From positions 1-54,346 of the forward strand of contig VHCW01000023.1 of the NCBI GenBank assembly GCA_016871575.1: DNA of 54,346 nucleotides, written 5' to 3'. The first letter of the stretch is position 1. The number at the start of each line of letters is the position of its first letter. The notes beneath the pieces are model-generated. The model ran no database searches. It was not told the DNA's origin and saw only the letters and a program-made list of their open reading frames with translations. Origin of the DNA: Verrucomicrobiota bacterium (lineage in GTDB: Bacteria > Verrucomicrobiota > Verrucomicrobiia > Palsa-1439). This document shows positions 1-54,346 of this stretch, piece by piece. The position numbers were made by a program, and so were the translations under genes.

Positions 1-2
1 TG

Positions 3-107
3 CGGCTGTTGGCAGCGGACGGCGCTGATGATTGGCTGCCCGCGCAACGCGAGCGATTGACCACCGATGTTCCCGCCCTTCTGCGCCTCATCCAAGCCAA
101 ATTATGA
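3..107 (+). CDS. C-terminal end of an unidentified protein (partial)
   Basis: A reading frame enters from the left edge and stays open for 34 codons to a TGA at 105-107. The residues (RLLAADGADDWLP... ending in LLRLIQAKL) look like ordinary coding sequence, but I do not recognise a family. The last codons overlap the stop of the convergent truncated kinase by six bases, so a rearrangement junction probably lies close to this gene's end. It could also be a chance open frame, because only 105 bases are visible. Confidence 0.4.
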   Translation, partial: RLLAADGADDWLPAQRERLTTDVPALLRLIQAKL

Positions 108-533
108 ACTCAAAACAAAAAGCCCTGGTGCAAAGCCAATCGCATCGCAAATCTTCTGGAACACCGTCAACAACTGGCCGAGCGAATACTGCGATGAGGG
201 CGCACTCAACACATGTTTCAGCGTAACGCCCTTGATGAGTTTCATCGTGTAAAACAACCGCCCCTGCTCGTCCACGCCCAGTTCATGCACCGGCACAATG
301 CCGGGATGTTCCAGTTGCGCCGTGACCTGCGCCTCCTCGACAAACCGCAACACTTGCACGCCCGACACCGGCCCCTCCGCGGCCATCACCTTCATCGCCA
401 CCGCGCGACGCAGATTCTGGTCGTGGGCCGAAAGAATCAACCCCATGCCGCCGCGCGCCACCTCGCCACCAACCTCGTAGTTGCGCGGCTTCTTCAACGG
501 CTCGACGGCTGCATTGACTGTCTCATTCGCCAT
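102..533 (-). pseudogene. Truncated serine/threonine protein kinase, N-terminal lobe only
   Basis: The 143-residue product begins at the ATG at 533 and carries a bacterial Hanks-type kinase N-lobe. Visible are the glycine-rich loop (GEVARGGMG, about residues 23-31), the ATP-binding lysine in VAMKVM (about residue 48), a candidate helix-C glutamate near residue 66, and the hinge region FYTMKLIKG. Homology stops at ICDAIGFA, just before the catalytic loop HRDLKP should appear. The frame then runs into nine unrelated residues and a TAA. Kinase catalysis is therefore impossible. The promoter is intact (separate entry), so a fragment may still be made. The truncation looks like a deletion or recombination that joined the kinase to the tail of the plus-strand gene at the window edge. 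Confidence 0.75.
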
Positions 534-545
534 ACTGGAGCGGCG

Positions 546-575
546 AATATGCCCCGTCGTGTCGCAACACGTCAA
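546..575 (-). promoter_or_regulatory. Promoter of the truncated kinase
   Basis: On the minus strand, TTGACG (570-575) and CATATT (546-551) are separated by 18 nt. The -10 box ends 12 nt before the ATG at 533, leaving a very short leader without a Shine-Dalgarno. It is back-to-back with the aminotransferase promoter in the 84-bp divergent gap. Confidence 0.5.
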
Positions 576-582
576 GGCAGCA

Positions 583-611
583 TTGAGCGCCGGTGATCTC
601 TCTGGCATACT
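583..611 (+). promoter_or_regulatory. Promoter of the class V aminotransferase gene, probably leaderless
   Basis: TTGAGC (583-588), a 17-nt spacer, then CATACT (606-611). Only 6 nt separate the -10 box from the ATG at 618, and there is no Shine-Dalgarno. This favours 618 over the in-frame GTG at 612, which abuts the -10 box. Confidence 0.55.
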
Positions 612-617
612 GTGCCC

Positions 618-1820
618 ATGAAATTCGAATCGTTCGCCGAACACTGGACGCTCGATCCGTCCGTCGCCTTCCTCAATCACGGCTCCTTTGGCGCCTGCCC
701 GCTCGCCGTCCTCAGCGCGCAACAACAGTTCCGCGACCGCATGGAAACCAATCCCGTGCAATTCCTCGCACGCGAACTCGAACCGTTGCTCGACGCCTCG
801 CGCGCGCGCCTCGCGACGCTCGTGCACACCGACCTGCGCAACCTCGCGTTCACACACAACGCCACCACTGCCGTCAACGCCGTCGTTCGCTCCCTTGAGT
901 TCCGGCCCGGCGACGAGATTCTCACCACCAGCCACGATTACAACGCGTGCCGCAACGCCCTGAAAGAAGTCGCCCGACGCGCCCGCGCTCGCGTCGTCAT
1001 TGCCGCGCCTCCGTTTCCGCTACGCACCGAAGACCAAGTCGTCAAGGCCATTCTCGCTTCCGTGACCAAGCGAACCCGGCTCGCCATGCTCGATCACATC
1101 ACCAGTTCCACGGCGCTCGTCTTTCCCATCGCGCGCCTGATTCGCGAACTGGAATCGCGCGGCATTGACACGCTCGTGGACGGCGCACACGCGCCGGGCA
1201 TGGTCTCGCTCGACCTCGATGTATTGCGTCCCGCCTACTACACCGGCAACTGCCACAAGTGGTTGTGCGCCCCCAAAGGCGCCGCGTTCCTTTACGCGCG
1301 TCCCGACCGCCAAAAACGCATCTTCCCAACCACCGTCAGCCACGGTTACAGCAAAGCATGGCCGGGCCGGAACATGTTTCACACCCGGTTCGACTGGGTC
1401 GGCACGATTGACCCGACACCGTGGCTGTGCATCGGCAATGCCATTGACTTCTGCAATTCGCTCTTGCCCGGCGGCCTGCCATCGCTGATGGAGCGCAACC
1501 ACTGGCTCGCCATCGAGGCGCGGCGGCTCTTGTGCGCGGCGCTCGATATTGATCCGCCGTGTCCGGAGAAAATGCTGGGCGCAATGGCCACGTTATCCTT
1601 GCCCGCCATCTTCCAACCCATGTCCAGTACCGTGAAAGACCCTCTTTACCGCTTGGACCCGGTGCACGTGGCGCTCCACGAACAGTACAAGATCGAGGTG
1701 CCCATCATGCGCTGGGGAAAACCCAAACGCCGATACTTCCGCGTCAGCGCCCAAGCGTACAACTCAATCGCCGACTACGAGCGCCTTGCATCGGCGTTGC
1801 AATCGCTCGCCGGCTACTGA
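618..1820 (+). CDS. Class V aminotransferase, isopenicillin-N-epimerase-like
   Basis: A 400-residue PLP-dependent fold-type I enzyme. The start LNHGSFGACP resembles the isopenicillin N epimerase branch of class V aminotransferases. The PLP-ring aspartate lies in DGAHAPG (about residues 188-194), and the Schiff-base lysine is K214 in GNCHKW. Length and motif order fit an intact enzyme. Members of this branch act on amino acids as epimerases, desulfurases or lyases, and the substrate here cannot be read from sequence. The ATG at 618 is chosen because a good promoter ends 6 nt upstream. The gene is monocistronic and converges on the isomerase-like gene, with only 11 nt between the stops. Confidence 0.88.
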   Translation: MKFESFAEHWTLDPSVAFLNHGSFGACPLAVLSAQQQFRDRMETNPVQFLARELEPLLDASRARLATLVHTDLRNLAFTHNATTAVNAVVRSLEFRPGDEILTTSHDYNACRNALKEVARRARARVVIAAPPFPLRTEDQVVKAILASVTKRTRLAMLDHITSSTALVFPIARLIRELESRGIDTLVDGAHAPGMVSLDLDVLRPAYYTGNCHKWLCAPKGAAFLYARPDRQKRIFPTTVSHGYSKAWPGRNMFHTRFDWVGTIDPTPWLCIGNAIDFCNSLLPGGLPSLMERNHWLAIEARRLLCAALDIDPPCPEKMLGAMATLSLPAIFQPMSSTVKDPLYRLDPVHVALHEQYKIEVPIMRWGKPKRRYFRVSAQAYNSIADYERLASALQSLAGY

Positions 1821-1831
1821 GAACGAGTTGC

Positions 1832-2665
1832 CTACCATTTCACTTCGCGCAGGAACTTCAGGCTCTGCGGCAATTGTTCGTGAACGGTTGGCGATTCGTC
1901 CTCGATGAAATAGTATTTCACGCCGATTTTTTGTGCGGCGCGCAAGACGGCGGGATAATCCACTTGTCCCGTGCCCAACGGCACGTCGTTGGTTTTATCC
2001 GTCTTTCCACTGAGGCTGCCGGTGGGCACGCCTTTTTTCAGGTCTTTCAGGTGCAGCAACTGCCAGCGTGAACCGTATTTTTCCAACAACTTCACCGGGT
2101 CCTGTCCGGGGAAAACGGTCCAGAGCACGTCCATTTGGTAAAACACGGTCTTCGGATCGGTCAATTCCATCAGCAAATCGAACAACGTGCCGTTGCCGTG
2201 CGGCACAAACTCGAAGCCGTGGTTGTGGTAGAAGAACTTGATGCCGTGCTTGGCGAGAGCGGCCCCGGCTTTATTGAAAACCTCAGCGATGTCCCGGCAC
2301 TGCTTCTCATCGAGGGGCGGCTTGTGGCCTGCCCACGCGCAGCCGGCGTATTTCAAACCAAGCGCCTTGGCGTCGCGCGCGACGGCTTCGGGGTCCTTGC
2401 GATATTGGTCGTAGGGAAAATGTCCAGCGATGGCGACGAGGCCGTTGGCCGCGAGCAGTTTCTTGAATTCTTCGGGTGAAAGTCCGTACGTGCCTGCGAG
2501 TTCGACTTCGCGGAAACCGTATTCCTTAACTTTCTTGAGAGTGCCGGGCACGTCATTCTTGAAGTCCTCGCGGAGACTGTAAAGTTGCAGTCCCGGCATG
2601 CCGCGAAACGAACCGGCAAATGCATTGATGGTCAATACGGTAAGACAAAGCAGAATGGTTTTCAT
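1832..2665 (-). CDS. Exported sugar phosphate isomerase/epimerase-like TIM-barrel protein
   Basis: A 277-residue protein with an N-terminal signal peptide (MKTILLCLTVLTINAFAG) followed by a xylose-isomerase-like/AP-endonuclease-2 TIM barrel. Candidate metal and substrate residues are H147 and H149 in FYHNHGFEF, D179 in YQMDVLW, H205 in LLHLKDL, and E255/E257 in FIEDES. Many PVC bacteria encode such secreted barrels, presumably acting on sugars in the periplasm; the substrate is unknown. The start at 2665 is supported by the signal peptide and by a -10 box 7 nt upstream. It is transcribed divergently from the 1212-residue heme/propeller gene through overlapping promoters. Confidence 0.88.
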   Translation of the reverse strand: MKTILLCLTVLTINAFAGSFRGMPGLQLYSLREDFKNDVPGTLKKVKEYGFREVELAGTYGLSPEEFKKLLAANGLVAIAGHFPYDQYRKDPEAVARDAKALGLKYAGCAWAGHKPPLDEKQCRDIAEVFNKAGAALAKHGIKFFYHNHGFEFVPHGNGTLFDLLMELTDPKTVFYQMDVLWTVFPGQDPVKLLEKYGSRWQLLHLKDLKKGVPTGSLSGKTDKTNDVPLGTGQVDYPAVLRAAQKIGVKYYFIEDESPTVHEQLPQSLKFLREVKW

Positions 2666-2672
2666 GCGGGGT

Positions 2673-2701
2673 AGTATAGCAGGTCTTGCCTTTGGTGCAA
2701 A
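2673..2701 (-). promoter_or_regulatory. Promoter of the exported isomerase-like gene, probably leaderless
   Basis: Minus strand TTTGCA (2696-2701), 17-nt spacer, TATACT (2673-2678), then 7 nt to the ATG at 2665. It overlaps the opposite-facing promoter of the 2720 gene, so both cannot be occupied by polymerase at once. An inverted repeat CTTTG-gtg-CAAAG (2690-2702) lies in the shared part and is a candidate operator. Confidence 0.6.
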
Positions 2702-2713
2702 GATGCTTACTAT
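2686..2713 (+). promoter_or_regulatory. Promoter of the HEAT/propeller/heme gene, probably leaderless
   Basis: TTGCCT (2686-2691), 16-nt spacer, TACTAT (2708-2713), then 6 nt to the ATG at 2720. No Shine-Dalgarno is present. The promoter interleaves with the minus-strand promoter at 2673-2701. Confidence 0.5.
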
Positions 2714-2719
2714 GCGGCC

Positions 2720-5700
2720 ATGCTTTTCGCCCTGATTGCTTTGCTCGCGGCATGTCCGTACGACCAACAAGTCGCGGAACAGACCGCCAAGCTTGCTGCG
2801 CCAAAATCGGAGCATCGCGCCGCGGCCGCATCGGCGCTCGGTTTTCTCCGCGCGTATGCCGGGGCGGATGCGCTGGCCAAGGCGTTGCGCGATGAATCGG
2901 CAGTCGTACGCCGCAACGCGGCGCTCTCGCTCGGTTGGTGCGGCGGACGCGCGCACGTCAAGGCGTTGCTTGATGCGCTGGACGACGAAGACTGGACGGT
3001 TCGCCAGTCGGCATGGGTCGCGCTGACCAATATTACCGGCATGGAGTTTCCCTTCGATGCCTTCAAACCCGACCCGCAACCGTGGCGCGCATGGTGGGCG
3101 ACTGTCCCGGCAGACCGTCCGCCGCGCGAGGTGCTGGCGTTGATCCACGCGGAAGCGGAGTCGCACAACTTGGCGGCCGGTTGCGCTGTGACAGCCTCGA
3201 GCACCTACAAAGGGCCGCCGAACGTGGTGACCGACGGCAACACGGCAACATTCTGGCAGACCAAGAACGTCAAGTTCCCGCAATCATGCACGCTCGATCT
3301 CGGCGCAGTGCAGACGGTCGGCTGTGTGGTCGTGCAACAGTATGCCACCGGCTATTGCATGACGGATGCGGCGGTGTCGTTGAGCGCCGATGGCAAAACG
3401 TTCCGGGACGTATGGCGCACCAAGGCGAAAACACCAGCGCAACTTGTAGTGACGTTCGGGCCGCAAGAAGCCCGGTTCGTGCGGATCACATCGTTTGCAA
3501 ACGAACGCGCGCTCTACCCGACGACTTTCCGCGAAATTGAGGTGTATGCAACGCAGCCATCAGTATCGCGCGCTGACCTCGGCAGCACCGAGCGCGCCGT
3601 GCGCGCGCTGGGCGCGCTGGGCGGCGAGGGCGCCAGCGAGGCGGTCGCCCGCGTGTTGCGACCGTACCGCCAACGCGAAACTGTTTCGCCGGAGCAATCC
3701 TCGCTGGTGCAGGTCGCTTTGCGGAGCTTGGGGCGGTTGCGCGATCCTGCGACATTCCCGTTGTTGCTGGCGTTTCTCGACAATACGCAATGGGCGCGCT
3801 ACGCGGCGGATGCGCTCGGCGATTTCGGCGGCGAACGGGCGGCAACGGCGTTGCTCGCGCGTTACCCGCTCTACGCGCGCGACATCAACGGCAAGAATCC
3901 GCAACGGGTGCCGCCCGATGATCATCCGGGCTTTGAATCGCTCGACCGGATGTACGAAACGCCCTTCCAGTTCATTTCGGCGCTGGCGCGACTCCCCGTG
4001 CCAAAGGCGGAACTGGCAAAGCTTGCGCCGCTGATCCTCGCCAATCTGCCGAGTGATTTTGACGGCGCAGTGTTGTATGAACCCGAGGCGTGCCAGTTGA
4101 TCACGGCGCATCTGCTCCGCGAAGCCGGGCTGTTTGAGGCGGCGCGCGACACGGCGCTGGCGGAATTCGGTATCAACGCGCCTGTGCACGAGGCTTTCGC
4201 CGCGCTGGCGAAACGAAAACACGTGGATCTGCCGCTGGCAGCGCACTGGTTGCCGATGCTCGGCGCGACACCGGAGTTGTTGGAGCACACCAACGGCTGG
4301 GTCCGTCTCAACGCAGCCAAGGCGATGATGTTCGCCAAAGCGACGAACACGGCAGATCGGATCGCCGCCATTCTGGCCAAGTCAAAGACGGAATCGGAAC
4401 ACGGCTATTTTGGCGGATTCCTGTTTGAGACGAAAGCGCCGCAAGGCCAAGACGAGCACCACGATCCGCCGCCGCGCTGGCGCGAGGCGTTCACGCGGGC
4501 GCTTGGCCGGCTTGGCGGCGCGCGACACGTCGGCTTGTTGACGAAGCTGCTGAACGACGAGCGGAACGCTCTGGAGATCCAGTACGCGGCAGCCGTTTCG
4601 CTTGATGAGATCGGCACAAAGGAAGCCGTGGCGGCGTTGCGGGAGGCTGAAACGAAACATCCGTTCCACAGCGTGCGGATGGTGGCGCGCGAGGCGTTGT
4701 GGAGACGGGGGACGGCAGTTGTAGTGGCCGCCGTCCCCGGCGGCCCGGTGCGCCCAGCGCCCGTGGACGGGCGCCGCTACAACGACGGTGGCATCGTCTT
4801 CATCAAGGGACCGAACAAAATGCCGAACCGATTCCAGATTGATCAGTGGCGGCAAACGTACTCGACGACGGATTCTGGGCCGACCTACCGGCTCGGGTGG
4901 AATCTGTTCGTGCTCCGCGATGGCAACGCAACGCCGTTGACGAATTTCAAGGATGGCTGGGTCGCTGACTGCGAAGTCTCGGCGGACGGCACACGCGTGT
5001 TGTTTGCCCGGCGCGGCGGCGACAACGACCCGTGGTGGCACGTCTGGGAGATCAACGCCGACGGCACGGGATTGCGTCAGTTGACGCGCGGCCCGTATCA
5101 CGATGTGCAGCCGAATTACCTCAACGACGGTCGCATCGTTTTCTCGTCCACGCGCATCGGGATGCGCGACGAATATCACGGCTACCCAGCCACGGGATTG
5201 ACCGTCATGAACGCCGACGGCAGCGACGTTCACTGCATTGCATTCAACCTCGGCCGCGACAACGAACCATCGCTGCTGCCCGACGGACGGATTCTGTTCA
5301 GCCGGCTGGAGTTGTTTTACTCGCGGCTGAAGACGGAACTGACCGTGCAGGCGGTCTTCCCTGACGGCACGAAGAACGTGACGTTGTACGGTCCCGAACG
5401 ACGCGCCTTGTGGCGTCAGGTCACCGTCCAATCGGGCGAAAAAGGCTGGGGCGAAGCGCCCTCGCGCCACCGCGTGCTCCGCCTCACGCAGCCGCAGCCG
5501 TTCGATGGCGAACGTATCTTGGTGGCGACCACCGGCGGATTGACGCTGCTCGGACCGGGACGTTACCGCGAGGAGTTTGTGCCGCACGACAAGAAATTTG
5601 CCGTGACGACGCCGTTCCCGTTTGGTGACGGGCGGATTTTGTGCGCCGCCGTGGAGAAAGCGGCGTCGAAGGACGAAGGGAATCTTGGCCTCTACGAAAT

Positions 5701-6358
5701 GGATGCGGCCACCGGAATAATGACGCTGTTGTACCGCGATCCTGCCGCGGCGTCATTTGAAGCGCGCCCGTTGCGGGCACGAAACCTCGGCCCGGTGCTC
5801 TCTAATGATCCTCAGGCCCGAAGCCGGGACTACACGGCGCAATTGATTTGCGGCTCGGTGACAATCACACAATTGCCATTGGTGGCCGGCCGCGGCAAAC
5901 TGGTGCGCGTGATCGAGGGGATGCCGATTGTCGGGCGGCACCACACGCACAACAGTCACGGCACGCAGGCGTGGAAAAATCACGTCGGCACCGCCGCGCG
6001 CATCCTCGGCACCGTGCCGTTGGCGGCGGACGGTTCGTTCAACCTCGAAGTGCCGGCGGACCGGCTCGTGCACTTGCAGGTGCTCGACAGCGACCGACGG
6101 GTTGTCGGCAACCAACTCATCTGGATGTACGGTCGCCCCGGCGAAAAGAAGAGTTGCGTTGGCTGCCACGAGACGCCAAACACGGCATTTGGAAAAGCAG
6201 GCGTCCCAGCCGCCGCGCGCGTGCTCCCCGTGCCGGCGTTGCCGTTGGGGGACGATTTCCTGTACCGCGCCAAGGCATGGCAGAAAGGCGAGTTGAAGGA
6301 AGCCACCGAGGAACGCACACGAACCGCCGGCGCAGTAAACCTGTTGGGACGCCAATAA
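2720..6358 (+). CDS. Exported multidomain protein: HEAT repeats, F5/8C domain, beta-propeller, heme-binding HZS-alpha-like C-terminus
   Basis: A 1212-residue protein with a short hydrophobic N-terminus that probably directs export. HEAT-like repeats cover about residues 30-110. A discoidin (F5/8 type C) domain covers about 150-270, with the typical ASSTYKG, VTDGNTATFW and ARFVRITSF segments. More HEAT repeats run to about 660. A TolB/PD40-type propeller covers about 690-1010 (repeated DGRIxFSS, NADGSD). The C-terminal region resembles the middle domain of the hydrazine synthase alpha subunit and ends with one c-type heme motif CVGCH (C1146, C1149, H1150). The function is unknown; a periplasmic redox or polysaccharide-related role is inference. 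A 66-bp palindromic element encodes residues 667-688, exactly in the linker between the second HEAT block and the propeller. The gene is monocistronic and converges on the next gene with 9 nt between stops. Confidence 0.85.
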   Translation: MLFALIALLAACPYDQQVAEQTAKLAAPKSEHRAAAASALGFLRAYAGADALAKALRDESAVVRRNAALSLGWCGGRAHVKALLDALDDEDWTVRQSAWVALTNITGMEFPFDAFKPDPQPWRAWWATVPADRPPREVLALIHAEAESHNLAAGCAVTASSTYKGPPNVVTDGNTATFWQTKNVKFPQSCTLDLGAVQTVGCVVVQQYATGYCMTDAAVSLSADGKTFRDVWRTKAKTPAQLVVTFGPQEARFVRITSFANERALYPTTFREIEVYATQPSVSRADLGSTERAVRALGALGGEGASEAVARVLRPYRQRETVSPEQSSLVQVALRSLGRLRDPATFPLLLAFLDNTQWARYAADALGDFGGERAATALLARYPLYARDINGKNPQRVPPDDHPGFESLDRMYETPFQFISALARLPVPKAELAKLAPLILANLPSDFDGAVLYEPEACQLITAHLLREAGLFEAARDTALAEFGINAPVHEAFAALAKRKHVDLPLAAHWLPMLGATPELLEHTNGWVRLNAAKAMMFAKATNTADRIAAILAKSKTESEHGYFGGFLFETKAPQGQDEHHDPPPRWREAFTRALGRLGGARHVGLLTKLLNDERNALEIQYAAAVSLDEIGTKEAVAALREAETKHPFHSVRMVAREALWRRGTAVVVAAVPGGPVRPAPVDGRRYNDGGIVFIKGPNKMPNRFQIDQWRQTYSTTDSGPTYRLGWNLFVLRDGNATPLTNFKDGWVADCEVSADGTRVLFARRGGDNDPWWHVWEINADGTGLRQLTRGPYHDVQPNYLNDGRIVFSSTRIGMRDEYHGYPATGLTVMNADGSDVHCIAFNLGRDNEPSLLPDGRILFSRLELFYSRLKTELTVQAVFPDGTKNVTLYGPERRALWRQVTVQSGEKGWGEAPSRHRVLRLTQPQPFDGERILVATTGGLTLLGPGRYREEFVPHDKKFAVTTPFPFGDGRILCAAVEKAASKDEGNLGLYEMDAATGIMTLLYRDPAAASFEARPLRARNLGPVLSNDPQARSRDYTAQLICGSVTITQLPLVAGRGKLVRVIEGMPIVGRHHTHNSHGTQAWKNHVGTAARILGTVPLAADGSFNLEVPADRLVHLQVLDSDRRVVGNQLIWMYGRPGEKKSCVGCHETPNTAFGKAGVPAAARVLPVPALPLGDDFLYRAKAWQKGELKEATEERTRTAGAVNLLGRQ
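4718..4783. repeat. 66-bp in-frame double-hairpin palindromic element
   Basis: Terminal inverted repeats GTTGTAG (4718-4724) and CTACAAC (4777-4783) enclose two hairpins. Hairpin A is GGCCGCC/GGCGGCC with a 6-nt loop (4726-4745). Hairpin B is GCGCCCG/CGGGCGC with a 4-nt loop (4757-4774). The element is 22 codons long and keeps the frame. Its length and plan match the element at 53632-53697 although the bases differ, so both look like members of a dispersed palindromic repeat family that can land in coding sequence. Confidence 0.7.
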
Positions 6359-6367
6359 GTCCTTGTT

Positions 6368-7147
6368 TTACCTTGTCACGGTGAACGTGCTGCTGGCGGA
6401 AGCGGAGACCGCCCATTGACGCGAGCCATCGGCGCCCACCAGTTCCACAGCGTCAATCTCTTCCCTGCCGGGATTTCGGCTGGTGTCGAGATAGACCCGA
6501 ATCGTTTTCGCAATGATGCCGCGCGGCGCTTCGAACGATGAATCATGCGGGGCAACGCCTGGTTCCTCGACTCCCTGCCAGAGGGTAATTTCGCGCCCGT
6601 CATCCAGCACGGCGGCGACTTGGATGACAGCGCCGGGATGATTGGTTTCCCGCACTCGGACCCGGGCAATCTCGACTGCGCGTTCGTAGCCGAGTTGGAT
6701 CCATTCGAGACCGGCATTCTGTTCGGCGGGCGCCCACGCCGTCGGATGGTTGCCGGCAGTCATGGTATCGGGTTCGCCGAGAAGTTGTTCAGCCCCCCAC
6801 GGACGTCGGGTTGTTTTTTCAGTCGCGGCATGGAGTCGGTATAATTCGTTGATCGTCTGGTTCAACAATTCGTCTGTCCGCTGTTGTTGTCGTTCCAGCC
6901 CGGCAACATAGGTTTTGACGGCGGTGAGTTCTTGCTGCAGGTACGGAATCACACGCGTCATCTGGTCGGCGGAGCCGACATCGGTGCTACCGATTGGGGG
7001 CGGTGCCGCGAGAGCAGCGCGCAACGCGTCCACATCAGCGGCCAGGCGATAGGAGCGCCAGAGGATGGCAGTGCCAAGCGCCACGATGAGAACAGCGGCG
7101 ACAACTTGCAACGGCTTGGCGAACAACGGCTGTGGCGTGGTCGTCAT
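6368..7147 (-). CDS. Membrane-anchored coiled-coil protein with discoidin-like C-terminal domain
   Basis: A 259-residue protein of unknown function. One transmembrane segment (about residues 12-30, VVAAVLIVALGTAILW) is followed by a helical, probably coiled-coil stretch to about residue 110 with many Gln and Leu. A C-terminal beta domain of about 140 residues resembles F5/8-type C modules (GLEWIQLGYERAVEIARVRV, AKTIRVYLDTSRNPG, IDAVELVG). The N-in topology places the C-terminal domain outside the cytoplasm. The start at 7147 is chosen because a near-consensus promoter ends 9 nt upstream; an in-frame start at 7198 would read through that promoter and overlap mfd. It may partner the discoidin-containing neighbour, but that is inference. 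Confidence 0.75.
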   Translation of the reverse strand: MTTTPQPLFAKPLQVVAAVLIVALGTAILWRSYRLAADVDALRAALAAPPPIGSTDVGSADQMTRVIPYLQQELTAVKTYVAGLERQQQRTDELLNQTINELYRLHAATEKTTRRPWGAEQLLGEPDTMTAGNHPTAWAPAEQNAGLEWIQLGYERAVEIARVRVRETNHPGAVIQVAAVLDDGREITLWQGVEEPGVAPHDSSFEAPRGIIAKTIRVYLDTSRNPGREEIDAVELVGADGSRQWAVSASASSTFTVTR

Positions 7148-7156
7148 TTGATCAAG

Positions 7157-7185
7157 AGTATCTTGCGAATGACGGTTCGTGTCAA
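7157..7185 (-). promoter_or_regulatory. Near-consensus sigma-70-type promoter of the anchored discoidin-like gene, leaderless
   Basis: Minus strand TTGACA (7180-7185), 17-nt spacer, GATACT (7157-7162), then exactly 9 nt to the ATG at 7147. The promoter begins just before the mfd stop codon (7188). With normal start-site spacing the transcript would begin within a few nucleotides of the ATG. Confidence 0.75.
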
Positions 7186-7187
7186 TG

Positions 7188-10100
7188 TCATGACGCAAAA
7201 TTGCATGGTCGGATCTGTTCCAACAGTTTCCTGATTTCCGTCAGTTTGCTTTCCGGACGGGACTGGCTGAGGCGCGGGAAACGTCCCTCAATTTGGTAAA
7301 GCTGACCACGACTGGCGAGCATGATCTTATCGCCACGTGTCTCAATGCTGTCCACGTTGGCCGCGGCGGCGGCGATTTTGAGTTCGGCGGCGGCAAGCAG
7401 AAGTTTGACAGCGTGCGGAAGCCGACCGTAACGGTCGCGGAGTTCGGCCCGCAACGATTTCACATCCGCCGACTCGGAGAGCGATGCGAGTTTGCGATAC
7501 GCCTCGATGCGCAATTTGGAATCGGGAATGTAGGATTCGGGGATGCGAATGTTGCCGCCAAGAAAATCGAGCCGCAACGCGACGTTGGGCGGACGTTTGA
7601 TCTTCTCGCCCTTGAGGCGGGCGACGCTTTCCCGGAGCAACTGGCAGTACAACTCGAAGCCGATGGCGGTGATGTGGCCGCTTTGTTCGGAGCCGAGCAG
7701 GTTGCCGGCGCCGCGGATCTCCAAATCGCGCATGGCGATTTTGTAGCCGCTGCCGAGCGAACTGTATTGTTTGATGGCGCTGATCCGTTTACGGGCAGTC
7801 TGAACCAACTGCATGTGGCGCGGCAACAGAATGTACGCATACGCCTGACGGTTGTAGCGGCCAACGCGTCCGCGCAACTGGTAGAGGTCAGCCAGCCCAA
7901 AGCGGTCGGCGCGGTCAATGATGATGGTGTTGGCGTTGGGAATGTCCAATCCGCTCTCAATGATCGTAGTGCAGACCAGGACGTCAATCTCACCGGCGAC
8001 GAACCGCCGCATCACGCCTTCCAGTTCGCGCTCGCGCATCTGACCGTGGCCAATGCCAATCCGCACTGGCTCGTTGAACAGTTTTTGCAGCCGCTCGGCA
8101 ACGGCTTCGATGCTTTGGACGCGGTTGTGCAGGAAGAAGACCTGGCCGCCGCGGGCAATCTCACGTTGGATGACCTGTCGGATCAGGCGTTCGTCAAACG
8201 GCACGATGTGCGTCTCGACGGGCAACCGGTTCAGCGGTGGCGTTTGGATGACGCTCATGTCGCGTGCGCCGGTCAGCGCCATGTACAGGGTGCGCGGGAT
8301 TGGCGTGGCACTGAGCGTCAGCACGTCCACGAGCTTCCGGTATTGCTTGAACTTCTCCTTGTGCAACACGCCAAAGCGCTGCTCCTCGTCAATGACAACA
8401 AGTCCCAGGTTCTTGAACGCAATGTCGGCGCTGAGCAACCGGTGCGTGCCGATGATGATGTCCACGCCGCCTTCGCGGACGAGCTTGACAATTTTCTTTT
8501 GCTCGCCCGGTGTGCGGAACCGGCTGAGCATCTCGACTGTCACAGGAAACGCTGCCATCCGCTGGCGAAAGACATTCCAATGCTGCTCGGCCAGCACCGT
8601 TGTCGGGCAAAGCACGGCGACTTGGCAGCCGTCCATCACGGCCTTGAACGCAGCGCGGATGGCGACTTCCGTCTTGCCGTAGCCAACGTCGCCACAGATG
8701 AGCCGGTCCATCGGCTTGCGGGCTTCCATGTCGGCCTTGACTTCCTCAATGGAAGTCAGTTGGTCAGGCGTCTCGGCAAACGGAAACGTCGCCTCGAACT
8801 CGCGCTGCCACGGCGCGTCCGCTGCGAACGCGCGGCCGGGCAACGTCGCGCGCGCTGCCTGGATTTCGAGAAGCTCGGAGGCGAGATCCATGATGGCGCG
8901 CTCGGCGCGGAATTTCTGCCGTTGCCAGAGCGTGCCGCCGAGTTCGTGCAACTCGGGAATCCGTTTGCCAAGCCCGACGTATTTGCCGACAAGATGCGCC
9001 TGGTCGAGCGGAACGTACAGCCGGGCATCGTTGGCGTAACCGAGCGCCAGCACTTCCTGGTTCTCGATGGTTCGCAACCCGAGATACTTCCCCACTCCGT
9101 GCTGAATGTGCACAACAAAATCGCCCTCGGCAAACTCGGTCCAGTCGGCCACCAGCGCTGTCGCGTATCCTTCGCGGCGGGCGCGGCGCGGTTTGTAGCG
9201 ACCGAAGATTTCGGAGTCGGTGATGACGGCGAGCTTCGCGGATTCCCAGAGGAAACCACGGGAGTGAGGTCCAATTTGGGCACGAACGGAAGAATCGTTC
9301 CACAATTCATCGAAGCGTTGACGTTCGCCATCAGTATCGCAGAAGACTTGCAGCGACCATCCATCGGAGAGCCACCGGCGCATCTGGTCGAAGAACGCGC
9401 AGCGCGATTGCTCTGCCACTTCGGGGTTCGGCGTCGCGATGTCGAGCGGACGAAACGCCTCCAGCGACGCCAGCCGTAAGTTGACGCGCGCATCGTCCTC
9501 ATCGAGCGCAATCTGTTCCGTGACGTGTGCCATTGCGTATCCAGCCCGCACCCAGTCCGACCACGGAACAAAGAGCGGGTCCGCCTCCGGCACGCGCCGG
9601 GCGTACGCATCAGCAGCGAGCGCCACCGCGTCAGGCTCAATCAACACGAGCAAGGTTTCCTTCGGCAGGAAGGCCATCAACGGCGCTGATGACTCCGGCG
9701 ATTTCTTGAGGAAACCGACTTCGCCGGCGGGCGCAAACTCGATTCGTTCCAGTTTCTTTCGTGATTGCTGCGTGAGGGGATCGAAGCTGCGGATGGACTC
9801 GATGCCGTCGCCGAAAAACTCGACCCGCAACGGTTCGGCGCGGTCGAGCGGATAAAAGTCCACCAGACCGCCGCGCACTGCCATGTCGCCCGGTTCGCCG
9901 ACTTGGACCTGCGCGGAATAGCCGAGCGCCAACAGCCGGTTGACCAGCGCATCCTGTTCGAGCGATTGTCCGATGGCGAGGGCGAGGTGTTCCCGGCGGA
10001 ACGCTTCGGGGGAAAAGGTGCGTTGCAGAAGAGCTTGAACACTCGCGACGATACAGGGAGGAGATGTTGGAGTGATGGAGTGTTGGAGTGTTGAAAGAAC

Positions 10101-10412
10101 ACAAAGGCGACCGGCGATGGTTTGTTCATCCGGCAGGATGTCCTCGTGCGGCAACGATTCCCATGCGGGATACGCGAGCGCGTCCGGCAGAAGCCCCTGT
10201 ACATCCGAAGAAAATGTTTCCTGCGACGTTGCCCTGTCCGTGACAATCAGCAATGGCCGCCCGGAGAACCGCGCCAACAGCGCCGTTACAAAAGACTGCC
10301 CGGCTTCCGCCACGGAATTCAGGGACAAAAAAGCCCCTTCCGCAAGTCTCCGTTTCAAGGGGGGTATCAACGGAGACCCCAGCGCTGCTTCAAACAACCG
10401 GTTGTCACTCAC
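7188..10412 (-). CDS. mfd: Transcription-repair coupling factor Mfd
   Basis: A 1074-residue ATP-dependent translocase that removes stalled RNA polymerase and recruits the UvrA excision machinery. Visible in order are the UvrB-like N-terminal module (PAWESLPHEDILPDEQT, GLVDFYPLD), the RNA-polymerase-interacting region (GDFVVHIQHGVGKYLGL), the helicase Walker A motif GDVGYGKTE (about residue 575), the DEEQRFG box (about residue 675), the helicase C-terminal segment (VCTTIIESGLDIPNANTI, QLRGRVGR) and the TRCF C-terminal region. It is slightly shorter than the roughly 1150 residues usual for the family. The start is a GTG three nt after the stop of the triheme gene, so the two are probably co-transcribed and translationally coupled. 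A short tandem-repeat tract encodes about residues 106-115 within the UvrB-like module. Confidence 0.96.
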   Translation of the reverse strand: MSDNRLFEAALGSPLIPPLKRRLAEGAFLSLNSVAEAGQSFVTALLARFSGRPLLIVTDRATSQETFSSDVQGLLPDALAYPAWESLPHEDILPDEQTIAGRLCVLSTLQHSITPTSPPCIVASVQALLQRTFSPEAFRREHLALAIGQSLEQDALVNRLLALGYSAQVQVGEPGDMAVRGGLVDFYPLDRAEPLRVEFFGDGIESIRSFDPLTQQSRKKLERIEFAPAGEVGFLKKSPESSAPLMAFLPKETLLVLIEPDAVALAADAYARRVPEADPLFVPWSDWVRAGYAMAHVTEQIALDEDDARVNLRLASLEAFRPLDIATPNPEVAEQSRCAFFDQMRRWLSDGWSLQVFCDTDGERQRFDELWNDSSVRAQIGPHSRGFLWESAKLAVITDSEIFGRYKPRRARREGYATALVADWTEFAEGDFVVHIQHGVGKYLGLRTIENQEVLALGYANDARLYVPLDQAHLVGKYVGLGKRIPELHELGGTLWQRQKFRAERAIMDLASELLEIQAARATLPGRAFAADAPWQREFEATFPFAETPDQLTSIEEVKADMEARKPMDRLICGDVGYGKTEVAIRAAFKAVMDGCQVAVLCPTTVLAEQHWNVFRQRMAAFPVTVEMLSRFRTPGEQKKIVKLVREGGVDIIIGTHRLLSADIAFKNLGLVVIDEEQRFGVLHKEKFKQYRKLVDVLTLSATPIPRTLYMALTGARDMSVIQTPPLNRLPVETHIVPFDERLIRQVIQREIARGGQVFFLHNRVQSIEAVAERLQKLFNEPVRIGIGHGQMRERELEGVMRRFVAGEIDVLVCTTIIESGLDIPNANTIIIDRADRFGLADLYQLRGRVGRYNRQAYAYILLPRHMQLVQTARKRISAIKQYSSLGSGYKIAMRDLEIRGAGNLLGSEQSGHITAIGFELYCQLLRESVARLKGEKIKRPPNVALRLDFLGGNIRIPESYIPDSKLRIEAYRKLASLSESADVKSLRAELRDRYGRLPHAVKLLLAAAELKIAAAAANVDSIETRGDKIMLASRGQLYQIEGRFPRLSQSRPESKLTEIRKLLEQIRPCNFAS
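10067..10095. repeat. Short tandem repeat (TGGAGTG units) inside mfd
   Basis: Three 8-9 bp units of the form TTGGAGTGA / TGGAGTGT / TGGAGTGT on the plus strand. In mfd they encode the low-complexity stretch STLQHSITPTS between the conserved IAGRL and VASVQALLQ segments. It looks like a repeat tract accepted in frame. Confidence 0.55.
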
Positions 10413-10415
10413 AAA

Positions 10416-13385
10416 TTATCGCACGGACCTTCGCTCAGGCACGGCGAGTCCTGCCTGCCAAAGCGCATCCCAGTACCGGCGCTCGACTTCGTACACATCC
10501 ACTTTTTCCTGGCCGGCGTCAAATGACGGCGGAAGGATGCCGTACCGTTTCATCTCGCGCACCCAATCACGGCGCGGACGAAAGTCGGGCATGTCGAACC
10601 GTTTCATCTCGTTGAGCCGGTCGCGCCCGGCGACGCACATGGCCAGCAGTTTCTGGTAGTCGGGATCGTTGGTGTCCTCAAACACCCTGCACAACCCCCA
10701 GCCACCGGCAGACGCGGCCAACGGCGCCAGCAAGAGCATGGATCTGTCGGGTCGCGTGAGATTGAACACAATGTGCCGGCTCGTGTTCAGGCGCGGGTCC
10801 TTCATGTCCGGCTTCCAGAACGACACGCCCCGTTCGTCGGAAAGCGAGCGCGGCAACAACCGCCCCGGCTCCTTGTGACAAGACGAGCAACGCCGCTCCA
10901 TCACCTCCGCGCCGGCGCGCGTGGTCGGCCAGTCGGTGTCCGTCTCCACGGGTTGATTCCGCTGGTAGCCGCCGATGCTGCCGCAACCGAGCGCGGCGTA
11001 CGTGCCGGGATAGGCCGCGCCGGTGTCTATCCAGAGACGGAGGATTTTCTTCTGCTGCTCGGTCGCCCTCACGCCATGGTGGCTGCCGTCAATCTTCTGG
11101 AAAATCCGGCTGCCGCCAGAACCGAGCAGCCGTGGCGCGTAATTGCTTTCGGGACGATTGCGTCCATCGGAAAACAGCCCGGCGACGGTCATCATATAAT
11201 AGCTGTGGCTGAACATGGGACCCCGGTCGCCGCTGAGAAGCAGGCGACCGGCGCGCGGACCGCCATCGGGCGTCTTCTCGTAGCCGTGACAGCGGACGCA
11301 AAGCGCATCGAGGACCGGCTGCACATCGCGCGGAAAATCAATCAAGTCCGGCGCGCCTGCCACCGGCTCGATCCGTTCAGGCTCACGCAAGGCGGCCACC
11401 GGGCGGCGCAAGGCGTCCTTGGGCCGGGCAGTGGCGCGATGTTCGTGGCAACCGGTGCAGCCGAGCGTTTCGCCGGGCTGGACGGTGGTGAAACTTTGCA
11501 TCCGTTTGACGGCCATATCATTGCCATCGAGCGCAACGAAGAAGATGCTCTTCATGGCGGGCGCCTCGAAATAGGCGGAGCCGTCATCTTCCACCGGGAC
11601 GGTGCCGAGGACGCGCTCCAAGGTGAACGTCCCACTGTAGCTGAGCGGGTCCATGCCGCCGGTGTAGTTGATCGGTTTCGGCAACGATTCGAGGACGAGG
11701 AGTTTCTTGATTTCGCCGGGCGTGATGCCGGCCATGTTGCGCCCGTAATACACGTTGTCGAGCAGGTACGCGCCGGTCGTCGCGCCAGGCTGGATGCGCG
11801 ACGGAATGATATTTTCCGGGGAGCGCGGCATCAGCGGGCGTGGTTCGTGCAGCCAACAGTCTCCCCACTCCATCGGCAGGCTGAACAGTGTCGCGCTCTG
11901 GCCGCTGGCATTCATGACCCGCAAATGGCGGTCTTGCGCCACCAGGAAGGCGTTCTCCGAGAACGCCCACGGGTCGCGGCAATCGGCGGTGCGGCTGATG
12001 TTCTGTATCTGGTCAAGTTGGTCGGGGCCGAGTTTGGTGCTGACAGTGGCCAGGTACCCGCTGTGTTCAATCGCGCCGTGTCCCGGCGAGTTGATGAACA
12101 CGACGCGGTCGGAATTCGGGATGGGCTTCGCGTCAATGTAGAGGCCGCCGGGATGAAAGTTGCCGAAAAACACGGCTTGACCGGTGCCGTCCGGATTCAT
12201 CGTCCAGAGGTGATGGTAATGAACCTGGCTGCGGTCAACATATTCCCAACGCATATACAGGATGCGTCCATCGGGAAGAACCCAGGGCGTATTGTCATGT
12301 TCGAGATTCGCCGAAAGCTGGCGGATGTTCTTTCCATCGGCGTCGCAGCGGTAAATGATGCCGACTTGCGTGAGCCAGCAGTTGACCCAGCGCCGTCCAC
12401 GGGAGGAAATGAACACGATGCCGCCATCCGGCAGCCAACAAGGCTCGTAATCATCATAAATGCCGCTGGTAAGTTGCCGCAGCCCGGAGCCGTCGCTGTT
12501 GATCGTGTAAAGATGATAGGGATCGGTGCCGGCTTTGCGATAGGAAAAGACAATCGTGCGCCCGTCGTAATGGACAGCCGGGTCGCGCACGGCGCCTTCG
12601 GGGTCTTCCAGCAACAGCGTGAGTTGTCCCGTCTTCAGGTTCCACTTGCACAGCCGTCCGCCGTTTCCATAGACCTTGCTGTTCTCGTCAAACGCGTAGT
12701 AGCCGAAATTCGCATACCAATGCCCGTCCTGCTGGAAGCGGGTCCGCGCCGCGAACACCACTTCCTCGATGACCGCCATCGGCCCCTCCAGAAATTCTTT
12801 GACCAATCCGGGAGTTTCCCGCCGGGCCGGCAACGGACGTTTGCTGTCGCCGAGATACAGGTAGTCGTACATGATCCAACTGCCATCGCGGAGCGTGATG
12901 GAGATCGTGTTGTCGCCGGGCTTGATTGCATGGGCCGGCAGGCCAAACACGAGCGCCGACGGTTTGCCGGAGGTTCGCGGGTCACCGGAACTCTCGCCCG
13001 ACCCGGCAGCCAGCCGTTTGCGAGCGATTGTCTTCTCATTGACTGCCACCAACATCTCCGACGGGGTCCAGACATCCAGCAGTCCCACGATGAAATAGAG
13101 CGGAGCCGCCGAAATCGCGCCTGCAGTGAATCGAATGGTGAACGTGTGCGGCTTGCTTCCTGCCCAACCATCAAGGGAGCTCGGATGAATGTACGGCCAC
13201 GCCGATGGTTTGTCCTTGCCAATGTTGAAGACGATGGGATTGGCGTAGGTCTTCGCGTATTCCGGCCATCGTTTATCCGCGAGACCGAACTCCGCCGCCG
13301 ACTCATCGGGCTTGCCGATGAGGAACGACTGCGCGTGCGCGCTCGTCGCGATCAAGAAAAGGATGAAGCTGTTTCGTAAACTCAT
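10416..13385 (-). CDS. Exported beta-propeller protein with three CxxCH heme motifs and HZS-alpha-like region
   Basis: A 989-residue protein with a signal peptide (about residues 1-18, cleavage near SAHAQ). The N-terminal beta module of about 170 residues resembles the carbohydrate-binding/galactose-binding-like domain of family 4 polysaccharide lyases (YANPIVFNIG, HTFTIRFTAG). A TolB/PD40-type propeller covers about 190-520 (SDGSGLRQLTSGIYDDYEP, LPDGRILYMRW). The hydrazine-synthase-alpha-like region follows. CxxCH motifs occur at C643-H647 (CTGCH), C696-H700 (CVRCH) and C833-H837 (CSSCH), with a PSCyt-like C-terminus. Together these suggest a periplasmic multiheme redox protein. It shares its plan with the 2720-6358 protein but lacks the HEAT repeats. 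mfd starts 3 nt downstream. The upstream promoter is not clear. Confidence 0.87.
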   Translation of the reverse strand: MSLRNSFILFLIATSAHAQSFLIGKPDESAAEFGLADKRWPEYAKTYANPIVFNIGKDKPSAWPYIHPSSLDGWAGSKPHTFTIRFTAGAISAAPLYFIVGLLDVWTPSEMLVAVNEKTIARKRLAAGSGESSGDPRTSGKPSALVFGLPAHAIKPGDNTISITLRDGSWIMYDYLYLGDSKRPLPARRETPGLVKEFLEGPMAVIEEVVFAARTRFQQDGHWYANFGYYAFDENSKVYGNGGRLCKWNLKTGQLTLLLEDPEGAVRDPAVHYDGRTIVFSYRKAGTDPYHLYTINSDGSGLRQLTSGIYDDYEPCWLPDGGIVFISSRGRRWVNCWLTQVGIIYRCDADGKNIRQLSANLEHDNTPWVLPDGRILYMRWEYVDRSQVHYHHLWTMNPDGTGQAVFFGNFHPGGLYIDAKPIPNSDRVVFINSPGHGAIEHSGYLATVSTKLGPDQLDQIQNISRTADCRDPWAFSENAFLVAQDRHLRVMNASGQSATLFSLPMEWGDCWLHEPRPLMPRSPENIIPSRIQPGATTGAYLLDNVYYGRNMAGITPGEIKKLLVLESLPKPINYTGGMDPLSYSGTFTLERVLGTVPVEDDGSAYFEAPAMKSIFFVALDGNDMAVKRMQSFTTVQPGETLGCTGCHEHRATARPKDALRRPVAALREPERIEPVAGAPDLIDFPRDVQPVLDALCVRCHGYEKTPDGGPRAGRLLLSGDRGPMFSHSYYMMTVAGLFSDGRNRPESNYAPRLLGSGGSRIFQKIDGSHHGVRATEQQKKILRLWIDTGAAYPGTYAALGCGSIGGYQRNQPVETDTDWPTTRAGAEVMERRCSSCHKEPGRLLPRSLSDERGVSFWKPDMKDPRLNTSRHIVFNLTRPDRSMLLLAPLAASAGGWGLCRVFEDTNDPDYQKLLAMCVAGRDRLNEMKRFDMPDFRPRRDWVREMKRYGILPPSFDAGQEKVDVYEVERRYWDALWQAGLAVPERRSVR

Positions 13386-13442
13386 TGTCGGCGTTGTTCT
13401 GACGTGAACATAAAGGTTTTATTCTATTCACGCAAAGCAAAA

Positions 13443-13470
13443 CGCGGCTTGGTCGTTCAACCAAGCCGCG
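13443..13470 (-). terminator. Intrinsic terminator of the ribosomal superoperon
   Basis: Inverted repeat CGCGGCTTGG (13443-13452) and CCAAGCCGCG (13461-13470): a 10-bp perfect stem with an 8-nt loop. Reading the minus strand it is followed by TTTTGCTTT. It lies 22 bp beyond the rplQ stop, in the only clear break between the superoperon and the triheme gene. Confidence 0.8.
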
Positions 13471-13492
13471 CTTGCAGTTTCATTGAAGTACG

Positions 13493-13963
13493 TCAGGTCT
13501 TCTTTTCGTCCTTTGTCTTCTTGTCTTTCTTTTTCGGTTCAACGGGGCCAACCACGGTGCCGGTCCATTCGAGGATGGCCATTTCGGCAGCATCGCCAAG
13601 ACGATTGCCGACGCGGACAACGCGGGTGTAGCCGCCTTGACGATCCTTGAAAGAGGGTGCGATTTCCTCGAATAGGATACGCACGACATCTTGATTCTTG
13701 TGCCAGCGTTGGCGGGCCTCCTTGTCAAGGTCGGGGCCGGGACCCCGCATGCTGAGACGGGCAATGGCAAGCCGACGGGCGGCCAGCGTGCCTTGTTTGC
13801 CCAACGTGACCATCTTGTCGGCAAGGCGGCGCGCGACCTTGGCGCGGGCGACGGTGGTGCGGATCCGTTTGTGTTTGATCAAGCTGGACACGAGGTTGGC
13901 CAACGTGGCGCGCTTGTGCTGGGATTTCATGCCCAGCTTGGCGGTGTTTTTGCGGTGTCGCAT
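13493..13963 (-). CDS. rplQ: 50S ribosomal protein L17
   Basis: A 156-residue large-subunit protein. The start MRHRKNTAKLGMKSQHKRATLANL is the family signature (positions 1-24), followed by TTVARAKVARRLADKMVT. It is longer than the common 115-130 residues because of a Lys/Asp-rich tail (EPKKKDKKTKDEKKT). An AAGGA Shine-Dalgarno lies 8 nt upstream, inside the end of rpoA. It is the last gene before the superoperon terminator, following rpoA as in most bacteria. Confidence 0.97.
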   Translation of the reverse strand: MRHRKNTAKLGMKSQHKRATLANLVSSLIKHKRIRTTVARAKVARRLADKMVTLGKQGTLAARRLAIARLSMRGPGPDLDKEARQRWHKNQDVVRILFEEIAPSFKDRQGGYTRVVRVGNRLGDAAEMAILEWTGTVVGPVEPKKKDKKTKDEKKT

Positions 13964-13967
13964 GGCG

Positions 13968-14999
13968 TCAGTCCTTCTTCTCCGGGGCCGGTGGGGGTGG
14001 AACAGGCGGCACTTCGAGCAGGTGCGGGTCGAACTTCATGCCGAGCGCCAAGCCGAGGCCGGTGAGTTTGTCCTTGATCTCATTGAGGGATTTCTTGCCG
14101 AAGTTGCGGTACTTCAGCATCTCCTGTTCGCTCTTCAGGGCAAGCTGGCCGACGCTGGTGATGTTGGCGTTGTTGAGGCAGTTGGCCGCGCGCACGCTCA
14201 ACTCGATTTCGTTGACGCTCATGTTGAGGATCTTCTTCAGCTTGGCCTGCTCCTCACTCATCTGCGCCGTGCCCTCCTCGAACTCGATGACGAGATTCTT
14301 GTTGTAATCGCAGAACGCGTCAATGTGATGGCGCATGATGTTGCTCGACTGCACCAGGGCATCCTCGGGGGTGATCCGTCCATCGGTCCAGATTTCGAGA
14401 ATGAGCTTGTCGTAGTCCGTGCGCTGCCCGACGCGGGTATCCTCGATGGAATACCGAACGCGGCGCACGGGCGAGAAAAGCGAATCAATGGCAATGACGC
14501 CGATGGGCTGGTCGGGTTTCTTGTTTGCTTCGCCGGGACAGTAGCCGCGGCCGACTTTGACTTCGAGTTCAGCCTCGAATTTCGTTTTCTTGTCGAGCGT
14601 GCAAATGTACTGCTTGGGATTGAGGACCTCGACAACCTGATCGCCCTTGATGTCCCCGGCGGTGACGGCGCCTTCCTTGTTGACAGAAATGAAGACGACG
14701 TGCGGCTCGCGACTGTGCGACTTGAGCAACACTTTCTTCAGGTTCAACACGATGTCGGTGACATCCTCCACGACGCCGGGAATGGCAGTGAACTCGTGCG
14801 GCGCGCCCTCGATCTTGATCGAACTGATGGCGGCGCCTTCCAGCGAGCCAAGCAACACACGGCGCAACGAGTTGCCGATCGTATGGCCGTAACCGGCTTC
14901 AAACGGCTCGGCAAAGAATTTGGCATAGGTGGGCGTCGCCGTGGCATCATCGCGCACGACGCGCTTGGGCATTTCGAAACGTCCCAGTCGGACTGGCAT
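13968..14999 (-). CDS. rpoA: DNA-directed RNA polymerase alpha subunit
   Basis: A 343-residue subunit that dimerises to nucleate core RNA polymerase assembly and contacts upstream promoter DNA. The N-terminal domain shows GYGHTIGNSLRRVLL (about residues 36-50). The C-terminal domain shows LSVRAANCLNNANITSVGQL and LRYRNFGKKSLNEIKDKL-type helix-hairpin-helix sequence. A short Pro-rich tail ends the protein. The Shine-Dalgarno GGAGG sits 7 nt before the ATG. A 44-nt stem-loop lies between rpsD and this gene, unusually large for this tightly packed operon. Confidence 0.97.
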   Translation of the reverse strand: MPVRLGRFEMPKRVVRDDATATPTYAKFFAEPFEAGYGHTIGNSLRRVLLGSLEGAAISSIKIEGAPHEFTAIPGVVEDVTDIVLNLKKVLLKSHSREPHVVFISVNKEGAVTAGDIKGDQVVEVLNPKQYICTLDKKTKFEAELEVKVGRGYCPGEANKKPDQPIGVIAIDSLFSPVRRVRYSIEDTRVGQRTDYDKLILEIWTDGRITPEDALVQSSNIMRHHIDAFCDYNKNLVIEFEEGTAQMSEEQAKLKKILNMSVNEIELSVRAANCLNNANITSVGQLALKSEQEMLKYRNFGKKSLNEIKDKLTGLGLALGMKFDPHLLEVPPVPPPPAPEKKD

Positions 15000-15014
15000 G
15001 GTACTTCCTCCATT

Positions 15015-15058
15015 GGAGTTGGGTTCCCCGCATTCCAGGGATGCGGACCAACAACTCC
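15015..15058 (-). promoter_or_regulatory. Stem-loop in the rpsD-rpoA gap
   Basis: Nested inverted repeats GGAGTT (15015-15020)/AACTCC (15053-15058) and CCGCAT (15028-15033)/ATGCGG (15041-15046) can form a two-tier hairpin directly upstream of the rpoA Shine-Dalgarno. No U-tract follows, so it is not a simple terminator. A processing site or translational control element is possible. Confidence 0.45.
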
Positions 15059-15071
15059 GGTTGAGTTCTTG

Positions 15072-15680
15072 TTACCTGGAATAAAATTCAACGATCAACT
15101 GTTCATTGACGATGGGCTGGATGTCGTCACGGGTCGGCATCCGCCCGATCTGGGCGCGAAACGCCTCGCGGTTGAACGCAATCCAATCCGGCATGGGCCG
15201 CACCTGCGCGGACTCCAGGCTCTTGGTCACAAGCTGACGGCTCACGGCAGTGTCGCGCACATCAATCAGGTCGCCCGGCTTCACGTTGTACGACGGGCTG
15301 CTGACCTTGCGGCCGTTGACCTTGATATGGCCGTGGGTGACCAGTTGCCGCGCGAACGGGCGCGTCGTGGCAAATCCGATGCGAAACACCACGTTGTCGA
15401 GGCGGGTTTCGAGCAGTTGCAGGAGCGTTTCGCCGGTGACGCCGCGTTTCTTGCGGGCGATCTCAAACATGCGGCGGAACTGCCGTTCCAGCAGGCCGTA
15501 CTGGAGGCGCAGTTTCTGTTTCTCGGCGAGACCGACGCCGTAATCGCTCATCTTGCGGCGGGACTTCTTCGGGCCGTGGACGCCGGGCGGGAACATCCGG
15601 TGCTCGCGCATCTTCGCAACGAAGATCGGCTGCCCAAAACGGCGGTTCATTCGAACTCGTGGACCTTTGTAACGTGCCAT
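15072..15680 (-). CDS. rpsD: 30S ribosomal protein S4
   Basis: A 202-residue primary 16S-rRNA-binding protein. It has the N-terminal arm MARYKGPRVRMNRRFG, the S4 body, and the S4 RNA-binding domain (ETRLDNVVFRIGFATTRPFARQLVTHGHIKVNG). No zinc-binding cysteines are present, so it is the C-minus form. The ATG at 15680 is preferred over the ORF extension to 15728, which would overlap the rpsK stop; a GGAG lies about 10 nt upstream. It stands between rpsK and rpoA. Confidence 0.97.
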   Translation of the reverse strand: MARYKGPRVRMNRRFGQPIFVAKMREHRMFPPGVHGPKKSRRKMSDYGVGLAEKQKLRLQYGLLERQFRRMFEIARKKRGVTGETLLQLLETRLDNVVFRIGFATTRPFARQLVTHGHIKVNGRKVSSPSYNVKPGDLIDVRDTAVSRQLVTKSLESAQVRPMPDWIAFNREAFRAQIGRMPTRDDIQPIVNEQLIVEFYSR

Positions 15681-15697
15681 GGTGAACTTTCTCCAAA

Positions 15698-16324
15698 CTA
15701 AACGCGGCGGCGTTTCGGCGGACGGCAACCGTTGTGCGGCACCGGCGTGACGTCCTTGATAACGGTGATCTCCAGCCCCAACGCTTGCAAGGCGCGGATG
15801 GCCGCTTCACGGCCGGAGCCGGGGCCTTTGACCCAGACTTCGATTTCCTTCAGGCCGTGGGCCATGCTCTGGCGGGCGGCATCCTGCGCGACCAATTGCG
15901 CCGCGTACGCGGTGCTCTTGCGGGAGCCTTTGAACCCAACACGACCGGCGCTCGACCAGCCGATGACCCGCCCCTTGGCGTCCGTGATGGAAACAATCGT
16001 GTTGTTGAATGTGGCAAACACGTGCGCGATACCTTGAACGACATTCTTGCTGTGTTTCGCCTTGATTACCTTCTTCGCAACGTCACTTTCGCCGAGAACA
16101 TCGGCAGCCGTCTGCGGCACAGCGGGAGCGGCAGCCGCTGCCGGGGCAGCAGCCGGCACAGCCGGCACGGTTGTGGCTTCGCCGTCGGCCTTCGTTTCAG
16201 GCTTCGCTGGTTTGTCCGCCTTGGGCGGCTTTTCCGCCTTGGCGGGCCTGGCGGCCTTCGCCGGTTTTTCCGCTGCGTCTGGTTTGGGTTGCTGTTCTTC
16301 GGGTTTGCTTGCCTCTTTAGCCAT
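15698..16324 (-). CDS. rpsK: 30S ribosomal protein S11 with long N-terminal extension
   Basis: A platform protein of the small subunit, 208 residues against a usual length near 130. The conserved S11 fold starts only at about residue 89 ([26 protein letters not shown] region) and ends with the normal [11 protein letters not shown]. The first 80 or so residues are a low-complexity Lys/Ala/Pro/Glu tract with repeats such as [14 protein letters not shown]. The ATG at 16324 has AAGGA 6 nt upstream, and no equally good start lies at the conserved core. The extension therefore appears genuine. rpsM is upstream and rpsD downstream. Confidence 0.95.
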
Positions 16325-16339
16325 TGTGCTTCCTTACGG

Positions 16340-16729
16340 TTAAACCTTGGCGGCTTTCGCGTCCTTGCTGCGCTGGACGCCAACAGTCTTGCGGGGACCT
16401 TTGCGGGTGCGCGCGTTGGTCGAAGTGCGCTGACCATGAACCGGCAGCCCTTTCTTGTGTCGCGTCCCCTGGTAACAATTGACGCTCATTTTCCGTTTGA
16501 TGTTGCCTTGGATCTCGCGACGAAGGTCGCCTTCGATCCTGTAGCCCTGCAGGACAGATGTCAGATGCGTGAGTTGTTCGTCGTTAAGGTCCTTGCAACG
16601 GACATTCGGATCCACCTGCGCCTTTTCACACACCTCCAAGGCCGTGGTTGGCCCGATGCCGTAAATATACCGCAACGAGATGCCGACTTTTTTCTGATCT
16701 GGGATTTCTACACCGATGAGACGTGCCAT
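16340..16729 (-). CDS. rpsM: 30S ribosomal protein S13
   Basis: A 129-residue head protein contacting the P-site tRNA and the intersubunit bridge to L5. It starts MARLIGVEIPDQKKVGISLRYIYGIG (positions 1-26) and ends in the basic tail GQRTSTNARTRKGPRKTV. The ATG at 16729 is chosen from the family start and from an AGAGGTG ribosome-binding site. The longer frame to 16822 would run back into rpmJ. Confidence 0.97.
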   Translation of the reverse strand: MARLIGVEIPDQKKVGISLRYIYGIGPTTALEVCEKAQVDPNVRCKDLNDEQLTHLTSVLQGYRIEGDLRREIQGNIKRKMSVNCYQGTRHKKGLPVHGQRTSTNARTRKGPRKTVGVQRSKDAKAAKV

Positions 16730-16739
16730 GAATACACCT

Positions 16740-16853
16740 CTAGCCTTGACGCTGTTTGTGGCGCGGGTTGTTGCATATGATCCGCACCACGCCTTTTCGC
16801 CGCACGACCTTGCAGCGTTCACACAACCGTTTGACTGATGGTTTGACTTTCAT
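16740..16853 (-). CDS. rpmJ: 50S ribosomal protein L36
   Basis: A 37-residue protein, [20 protein letters not shown] at its start. It is too short for most ORF callers. The zinc ligands C11, C14, C27 and H32 are all present (CERC ... CNNPRH), so this is the zinc-binding form. It lies between infA and rpsM, the usual place. No clear Shine-Dalgarno is visible, so it is probably coupled to infA. Confidence 0.95.
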
Positions 16854-16863
16854 TTCTAAATTT

Positions 16864-17082
16864 TCATTTCTGGCGGAACGTGATCCGCCCTTTGCTCAAA
16901 TCGTACGGCGACATTTCCACCATTACCTTGTCCCCGGGCAACAAGCGGATGAAATGCAGCCGCATCTTGCCCGAAATGTGCGCCAGAATCCGATGTCCGT
17001 TGGGCAATTCCACGCGGAACATCGTATTCGGCAGCAACTCCACTACCGTTCCTTCCACTTTTATTGCATCTTCTTTTGCCAC
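16864..17082 (-). CDS. infA: Translation initiation factor IF-1
   Basis: A 72-residue OB-fold factor that binds the A site during initiation. The sequence [19 protein letters not shown] and the central [19 protein letters not shown] are typical. The start codon is GTG at 17082, with GGAGG about 10 nt upstream. It follows map by one nt, so translational coupling is likely. Confidence 0.97.
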
Positions 17083-17083
17083 G

Positions 17084-17839
17084 TCAACCCGTCCTCCGTC
17101 GGGTCAAAATCTCTGCTTCCCCTTCGGTCACCAGCACGGTGTGCTCAAAATGCGCGCTCGGCGCGCCATCCGCCGTCACCACCGTCCACCCATCGTTGAG
17201 CACTTCCACTTCGTAACCGCCGGCGTTGATCATCGGCTCAATCGCCAACGTCATCCCCGATTTCAGTTTCGGCCCTTTGCCGGCGACGCCGAAGTTCGGA
17301 ATCTGCGGCTCCTCGTGCATTTTCCGCCCCACGCCGTGCCCGACAAACTCGCGGACCGGACTGAACCCGTGCGCCTCGACTGTTGCCTGGATCGCGTGCG
17401 AAATATCCCCCACCCTCCGGCCTCGCCGCGCCTGGGCAATACCGGCATAGAGCGCTTGTTCCGTCACCTGCAGCAATTGCGCCGTCTTGGGTTTCAAAAC
17501 GCCAACGGCCACGGTCCGCGCATTGTCGCCGACATATCCGTCAAGGATGATGCCCACGTCCAGGCTCACGATGTCGCCGTACTGAATCTTGCGGCTGGTC
17601 GGGACTCCGTGCACCACCTCGTCATTGACCGAGACGCAAACGTGCCCCGGATACCCTCGGTATCCGAGAAACGGGCTTTTGCCGCCGTGCTGGCGAATCA
17701 ACTCCCCGGCCGCCTCATTCAACTCAGCCGTCGTCCGACCGGGTTCCGCCAATGCCGCCACGGCACCGAGGATCTCGGCCGCCGCCGCACAGGCGCGACG
17801 CATCCGCTCAATTTCGCTTGGCGACTTGACCGGAATCAT
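17084..17839 (-). CDS. map: Methionine aminopeptidase, type I
   Basis: A 251-residue dinuclear metalloenzyme that removes N-terminal Met from nascent proteins after deformylation. Visible motifs are the substrate-binding [18 protein letters not shown], the metal aspartates in [16 protein letters not shown], the histidine in [13 protein letters not shown], and the glutamates in MTLAIEPM and near the C-terminus ([15 protein letters not shown]). There is no N-terminal extension. It lies between secY and infA; adk, often present here, is missing. Confidence 0.97.
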
Positions 17840-17873
17840 CCGCCGCGCTTTCTATCAAACAACTCCGGCGCGA

Positions 17874-19226
<1,353 letters not shown>

Positions 19227-19235
19227 AAACGGACG

Positions 19236-19733
19236 TTATTTCGTCTCCGTGGTCTTCGGTTTGTGGTGAATGACAGGCAACGGCAGTTCTTCGCACACGC
19301 CGCCGGCCTTGGCGATCTTGTCCTTCGCGCCGGCGCTGAATGCCTGCGCTTTCACCGTCAGTTTCTTCGTGAGTTCCCCATCGCCCAGCACCTTCACGCC
19401 GGCAAACTTGCGTATGGCAAGGCCGCGCTCGGCCAACGATTCCGGCGTGACCGTCGCGCCGCTCTCAAAGAGCGTTTCAAGATCGCTGACGTTGACCGTT
19501 GCAAAGTCGGCGGTGAACCGTTTGTTGTTGAAGCCGCGCTTGGGAATGCGGCGCAACATCGGCATCTGGCCGCCTTCGAAACCAAGGCGGACCGAGCCGC
19601 CGGAACGCGCGGTCTGGCCCTTGCCGCCGCGGCCACTGGTCTTGCCATGGCCGGAACTTTCGCCGCAGCCTTTCCGTTTGCGGCGGTGTTTGGCGCCGGG
19701 ACGCGGACTGAGATTGTTCAAACGCATTGTCAT
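19236..19733 (-). CDS. rplO: 50S ribosomal protein L15
   Basis: A 165-residue assembly protein of the large subunit. It has the core MRLNNLSPRPGAKHRRKRKG, the glycine-rich loop GKTSGRGGKGQTARSG and GFEGGQMPMLRRIPKRGF. Two in-frame ATGs lie at 19733 and 19727; the first has AGGAG at 8 nt and is chosen. Its start comes directly after the rpsE stop, leaving no room for rpmD (L30), which usually lies between these genes. Confidence 0.96.
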   Translation of the reverse strand: MTMRLNNLSPRPGAKHRRKRKGCGESSGHGKTSGRGGKGQTARSGGSVRLGFEGGQMPMLRRIPKRGFNNKRFTADFATVNVSDLETLFESGATVTPESLAERGLAIRKFAGVKVLGDGELTKKLTVKAQAFSAGAKDKIAKAGGVCEELPLPVIHHKPKTTETK

Positions 19734-19734
19734 G

Positions 19735-20334
19735 TCAGCTTGCTCCTGCCGCCGCGGGACCGGACACGCCGCGGACTCGGTAAATTTCCTCGCGCAGCCG
19801 CAACTTCAATAATCCGTTCATCGTCGCCTTGACGACGTTGACGGCGTTGCTGGAGCCGAGCGATTTGGTCAGCACATCGCGCACACCAGCCGCTTCCAGC
19901 ACGGCGCGCACACTCCCGCCGGCGATAACGCCGGTGCCAGGCGAGGCGGGACGCATCAGCACGCGGCCGCCGCCGAACTCGCCGAGAACTTCATGCGGGA
20001 TCGTGGAGTTCTTCACACAGACGGGCACCATGGATTTGCGGGCGTGTTCGGTCCCTTTTCGAATGGCATCGGCCACTTCGTTGGCCTTGCCAAATCCCCA
20101 ACCGACCCTGCCCCGGCGATCACCGGCCACCACCAGCGCGCTGAAATGGAAACGGCGACCGCCCTTGACGACCTTGGAACTGCGATTGACGAAGACGACT
20201 TTCTCGACAAGCTCGCTTTCCGGCCTTGACGGCAGTTCAAATTCCTCGGCGACGGCCGCGACGGTGGTCGGCGCTTCGCGATCCGCTCCGGTCACGGCAG
20301 GCTTGGCGATTCTGGATTTGCGTTCGGCTGGCAT
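19735..20334 (-). CDS. rpsE: 30S ribosomal protein S5 with N-terminal extension
   Basis: A 199-residue protein of the mRNA entry site and decoding fidelity. The conserved part begins near residue 40 ([32 protein letters not shown] region) and includes [17 protein letters not shown] and the C-terminal domain [12 protein letters not shown]. The first 38 residues are a nonconserved Ala/Pro/Glu tract. It ends one nt before rplO. Confidence 0.96.
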
Positions 20335-20343
20335 AATGTGTCC

Positions 20344-20700
20344 TTAGAATTTCAATCCGGCTTCACGCGCGGCGTCGGCCAACGCCTTGACGCGCCCGTG
20401 GTACTGGAAGCCGCCACGGTCAAACACGATTTCGGTGATATTTTTCGCCCTGGCTTTTTCGGCGGCAAGAGCACCAAGTTTCTTGGCGCCGGCCATGTTG
20501 GCCTTGGTACCTTTGACATCGGCAAGAACCGTGCTGGCACTGGCGAGCGTGCGTCCTGCGACATCGTCAACAAACTGCACATAAATGTGTTTGCCGGTCA
20601 GGCAGACGCACATGCGCGGCCGCGCAGCGGTGCCCTGCAATTTCTGGCGAAGCCGCCGGTGGCGGCGGCCGCGCGCTTCATTTCGTGTTTTCGGAATCAT
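20344..20700 (-). CDS. rplR: 50S ribosomal protein L18
   Basis: A 118-residue 5S-rRNA-binding protein. It has the basic N-terminus ([19 protein letters not shown]), [20 protein letters not shown], the conserved lysine-rich helix, and the end [26 protein letters not shown]. Length and order (rplF, rplR, rpsE) are standard. Confidence 0.97.
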
Positions 20701-20730
20701 GAGTAAAGCTTCCTCCGTCTCAATTCGTTA

Positions 20731-21291
20731 TCAAGAACCCGCGCCGGTCACGGTCTTGCCGGCCTTGCGACGGACCTGTTCACCCAGATACCGGACGCCC
20801 TTGCCCTTGTACGGTTCGGGTTTGTAGAACCGGCGCAGCCGGGCGGCGGTTTCGCCGACAAGTTGTTTGTCACAGCCCTCGATGGTGATCATCGGTTTCC
20901 TGTCAGCAGTGTCCGCGACGGTGATTTTGATGGTCTTGGGAATCTCGAAAACCACCGGGTGCGAATACCCCAGCAGCATTTCAAGATTGGCGCCCTTGAC
21001 GGCGGCGCGGAAGCCAACACCCTCGACGAGGAGTTGTTTGGAATACCCCTCATTGACGCCCTTCACCATATTGGCGATCAGCGCGCGGCTCAAGCCCCAG
21101 CGGGACTTGCCCGTGCGATCCAGTTGCGCGGTGCCGGCCACGACTTTGCCGTCCTTGACCTCGACCTTGATGGGGGGAGGCACAGTCCATTCCAGCGCGC
21201 CCTTGGGGCCTTCGATGCGAATGGCCTGGCCTCTGACCTCGACCTTCGTCTTGGCTGGAATCTCAATAGGTTGTTTGCCAATTCTCGACAT
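20731..21291 (-). CDS. rplF: 50S ribosomal protein L6
   Basis: A 186-residue two-domain protein near the factor-binding centre. It begins MSRIGKQPIEIPAKTKVEV and includes GVNEGYSKQLLVEGVGFRA and the C-terminal signature near PEPYKGKGVRYLGEQVRRKAGK. It follows rpsH by 3 nt. Confidence 0.97.
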   Translation of the reverse strand: MSRIGKQPIEIPAKTKVEVRGQAIRIEGPKGALEWTVPPPIKVEVKDGKVVAGTAQLDRTGKSRWGLSRALIANMVKGVNEGYSKQLLVEGVGFRAAVKGANLEMLLGYSHPVVFEIPKTIKITVADTADRKPMITIEGCDKQLVGETAARLRRFYKPEPYKGKGVRYLGEQVRRKAGKTVTGAGS

Positions 21292-21294
21292 AAA

Positions 21295-21693
21295 TCACCA
21301 GACGTACGCCAACACTTCGCCGCCGAGGTTGGCTTTCTTGGCTTCCTGGCCGCTCATCACGCCGCGGGAAGTCGTGAGGATGGCAACACCCATCCCGCTG
21401 AGCACGCGCGGCATCTCCTTGACGCCAACGTAGCGCCGCAATCCAGGCTTGCTGGCACGGCGGATGCCGACAATGGCGCGCTCGTTGCCGACGATTTTCA
21501 ACTGCACCTTCAACACCTGCTGGCCGCTTTCCTTTTTCTCGGCGTAAAAATCGGCGATGTACCCGTTCTGCTTTAACACGCGCGCGATCCCGGCTTTCAG
21601 CCGCGAGAAGGACGCCTCGACGTCCGGTTTGCCGGCGCGGTTGGCGTTGCGGATGCGGGTCAAGAAGTCTGCAATGGGGTCAGTCATGCTCAT
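21295..21693 (-). CDS. rpsH: 30S ribosomal protein S8
   Basis: A 132-residue central-domain 16S-rRNA-binding protein. The start is MSMTDPIADFLTRIRNANRAGK; a GTGAGG sits 8 nt before the ATG at 21693, with an alternative in-frame ATG at 21687. The C-terminal signature MGVAILTTSRGVMSGQEAKK is complete. It lies between rpsZ and rplF. Confidence 0.97.
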   Translation of the reverse strand: MSMTDPIADFLTRIRNANRAGKPDVEASFSRLKAGIARVLKQNGYIADFYAEKKESGQQVLKVQLKIVGNERAIVGIRRASKPGLRRYVGVKEMPRVLSGMGVAILTTSRGVMSGQEAKKANLGGEVLAYVW

Positions 21694-21703
21694 GATAGGG
21701 GCC

Positions 21704-21889
21704 TCACCAACTCGATTTCACCACACCGGGGATCTTGCCCTGGCTGGCCAATTCGCGGAAACAGATGCGGCAGATCTTGAACCGTCGGATGTAGGCATGC
21801 CGTCGTCCGCAGTTCTGGCAACGGTTGTACTTCCGCGATTGGAACTTCGCGGGCCGCCGTTGTTTTACTTCCCATGTTGTTTTCGCCAT
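21704..21889 (-). CDS. rpsZ: 30S ribosomal protein S14, zinc-binding type
   Basis: A 61-residue protein of the small-subunit head. It has two CxxC pairs (CQNC at about 24-27 and CRIC at about 40-43) that bind zinc, so it is the short type Z form rather than the 100-residue cysteine-free form. It lies between rplE and rpsH, the normal spc position. Confidence 0.97.
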
Positions 21890-21900
21890 GTGTTCGTCCT

Positions 21901-22443
21901 CTAGCTGCTGAACGGCATGCCGAGCAGCTTCAGCAACTCTTTTGCTTCCGCATCGGTGTTCGCCGTCGTGACAATCGTAATGTCCATCCCGAGATTGTGC
22001 TTGATCTTGTCCAACTCGACCTCGGGGAAAATCGTCTGGTCCTTCACGCCCAACGTGTAGCTGCCGCGCCCGTCAAAACCGCGTGGGTTGACGCCGCGGA
22101 AGTCGCGAATACGCGGCAATGCCGCATTCAGGAACCGCTCCATGAACTCGTACATCCGCGCGCCGCGCAACGTCACCTTGCACCCGACCGGCATCCCTTG
22201 GCGGACCTTGAAGTTCGCGATGCTCTTGCGGGCGTTGGTCACCAGCGGTTTCTGCCCCGTGATCGTTTCCAGTTCCTTCTGGGCTTCGACCATGACGTCC
22301 TTCATGTTCTCAAACCGGGTGCTGATGCCCATGTTGACCACGACCTTCTCCAGCTTGGGCACCTGCATCTTGTTAGGGTAGCGGCCGCTCTTGAGCAACT
22401 GCTCCACCACGTTGTTTTTGTAATAATCGTGCAATTGCGGCAT
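21901..22443 (-). CDS. rplE: 50S ribosomal protein L5
   Basis: A 180-residue 5S-rRNA-binding protein that forms bridge B1b with S13. It has the conserved [33 protein letters not shown] and [33 protein letters not shown] (the last about residues 138-170). It follows rplX by 6 nt. Confidence 0.97.
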
Positions 22444-22449
22444 GGTTCG

Positions 22450-22734
22450 TTAGGCCTGCGGTTGGGCGGCGGGCGCTCCGCCGCGTTTCTTTTTGCGCGC
22501 TTCAAATTCGACCTGCAACATGACCTTCGACACCGGCAGCGGCGCCTCGCGGGTGACAATGCCGCCCTTCGGGTTCTCCTGGCTTTTCCGCAGCGCTTTG
22601 TGGACGATGTTGATCCCCTCGACGAGGACACGCCCCTTCTGCGGATACGCCGCCAGCACCTTGCCGGCCTTGCCCTTCTCCTCCCCGGAGATAACCACCA
22701 CCATGTCGTTCTTCTTGATGTGGAGCACAGCCAT
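22450..22734 (-). CDS. rplX: 50S ribosomal protein L24
   Basis: A 94-residue assembly initiator of the large subunit. It has the KOW motif near the N-terminus ([18 protein letters not shown]) and the segment [26 protein letters not shown] short Ala/Gln-rich tail follows. It lies 2 nt after rplN. Confidence 0.97.
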
Positions 22735-22736
22735 GA

Positions 22737-23102
22737 TTACAGCACCTCCGGCGCAAGCGAGATGATCTTGGTGAAATTCTTGTCCCGCAACTCGCGAGCC
22801 ACCGGGCCAAAGATACGCGTGCCCTTCGGGTTGAGTTGCTCGTCAATGATGACCACTGCGTTGCTGTCGAAGCGCAACAACGATCCGTCCGGACGGCGCA
22901 GCGGTGATCTCGTCCGCACGACGACACAGGTGACCACCTCGCCCTTCTTCACTGTGCCATCCGGCGATGCTTCCTTGATATGCGCCTTGATGATGTCACC
23001 CACGCGGGCATAGCGCTTTTGGTGTCCCAACACACCGATTGCCCAGGCAATGCGCGCCCCGGTGTTGTCGGCCACGTCCAGATGTGTTCGGATTTGAATC
23101 AT
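22737..23102 (-). CDS. rplN: 50S ribosomal protein L14
   Basis: A 121-residue interface protein contacting helix h44. It has [19 protein letters not shown] at the start, [20 protein letters not shown], and the end [23 protein letters not shown]. It overlaps the 3' end of rpsQ by 4 nt (ATGA type), so translational coupling is likely. Confidence 0.97.
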
Positions 23103-23392
23103 ACATCCACCTTCTCAACCTGCTCGGCCTTGACGACGATCTCGGCCAGCGTCCATCGCTTCAACCGGCTCAACGGCCGCGATGCCACAATGCGAACCTT
23201 GTCGCCGGCACTGGCTTCTTCCTTCTCGTCGTGGGCGTAAAATTTCTTGTAGGTCGTGACAACCTTCTGGTAGCGCGGATGCCGCAGTCGTCGCGACACC
23301 TCGACCACAATGGTCTTCGTCATCTTGTCGCTGACGACGACTCCCACGAGTTCCTTTTGGATTGTCTGCTCAGTCATGGTCGCACCACTCAT
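23099..23392 (-). CDS. rpsQ: 30S ribosomal protein S17
   Basis: A 97-residue OB-fold primary binder of 16S rRNA. It has [20 protein letters not shown], a long loop with [19 protein letters not shown], and [24 protein letters not shown]. The ATG at 23392 overlaps the rpmC stop by 4 nt (ATGA) and is chosen; an in-frame ATG at 23377 is possible. The C-terminal tail is slightly longer than usual. Confidence 0.96.
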
Positions 23393-23601
23393 TTCGCCGC
23401 CTTCAATTGACGTTCGCGCAACAGCGTTTCCAGCCGTGCAATGTCGCGGCGCACCTCGCGCAACCGGCTGGGTCGCTCCAGCCGTTGCGACGACGATTGC
23501 TGCAGCCGCAGGTTGAACAGTTCCTGTCGCAGGTCGCGCACCTTCGCTGCCAACTCGGCTTCCGCGCTTACTCGAATTTCATTCCACTCTTTTGCCTTCA
23601 T
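23389..23601 (-). CDS. rpmC: 50S ribosomal protein L29
   Basis: A 70-residue, two-helix protein near the peptide exit site that docks trigger factor and SRP. It has [16 protein letters not shown] and the C-terminal [16 protein letters not shown]. It begins right after rplP with a 1-nt gap and ends overlapping rpsQ. Confidence 0.96.
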
Positions 23602-23602
23602 G

Positions 23603-24013
23603 TTACTTCCGCTTCACAAACCGCGTTTTAATCGGCAGTTTCGCCGCCGCCAGGCGGAACGATTCCCGCGCCAACTGCTCGGTGACGCCGCCCATTTCGA
23701 ACATCACGTTCCCCGGGCGCACCACGGCCGCCCAGAATTCCACGTTGCCCTTGCCCTTGCCCATCCGCGTCTCCGGCGGACGGCCCGAAATCGGCTTGTC
23801 GGGAAAAATCCGGATCCAGAGCTTGCCGCGCCGTTTCATGTGGCGCGACAGTGTCACGCGACACGCCTCGATCTGCGTGGCGGTGATCCAGTCCCGTTCC
23901 AGCGCCTGCAAGCCGTAATCACCGAACGACACCGAGGCGCCGCGCCAGGCCGTGCCGGCGCGGTTCCCGCGCTGCTGCTTGCGGTGCTTCACTCTCATTG
24001 GCATCAAGGGCAT
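23603..24013 (-). CDS. rplP: 50S ribosomal protein L16
   Basis: A 136-residue protein at the A-site/CCA end. It starts [17 protein letters not shown] and contains the conserved [23 protein letters not shown] region, with IKTRFVKRK at the end. It lies between rpsC and rpmC. Confidence 0.97.
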
Positions 24014-24036
24014 CTGTGTCGTCTCCTAAAAACGTT

Positions 24037-24717
24037 CTACGCCGCCGGGGCAGCCGCCCCGACCGGCTTGGCCGCCATCGCTTCCGCCTTCAACGGACGC
24101 TCGCCGCGGCAAATCCATACTTTCACTCCGATCTTGCCGTACACCGTGTTCGCCTCGGCAAACCCGTAATCAATGTCCGCCCGCAACGTGTGCAGCGGAA
24201 TCTTGCCAACGCGGTACTTTTCCCGGCGCGCCAGTTCCGCGCCGCCCAACCGTCCGCCGCAGGCGACCTTGATGCCGAGAGCGCCAAAATCCATCGCCGT
24301 CTGCACCGATTTCTTCATCGCCCGGCGAAAACTGATGCGCCGTTCCAGTTGGAGCGAGATGTTCTCCGCCACCAATTGCGCGTCAATCTCCGGCTGCTTG
24401 ATCTCGACGATGTCAACGTAGATTTCCTTGCCGGTCATCTTGCCAAGGTCTTCCTTGAGCTTGTCAATCTCCGCGCCTTTGCGTCCAATCACAAGGCCGG
24501 GCCGAGCCGTGTGGATGGTGATGCGAGCGCGGTTCGCATAGCGCTCAATGGTGATCTTCGCCACCGCTGCGGTGAACAACCGCTGCTTGACGATCTCGCG
24601 GACCTTGATGTCCTCCAAGAGCAACGGCGCGAAATCCTTCTTCTCGGCATACCACTTCGACAGCCAGTCTTTGGTGACTGACACGCGAAAACCAACTGGA
24701 TTTACTTTTTGACCCAT
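24037..24717 (-). CDS. rpsC: 30S ribosomal protein S3
   Basis: A 226-residue protein of the mRNA entry tunnel. The start [18 protein letters not shown] and the KH-type region [17 protein letters not shown] are intact. The C-terminal domain contains [38 protein letters not shown] (about residues 165-202). It ends in an Ala/Pro-rich tail. It follows rplV by 4 nt. Confidence 0.97.
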
Positions 24718-24721
24718 AAAA

Positions 24722-25057
24722 TTATTGTCCGTCCGTCAACACGACTTCAATGTGGCTCATCCGTTTCAGGATCGGCCCGGCGCTGCCGCGCGCCTTGGGC
24801 TGCCACCGTTTCATCTTCGGCGCCTCGTTTGCCACGGCGCTCTTGACCACCAGCGCGTCCGCCGCGAGCTTCGCATTGTTCGTCGCATTGGCAATCGCCG
24901 ACTTCAACGTCTTCTCGATCAGGCGCGCCGACTTCTTCGGCATGGCCCGCAACAATTCCAGCGCAGCCGCGGCGCTCTTGCCTCGAATCAGGCGCGCCAC
25001 GGGACCCACCTTCGCGGGACTCATCCGCTGATATTTAGTTATCGCTTTGACTTCCAT
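24722..25057 (-). CDS. rplV: 50S ribosomal protein L22
   Basis: A 111-residue protein lining the exit tunnel. It has [35 protein letters not shown] and the hairpin segment [28 protein letters not shown]. The usual partner rpsS is not adjacent: the coiled-coil gene at 25067-25831 lies in between, with 9 nt to this start. Confidence 0.97.
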
Positions 25058-25066
25058 AAATTGTCT

Positions 25067-25831
25067 TCACTTCGGCGTTACACTTACGCTCTTCGTCACG
25101 CGCACGGCGTCTCCCGCCTGCAACACGACCCCTTTCTCCGTGTTCTCGATCAACGCCCCGCTCACTCGCGGGCGCACCTCGATCACACGCAACCCGGCGA
25201 CCACCCGGTCGCCGCGCAACACCAGAAACGGCATCCCGACGCGCACCCCCTGCTCCGCGCCGACATCCAGCACCACGGCGCGCAATTTCGGATTCACATC
25301 CAAAATCCTCGCCGCCTCCAGCCGCCCCGCCGCTGCCGCCGTCACTTCCTCTGACGGCCGTTGCAGCGTGGCCAGCATTTTTTCAGTCGCCTCGACTTCG
25401 ACGCTCACGTTCGCGTTCGACTGCACCGCGCCCAGCAGCCGCTGCAACTGTTCGGCCAATCGCCGGCGCTCCGCCTGCGCCTGCGCCAGGTGACGCACCG
25501 TGTCAGCCAGTTGCCGTTGCGCTGCTGTCGCCTCGCTGTCGTTCGGGTTCGCCCCGAGCGTCTGCGCGCGCATCTGCGCTTCGGCCCATTTGCGCTGGAA
25601 CATCTCGCTTTCGGTCCGTGCCACCGCCAGGCTTTCCTGCAGGTTGCGAATCACGACCTCTCGCAAGTCCAACTGCGACTTCAGGTCGGCGTTTTCCGCG
25701 CGCACCTTGTCAAGAACCAGTTTCAGCTCTTCGAGCTTCCACGGCTCTGCTCCTGCCGTTCCTATCAATCCAAAGAACAAAACTCCGACACCCAACAACC
25801 GGCCCGCCCGCGCTCGTGCGTTTTGGCGCAC
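25067..25831 (-). CDS. Exported coiled-coil protein inserted between rpsS and rplV
   Basis: A 254-residue protein of unknown function. It has a signal peptide (about residues 1-27; RLLGVGVLFFGLIGTAGAE) and a long heptad-like helical region (about 33-150) rich in Leu, Glu, Gln and Arg, probably a coiled coil. A compact beta-type C-terminal domain (about 165-254) has the segments ARILDVNPKLRAVVLDVG, GVRVGMPFLVLRGDRVV and ALIENTEKGVVLQAGD. That domain loosely resembles the barrel-like modules of MreC-type scaffolds. The chosen start is the GTG at 25831, 8 nt after the rpsS stop, with AAGGA 4 nt upstream. A longer frame to 25900 would overlap rpsS. It ends 9 nt before rplV, so it must be transcribed with the S10 operon. 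No ribosomal protein family matches, and export makes a ribosomal role unlikely. Confidence 0.85.
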   Translation of the reverse strand: MRQNARARAGRLLGVGVLFFGLIGTAGAEPWKLEELKLVLDKVRAENADLKSQLDLREVVIRNLQESLAVARTESEMFQRKWAEAQMRAQTLGANPNDSEATAAQRQLADTVRHLAQAQAERRRLAEQLQRLLGAVQSNANVSVEVEATEKMLATLQRPSEEVTAAAAGRLEAARILDVNPKLRAVVLDVGAEQGVRVGMPFLVLRGDRVVAGLRVIEVRPRVSGALIENTEKGVVLQAGDAVRVTKSVSVTPK

Positions 25832-25838
25832 GGCGTCC

Positions 25839-26117
25839 TTACTTCGCGACGACCTTCTCAGTCGCCGCGCCGTGCGCGCGAAACACGCGCGTCGGCGCAA
25901 ACTCGCCCAGCCGGTGTCCGACCATGTTCTCGGTCACGAACACCGGCACGTGCGTCTTGCCGTTGTGCACCATGAACGTGTGCCCGACAAACTCGGGCAC
26001 GATCATGGAGCGCCGCGACCACGTCTTGATCGGCTTCTTGTCCGACACGGGCATGGCCTGCACCTTTTTCATCAGGTGCTCATCAACAAAAAATCCTTTT
26101 TTCAGCGAGCGTCCCAT
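25839..26117 (-). CDS. rpsS: 30S ribosomal protein S19
   Basis: A 92-residue head protein. It begins [19 protein letters not shown] and contains [22 protein letters not shown] and [19 protein letters not shown]. It starts immediately after the rplB stop (TAA-ATG). Normally rplV follows; here an exported coiled-coil gene intervenes. Confidence 0.97.
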
Positions 26118-26954
26118 TTATTTCTTCCTTTTCTGGAGAATGAACGCGTTCGAATACTTCTTCTTGCGGCGCGTCTTGCCGCCCTTGGCCAGTTTGCCCC
26201 ATGGTGACTTCGGATGATGCCAGCCGCCGCCGCCCTTGCTCTTGCCCTGGCCGCCGCCCATCGGGTGATCCACCGGGTTGCGAACCATGCCGCGGCTGAC
26301 GGGCCGCCGGCCAAGCCACCGCGCACGCCCCGCCTTTCCAAGCGAGATATTCATATTGTCGAGATTGCCGACTTGGCCGATCGTCGCAAAGCAATCCCCC
26401 TGGATCTTACGGACTTCGCCCGACGGCAGTTTCACCATTACGTACTCACCCTCGATCGCCATGATGGTGGCTGACATCCCGGCGCTGCGGCAAATCTGGC
26501 CACCCTTACCGTGCTTCAGCTCGACATTGTGGATCGGCATGCCCGGCAGGATCTTCCGCAACGGAAGCGCGTTGCCGACAACCAGTTCCGCATCAGGGCC
26601 GCTCATCAATTTTGCGCCGACTTTCAAATCCAATGGCGCGATGATGTAGCGCTTTTCGCCGTCCTCGTACTTCAACAGCGCGATGCGCGCCGTGCGGTTC
26701 GGATCATACTCGATGCCCTCCACCACCGCCGGCACGCCCACTTTGTCGCGCTTGAAATCAATGATCCGGTACCGTTGTTTGTGGCCGCCGCCAAGACGGC
26801 GATTCGTGACGCGGCCATGGCAGTTGCGCCCACCGGTCTTGCGCTGGGCGTGGGTGAGCTTTTTCTCCGGTGTGTGCTTCGTGATCTCGGCAAAATCCGA
26901 CAACTCCGTCCAGCGCAGCGAGTGTGTCAATGGTCTGAATGTCTTGATGCCCAT
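26118..26954 (-). CDS. rplB: 50S ribosomal protein L2
   Basis: A 278-residue protein essential for peptidyl transferase assembly. It has the N-terminal [10 protein letters not shown]-like region, [32 protein letters not shown], and the C-terminal signature [30 protein letters not shown] containing the conserved catalytic-site histidine. It lies between rplW and rpsS. Confidence 0.97.
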
Positions 26955-26961
26955 GTTCTAC

Positions 26962-27246
26962 CTATGCAATCTCGATTTTGTCGCCGGCCTTCAACGTCAC
27001 CAGCGCCTTTTTCCACGCCGAGGTGACGCCCGCTTGACGGGTCATCTGACGGCGCGCCTTGCCGCGGACGTGCATCGTATTGACGCGAACGACCTTCACC
27101 TTGAACGCCTTCTCGACGGCGTATTTGATGTCAATCTTGTTTGCGTCATTGGCGACGACGACTTGATATTGATTCGCCTTCTCGTTTGCCGCCGTCCCCT
27201 TCTCCGTGACGCGAACGGTTTTGATGACTGAATGGAAGTCTTTCAT
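26962..27246 (-). CDS. rplW: 50S ribosomal protein L23
   Basis: A 94-residue exit-site protein that docks trigger factor and SRP. It has VIKTVRVTEKGTAANEKANQYQVVV, DIKYAVEKAFKVKVVRVNTM and the basic loop GKARRQMTRQAG. It overlaps rplD by 4 nt (ATGA). Confidence 0.97.
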   Translation of the reverse strand: MKDFHSVIKTVRVTEKGTAANEKANQYQVVVANDANKIDIKYAVEKAFKVKVVRVNTMHVRGKARRQMTRQAGVTSAWKKALVTLKAGDKIEIA

Positions 27247-27872
27247 GCTTTCGCCATCCGCTCTTGAAGTTTCGCCAACGAGCCCGGGGTCGTCACGATC
27301 TTGTCAAACCGCAGCAACTCATAGACGTTGACCGCATCCGCCGGTTCGACCTGTACTTTCGGCAGGTTCCGAGACGCCAGCTTCAAATTGTTGTCCGCGC
27401 CCTCGACGACGATGAGCGCGTTCGCCTTGGGCGCGACCTGTTTCAGCACGGCAACCAGACCCTGCGTCTTCGGCGTCTCCAACGTCAACTCGTCGAGAAC
27501 CACCACGTCACCAGCGAGCAACCGCTCACTGAGGGCCTTGCGGAACGCCAGCGATTTCGTTTTCTTCGTAATCTTCTTCGAGTAATCGCGCGGACGCGGC
27601 CCGAAGGCAATCGCTCCACCCGCCCACAACGGGGACTGGAACGACCCGGCGCGCGCGCGTCCTGTCCCTTTTTGTTTCCACGGTTTCTTGCCGGTGCCGG
27701 CGACTTCGCCCATTTGCTTGGTCTTGGCCGTGCCGAGCCGCTGGTTGGCCATGAATGCCACCACCGCGTCGTGCACTGCCTGCGTGCCTTTGCCGGTTTT
27801 GATCAGCAGATCGTCAGCGAATTCGACTTCGCCCGTTCCCTGGCCTGTGATGTTGATGACTGGAAGTTTCAT
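27243..27872 (-). CDS. rplD: 50S ribosomal protein L4
   Basis: A 209-residue tunnel-lining protein. The extended loop is visible ([39 protein letters not shown], about residues 53-91), followed by the globular part with [18 protein letters not shown]. In some bacteria L4 represses the S10 operon; no leader target can be recognised here. It follows rplC by 1 nt. Confidence 0.97.
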
Positions 27873-27873
27873 C

Positions 27874-28518
27874 TTATGCCGCCTTCGCCGTCTTCTTCTT
27901 CGCGTGGCGCACCACGACGAACGATCCTTTTGCGCCCGGCACCGAGCCTTCGATCAGGACCACGTTGTCGGCCTCGCGCACCTGCACGACGCGCAGATTC
28001 TGCGTGGTCACGCGCACATGGCCCATGTGCCCCGGCATCCGCTGGCCGCGGAACACGCGACCGGGGAACAATCGCTCGCCAATCGCGCCGGGCCGTCGGA
28101 ACCACCCCTTTTGGCCGTGGCTGGCCGGGCCGCCGGCAAACTTGTGCCGACGCACCACGCCTTGAAAACCTTTGCCTTTGCTCGTCGCGATGACATCCAC
28201 AAACTCGTCGGGCTTGAACTGCGCGCAGGTGATCTTGTCGCCGATGTTCCAGGCAGGAACGGCGCCGAGCCGCACTTCCTTGATGAACGCGGCGGGCGCT
28301 GCGTTGGCCTTCTTGCAGTGGCCGACAAGCGGCTTCGTCGCGCGTTGCGTTTTCCGCTCGCCAAAACCAAGTTGGACGGCGTTGTATTTGTCCTTGGTCT
28401 CGACCGTTTTCTTCTGGAGAACGGTGCAGGGGCCAAGCTCGACGACGGTCACGCCGACAAAGTTGCCCTTCGCGTCGAAGACCTGTGTCATGCCGATTTT
28501 TTTGCCGAGGAGTTCCAT
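27874..28518 (-). CDS. rplC: 50S ribosomal protein L3
   Basis: A 214-residue early assembly protein. It has [21 protein letters not shown], the central signature [33 protein letters not shown], and [23 protein letters not shown]. It follows rpsJ by 2 nt. Confidence 0.97.
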
Positions 28519-28520
28519 GG

Positions 28521-28829
28521 TCAGATCTTGATGGTGATGTCCACGCCCGCAGGCAGGTTCAGTTTCTTCAGTTCGTCCACCGTCTTCGCGGTCGGGTCAA
28601 TGATGTCGAGCAGACGCTTGTGCGTGCGCATTTCAAATTGTTCCATGCTCTTCTTGTCCGCGTGCGGGGAGCGGTTGACGGAGTGCTTCCAAATGTCCGT
28701 GGGCAACGGGATCGGCCCGGCGACCTTGGCGCCGGTCCGCTTGGCGGTCTCGACGATTTCGTGGGCCGACTGGTCGAGCAGCCGGTGGTCGTAGCCTTTC
28801 AGGCGGATTCTGATGCGTTGATTATCCAT
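28521..28829 (-). CDS. rpsJ: 30S ribosomal protein S10
   Basis: A 102-residue head protein and NusE antitermination factor. It begins [44 protein letters not shown] (about residues 1-44). It follows fusA by 8 nt with no leader region, so the str and S10 clusters are fused here. Confidence 0.97.
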
Positions 28830-28837
28830 GACCGTGC

Positions 28838-30964
28838 TTACACCTTCTTGTCCAAGATTTGCTCCAGGATGTTCTCCGGTACCTTTTCAAAATTCGATGG
28901 TTCCATCGAGTAGCTCGCGCGCCCCTGCGTCAGCGATCGCAACCCGGTCGCGTAGCCGAACATCTCCGACAACGGCACGCGCGAGTGGACGATGACCGAA
29001 CTGGCGCGGTGCTCGATCTTCTCAATGCGGCCCCGACGGCTGCTGAGGTCGCCAATGACGTTGCCCATGTGTTCCTCCGGCGTGATGACTTCCACATCCA
29101 TCACCGGTTCCAACATGATCGCGCCGGCTCTTTTCGCCGCGTCCTGGAACGCGAAGCTGCCGGCAAGTTTGAACGCAATCTCGGAGCTGTCCACCTCGTG
29201 GAAGCTGCCTTCGAGAATCGCCACCTTCACATCCACCATCGGATAACCGCCGAGCACGCCGGTCTGCGCGGCCTCGATGATCCCCTTCTCCACCGCAGGG
29301 ATGTATTCCTTCGGGATCGTGCCGCCAACAACTTCGTTTTCCACAACCACGCCGGCGCCTTTTTCACCGGGCATTATGGAAATGATCGCGTGGCCATACT
29401 GGCCGCGCCCGCCGGACTGGCGGATAAATTTGCCTTCACCCTCGGCGGCCTTCGTGATCGTTTCACGATATGCCACCTGCGGCTTACCGGCTTGCGCCTG
29501 AACATTGAACTCGCGGAACATCCGGTCCTTGATGATGTCGAGATGCAACTCGCCCATGCCGCTGATGATGGTCTGGCCGGTTTCCTGGTTGCTGGTGATG
29601 CGGAAGGTCGGGTCTTCCTCGGCGAGCCGCTGGAGCGCGGTGCTCATCTTGTCGCGGTCGGCCTTGCTGTTCGGCTCGATCGCCATCGCGATGACCGGAT
29701 CGGGGAACGTGATGGTTTCCAAAAGGATCGGAAACTCATCGTCGCAAATGGTGTCGCCCGTGGTGATATTCTTCAAGCCAACGAGCGCCGCGATGTCGCC
29801 GGAGTGGCAGATGTCAATTTCCTCGCGTTCGTTCGCGTGCATTTCGAGGAGACGCCCGATGCGTTCCCGTTTGTTGTTGCGCGGGTTATAGACGGACATG
29901 CCTTTGCGGATGCTACCGGAATAGACGCGGAAGAAAATCAGTTTGCCGACGTAGGGATCGCTCCAGATCTTGAAGGCCAAGGCGCAGAACGGCCCGTTGT
30001 CGTCCGCCCGTCGCGTTTCGCCCTGCTTGTTGTCGGGATTGATACCGTGAATGTCCGGAACATCGAGCGGGGACGGCAGATAATCTACGATCGCATCGAG
30101 CAGCGGCTGGATGCCCTTGTTCTTGAACGCCGCGCCGCACATCACCGGCGTCAACTCGTTCTTGATCACCAACCGGCGCAACCCGGCCTTCAGCACCTCC
30201 GCCGGCACGTCGTGATCGGCGAGGTACAGGTGCATGACTTCCTCGTCCTTTTCACCAACGGCTTCAATGAGTTTGGCGTGCGCGGCCTTCGCGGCATCCA
30301 GCATCTTGGCGGGAATGTCGGTCACTTCAAAGTTCGCGCCGAGTTCCTCATTGCTCCAAACGTACGCCTTCAATGCGACAAGGTCCACGCAGCCGACGTA
30401 GCCCGCTTCGCTGCCAATGGGCAACTGGATGGGGACGGCGTTGGCCGCGAGGCGTTCTCGCATTTGATGGACAGCGGCCTCAAAATCAGCGCCGGTGCGG
30501 TCCATCTTGTTGATAAAGGCAATGCGCGGGACTTTATATTTGTTGGCCTGCCGCCAGACAGTTTCCGATTGCGGCTCGACGCCTCCGACGGCGCAGAACA
30601 CGGCAACGGCGCCATCGAGCACGCGCAGGCTGCGCTCAACCTCGACGGTGAAATCCACGTGACCGGGGGTGTCAATGATGTTGATGCGGTGTTTGCGCCA
30701 GAAACAGGTCGTGGCGGCGCTGGTAATCGTGATGCCGCGCTCGCGCTCCTGTTCCATGAAGTCCATCGTGGCAGCGCCCTCGTGAACTTCTCCCATCTTG
30801 TAGGTCCTGCCCGTGTAGTACAGGATACGCTCCGTCGTCGTCGTCTTGCCGGCGTCGATGTGCGCGCAGATGCCGATGTTCCGGGTGTGGTCCAGCACCA
30901 CCTGTCGCTCCGGAGCGGATCGTTGCTGCGTATTCTGTTTCGGTTGTTCGAGCACTGCTAACAT
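28838..30964 (-). CDS. fusA: Translation elongation factor G
   Basis: A 708-residue ribosomal translocase GTPase. It has the P-loop [15 protein letters not shown], switch [14 protein letters not shown], switch [10 protein letters not shown] and NKMDRTG. Domain IV contains the conserved tip region of translocases ([25 protein letters not shown]). The domain V end reads [20 protein letters not shown]. The N-terminus carries about 25 extra residues before the G domain. It lies between rpsG and rpsJ; tuf does not follow it but heads the superoperon. Confidence 0.97.
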
Positions 30965-31028
30965 CTCTTTTATCGTTTGGCGAAAAACGTCCCTCTATTG
31001 TCACTTCGGTGATTTCACGGAAGGTAAA

Positions 31029-31496
31029 CTACCAGCGGTAATGCGCAAAGGCCCGGTTGGCCTGCGCCATCTTGTGCATGTCCTCGCGCTTCTTGACAGC
31101 AGCCCCCGTGTTGTTGGCGGCGTCCATGATCTCGCCGGCCAACGCCTTCATCATGCCACCCTTGCGTCCCCCGGCAAAATCAATGATCCAACGCAGAGCC
31201 AGCGCCTCTTGGCGGCTGGGAGCGACTTCGACAGGCACTTGGTAGTTGGCGCCGCCGACACGGCGGGACTTCACTTCCAGTTTCGGCTTGATATTGTCCA
31301 TCGCCACGTTGACCACATCGAGCGGGCTCTTGTCCTTGTTCTTCTCGGCGATGACATCCAGCGCGCCGTACACGATGCGCTCGGCGGTGGACTTCTTGCC
31401 GCTACGCATCACGGTGTTGATCATGCGGGTGACCAGCGCGCTGTTGTAGCGCGGGTCCGTCACTTCCTGTCGTTGTTCTGCTCGTCGTCTGCGCAT
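31029..31496 (-). CDS. rpsG: 30S ribosomal protein S7
   Basis: A 155-residue protein that nucleates the 30S head. It has [41 protein letters not shown] and [19 protein letters not shown]. It follows rpsL by 16 nt. Confidence 0.97.
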
Positions 31497-31512
31497 ACCT
31501 GAAATTCCGTTC

Positions 31513-31920
31513 CTACGCGGCGGCTGCGGCTGGTTTCGGAGCCGCGGCAGCCTTGGGGCGTTTCACGCCATACTTGCTGCGGCTGCGCCGGCGCTTTTCG
31601 ACGCCAAGGGCATCAAGTGTGCCGCGCACAATATGATAACGCACCCCCGGCAGGTCCTTGATACGACCGCCGCGCACGAGCACAATGGAGTGCTCCTGCA
31701 AGTTGTGCCCTTCATCGGGAATGTACGCGATCACTTCCACGCCGTTCGTCAGGCGCACCTTGGCGACCTTGCGCAATGCCGAGTTCGGTTTCTTCGGCGT
31801 GCGCGTCATCACCTGCAAACAGACGCCGCGGCGCTGCGGGCAGCCGGTCAAGGCCGGCGACTTCGACTTCGTCGCCAGCTTTGTGCGTCCTATGCGAACC
31901 AATTGATTGATTGTTGGCAT
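31513..31920 (-). CDS. rpsL: 30S ribosomal protein S12
   Basis: A 135-residue decoding-centre protein. It starts [20 protein letters not shown] and has [12 protein letters not shown] (the streptomycin-resistance lysine is wild type), [26 protein letters not shown] and a C-terminal Ala/Pro/Lys-rich tail. The ATG at 31920 matches the family start; the longer frame to 31989 is rejected. Confidence 0.97.
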
Positions 31921-32001
31921 TCTGTAAATTTCTACTCCTCTTCCCCAAAAAGGAGCGCGGAACTTATCACGCACCCCTGTTTTCGGCAAGCGTTTTCTGC
32001 G

Positions 32002-36177
<4,176 letters not shown>

Positions 36178-36180
36178 GGA

Positions 36181-39100
36181 TTATTTTTCGCCTCCGTCCT
36201 TGCCGACGCGCACGTCGAGGCAGAGACTTTGCATTTCCTTCATCAACACGTTGAATGACTCGGGGGTGCCGGCCTCAAGGGTGTTGTCGCCCTTGACGAC
36301 CGACTCGTAGATGCGCGTGCGCCCCTGCACGTCGTCGGACTTGACGGTGAGCAGTTCCTGCAACGCATACGCGGCGCCGTAGGCCTCCATCGCCCAGACT
36401 TCCATTTCGCCGAAGCGCTGGCCGCCGTATTGCGCCTTGCCACCCAATGGTTGTTGCGTGACAAGCGAGTACGGCCCCACGGCGCGGGCGTGAATCTTGT
36501 CGGCCACCAAATGGCCGAGCTTCATCAGGTAGATGTAGCCGACGACAACTTCCTGGTCGAATTTCAAACCCGTCCGGCCATCGAACACCTTTGTCTTGCC
36601 GTGTTCGGTCGCCCAACTGAATCCCTCGACCTTCCTCGCGCGGCCCAACATCTCCTTGATTTCCTCCTCGGTCACCCCATCAAACACCGGCGACGTGACG
36701 AGAAAACCGAGCGCCTTCGCTGCGACACCGAGGTGCGTTTCGAGCACCTGGCCGACGTTCATGCGGCTCGGCACACCAAGCGGGTTGAGCACAATATCCA
36801 CGGTGCGGCCGTCTTCCAGGAAGGGCATGTCCTCTTCCGGAACGATTTTGGCGATGACACCCTTGTTGCCGTGGCGGCCAGCCATCTTGTCGCCGACGCT
36901 AAGCTTGCGCTTGCTGGCGACATAGACCTTCACCTGCTTGATGATGCCCGGCTCGGCATCCTCGCCACTCTCGATCTGGTCAAGGCGACGTTGATAATCC
37001 ATTTCGAGATCGGTGAACCGCTGCTCGAACTGGCTGATGATTTCGCGGATCTTGATGCGAATCGGCGACGGGTCAATCTCAATCCGATCATAGACCTGCG
37101 CCAGTTTCCGCAGCAGCGTCTTTGTGATCTTCCGGTTCGCCGGAATGATGATCTCGCCGGTCTCGCTGTTCACCACATCCAGCGGAATCTTCTCCCCCAG
37201 CAGGATGTTTGACAGCTTGTCGGTAAGCTCTTCGCGCACTTCGGAGGACTTGTTCTTGTGGTCCTCTTCAATCTGCTTCTTCTGCCGGCGCAGTTCCGTC
37301 GCGGTGAACCGCGGCTTGTTCGACTCCTTGCGCGAGGACACCTTCACGTCCATGACGATGCCGTAGGTGCCGGAAGGCACGCGCAATGACGTGTCTTTCA
37401 CGTCAGCAGCCTTCTCGCCGAAGATCGCGCGCAACAGCCGTTCCTCGGGCGCAAGTTCCGTCTCGCCTTTCGGCGTGATTTTACCGACCAGAATATCGCC
37501 CGGCCGCACTTCCGCGCCGATGCGGATGACGCCGTCGTGGCCGAGGTTTTTCAACGCCTCGTCGCCGACGTTGGGAATGTCGCGCGTGATTTCTTCGGGA
37601 CCCAGCTTGGTGTCGCGCGCGCCGCACTCGAACTCTTCGATGTGAATCGAGGTGAATACGTCGTCCTTCACAATGCGCTGATTGACAATGATGGCGTCCT
37701 CAAAGTTGTAACCGTTCCACGGCATGAACGCGACAAGCGAGTTGCGTCCCAGCGCCAGTTCGCCCTGGTCCACGCATGGCCCGTCCGCAATGACGTCGCC
37801 TTTCTTCACGCGCTGACCGCGCGTGACAACCGGTTTCTGGTTGAAGCAGGTGCCGGCGTTGGAGCGCATGAACTTGCGAAGGTCGTACACCCACAGATGC
37901 TGTTCGGAATCCGTGACGAGCTTGCGTTTACCTTCAGGAAGTTCGCCGTCTTTCGTGATGACAATGCGCTTGCCGTCCACGCTGGCCACGATGCCCGATT
38001 CTTCGGCCACAACGCATACTTTGGAGTCAAGCGCCACGCGGTCTTCGAGGCCGGTGCCGACGAACGGCGCCTCGTTCGTGAGCAAGGGGACCGCTTGCCG
38101 TTGCATGTTCGATCCCATCAAAGCGCGGTTCGCATCGTTGTGCTCCAGGAATGGAATCAGACCGGCGGCGATGGAAACAAGCTGTTTCGGAGAGACGTCC
38201 ATGTAGTTGACGCGTTCCGGTTCGACTTCGATGAAGTCGCCCTTGTAACGACACGAAATGCGGGGCACCTGGAAGTGACCGCGCCCGTCCACGGGAATAT
38301 TGGCTTGTGCGACAACGTAGTTCTCTTCCTGATCAGCAGTCAGGAAATCCACATCACCGGTCACGCGACCATCCTTGACCCTGCGATAGGGCGTCTCAAT
38401 GAAACCAAATTCATTGATGCGCGCGTAAATACTCATGGCGCTGATCAGGCCGATGTTCGGACCTTCTGGCGTTTCAATCGGGCAAATCCGCCCGTAGTGC
38501 GACGGGTGTACGTCGCGGACTTCGAAGCCCGCGCGCTCGCGCGACAGGCCGCCCGGCCCGAGCGCGGAAAGACGGCGCTTGTGCGTCAATTCGCTCAGCG
38601 GATTGGTTTGGTCCATGAACTGGCTGAGCTGGCTGCGCCCGAAGAAATCGCGCACCACCGCCGAGAGCGCCTTCGGATTGACAAGCTGCGTCGGCGTCAT
38701 GGTGTCAATGTTCAGGTCAAAAAGCGTCATGCGCTCCTTGACGACGCGCTCGGTGCGCGCGAGGCCGATTCGGCACTGGTTGGCGAGCAATTCGCCCACC
38801 GTCCGCAACCGACGGCTGCCGAGATGGTCAATATCATCCACCATGCCTTCGCCCTTGCGAAGCGTGACCAGGTATTTCAACGCCTCGATTATGTCTTCCT
38901 TTTCAAGGATGCGGTTTTCGATGTCGGCGTTGCGGTTGAGCTTCTGGTTGATCTTGTACCGCCCCACGCGACCCAGGTCGTAACGACGCGGATCGAAGAA
39001 CAACCGCTTGATCATCGCCTGCGCGTTCGCAATCGTCGGGGGATCGCCGGGACGCAGACGCTTGTAAATCTCCTTGAGCGCTTCCTCGGTGTTCTTGCAC

Positions 39101-39963
39101 GGGTCCTTCTTGAGGCACTTGATGATGACGCCATCATCAATGGAGGTGTCAACCACCTTGACCTTCTCGACGCCGAGGTCGAGGATCTGTTTGCACACCG
39201 CCTTGGTGAGCGGCTCGAACGCGCGCCCGACAACGACGCCCTTCTCGTCGTCCACCACATCGGCAATCAAGACACGATCGGGGCCATCTTCGCTGAAGTC
39301 TTTCAACTTCAAATCTTCAATCTGGTAAAACAGTTTGATGATGTCTTCGTCACTGCCGTATCCCAGCGTGCGCAGGAAGGTCGTGATAAGGAATTTTCGC
39401 CGGCGATGACGCCGGTCGAGGAAGACGTTGAGCAAATCGTTGTTGTCGAATTGCGTCTCCAGCCAGGTGCCTCGGTCCGGAATGATGCGAAAACCGTAGA
39501 GCAACTTGCCGCTGGTGTGAATTTCCTGCTCGAAACAAATCCCCGGCGACCGGTGCAATTGACTGACAATGACACGCTCCGCGCCGTTGATGACGAAGCT
39601 GGCGGAAGGAGTCATCAGCGGGATCTCGCCCATGTACACCTTTTCTTCCTTGGTGCCGTGAGCGTCTTTGAGACGGAAGGTAACGTGCAACGGCGCACTG
39701 TACGTGATCCCGTCGCGCAACGCGTCCAGCCAGGAGAGCTTGATCTCGCCGATCTGATATTCAACGAAATCGAGCGTCGCTTGGCCGTCGTAACTTTCGA
39801 TCGGAAACACCTCTTTGAACACCGTCTGCAACCCGACATTCTTCCGCCGGCTCGACGCGATGTTTGCCTGCAGAAACTCGTCATACGAGACAATCTGCGG
39901 CTCAATCAACGCCGGCGGTTCGATTACGTCGCCCAACTTGCCGAAATATTTTCGCTCAGCCAT
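36181..39963 (-). CDS. rpoB: DNA-directed RNA polymerase beta subunit
   Basis: A 1260-residue subunit forming the upper jaw and the rifampicin pocket. It has [40 protein letters not shown] (Rif region, about residues 443-482, with wild-type residues at the usual resistance positions), GYNFEDAI (about 749) and [15 protein letters not shown] (about 1024). AGGA lies 7 nt before the ATG. The 91-nt gap from rplL contains two hairpins (separate entry). Confidence 0.98.
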
Positions 39964-40054
39964 TCGTGCTTCCTGGGCCGTGAGGCCCTTGGGGTTGTTT
40001 CACCAACGTTCGTGGGGGCGGCGCAAGCGCCGCCCCCACCCGATAACCATGCTT
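39964..40054 (-). promoter_or_regulatory. rplL-rpoB gap with two hairpins, possible attenuator
   Basis: A perfect 13-bp inverted repeat, GTGGGGGCGGCGC (40012-40024) and GCGCCGCCCCCAC (40027-40039), with a 2-nt centre, lies just after rplL. A smaller hairpin GGGCC/GGCCC (39975-39988) lies next to the rpoB Shine-Dalgarno. No U-tract follows either. In E. coli a partial terminator between rplL and rpoB lowers polymerase expression relative to ribosomal proteins; a similar role here is inference. The large palindrome could instead be a dispersed repeat. Confidence 0.55.
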
Positions 40055-40435
40055 CTACTTCAACTCGACAACACCGCCGGCCGTCTCGATCTTCTTCTTG
40101 ATCTCATCGGCTTCCTGCTTCGTCGCGCCTTCCTTCACGGTCTTTGGCGCCTGCTCGACAAGGTCCTTGGCTTCCTTCAAGCCAAGGTTGGTAATCACAC
40201 GGACTTCTTTGATCACCGCGATCTTCTTGTCGGCGGGGGCGGACTTCAACACCACGTCAAACGTGGTCTTCGCTTCCGCGGCCGGAGCGGCTGCCGCAGC
40301 GGGCGCGGCGGCCATCGCGACCGGAGCCGCGGCGCTGACGCCCCACTTCTCTTCCAGTTTCTTCGACAACTCGGCCGCCTCGATCACTGTCAACGCGCTG
40401 AGTTGATCCACAATTGCATTCAGGTCTGCTGCCAT
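40055..40435 (-). CDS. rplL: 50S ribosomal protein L7/L12
   Basis: A 126-residue multicopy stalk protein that recruits translational GTPases. The N-terminal dimerisation domain is followed by an Ala-rich hinge (about residues 36-54) and the conserved C-terminal domain ([40 protein letters not shown]). It follows rplJ after a 93-nt gap with small inverted repeats but no clear gene. Confidence 0.97.
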
Positions 40436-40528
40436 GTTCGTATTCTGCCTTTCTGGTATCGTCGCGCCCCAAGGCTTCGGGGCATTTCATCCTGACAGCC
40501 GCCAGGACGACGAAGAACCGGTTTCTGT

Positions 40529-41074
40529 TTATGCCGCGGCCGGTTCTCCGGCCGGGGCTTCTTCCTTCTCGGCGCGGGCCTTCAGGACGCGCGCCAATTG
40601 AGCAGCCGGGGCGCCCAGCACCACGGCCAGTTTCGTCGCCGGGGACTGGATCAGCCCGATCAACATCGAGCGCATCACGTCCAGCGACGGCAAATCCGCC
40701 ACCGCCGCAACTTGACCCGGAGTCAGCACCTGCTGGCCCATCACGCCCAGTTTGACGGTCGGTTTCTCAAACTCTTTCGTGAACTGCTTTAAAATCTTGG
40801 CTGCCGCGCTGATGTCCGACTTGGCGCCGCCCATCACCACGGCCGTCATGCCGGTCAACGCCGCGTCAATCGACGGCAACCCGGCTTCTTTGGCGGCGTG
40901 TCGCAGGATAGTGTTCTTCACGACGCGACACTCGGCCTGCACGGCGCGCAGTTTCCGACGGAGGGAGGAGAATTGTTGCACCGTCAACCCCCTGTACTCG
41001 GCCATCAAGACGAACGGCGACGCGCCGACCTGCTTGCTCAGTTCTTCAACAATAACTTTCTTTTCTGCTCTCAT
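40529..41074 (-). CDS. rplJ: 50S ribosomal protein L10
   Basis: A 181-residue stalk base protein. It begins MRAEKKVIVEELSKQVGAS and includes YRGLTVQQFSSLRRKLR, VVKNTILRHAAKEAGL and the C-terminal helix that binds L7/L12 dimers, ending in an Ala/Glu-rich tail. The 14-nt gap to rplA leaves no room for a long autoregulatory leader. Confidence 0.97.
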   Translation of the reverse strand: MRAEKKVIVEELSKQVGASPFVLMAEYRGLTVQQFSSLRRKLRAVQAECRVVKNTILRHAAKEAGLPSIDAALTGMTAVVMGGAKSDISAAAKILKQFTKEFEKPTVKLGVMGQQVLTPGQVAAVADLPSLDVMRSMLIGLIQSPATKLAVVLGAPAAQLARVLKARAEKEEAPAGEPAAA

Positions 41075-41088
41075 GAAAATTTCCTCGC

Positions 41089-41790
41089 TCAGGCGCCCGC
41101 GCCGAACTCCTTGATATCAATCCGCAGTCCCGGACTCATCGTGCTCGACATCGTGCAACTCTCCACAAACGTTCCTTTTGCCGTCGCCGGACGGGCGTGG
41201 AACACAGCGCTGATGATGGCCCGCGCATTTTCCTCAATCGCCTTCGGCTCGAAACTGATTTTCCCAAACGCCACGTGAAGGTTGCCCGCCTTGTCCATCT
41301 TGAACTCGACGCGGCCGGCCTTGACTTCCTTGACGGCTTTCGCCGTGTCCTCGGTCACCGTGCCGGTCTTCGGGTTCGGCATGAGTCCCTTCGGACCAAG
41401 GACCTTGCCGAGTTTGCGAACTTCATTCATCGCTTCCGGGGTCGCAATCGCCACGTCGAAATCCGTCCAGCCACCCTGGACCTGCTTCAACAGGTCTTCA
41501 AAACCAACGGTGTCCGCCCCGGCGTCCTTCGCAGCTTGCGCCGCCGCGCCGCGGGCAAACACGACAACGCGAACCTTCTTGCCGCTGCCGTGCGGCAACG
41601 CAACCGTGCCGCGCACCATCTGGTCGCTCTGTTTCGGGTCCACACCGAGTTTGAAGTCGAGTTCGAGCGTTTCGTCAAACTTCGTTTTTGGCAGTTTTTT
41701 CAATGTTTCGACCGCCTCCGTCAATTTGTACTCCTTACCCTTCTCCACCATCTTGGCGGCGGCTTCGTATCGTTTACCGTGCTTGGCCAT
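41089..41790 (-). CDS. rplA: 50S ribosomal protein L1
   Basis: A 233-residue two-domain protein of the mobile L1 stalk. It has KFDETLELDFKLGVDPKQSDQMVRGTVALPHGSGK (about residues 36-70), PNPKTGTVTEDTAKAVKEVKAGRVEFKMDKAGNLH and the FVESCTMSSTMSPGLRID end. L1 represses rplK-rplA in E. coli; a target site was not identified here. Confidence 0.97.
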   Translation of the reverse strand: MAKHGKRYEAAAKMVEKGKEYKLTEAVETLKKLPKTKFDETLELDFKLGVDPKQSDQMVRGTVALPHGSGKKVRVVVFARGAAAQAAKDAGADTVGFEDLLKQVQGGWTDFDVAIATPEAMNEVRKLGKVLGPKGLMPNPKTGTVTEDTAKAVKEVKAGRVEFKMDKAGNLHVAFGKISFEPKAIEENARAIISAVFHARPATAKGTFVESCTMSSTMSPGLRIDIKEFGAGA

Positions 41791-41853
41791 TGTCTTCTTT
41801 CTGTTTTGCGGTGTTACCGGCCCCGTCGCGGCGAAGCCTCCCGCTTTCGTTTG

Positions 41854-42282
41854 CTAGCCTTCAACGTCAATACCCATCGAACGCGCCGTGCCCATCACCA
41901 TGCGGGCGGCGGCTTCTTCATTAGTGGCGTTGAGGTCCGCCATTTTCAGCTTGGCGATTTCCAACACCTGTTTTTTCGTCACCTTGCCGACCTTGTTCCG
42001 GTTTGGCTCCCCGCTGGCCGTCGCAATGCCCGCTGCCTTTTTCAACAGCGCGCTCGCCGGCGGTGATTTGGTGATGAATGTAAAGGTCTTGTCTTTGTAC
42101 ACCGTGATAACGACCGGTATGATGGTGCCGGCGTCTTTTTGCGTCTTCGCATTGAATTGCTTGCAGAACTCCATGATGTTGACGCCCTGCTGACCCAGCG
42201 CGGGACCAACCGGCGGCGCGGGGTTCGCGGCCCCGCCGGGAATCTGCAATTTGATAATGCCTGTAATTGGTTTGCCTGCCAT
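41854..42282 (-). CDS. rplK: 50S ribosomal protein L11
   Basis: A 142-residue GTPase-centre protein. It has [35 protein letters not shown] (about residues 10-44), [18 protein letters not shown] and the C-terminal rRNA-binding [25 protein letters not shown] region. It lies between nusG and rplA. Confidence 0.97.
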
Positions 42283-42294
42283 GATACCTTTCGT

Positions 42295-42864
42295 TTACGC
42301 GCGTTCCACTTGCCAGTATTCCAATTCAACCGGCGTTGAACGCCCAAAAATAGATACGGAAATCTTCAGCTTGCCGCGGGCCGCGTCCACTTCCTCAATA
42401 ACTCCCGTGAAGTTCTGGAACGGCCCGTCCGTGACCTTCACCGTCTCGCCCGTCTCGAAGGCGACCTTCGGCGCGATTTTGTCCTGACGCTCCTCGATTT
42501 GCGCGAGAATGCTGTTGACCTCGTCCGCCTTGAGCGGCACCGGACGCTCGCCGCCAATAAACCCGATAATCCCCGGCGTGTCGTGAATGAAGTACCAAGA
42601 GCGCTCGACAAGCTGGTTTTTCTCGTCCAGCAGCCGCATGTTGAGCAAGATGTAGCCGGGATAGAATTTTCGGGTGCTGGTGGTTTTCTTTCCTCGCTTG
42701 ACCTCCGCCACACGCTCGGTGGGAATGAGCACTTGCTTGATGTAATCGCCCATTTCCTCGACCTTGATTCGCCGCTCAATGGAGTTCTTGACCTTCTGCT
42801 CCTGACCGGACAACGTGTGCAGCACGAACCACTGGAACTCAGATTTGACTTGGGTTTCACTCAT
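42295..42864 (-). CDS. nusG: Transcription termination/antitermination protein NusG
   Basis: A 189-residue RNA-polymerase-binding factor that also couples to ribosomal S10. The NGN domain starts FQWFVLHTLSGQEQKVKNSIERR and contains KFYPGYILLNMRLLDE. The C-terminal KOW domain has FETGETVKVTDGPFQNFTGVIEEVD. It lies between secE and rplK as usual. Confidence 0.97.
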   Translation of the reverse strand: MSETQVKSEFQWFVLHTLSGQEQKVKNSIERRIKVEEMGDYIKQVLIPTERVAEVKRGKKTTSTRKFYPGYILLNMRLLDEKNQLVERSWYFIHDTPGIIGFIGGERPVPLKADEVNSILAQIEERQDKIAPKVAFETGETVKVTDGPFQNFTGVIEEVDAARGKLKISVSIFGRSTPVELEYWQVERA

Positions 42865-42877
42865 GAATTCATCGTCC

Positions 42878-43078
42878 TTACGCCGCCCCCGTCAACCAAC
42901 GGATGATGTAGGCAAACACCACATCCGCCGCCGAGACAAAGATGCCGAGTATAATGACCGTCACCAATACCACCAGCGTCGAATCCACCAATTCGGAGCG
43001 GGTCGGCCACGCCGATTTCTTCAACTCTACGGCGACTTCCGTCAGGAACTCGCGGATTTTAGGAATGGGATTCGTCAT
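42878..43078 (-). CDS. secE: Protein translocase subunit SecE
   Basis: A 66-residue single-span membrane protein of the Sec translocon. An amphipathic helix with the signature ELKKSAWPTRSELVDSTLVV precedes one transmembrane segment (VLVTVIILGIFVSAADVVFAYII, about residues 36-58). The start at 43078 is chosen because the longer frame runs into tRNA-Trp. It lies between tRNA-Trp and nusG. Confidence 0.96.
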   Translation of the reverse strand: MTNPIPKIREFLTEVAVELKKSAWPTRSELVDSTLVVLVTVIILGIFVSAADVVFAYIIRWLTGAA

Positions 43079-43110
43079 GAATTTGCCTCGACAACAGCAC
43101 GCAAGGTAGC

Positions 43111-43186
43111 TGGCACGGCAGGAGGGACTTGAACCCGCAACCTGCGGTTTTGGAGACCGCCGCTCTGCCAATTGAGCTACTGCCGT
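43111..43186 (-). tRNA. trnW: tRNA-Trp (anticodon CCA)
   Basis: A 76-nt cloverleaf including an encoded CCA end (43111-43113). The acceptor stem ACGGCAG/CTGCCGT has 7 bp with a G discriminator. The anticodon loop CTCCAAA reads CCA. The D-arm GCTC/GAGC is normal. The T-stem GCGGG/CCCTC contains one C-U mismatch at the second pair. It lies between rpmG and secE, a position common in bacteria. Confidence 0.95.
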
Positions 43187-43217
43187 ACCGCAAACGTCTT
43201 CTTGTAGTGTGCGCCTC

Positions 43218-43370
43218 CTACTTCGTTTCCTTGTGCTCGACGTGCTTCCCGCATTTCGGGCAGAACTTGCGCAGCTCCAGTTTCTCGGAGCCTTGCTTCT
43301 TGTTTCGCGTCGAAACGTAATTGCGGCTCTTGCACGCCGTGCAAGCCATCGTGATCAGTTCTCGGGGCAT
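43218..43370 (-). CDS. rpmG: 50S ribosomal protein L33
   Basis: A 50-residue protein. It has two CxxC pairs (CTAC near residue 10 and CPKC near residue 38), the zinc-binding form, with [28 protein letters not shown] around them. The ATG at 43370 is adopted (MPREL); the internal ATG at residue 8 (MACTAC) is an alternative. It follows tuf by 4 nt and precedes tRNA-Trp. Confidence 0.95.
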
Positions 43371-43374
43371 CGTG

Positions 43375-44565
43375 TTATTCCAGAATTTCCGTCACGCGCC
43401 CTGCGCCAACGGTGCGCCCGCCTTCACGGATGGCAAAACGCATCGTCTTCTCCATCGCGATTGGCGTGATCAACTCGACCTCCATGCTCACGTTGTCGCC
43501 CGGCATCACCATCTCAACGCCCTGCGGCAACTTCACGCTGCCCGTTACGTCCGTCGTCCGGAAATAGAACTGAGGGCGGTAATTGCTGAAGAACGGCGTG
43601 TGGCGACCGCCTTCCTCCTTGCTGAGCACGTACACTTCCCCCTTGAACTTCTTGTGCGGGGTGATTGAGCCGGGCTTGGCGATGACTTGGCCTCGCTCAA
43701 TGCCGTCCTTGTCCACACCACGAAGCAATGCGCCAATGTTGTCGCCGGCTTCTCCACGGTCAAGCAATTTACGAAACATCTCCACACCGGTGACGACTGA
43801 CTTCGTCGTGTCGCGGATGCCGACGATCTCAACTTCCTCGCCGACCTTGATCACGCCACGCTCGACGCGTCCCGTGGCCACCGTGCCACGGCCCGTGATC
43901 GAGAACACATCTTCGACGGGCATCAGGAATGGCTTGTCCACTTCGCGCACCGGATCCGGCACGAAACCATCCACAGCCTTGACGAGATCCAATATGCCCT
44001 TCTCCGCGTCGGCGTCGCCCGCCAGCGCCTTACTGGCGCAAACACGCACGATGGGCGTCGTATCACCAGGAAACTGGTACTTGTTGAGCAGGTCGCGGAT
44101 TTCCAGTTCGACAAGATCGAGCAATTCAGGGTCGTCCACCAGATCCACTTTGTTCAACGCAACGACAATGGACGGCACGCCCACTTGACGCGCGAGCAGG
44201 ATGTGCTCACGCGTTTGCGGCATCGGTCCATCAGCGGCGCTGACCACGAGGATGGCACCGTCCATTTGGGCGGCGCCGGTAATCATGTTCTTGATATAGT
44301 CAGCGTGGCCGGGGCAGTCCACGTGCGCGTAGTGGCGCTTGTCAGATTCGTACTCGACGTGTGCTACGGCGATGGTGACGGTCTTCGTTTCATCGCGCAC
44401 CGTGCCACCCTTGGCAATGTCGGCATAACTCTTGATCTGCGCGCGTCCCTGCTTGGCCAACACCTGCAAGATGGCCGCGGTCAAGGTGGTCTTGCCGTGG
44501 TCAATGTGGCCGATGGTGCCCACGTTCACGTGGGGTTTGGTACGGACAAATGTTTCCTTTGCCAT
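43375..44565 (-). CDS. tuf: Translation elongation factor Tu
   Basis: A 396-residue GTPase delivering aminoacyl-tRNA. It has the P-loop GHIDHGKT (about 19-26), DCPGH (83-87), NKVDL, and complete domains 2 and 3 ([26 protein letters not shown]). Switch I reads [21 protein letters not shown], with KTVTI at residues 61-65 where most bacteria have RGITI; the Mg-binding Thr is kept. The Shine-Dalgarno AGGAG lies 6 nt upstream. It is the first protein gene of the superoperon. Confidence 0.98.
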
Positions 44566-44654
44566 GATCTTCTCCTTCTTATGTTGACTCTTGCTTCAGG
44601 GACTCGCCTGAGCTTGTTGTTTCCTTCTTTCGGTTTTCAACGACAGTTATTGTC

Positions 44655-44730
<76 letters not shown>

Positions 44731-44888
44731 AACCCGTTATTTCGCGCTCTTTGCCTGCACCAACCATCCAGAGACAAAGAAAACGACAAAAACCCGTTTC
44801 CTATTTTTCGTAAAACAGGTCGCGGTTCCTCCCGTACATCCGTATTCAATTATTCCAGTGCCCTCGTTACATCACTGAGAGCGTGCGC

Positions 44889-44916
44889 AGTATATTCACC
44901 CGCATCCGCCTGTCAA
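44889..44916 (-). promoter_or_regulatory. Promoter of the tRNA-Thr/tuf/ribosomal superoperon
   Basis: Minus strand TTGACA (44911-44916), 16-nt spacer, TATACT (44889-44894). It lies about 160 nt before the tRNA-Thr 5' end, in the 262-nt gap 44731-44992 between rsfS and tRNA-Thr. No other gene is visible in that gap. It is the closest match to a vegetative sigma-factor consensus upstream of the superoperon. Confidence 0.75.
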
Positions 44917-44992
44917 CTGCGATTTCACCTATTTTATCAAAAACTTCCATCAACCGTCCGGTCAATCAATATGCTCGGCAACAAATGAATTC

Positions 44993-45331
44993 TTATTTCA
45001 CGCGCTTGGCGTCGCCCCAAAGCTGTTCGAGAGCGTAGCGCTCTCGCAAGTCAGGGTGAAAGATGTGAACCATAACGTCGCTGAAGTCCAAGACCATCCA
45101 GCGACTCAAGGCTTGCCCTGACTGGTGCTTGAGTCGCCGCCCTTTCGCGCGAGCGCGGCGGGACATCTCTTCAGCAATGGCTTTCAAATGCGGCTCGGAG
45201 TTTCCCGAGCATAGAATGAGGTAATCCGTGATGGATGAGACTTTTCGGACATCAAGAATCAGAATGTCTTGAGCCTTTTTATCCTCTGCCGCCTCGCGGC
45301 AGAGTTTGGCTAACGTGCGTGCTTCGATGAT
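44993..45331 (-). CDS. rsfS: Ribosome silencing factor RsfS, apparently with a non-canonical start codon
   Basis: A product of about 112 residues that binds L14 and blocks subunit joining in starvation. The family core is clear: KKAQDILILDVRKVSSITDYLILCSGNSEPHLKAIAEEM, then SGQALSRWMVLDFSDVMVHIFHPDLRERYALEQLW (late portion). No ATG, GTG or TTG occurs in frame between 45481, deep inside nadD, and the conserved core. A good AAAGGAG sits 5 nt before an ATC at 45331 (a second ATC is at 45328), so ATC initiation is proposed, as known for infC and pcnB with AUU. The alternative is an N-terminally extended protein from 45481 overlapping nadD by 172 nt. It overlaps the end of nadD by 22 nt in either case. 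Confidence 0.8.
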   Translation of the reverse strand: MIEARTLAKLCREAAEDKKAQDILILDVRKVSSITDYLILCSGNSEPHLKAIAEEMSRRARAKGRRLKHQSGQALSRWMVLDFSDVMVHIFHPDLRERYALEQLWGDAKRVK

Positions 45332-45930
45332 CTGTTCTCCTTTCCTTGATACAGGTTGTGGCGTTGAATATAGCGGAGCACTGCTTCCGGCACAAGCCAG
45401 CGAACGGATCGTCCTCGTGCCAGACGATTTCGAACTTCCCGCGAAGCAATGTCGCAGGGGTGACCTTGTACAAAATGACATTGCAGCCCCAACCCGCGGG
45501 GGGTCTTTGGCGCAAACCCGGGGCGAGCCACGACAGCAAACGTACAGAGCATCGCTAGCCGCCTCGCCTCACGCCACCGGGGAAGTTCATCAAGGGAATC
45601 GGCCCCGATGATGAAAAAGAACTCCGCATCAGGATGACGGCGTTTCAATTCCGCCACTGTCTCCACCGAGTACGATGGCCCGCCGCGCCTCACTTCGATG
45701 TCATCCGCTTCGAAAGAGGGGCAGCCGCGGATGGCCAGACGAACCATCTGGAGGCGTTCCGAGCCGGTGATATTCCGGTCAAGTAACTTGTGCGGCGGAA
45801 TGGCGGCTGGGATAAACTTCACGCAGTCCAGTCGTAATGCCTCCATGACATCCTGCGCGACCAACAAGTGCCCGATGTGGATCGGGTTGAACGTTCCACC
45901 GAGCAGACCAATCCTTGCGTTGGGTTTCAT
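45310..45930 (-). CDS. nadD: Nicotinate-nucleotide adenylyltransferase
   Basis: A 206-residue enzyme that adenylates nicotinate mononucleotide in NAD synthesis. It has the nucleotidyltransferase motif GLLGGTFNPIHIGHLLVA near the N-terminus, the SYSVETVAELKRRHPDAEFFFIIGADSL region and the C-terminal ISxR-like segment IASREVRNRLARGRS. The ATG at 45930 fits both the motif and the promoter, whose -10 ends 9 nt upstream; the longer frame to 46071 is rejected. The pair nadD-rsfS is a common bacterial operon. Confidence 0.95.
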   Translation of the reverse strand: MKPNARIGLLGGTFNPIHIGHLLVAQDVMEALRLDCVKFIPAAIPPHKLLDRNITGSERLQMVRLAIRGCPSFEADDIEVRRGGPSYSVETVAELKRRHPDAEFFFIIGADSLDELPRWREARRLAMLCTFAVVARPGFAPKTPRGLGLQCHFVQGHPCDIASREVRNRLARGRSVRWLVPEAVLRYIQRHNLYQGKENRSSKHAR

Positions 45931-45939
45931 CGCGTCATC

Positions 45940-45968
45940 ATTATACTCAGCGACCTTCTGAATGCCAA
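45940..45968 (-). promoter_or_regulatory. nadD promoter, leaderless arrangement
   Basis: Minus strand TTGGCA (45963-45968), 17-nt spacer, perfect TATAAT (45940-45945), then 9 nt to the ATG at 45930. No Shine-Dalgarno is present. The geometry equals that of the 7147 gene. Confidence 0.75.
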
Positions 45969-46073
45969 CACCAACACCGCGACGCGATGGGGGATGCGGC
46001 GCATGGCCAAAACGCGGTTCATGGCGTCTCGCACTGCCCGTTCGAAACACTGGCGCAATCCCGATGATCATCG

Positions 46074-47342
46074 CTACCGTTTCTTAGTCCATGACGAGAG
46101 TGCCAAGAAACAGACGAACACCCCCCAGAGCAGCAATGCCCCCAGAAGGAGGGCGTCGAATGTGTAAACGAGCCGCCTTGTCAGCGAGAACACACTCAGC
46201 ACAAGCCAACCAAGCACTCCCCACTGAAACAGGCGCTGTCTCTGAGTATCTGATTTGGTCAACGCCAACGCCCCCCCGACGGTCACGGGGATCGCCATCG
46301 CTGAGTAGTAGTGATTCCACGCCACCGGCGAGACAAATAGCATCAGGGGAATCACTCCACACAACTGGAGCGCCGTAAGAGGTTGTTCGGGCATCCCGTT
46401 GCCTTTTCGGCACGCCCATGCCGTGATGAGAAGCAGCGCCAGATTGATTCCGAGAGAAATGCGATTACCGGCGGTTATTGTCGAGGGTGTATAGTCACCC
46501 TGTGCAATCAATCGAGTAACAGCACCCTTCACTGATTGATTGCGGGGCACCTGCCCACTAAACGTGTACTTGAAATGCACCCCTTCTGTGTCGGTTTTGT
46601 ATGCACTGGCCGCAATGTTACGATTCCATTTTTGGAGGAATTCCATGTTTCCCCGCACGCCAAACACAATACTGGGCACTAGCAACAGCAGAACGAGAGA
46701 CCACACCGCCATGGCGATCAGCAGGCGAAATCGCCTCTTCCATAGAAAGTACCCAATCAGCAATGCCGGAAATACCTTGATTGCAATCGCCCCCATAAGA
46801 CAGAACCCCGCCAGCCAATCGCGCTTTTGCAGGTAACACGCCACACTGGCCGTGAGAAGAAACATCATCAACAACGATGGCTGTCCACGGACGATGGCGG
46901 ACATCGTGACGGGTAACATCAGCACGACGGCAAAGACCGTCAACCAAAACTCGCTCACTTCGCAGTCCGGTATTGCCTGCCGCGCCAATCGCGCCGACAG
47001 TCGCGCGCTTGCCCCCGCCATCAAGACCGACAGGACATACCAAATCAATGATCCCCAGAATACATTGACCATCGCAAAAGGCGCCATCACGACGGCGACC
47101 ACCGGAAACGACATGAACATCCAGCCGCGCACGTTGCGCGTGTTGTAGATGTCGGCACCGTCCCAAACGGCAATTCCGGCTTCGCGGTAAGCCGTGAAAT
47201 CTGTCCGATGCGCCTTCGACCCCCACCTCCGATCACCGAAGCGGTGCGGACCCGAACGATACACGGTATTGGCGCCGAGGCCGATCACCAAGATAAACAA
47301 CGCAACGACAACAACGATGCGAGCGATGCTTTTGTTTTCCAT
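46074..47342 (-). CDS. Polytopic membrane glycosyltransferase, GT87 (DUF2029)-like
   Basis: A 422-residue protein with about ten hydrophobic segments. The first cytoplasm-to-membrane helix is IARIVVVVALFILVIGLGAN. It is followed by a short extracytoplasmic loop with DFTAYREAGIAVWDGADIYN, typical of polyprenol-phosphate-mannose-dependent GT87/GT-C enzymes, where an early aspartate is catalytic. Further helices include GAIAIKVFPALLIGYFLW. The donor and acceptor are unknown. The start MENKSIAR at 47342 is chosen over 47366 for the hydrophobic N-terminus, with modest certainty. It is divergent from the DUF72 gene. It ends about 100 nt before the nadD promoter. Confidence 0.8.
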   Translation of the reverse strand: MENKSIARIVVVVALFILVIGLGANTVYRSGPHRFGDRRWGSKAHRTDFTAYREAGIAVWDGADIYNTRNVRGWMFMSFPVVAVVMAPFAMVNVFWGSLIWYVLSVLMAGASARLSARLARQAIPDCEVSEFWLTVFAVVLMLPVTMSAIVRGQPSLLMMFLLTASVACYLQKRDWLAGFCLMGAIAIKVFPALLIGYFLWKRRFRLLIAMAVWSLVLLLLVPSIVFGVRGNMEFLQKWNRNIAASAYKTDTEGVHFKYTFSGQVPRNQSVKGAVTRLIAQGDYTPSTITAGNRISLGINLALLLITAWACRKGNGMPEQPLTALQLCGVIPLMLFVSPVAWNHYYSAMAIPVTVGGALALTKSDTQRQRLFQWGVLGWLVLSVFSLTRRLVYTFDALLLGALLLWGVFVCFLALSSWTKKR

Positions 47343-47430
47343 CACCCCAGATCGTGTCGCATGCATCTCTGGACGGCAAGCCTAAACTCGCCTAAACTCG
47401 CTTTCCAAAAGAGCGCCACGCTGTTAAGAT

Positions 47431-48159
47431 GTGCGCGCTTTGCGAAAATCACCCCCCACAGTTGTCGTCGGTTGTTGCGGCTTTGCCATGGCGCAGGAGA
47501 ACTATTTTTCGCGGTTCCCGTGCGTGGAGATTGACTCCAGTTTCTATAACCTGCCCAAGATCGAGACGGCACGGCGCTGGCGCGAGTCGGCCCCGGAGAA
47601 TTTTCAATTCGCCTTGAAAGCGTGGCAGGTCATCACCCACTCCGCCGACAGCCCCACCTTCAAGCGCACCCGGATTGACACTCGGGACCGTCCATATTGC
47701 GGAGGATTCGGATTCAACGCAACCATCCGATGGGCATGGGATGAAACGTTCGCCGTGGCGAAAGCGATGCAGGCGTTTCTCGTGCTGTTCCAATGCCCGG
47801 CCAGTTTCCGCCCAAACAAAGACAACGTGAACAATCTGCGGAAGTTTTTCGAGCACGCCAAACGCGGCAAGCTGCTCTTCGGTTGGGAACCTCGGGGCAC
47901 ATGGGATACGGATTTGGTCGCAAAGCTCTGCGACGAACTCGATCTGGTGCACGTGGTCAATCCGCTTCAAGCGCCGCCGGCAAGGCAGGAGCCTGTGCGG
48001 TATTTCCGTCTTCATGCAACCGGTAGATTCAGTGAGGAAGAGTTGCGCCGGCTCCGGCACATCTGCGTGGCAGAACGCTCACCGGCGTATTGCCTGTTCA
48101 ACAATCCCGCAGCGGCCTCGGACGCGGAGCGATTGGCGCGCTTGTTGGGCGCCAGTTGA
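47431..48159 (+). CDS. DUF72 family protein
   Basis: A TIM-barrel-like protein of up to 242 residues, family function unknown. It starts with the VVVGCCGF motif (family VGTSGW-like) and has FPCVEIDSSFYNLPKIETARRW, ENFQFALKAWQVITH, FRPNKDNVNNLRKFF and a C-terminal YFRLHATGRFSEEELRRL segment. The GTG at 47431 is used. An alternative is the in-frame TTG at 47440, exactly 9 nt after a TAAGAT box (47425-47430), the spacing seen in the leaderless genes here. Its TGA abuts the stop of the convergent response regulator with no gap. Confidence 0.83.
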   Translation: MRALRKSPPTVVVGCCGFAMAQENYFSRFPCVEIDSSFYNLPKIETARRWRESAPENFQFALKAWQVITHSADSPTFKRTRIDTRDRPYCGGFGFNATIRWAWDETFAVAKAMQAFLVLFQCPASFRPNKDNVNNLRKFFEHAKRGKLLFGWEPRGTWDTDLVAKLCDELDLVHVVNPLQAPPARQEPVRYFRLHATGRFSEEELRRLRHICVAERSPAYCLFNNPAAASDAERLARLLGAS

Positions 48160-48555
48160 TCAGGCGACCAATCGCCGAACGGAATCAATCAATTCCTGGA
48201 TGGTGAATGGCTTGAGCAGGCAACGCGCCGGCACCGTGCTCAGAAAACGACTGATCTCAGGATCATTGCCGTAACCGGTGATGAACAAAAAACGCTCCGC
48301 AAATTCCGGGCGCAATTCCGTCGCTTGACGGTAGAAAGCATCACCGCGCAGCTTCGGCATCATCAGGTCGCAAACAATCGCATCGTACTGGTGGACCTTC
48401 GCCTTCAGGAATGCCTCCTCGCCGTCACTCGCCACGTCCACGAGAAAATTCTCGTCCATCATCGCCGCCCGAAGCGAGTCCACCAACTGGCGATCATCAT
48501 CCACCAACAGCACGGCTTTGAAACCGGATTTGTCAGAAGGAGTGGTTGGATTCAT
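48160..48555 (-). CDS. Receiver-only response regulator
   Basis: A 131-residue CheY-like protein with no output domain. The acidic pair is in VLLVDDDRQL, the phospho-accepting aspartate in YDAIVCDLMMPKLRG, the Thr/Ser position in FLFITGYG and the lysine in CLLKPFTI. It probably relays phosphate or binds a partner protein. No histidine kinase lies nearby. The ATG at 48555 has a promoter whose -10 ends 9 nt upstream. Confidence 0.9.
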   Translation of the reverse strand: MNPTTPSDKSGFKAVLLVDDDRQLVDSLRAAMMDENFLVDVASDGEEAFLKAKVHQYDAIVCDLMMPKLRGDAFYRQATELRPEFAERFLFITGYGNDPEISRFLSTVPARCLLKPFTIQELIDSVRRLVA

Positions 48556-48564
48556 CGTGCTCAG

Positions 48565-48593
48565 ACCATACCCTGAACGGCCGCGTCTGGCAA
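48565..48593 (-). promoter_or_regulatory. Promoter of the response regulator gene, leaderless arrangement
   Basis: Minus strand TTGCCA (48588-48593), 17-nt spacer, TATGGT (48565-48570), then 9 nt to the ATG at 48555. It begins 4 nt downstream of the preceding thioesterase stop, giving the regulator its own promoter. Confidence 0.55.
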
Positions 48594-48596
48594 TCC

Positions 48597-49082
48597 TCAA
48601 AGTTCGCCAAAAAGTTGCGCGGGCGACAGCGCCCCCGGATCGGGATAGAAATCCTCATGCTGCAACGGCACCTCGTCCCGGCGCATTGGAAAAAACCGCC
48701 CTGTGGCCGACGCGCAAACCTCGCCATCGGCAGCCCGCAATTCCGCCACGGTGGAACATAGCCGCCGTTGGCTCTCGGCCAGACGGGCCGCCAACAGGTA
48801 ATTCTTTCCCACCTCGACTTTCTTTTGATAACGGAGATCGAGTTGCACCGACACATGGAATCGTCGGGTCGCATAGGCTGCGGCCCAGAACATGACTTCG
48901 TCCAGCGCGCTGGCCAACACGCCGCCGTGGATGATTCCCCGATAGCCCTCGTGGCGCGCATCAGGATGGAACTCGGCGCGAATCTCGCCATCGTGCGCGA
49001 AAAACTTCAGGCGAAGACCGTGCGGATTGTCCGCGCCGCAGACAAAACAGCCATGCGTGTACGGCAAGAGGATCGCGCTCAT
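48597..49082 (-). CDS. PaaI-type hotdog-fold thioesterase
   Basis: A 161-residue protein. It has a Cys-rich N-terminus (HGCFVCGADNPHGLRL) and the hotdog catalytic helix motif HGGVLASALDEVMFWAA, where the HGG and Asp/Glu belong to PaaI-like acyl-CoA thioesterases. It continues with VQLDLRYQKKVEVGKNYLL. The acyl substrate is unknown. The start at 49082 overlaps the stop of the upstream membrane gene by ATGA, so the two are an operon. Confidence 0.88.
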   Translation of the reverse strand: MSAILLPYTHGCFVCGADNPHGLRLKFFAHDGEIRAEFHPDARHEGYRGIIHGGVLASALDEVMFWAAAYATRRFHVSVQLDLRYQKKVEVGKNYLLAARLAESQRRLCSTVAELRAADGEVCASATGRFFPMRRDEVPLQHEDFYPDPGALSPAQLFGEL

Positions 49083-49600
49083 TTGATTATCGCCCGCACA
49101 CCGCGCCCCAACAGGTAAATGGCAAACCAGACCGGTAACGCGAATATAACAATGGAGATGACGTTGTCGTTGTTCCAGGGCAGCATCCGTGATTGAAGAG
49201 GATAAAGCAGGATCAGGAAGTAACACGAGAACCGCGTGTGGCCGAGCACTTCGCACAACTTCTTGTCCTTTTTGCGCACGCCGAGCACGATGGTGAAGAT
49301 GCCCAACCCCACTGTCGCTGCCGTCACCAGCCACGCGATGTTCATCTGCCCCTTCGACATCTGTGTCATGTATGCCATCCAGCCGAAGTTCGACAAGCGC
49401 ACGCCCCAGTTCAACCCTGCCCACAACATCACGAAGCCGGTGCCGATGGCGTGCGCGAAAGAAACGTTCTTCTTGTAAAGTTCACCCAGCACCAGCGACA
49501 CGTACAACGGCAGTATCCCAAGCCACACGTCGCCAAAATGATGGAACGGCTTGACCATGATCGTCAGCCAGCTTTCCCAATACGTCTGCAATGAAACCAC
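49079..49600 (-). CDS. Small integral membrane protein of unknown function
   Basis: A 173-residue protein with about five predicted transmembrane segments (near residues 24-42, 50-70, 87-107, 121-138 and 147-167). No family is recognised. The GTG start at 49600 has a clear AGGAG 7 nt upstream, unlike its leaderless neighbours. The C-terminus is translationally coupled to the thioesterase gene. It is transcribed divergently from def; a symmetric AGTATAAT at 49660-49667 could provide -10 boxes in both directions. Confidence 0.75.
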   Translation of the reverse strand: MVSLQTYWESWLTIMVKPFHHFGDVWLGILPLYVSLVLGELYKKNVSFAHAIGTGFVMLWAGLNWGVRLSNFGWMAYMTQMSKGQMNIAWLVTAATVGLGIFTIVLGVRKKDKKLCEVLGHTRFSCYFLILLYPLQSRMLPWNNDNVISIVIFALPVWFAIYLLGRGVRAIIK

Positions 49601-49638
49601 GCGCTATCTCCTTTGCGCGCCTTCTACCACAACCCGCC

Positions 49639-49667
49639 TTGCGCGTCCAGCACGCGCGCAGTATAAT
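49639..49667 (+). promoter_or_regulatory. def promoter, leaderless arrangement
   Basis: TTGCGC (49639-49644), 17-nt spacer, perfect TATAAT (49662-49667), then 7 nt to the GTG at 49675. No Shine-Dalgarno is present. This supports GTG 49675 rather than the upstream in-frame ATG at 49591. Confidence 0.7.
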
Positions 49668-49674
49668 CCCGCCC

Positions 49675-50244
49675 GTGATATTGAACGTCATCAAGTGCGG
49701 CCACCCCACCCTCCGAGAAAAAGGCAAACGCGTCGAGCGCGTCACACCGGAGGTGCGCCAACTCGCCGGCGACATGATTGAAACCATGTATGCCGCCAAC
49801 GGCGTCGGACTCGCCGCCCAGCAGGTCGGTCGCACCCTGATGCTTGCCGTCATTGACATTCGCAACAGCGAACAACCCTCCGAGTTGTGGCGCGACAACC
49901 AACAACAGGACATCCCTTCCCAAATGCCGTTGGTCCTGCTCAACCCGCGGATCACCGCCTCCGAAGGCGAACAAACCGGCGAAGAAGGCTGCCTCAGCGT
50001 CCCCGAAATCAGCGCCGCCATCCGACGGGCCGCGCGCGTCCGCGTGGAAGCACAAGACCTCGACGGCCAGCCGTTCTGCATCGAGGCAACCGGGCTGCTC
50101 GCCCGCGCGATCCAACACGAACTCGACCACCTCAACGGCATCCTCTTTCTCGACCGCATGGACGCCGCCACCCGCGCCAGTTTTGAGGGGAAGATCAAAA
50201 AACTCCAAAAACAGACACGGGCGGCGTTGAAGGCAAAACAATGA
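49675..50244 (+). CDS. def: Peptide deformylase
   Basis: A 189-residue metalloenzyme removing the formyl group from nascent chains, the step before Map. All three motifs are complete: GVGLAAQQVG, EEGCLSVPE with the metal-binding Cys, and QHELDHLNG with the two His and the catalytic Glu. The GTG start is chosen from the promoter and from the family-like N-terminus ILNVIKCGHPTLREKG. It overlaps the next gene by 4 nt (ATGA). Confidence 0.96.
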   Translation: MILNVIKCGHPTLREKGKRVERVTPEVRQLAGDMIETMYAANGVGLAAQQVGRTLMLAVIDIRNSEQPSELWRDNQQQDIPSQMPLVLLNPRITASEGEQTGEEGCLSVPEISAAIRRAARVRVEAQDLDGQPFCIEATGLLARAIQHELDHLNGILFLDRMDAATRASFEGKIKKLQKQTRAALKAKQ

Positions 50245-51038
50245 CTTTTTTCCGCACGATGTTCCGGTGCTGTTCCGGGTTCCAGACATACCGCGACGTG
50301 CGCGACCGTCCCCTCACGGCCTCGCTGTTCTATCTCGCCCAACTCATCATCCTGCTGGGATTGATCCTCGCGTTCCGGTTCGTGCCGGCGGGCTGGCGGT
50401 TGACGGACACCGTTGGCGACTGGGCGCAGGCACACGTGCCGCCCTTCCGCATCCAGCAAGGCAACGTCATCGCTGATGTTCCCCAACCGTACCGCGCCGG
50501 CGACGACAACTTTCTTTTCCTTCTCGACACCACCGGCAAAGCGACTGCCGCTGACCCTGAAGCCATGCACGGCGTTTTGGTGACTGCTGATGCCCTTCTG
50601 TTCTGGATGAAACCCGACCGCAACCCGAGTCTCCCGGTTTTCACCCAGCGCCACAACCTGCGCGGTTTCCCCGACTCCACCATCACGGCGGATTACATCC
50701 GCAATTTCCTGCGCGCCGGCATCCTCATGAGCATCCCGATACTTTTTGCCGCTGCCAGCTTTCTGGTGGTCGCGCAAATTCTCCTGTTCTCGTTTGCCGC
50801 GGCCATCCTTGAACGCGGCATGGCCGGCGGCTTGCGCTGGCCGCAACTGTTCAACATCGCGTTGCACGCCGTCACACCGGCCGCCATCATCTTCACGACC
50901 TACCTGGCCATGCGCCTCGAAGGTTTCGACCTCCAACTTATCTACATCATCGCCTACGGCGTCTTCCTGCTCGGCGCCACCAATGCCTGCCGCACCCCCG
51001 TCGCCGAAGAAACACCCGCCGACAACGAATGGCGCTAA
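50241..51038 (+). CDS. DUF1189-like integral membrane protein
   Basis: A 265-residue membrane protein. An amphipathic N-terminus (FQTYRDVRDRPLTASLFYLA) is followed by one transmembrane helix, a soluble loop of about 110 residues (QGNVIADVPQPYRAGDDNFLFLLDTTGK region) and several C-terminal helices (ILMSIPILFAAASFLVVAQILLF, LQLIYIIAYGVFLLGATNA). This arrangement resembles the DUF1189 family; the function is unknown. It overlaps def by 4 nt and is presumably co-transcribed. Confidence 0.75.
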   Translation: MTFFRTMFRCCSGFQTYRDVRDRPLTASLFYLAQLIILLGLILAFRFVPAGWRLTDTVGDWAQAHVPPFRIQQGNVIADVPQPYRAGDDNFLFLLDTTGKATAADPEAMHGVLVTADALLFWMKPDRNPSLPVFTQRHNLRGFPDSTITADYIRNFLRAGILMSIPILFAAASFLVVAQILLFSFAAAILERGMAGGLRWPQLFNIALHAVTPAAIIFTTYLAMRLEGFDLQLIYIIAYGVFLLGATNACRTPVAEETPADNEWR

Positions 51039-51078
51039 ATGCCCCGTCAAACCACATTCAAAGGGTAGTTCGTAGTAA

Positions 51079-51101
51079 GCCACGTAGCGAAGCGCAGTGG
51101 C
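51079..51101. repeat. Imperfect hairpin downstream of the def operon
   Basis: GCCAC (51079-51083) pairs with GTGGC (51097-51101), and an inner GCG/CGC pair closes a 3-nt loop. It lies 40 nt after the operon stop but lacks a U-tract. It may be a weak terminator or a copy of a dispersed repeat. Confidence 0.35.
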
Positions 51102-51333
51102 GTTGTGGGAGGTCGTTCCATCCAAACGGTCCACCAGCGCCAACGGACAGTTCGACATCCTGATCACGATGGACGCCAGCCTGCCCAAGCAACAGAACCT
51201 CGCGAAACTCCGCCTCGCGGTGATCGGCCTTAAAGCGCGCAGCAACCGGCTGGCCGACACGCCCCCGCTCATGCCCAAAGTCCTGGCCGTTCTGCCAACC
51301 GTCCGCCCCGGTAAAATCGTTGTCGTTGCCTAG
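51097..51333 (+). pseudogene. C-terminal remnant of a DUF5615-type PIN-like toxin
   Basis: Residues from about 16 of this frame (GQFDILITMDASLPKQQNLA, then VIGLKARSNRLAD, PLMPKVLAVLPTVRPGKIVVV) match the C-terminal half of DUF5615 PIN-like proteins, usually toxins paired with DUF433 antitoxins. The N-terminal half, with the first acidic residues of the PIN site, is missing. The preceding codons run into the hairpin at 51079-51101, and no antitoxin gene is visible. It is therefore read as a decayed toxin gene. Confidence 0.6.
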
Positions 51334-51695
51334 CTGAAAGCCGCTGCCAACTGCTCAGAACCGGCACCCACGAATCCGTGCAACCCGTCGTTTTTCACCA
51401 CGAAACACACTGAACACACGAAAGCCGGAACATGACGCAGCGTTTTCCATTGCTGTTAACTTGAGCTTGTTGAAGGGTCTCTGACTCGCTACACTGCGAT
51501 CTGTTATGGCGAAAACTCGGAACAAACCAGAATGGCGGAGTGAATCTGGGGTTTGGATTTCCGATGGGATTGTCCGGTGCTGGTCATCGCTAACCTCCTG
51601 CACGCCGTCCGCTTTCACCAGCCCATCTTTCAGCGAACATCTGAAGGGAAGTTGGTGACGCAAGCGCTCAACAATAAAGAACTCAAGGAGAAGGC
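51334..51695. other. Gene-free stretch with dispersed-repeat-like sequences
   Basis: Together with the preceding segment this makes a region of about 660 nt without an intact gene. Recognisable pieces are a CACGAAACACACTGAACACA-like tract (about 51399-51420) and ACTTGAGCTTGTTGAAGGGT (51460-51479), which resembles the TTCGACAAGCTCA-type motif common in bacterial intergenic DNA. Minus-strand frames across it have no recognisable family. The last bases hold the ribosome-binding site of the next gene. Confidence 0.4.
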
Positions 51696-52295
51696 ATGTC
51701 GTTAAACAAACAGTTTCACACGAAACTAGACGAACTGTGGTCTCGGCGAACGGCGGCCATCCGATCTGTCGTGACACCCCAAGGCGTAGGACATCCCAAG
51801 GTTTTCACCAAGCAAGTCCGTGAGAAATACATTAACGAACTCTTGGAGACCGCTTCGGCAATTCTATTGAAGAGAAACGGACACAAAGAGTTTGCAAAGA
51901 CTGTGGATTCGCGCCACTTGAAGCACATCGCCGGGCATGGCCTGATTGCTCGTGGGGACGATCTCCTCGCTTGGGCGGAAGCTAAACTCCACGGCCCGAT
52001 CGTCTATGTGTTTTGACGTGGCAGGAAGTGTCTCTATGTCGGGAAGGGATATAGCTGGAAGCGCCTATGTAGCTACGAAAAATCTGCCTATTTGCTGCAG
52101 GCGACGTGTGCAGAAGTGTTTTGCGTCGCAGGTCAGAGCCAACTTGGTAAGGCAGAATGTTTAGCAACACACCTGTTCAATCCGCGCGACAACAAGATGA
52201 AAGCATCGAAGGTGAAATGGGGTAAGGCATGTCCGATCTGCAAGAAACATGACCAAGTACGTCGCGATTTGAAGGCGCTTTTCAAGATGAAGTAG
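51696..52295 (+). pseudogene. GIY-YIG-type nuclease gene interrupted by an in-frame TGA
   Basis: The frame from the ATG at 51696 (AAGGAG 5 nt upstream) reaches a TGA at 52014-52016 (codon 107) and then stays open in the same frame to a TAG at 52293-52295, 199 sense codons in all. Across the TGA the protein reads GPIVYVF-stop-RGRKCLYVGKGYSWKRL. The YVF and LYVGKG segments together form a GIY-YIG nuclease core, and the downstream conserved Glu/Asn region is GKAECLATHLFNPRDNK, followed by CPICKKH. A single CGA-to-TGA change would restore the frame. The first 106 residues have no recognised domain. It is probably a recent nonsense pseudogene; readthrough is possible but no special context is visible. 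Confidence 0.65.
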
Positions 52296-52337
52296 TGATA
52301 AGCCCATCAACGGTATAACGGATGAGCGACGCTAACG

Positions 52338-53717
52338 TCACCGCGGGTTGCTGGGATTGAAACCGCCTTCAAAGGGTTTGGCGCCGGGGATGAACATGTA
52401 AAGACAGGCGCGACGGTCGCTTTCGCCCATGAAGATCGTACCGTCAATTCCGGTGGTCATCGCGTCGAATTGGTAGGCGCGCTTGGCGTAATACGGGCTG
52501 CGATCCACCGTCAATGTGCCCCAGTCAATGAAACCTTCGCGACCTGTTGTGTCGTAGCTAATGAGTTTTACCACGTCCTCGAACTCGCCACAGAGCAGGT
52601 AGAGCCGGTCGTCGGGGCCGAGCGTCATGGCGCGGACACGACGGTGGATGCGCGGTTTGCCGAGGTTGATGATTTGCGCTTTGTCGGGCTGCATCTGGAA
52701 GAGATAGCCGTCGCTGGTGGCGCCGAAGAGATTGCCTTTGGCGTCGGTGACCCACGATTCGATGACCGGGTAGCCGTGATAGTTCCACGCTTCCCAATAC
52801 TCGCCGGGGATCTGCATCGTGGTGCGGACCAGCTTCTGTGACTGGGGATCGAAATAGACGATGCGACCATCCTCGCCGGAGGTATAGACGCGGCCATTGG
52901 CGGCAACGTGCAGCGCGCGAGGCACGCTGCGCCACGTTCGCTCCGGGCCCGAATAGACTTTACGGTCGAGGATGGGGCCGATGTCGCGCGTTTTCTTCTT
53001 CTCCAAGTCACAGACGAAGAAGTGCGCGTCGGGGTACGTGACGCCGTAAAGCTGCCGGGCCTTGGCGTCGAGGGCGAGCGCGTAGATCGAGTTGTTCCGC
53101 ACGGGGACACCGAGGTCTTCGAGCGGACACGCCTCACCCGCCAACTTCGCGCCGGCGTCGTTCTTGGCGGGGTCGTAACGGTAGAGGTGGCCGCCGGGGT
53201 AATCCTTGTAGGGCGCGGCGATGTCTTTCCAGAGTTGCTCCTCGATGGCGCGGTAGCCGCCGGGGAACTGCTGCGTCAACGGAACCGGCGCGAGCATGTT
53301 GAGGCCGCCGCCAATGATCAGTGTGCCATCGGTGTCCTGCACGAGCGTGTGATACACGCCGCGGGCGTCGCCGATTTTGCCGAGCGGGCGGACCTTGTTT
53401 ATGCTGCGGTCGTAGAGGAACAGGAACGACGCGGTCTTGCCGCTGGTGGCGCCATAGACCTTGCCACTGGCGGCGGTGAGCAACGCGGTGATCGGGCTGT
53501 TGTCGGCTTCGATCTCGGTCACGTCGGGATAACCGAGCGTGCGGAAATCGAGCCGGTGGGCGTCGAAGTTCGGGTTGATCCATTTTTGGGCGTGAACGGA
53601 ACTGACGAGGAGCAACAGCAGCAGGACGGCTTGGAGGGACGCGCTCTGTCGCGTCCGTGGGTTTGCAGCGGCGGCCACGACGGAGCGTGGCCCTCCAGAA
53701 AACATTAAACGTTTCAT
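52338..53717 (-). CDS. Exported beta-propeller protein with a palindromic insertion in its N-terminus
   Basis: A 459-residue protein of unknown function. Residues 8-28 are encoded by a 66-bp palindromic element. A signal-peptide hydrophobic core follows at about residues 29-43 (AVLLLLLLVSSVHAQ). The rest is a repeated propeller-like sequence with blades such as SGKVYGATSGKTASFLFLYD, TDGTLIIGGG, ANGRVYTSGEDGRIVYFD and AKGNLFGATSDGYLF. The blades suggest a scaffold or lyase-like surface protein. No catalytic motif or heme site is visible. Its ATG overlaps the stop of the upstream propeller gene by ATGA, so both are in one operon. Confidence 0.8.
   Translation of the reverse strand: MKRLMFSGGPRSVVAAAANPRTRQSASLQAVLLLLLLVSSVHAQKWINPNFDAHRLDFRTLGYPDVTEIEADNSPITALLTAASGKVYGATSGKTASFLFLYDRSINKVRPLGKIGDARGVYHTLVQDTDGTLIIGGGLNMLAPVPLTQQFPGGYRAIEEQLWKDIAAPYKDYPGGHLYRYDPAKNDAGAKLAGEACPLEDLGVPVRNNSIYALALDAKARQLYGVTYPDAHFFVCDLEKKKTRDIGPILDRKVYSGPERTWRSVPRALHVAANGRVYTSGEDGRIVYFDPQSQKLVRTTMQIPGEYWEAWNYHGYPVIESWVTDAKGNLFGATSDGYLFQMQPDKAQIINLGKPRIHRRVRAMTLGPDDRLYLLCGEFEDVVKLISYDTTGREGFIDWGTLTVDRSPYYAKRAYQFDAMTTGIDGTIFMGESDRRACLYMFIPGAKPFEGGFNPSNPR
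53632..53697. repeat. 66-bp in-frame double-hairpin palindromic element
   Basis: Terminal inverted repeats TGGAGGG (53632-53638) and CCCTCCA (53691-53697) enclose two hairpins, GGACGCG/CGCGTCC (53637-53656) and GGCCACG/CGTGGCC (53673-53692), each with a 7-bp stem and a 6-nt loop. It is exactly as long as the element at 4718-4783 and again lies in frame in a propeller-protein gene. It occupies the N-region of the signal peptide, contributing Gly, Pro, Arg, Ser and Ala residues. Confidence 0.75.
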
Positions 53718-54346
53718 TGTGCGCCTCCTTCCTTGGCGGGAGTGTAACTGACCAATGCCATGCTGAACGGCCAGCGATTATCAATCTTGTTGGCGACGCG
53801 TTTCGGGTCGCGTTCCTCGACGGCGCCGACGAAGTAAATCTTGCCGTCCTTTTGTCCCGTGCACGCGCCACCGAGGCCAAACACGCGCCGTCCATCGTGC
53901 GTGCGCATGATGCCGAGTTCGCGGCGTTGCTTGGTGGCGATGTCATAGACGATCAACGCCGATTCGGGAGGCACCTCCTCGCCGGTCAGCTTCGCGGTGA
54001 ACTTGCGTTCGTCGGCCACGTCCCATGACGTGCCCGCGTAGTCGAACGCCACCGAGACGACCGGCGCGTAGTAGATGCGATGGTCGCGCGAGATGGTCAG
54101 CGCGAGCGTCGAGACGGGAATCAGGCTCGGGTCGGCGTTGAGGTAACGCTCGGCGCAGAGCCGCACCAACGGCGTAATCTTGCCTTCGGGGCCGTCGTGC
54201 GTGTCGAACTTGAACAGCAGCGAGTCGCCGACCACGACGCCGTAGGCGCAGCGGTCGACCGGGTCCCATTCGATGACGCGCCAATAGACTTTGCGGTCGA
54301 GCAACGGATTCGACATCGTGCGCGGTGTAGCGCGCGGGTCAATCGG
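53714..54346 (-). CDS. C-terminal part of a propeller-like protein (partial, runs off window)
   Basis: The frame is open to the right edge. The first in-window ATG (54316) is internal, because ten codons upstream remain open. The visible 210 residues have propeller-type strands (WDPVDRCAYGVVVGDSLLFKFD, SALIVYDIATKQRRELGIMRT, GRRVFGLGGACTGQKDGKIYFVG). No catalytic or heme motif is seen. It is related in style to the downstream 459-residue protein, with which it overlaps by 4 nt, so the pair forms an operon. Confidence 0.75.
   Translation of the reverse strand, partial: PIDPRATPRTMSNPLLDRKVYWRVIEWDPVDRCAYGVVVGDSLLFKFDTHDGPEGKITPLVRLCAERYLNADPSLIPVSTLALTISRDHRIYYAPVVSVAFDYAGTSWDVADERKFTAKLTGEEVPPESALIVYDIATKQRRELGIMRTHDGRRVFGLGGACTGQKDGKIYFVGAVEERDPKRVANKIDNRWPFSMALVSYTPAKEGGAQ

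Follow-up and report, generated by a model that had tools for sequence, protein, structure and literature searches.

A gene for a predicted exported protein between rpsS and rplV in the S10 operon of Verrucomicrobiota, with an embedded 8-nt nucleotide-level element

Between the ribosomal protein genes rpsS and rplV of a Verrucomicrobiota bacterium lies a conserved gene, here called gene X, which we regard with moderate confidence as belonging ancestrally to the S10 operon of the phylum, encoding an exported envelope factor tied to ribosome synthesis and carrying a separate nucleotide-level signal, GTTCTTTG. The S10 operon ranks with the best conserved gene strings of bacteria; in Escherichia coli, rpsS and rplV are direct neighbours within it, spaced by 14 nt. 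In the window (the whole stretch of DNA analysed, 54,346 nt), the gap between the two genes is 781 nt and is filled by gene X. The features concerned are as follows.

25067..25831 (-): gene X, an open reading frame of 254 aa with a GTG start and a TGA stop, for a predicted exported helical/coiled-coil protein with a C-terminal FlgT_C-like barrel
25839..26117 (-): rpsS (S19), upstream neighbour of gene X, from its open reading frame and a PF00203 match
24722..25057 (-): rplV (L22), downstream neighbour of gene X, from its open reading frame and tblastn to relatives
25748..25831 (-): predicted signal peptide, residues 1-28, with an Arg-rich n-region, the h-region LLGVGVLFFGLIG and AGA before E29
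25771..25780 (-): TTGTTCTTTG, with its core GTTCTTTG at 25771-25778, an element conserved at the nucleotide level, inside gene X near its start
25361..25744 (-): helical/coiled-coil region, approximately residues 30-157, from AlphaFold helices; missing in 8 minimal homologs
25091..25315 (-): C-terminal six-stranded beta barrel, FlgT_C-like, approximately residues 173-247, from AlphaFold and a fold match

A sequence-only reading of this DNA had described a 254-residue frame with a GTG start and its own AAGGA filling the rpsS-rplV gap, and both points were borne out: 7 nt separate the rpsS stop from the GTG, 9 nt separate the end of gene X from the rplV ATG, and the AAGGA lies 4 nt ahead of the GTG, overlapping the rpsS stop. 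The surrounding string, with gene names assigned from the encoded proteins, runs fusA-rpsJ-rplC-rplD-rplW-rplB-rpsS-X-rplV-rpsC-rplP-rpmC-rpsQ-rplN-rplX-rplE-rpsN-rpsH-rplF-rplR-rpsE-rplO; it is complete, on a single strand, and all its gaps are 30 nt or less. By position, gene X is therefore a member of the S10 operon (same strand, operon-like spacing), and likewise in relatives. Given the spacing of 7 and 9 nt, and as terminator-like signals at the junction did not exceed chance, gene X is likely to be co-expressed with the ribosomal protein genes. Its codon adaptation, measured against the ribosomal protein genes of the window, was 0.68, compared with 0.58-0.80 for those genes themselves and 0.70 for a putative secY. 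A weak terminator-like hairpin of 5 pairs is present at 25802-25785 (-), inside gene X just upstream of GTTCTTTG; the number of such sites in the region is within chance.

Of 57 relatives, 45 yielded homologs of the gene X protein, and the 30 best-matching loci all lie between rpsS and rplV in identical orientation, which excludes a chance open reading frame. Across 18 gene pairs, dN/dS (NG86) was 0.05-0.39 in 17, including 0.26 for the nearest pair (75% identity), and 0.55 in the remaining, distant pair. Gene X is therefore a real gene under purifying selection. Presence at the junction in close relatives and purifying selection were both checks that the earlier reading had named for its proposal, and it passed them.

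We surveyed the region upstream of rplV in 105 genomes from 46 families of Verrucomicrobiota with the A1 profile. A match in the open reading frame directly upstream of rplV was detected in 74 genomes (66 full-length and 8 minimal forms) from 27 families. In the other 31 genomes gene X was absent, the distance from rpsS to rplV being between -1 and 148 nt or the arrangement being a different one (families f31 and f36), indicating that it is dispensable in many lineages. The insertion is not universal: genomes whose junction is empty or X-less occur in 20 of the 46 families. On a ribosomal protein tree built from L2, S19, L22 and S3, the presence of gene X required 10 parsimony changes, compared with a mean of 27 and a minimum of 21 for shuffled labels, and a single origin at the midpoint root requires 11 losses. 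This clustering is consistent with a gene that is old in the phylum and has been lost many times. A genome scan with the nearer alignment A2 returned 13 loci, 12 titled Verrucomicrobia or Verrucomicrobiia and one titled 'uncultured bacterium'. Our literature search found no paper on an rpsS-rplV insertion in Verrucomicrobiota or on GTTCTTTG, which is weak evidence of absence.

Some X-less junctions have features of their own. In family f12 (L039, L040, L130, L131), the rpsS-rplV gaps are 85-122 nt and share an order of AAAGGGCAGGG or AAAGGGTAGGG, a hairpin-like stretch, CTGTCGCC or CTATCGCC, and rplV; the shared stretch looks like a conserved RNA leader. The gaps in f28 (L101-L103), of 86-94 nt, contain sigma-70-like promoters before rplV as judged by eye (e.g., TTGCAG-N17-TATACT), which suggests a separate transcription unit beginning with rplV in this family.

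The gene order in several families bears on why gene X has stayed where it is. In f25, f30, f35 and f41 the S10 operon is split, with unrelated genes after rpsS and rplV elsewhere, and gene X lies directly before rplV; in f47, gene X and rplV share one contig and rpsS is on another. The families concerned are taken, by inference, to be Lentisphaeria and relatives. Matches to gene X in the split-operon families were weaker (E 9e-5 to 4e-23), and its orthology is supported by its position together with the Arg220 signature, which was kept in 10 of their 11 gene X genomes. As a separate observation, the split falls exactly between rpsS and the X/rplV part in f25, f30, f31, f35, f36 and f41 (loci L092-L097, L104-L110, L115-L118, L121-L122 and L132-L145).

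Gene X might instead be a passenger, an old insertion with an ordinary envelope role whose product has no functional link to ribosome synthesis and whose place persists only through the cost of rearrangement inside the S10 operon. We consider this rather unlikely, although many independent losses have restored an rpsS-rplV adjacency of 1-15 nt, and work on the evolution of this operon cluster in Gammaproteobacteria and Bacilli describes strong constraint on its gene order, with change usually by insertion and with insertions typically breaking the linkage between operons (PMC8046335). For a passenger, separation from rplV should be no harder than separation from rpsS; the five families in which gene X remained beside rplV after parting from rpsS therefore count against it, and provide the strongest argument for a functional tie between gene X and the operon.

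Within gene X, no 8-mer located 20-240 nt after rpsS was shared more widely than GTTCTTTG, which occurs exactly in 9 of 18 families. In 300 dinucleotide shuffles no 8-mer exceeded 6 families and GTTCTTTG averaged 0.11 families, a test that is not fully independent because the element had been spotted by eye in the same data. Sharing of 8-mers in other parts of gene X reached 5 families at most, except in the region running into the rplV start, and information content around GTTCTTTG falls to background immediately outside the eight bases. The same DNA, TTGTTCTTT, encodes Leu-Phe-Phe in f1, the family of the window, and Cys-Ser-Leu in other families: the frame is TTG TTC TTT in f1 and xxx TCT TTG in f2, f4, f5 (TTA there), f9, f13, f16, f18, f20, f37 and f39. 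At the element, all 23 non-f1 genes use TCT for Ser; among the 480 Ser codons of those genes TCT accounts for 41, motif copies included. GTTCTTTG, read in two different frames, is thus conserved as nucleotides and not as protein, and the two-frame reading together with the TCT codon choice is stronger evidence for this than the shuffle test. The element was missing in f3, f21, f23, f29, f34 and the minimal forms.

In f5, f13 and f16, a hairpin with differing stems immediately precedes GTTCTTTG, and f10 has a weaker one; the hairpin was absent or weak elsewhere, and we rejected it as a universal part of the element. We also rejected a prfB-like frameshift (CTTTGA) at the motif, as the gene X frame is open throughout and the signal peptide is in frame in both frame groups. 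A genome-wide regulon of the motif was unsupported (12 exact 10-mers in the genome versus 23 for a reversed control), and no conserved pairing partner for GTTCTTTG was found near rplV. The TTCTTT inside GTTCTTTG fits TTNTTT, the NusG pause motif, on the non-template strand. The NusG of the window (42295-42864 (-)) reads HDTPG at the recognition site, keeping the Thr but with Asp for the Asn of the recognition pair (Asn81-Thr82 in Bacillus subtilis). A second NusG-like gene is present at G000:C97:7141-7422. The TTNTTT motif has been described for B. subtilis, and pro-pausing NusG is widespread in bacteria (PMC12288461).

These properties raise the alternative that the junction is mainly a regulatory boundary, at which GTTCTTTG is a NusG-type pause or another RNA or DNA site controlling the rplV half, with the gene X coding sequence as its carrier. 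Its occurrence in two frames and in far more families than chance, the consistent use of a serine codon that is rare in these genes, the upstream hairpins of three families and the broad distribution of pro-pausing NusG all speak for such a site. However, five families and the minimal forms lack the element, the hairpin is not general, and NusG in the window has Asp-Thr in place of Asn-Thr. Moreover, a mere carrier accords poorly with purifying selection on the gene X protein itself, and we judge this alternative unlikely.

The earlier reading had also proposed a signal peptide, a long coiled coil and a beta-type C-terminal domain; our models gave long helices followed by a six-stranded barrel. 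An N-terminal hydrophobic segment was present in 72 of 74 homologs and was followed by a small-x-small site in 71; by this sequence heuristic alone the protein carries a cleavable N-terminal signal peptide, and is probably Sec-exported and periplasmic. AlphaFold, run on the window protein plus 13 relatives, predicted helices over mature residues 2-129 (2-64, 71-109 and 114-129), from which, with the sequence, the coiled coil was read, followed by a beta domain (full-length model, mean pLDDT 75.5, pTM 0.35). The barrel modelled alone reached a pLDDT of 87 (91-97 in its core) and a pTM of 0.77. The minimal forms, of 111-129 aa (in f8, f12, f24, f46 and genome G002 of f1), consist of the signal peptide and the C-terminal domain, with no coil; because these homologs keep exactly signal peptide and barrel, we infer that the barrel is the functional core of the protein. 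Within the operon-linked group, Gly191 was invariant, Gly199 was found in 72 of 74 proteins and Arg220 in 71.

Other members of the superfamily occur in the same phylum, and they too combine a coil with a related C-terminal barrel (E ~1e-12 to 1e-22 with the A1 profile). Unlike gene X, these paralogs have an N-terminal membrane (TM) anchor, lie outside ribosomal operons, and lack Gly199 and mostly Arg220: of 8 paralogs, 7 have Asn at position 199 and 5 have Glu at position 220. This sets the operon-linked proteins apart as a group of their own, and location in the operon does not extend to the superfamily at large. The loci of the TM-anchored paralogs are L146 (4878-5654 and 5702-6517), L147 (5101-5847), L148 (4999-5748), L149 (4632-5540), L150 (5112-5852), L151 (5240-6574) and L153 (5320-6114); a tandem pair of them adjoins a dnaX-like gene.

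Searched by sequence against solved structures, the whole protein matched coiled coils only, and the barrel had no convincing match. By structure, the best matches of the barrel were FlgT in the LPHT ring (8z5n; Z 11.2, 79 residues, rmsd 2.3) and FlgT 3w1e (Z 10.7; rmsd 2.3-2.4 across the FlgT comparisons), followed by the N-terminal barrels of F1/V1-ATPases (Z ~10); matches within one Z unit count as tied, so these assign a fold and not a function. Of 25 members, 5 matched Pfam FlgT_C (PF16538), with a best E of 3.5e-4, while the window protein gave no match; on the modelled structure the C-terminal domain would have the FlgT_C fold. FlgT, of the Vibrio flagellar H ring, is also an exported periplasmic protein, as gene X protein is predicted to be, with a C-terminal barrel of the same fold. 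Its N-terminal and middle domains had no Pfam match in the window protein or in the summary of the 25 members; in their place gene X has a long, predicted helical region, and its site in the S10 operon is unlinked to flagellar genes here. The alpha and beta subunits of F1/V1-ATPases share the six-stranded barrel, whereas gene X protein lacks a nucleotide-binding domain and is predicted to be exported, and identity of ~12-15% denotes likeness of fold only. Since the same barrel occurs in these ATPases, likeness to FlgT does not show function.

The suggestion of the sequence-only reading that the C-terminal domain recalls MreC barrels was not upheld by these matches. MreC (PF04085) is, like gene X protein, an envelope protein with a coiled coil followed by a beta barrel, and NCBIfam MreC gave a below-threshold coil match to residues 107-207, but a diverged MreC or elongasome scaffold is very improbable: that match scored 18 bits where the cut-off is 343, the same genome encodes an MreC elsewhere (162 bits, G000:C43), MreC occurs in 48 of 57 relatives irrespective of gene X, sampled f3 genomes have gene X and no MreC, and gene X protein has a single barrel and an apparently cleaved signal peptide in place of a TM anchor. 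Among the Pfam hits of gene X and the 25 members, no MreC match exceeded the gathering score; MreC was not among the structural matches of the barrel listed; a distant link is conceivable. Separately, we rejected a role for gene X as a replacement of the Skp/OmpH chaperone, as OmpH was found in all 57 genomes, with or without gene X.

Under the favoured reading of gene X as an ancestral member of the Verrucomicrobiota S10 operon, its product would be exported through Sec to the periplasm, where the helices may form an oligomeric coiled-coil stalk presenting the small barrel as the working part. The barrel may act as in FlgT, as a protein-protein module of a periplasmic assembly, using the almost invariant Arg220. 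The site between rpsS and rplV would couple synthesis of this envelope factor to that of ribosomes, so that its supply would follow growth rate, as for secY in the neighbouring spc operon, and it is reasonable to suppose that envelope growth would thereby be coordinated with growth rate. Both secY and gene X (the latter by its probable co-transcription) are envelope-function genes transcribed with ribosomal protein genes; secY, however, is near-universal in the spc operon and its product is membrane-integral, whereas the gene X protein is predicted to be exported and is known here only from Verrucomicrobiota. GTTCTTTG would be a signal of its own at the nucleotide level, in the simplest view a transcription pause or another RNA- or DNA-binding site, acting where the operon passes from its rpsS half to its rplV half. 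It is conceivable, if improbable, that the junction is an ancient two-layer control point, at which an envelope protein is tied to ribosomes and GTTCTTTG pauses or otherwise regulates transcription of the rplV half, coupling expression and product.

A TraDIS essentiality data set exists for Verrucomicrobium spinosum (PMC12283558). The retention of gene X in the S10 operon, and beside rplV even after the operon has split, offers a concrete case in which a link between envelope supply and ribosome supply can be tested, and its product represents a protein family that is uncharacterised but has a defined core domain and signature residues. Evidence of the kind given by the two reading frames of GTTCTTTG is rare for nucleotide signals within coding regions, and the element could mark an internal control point of ribosomal protein synthesis in a poorly studied phylum.
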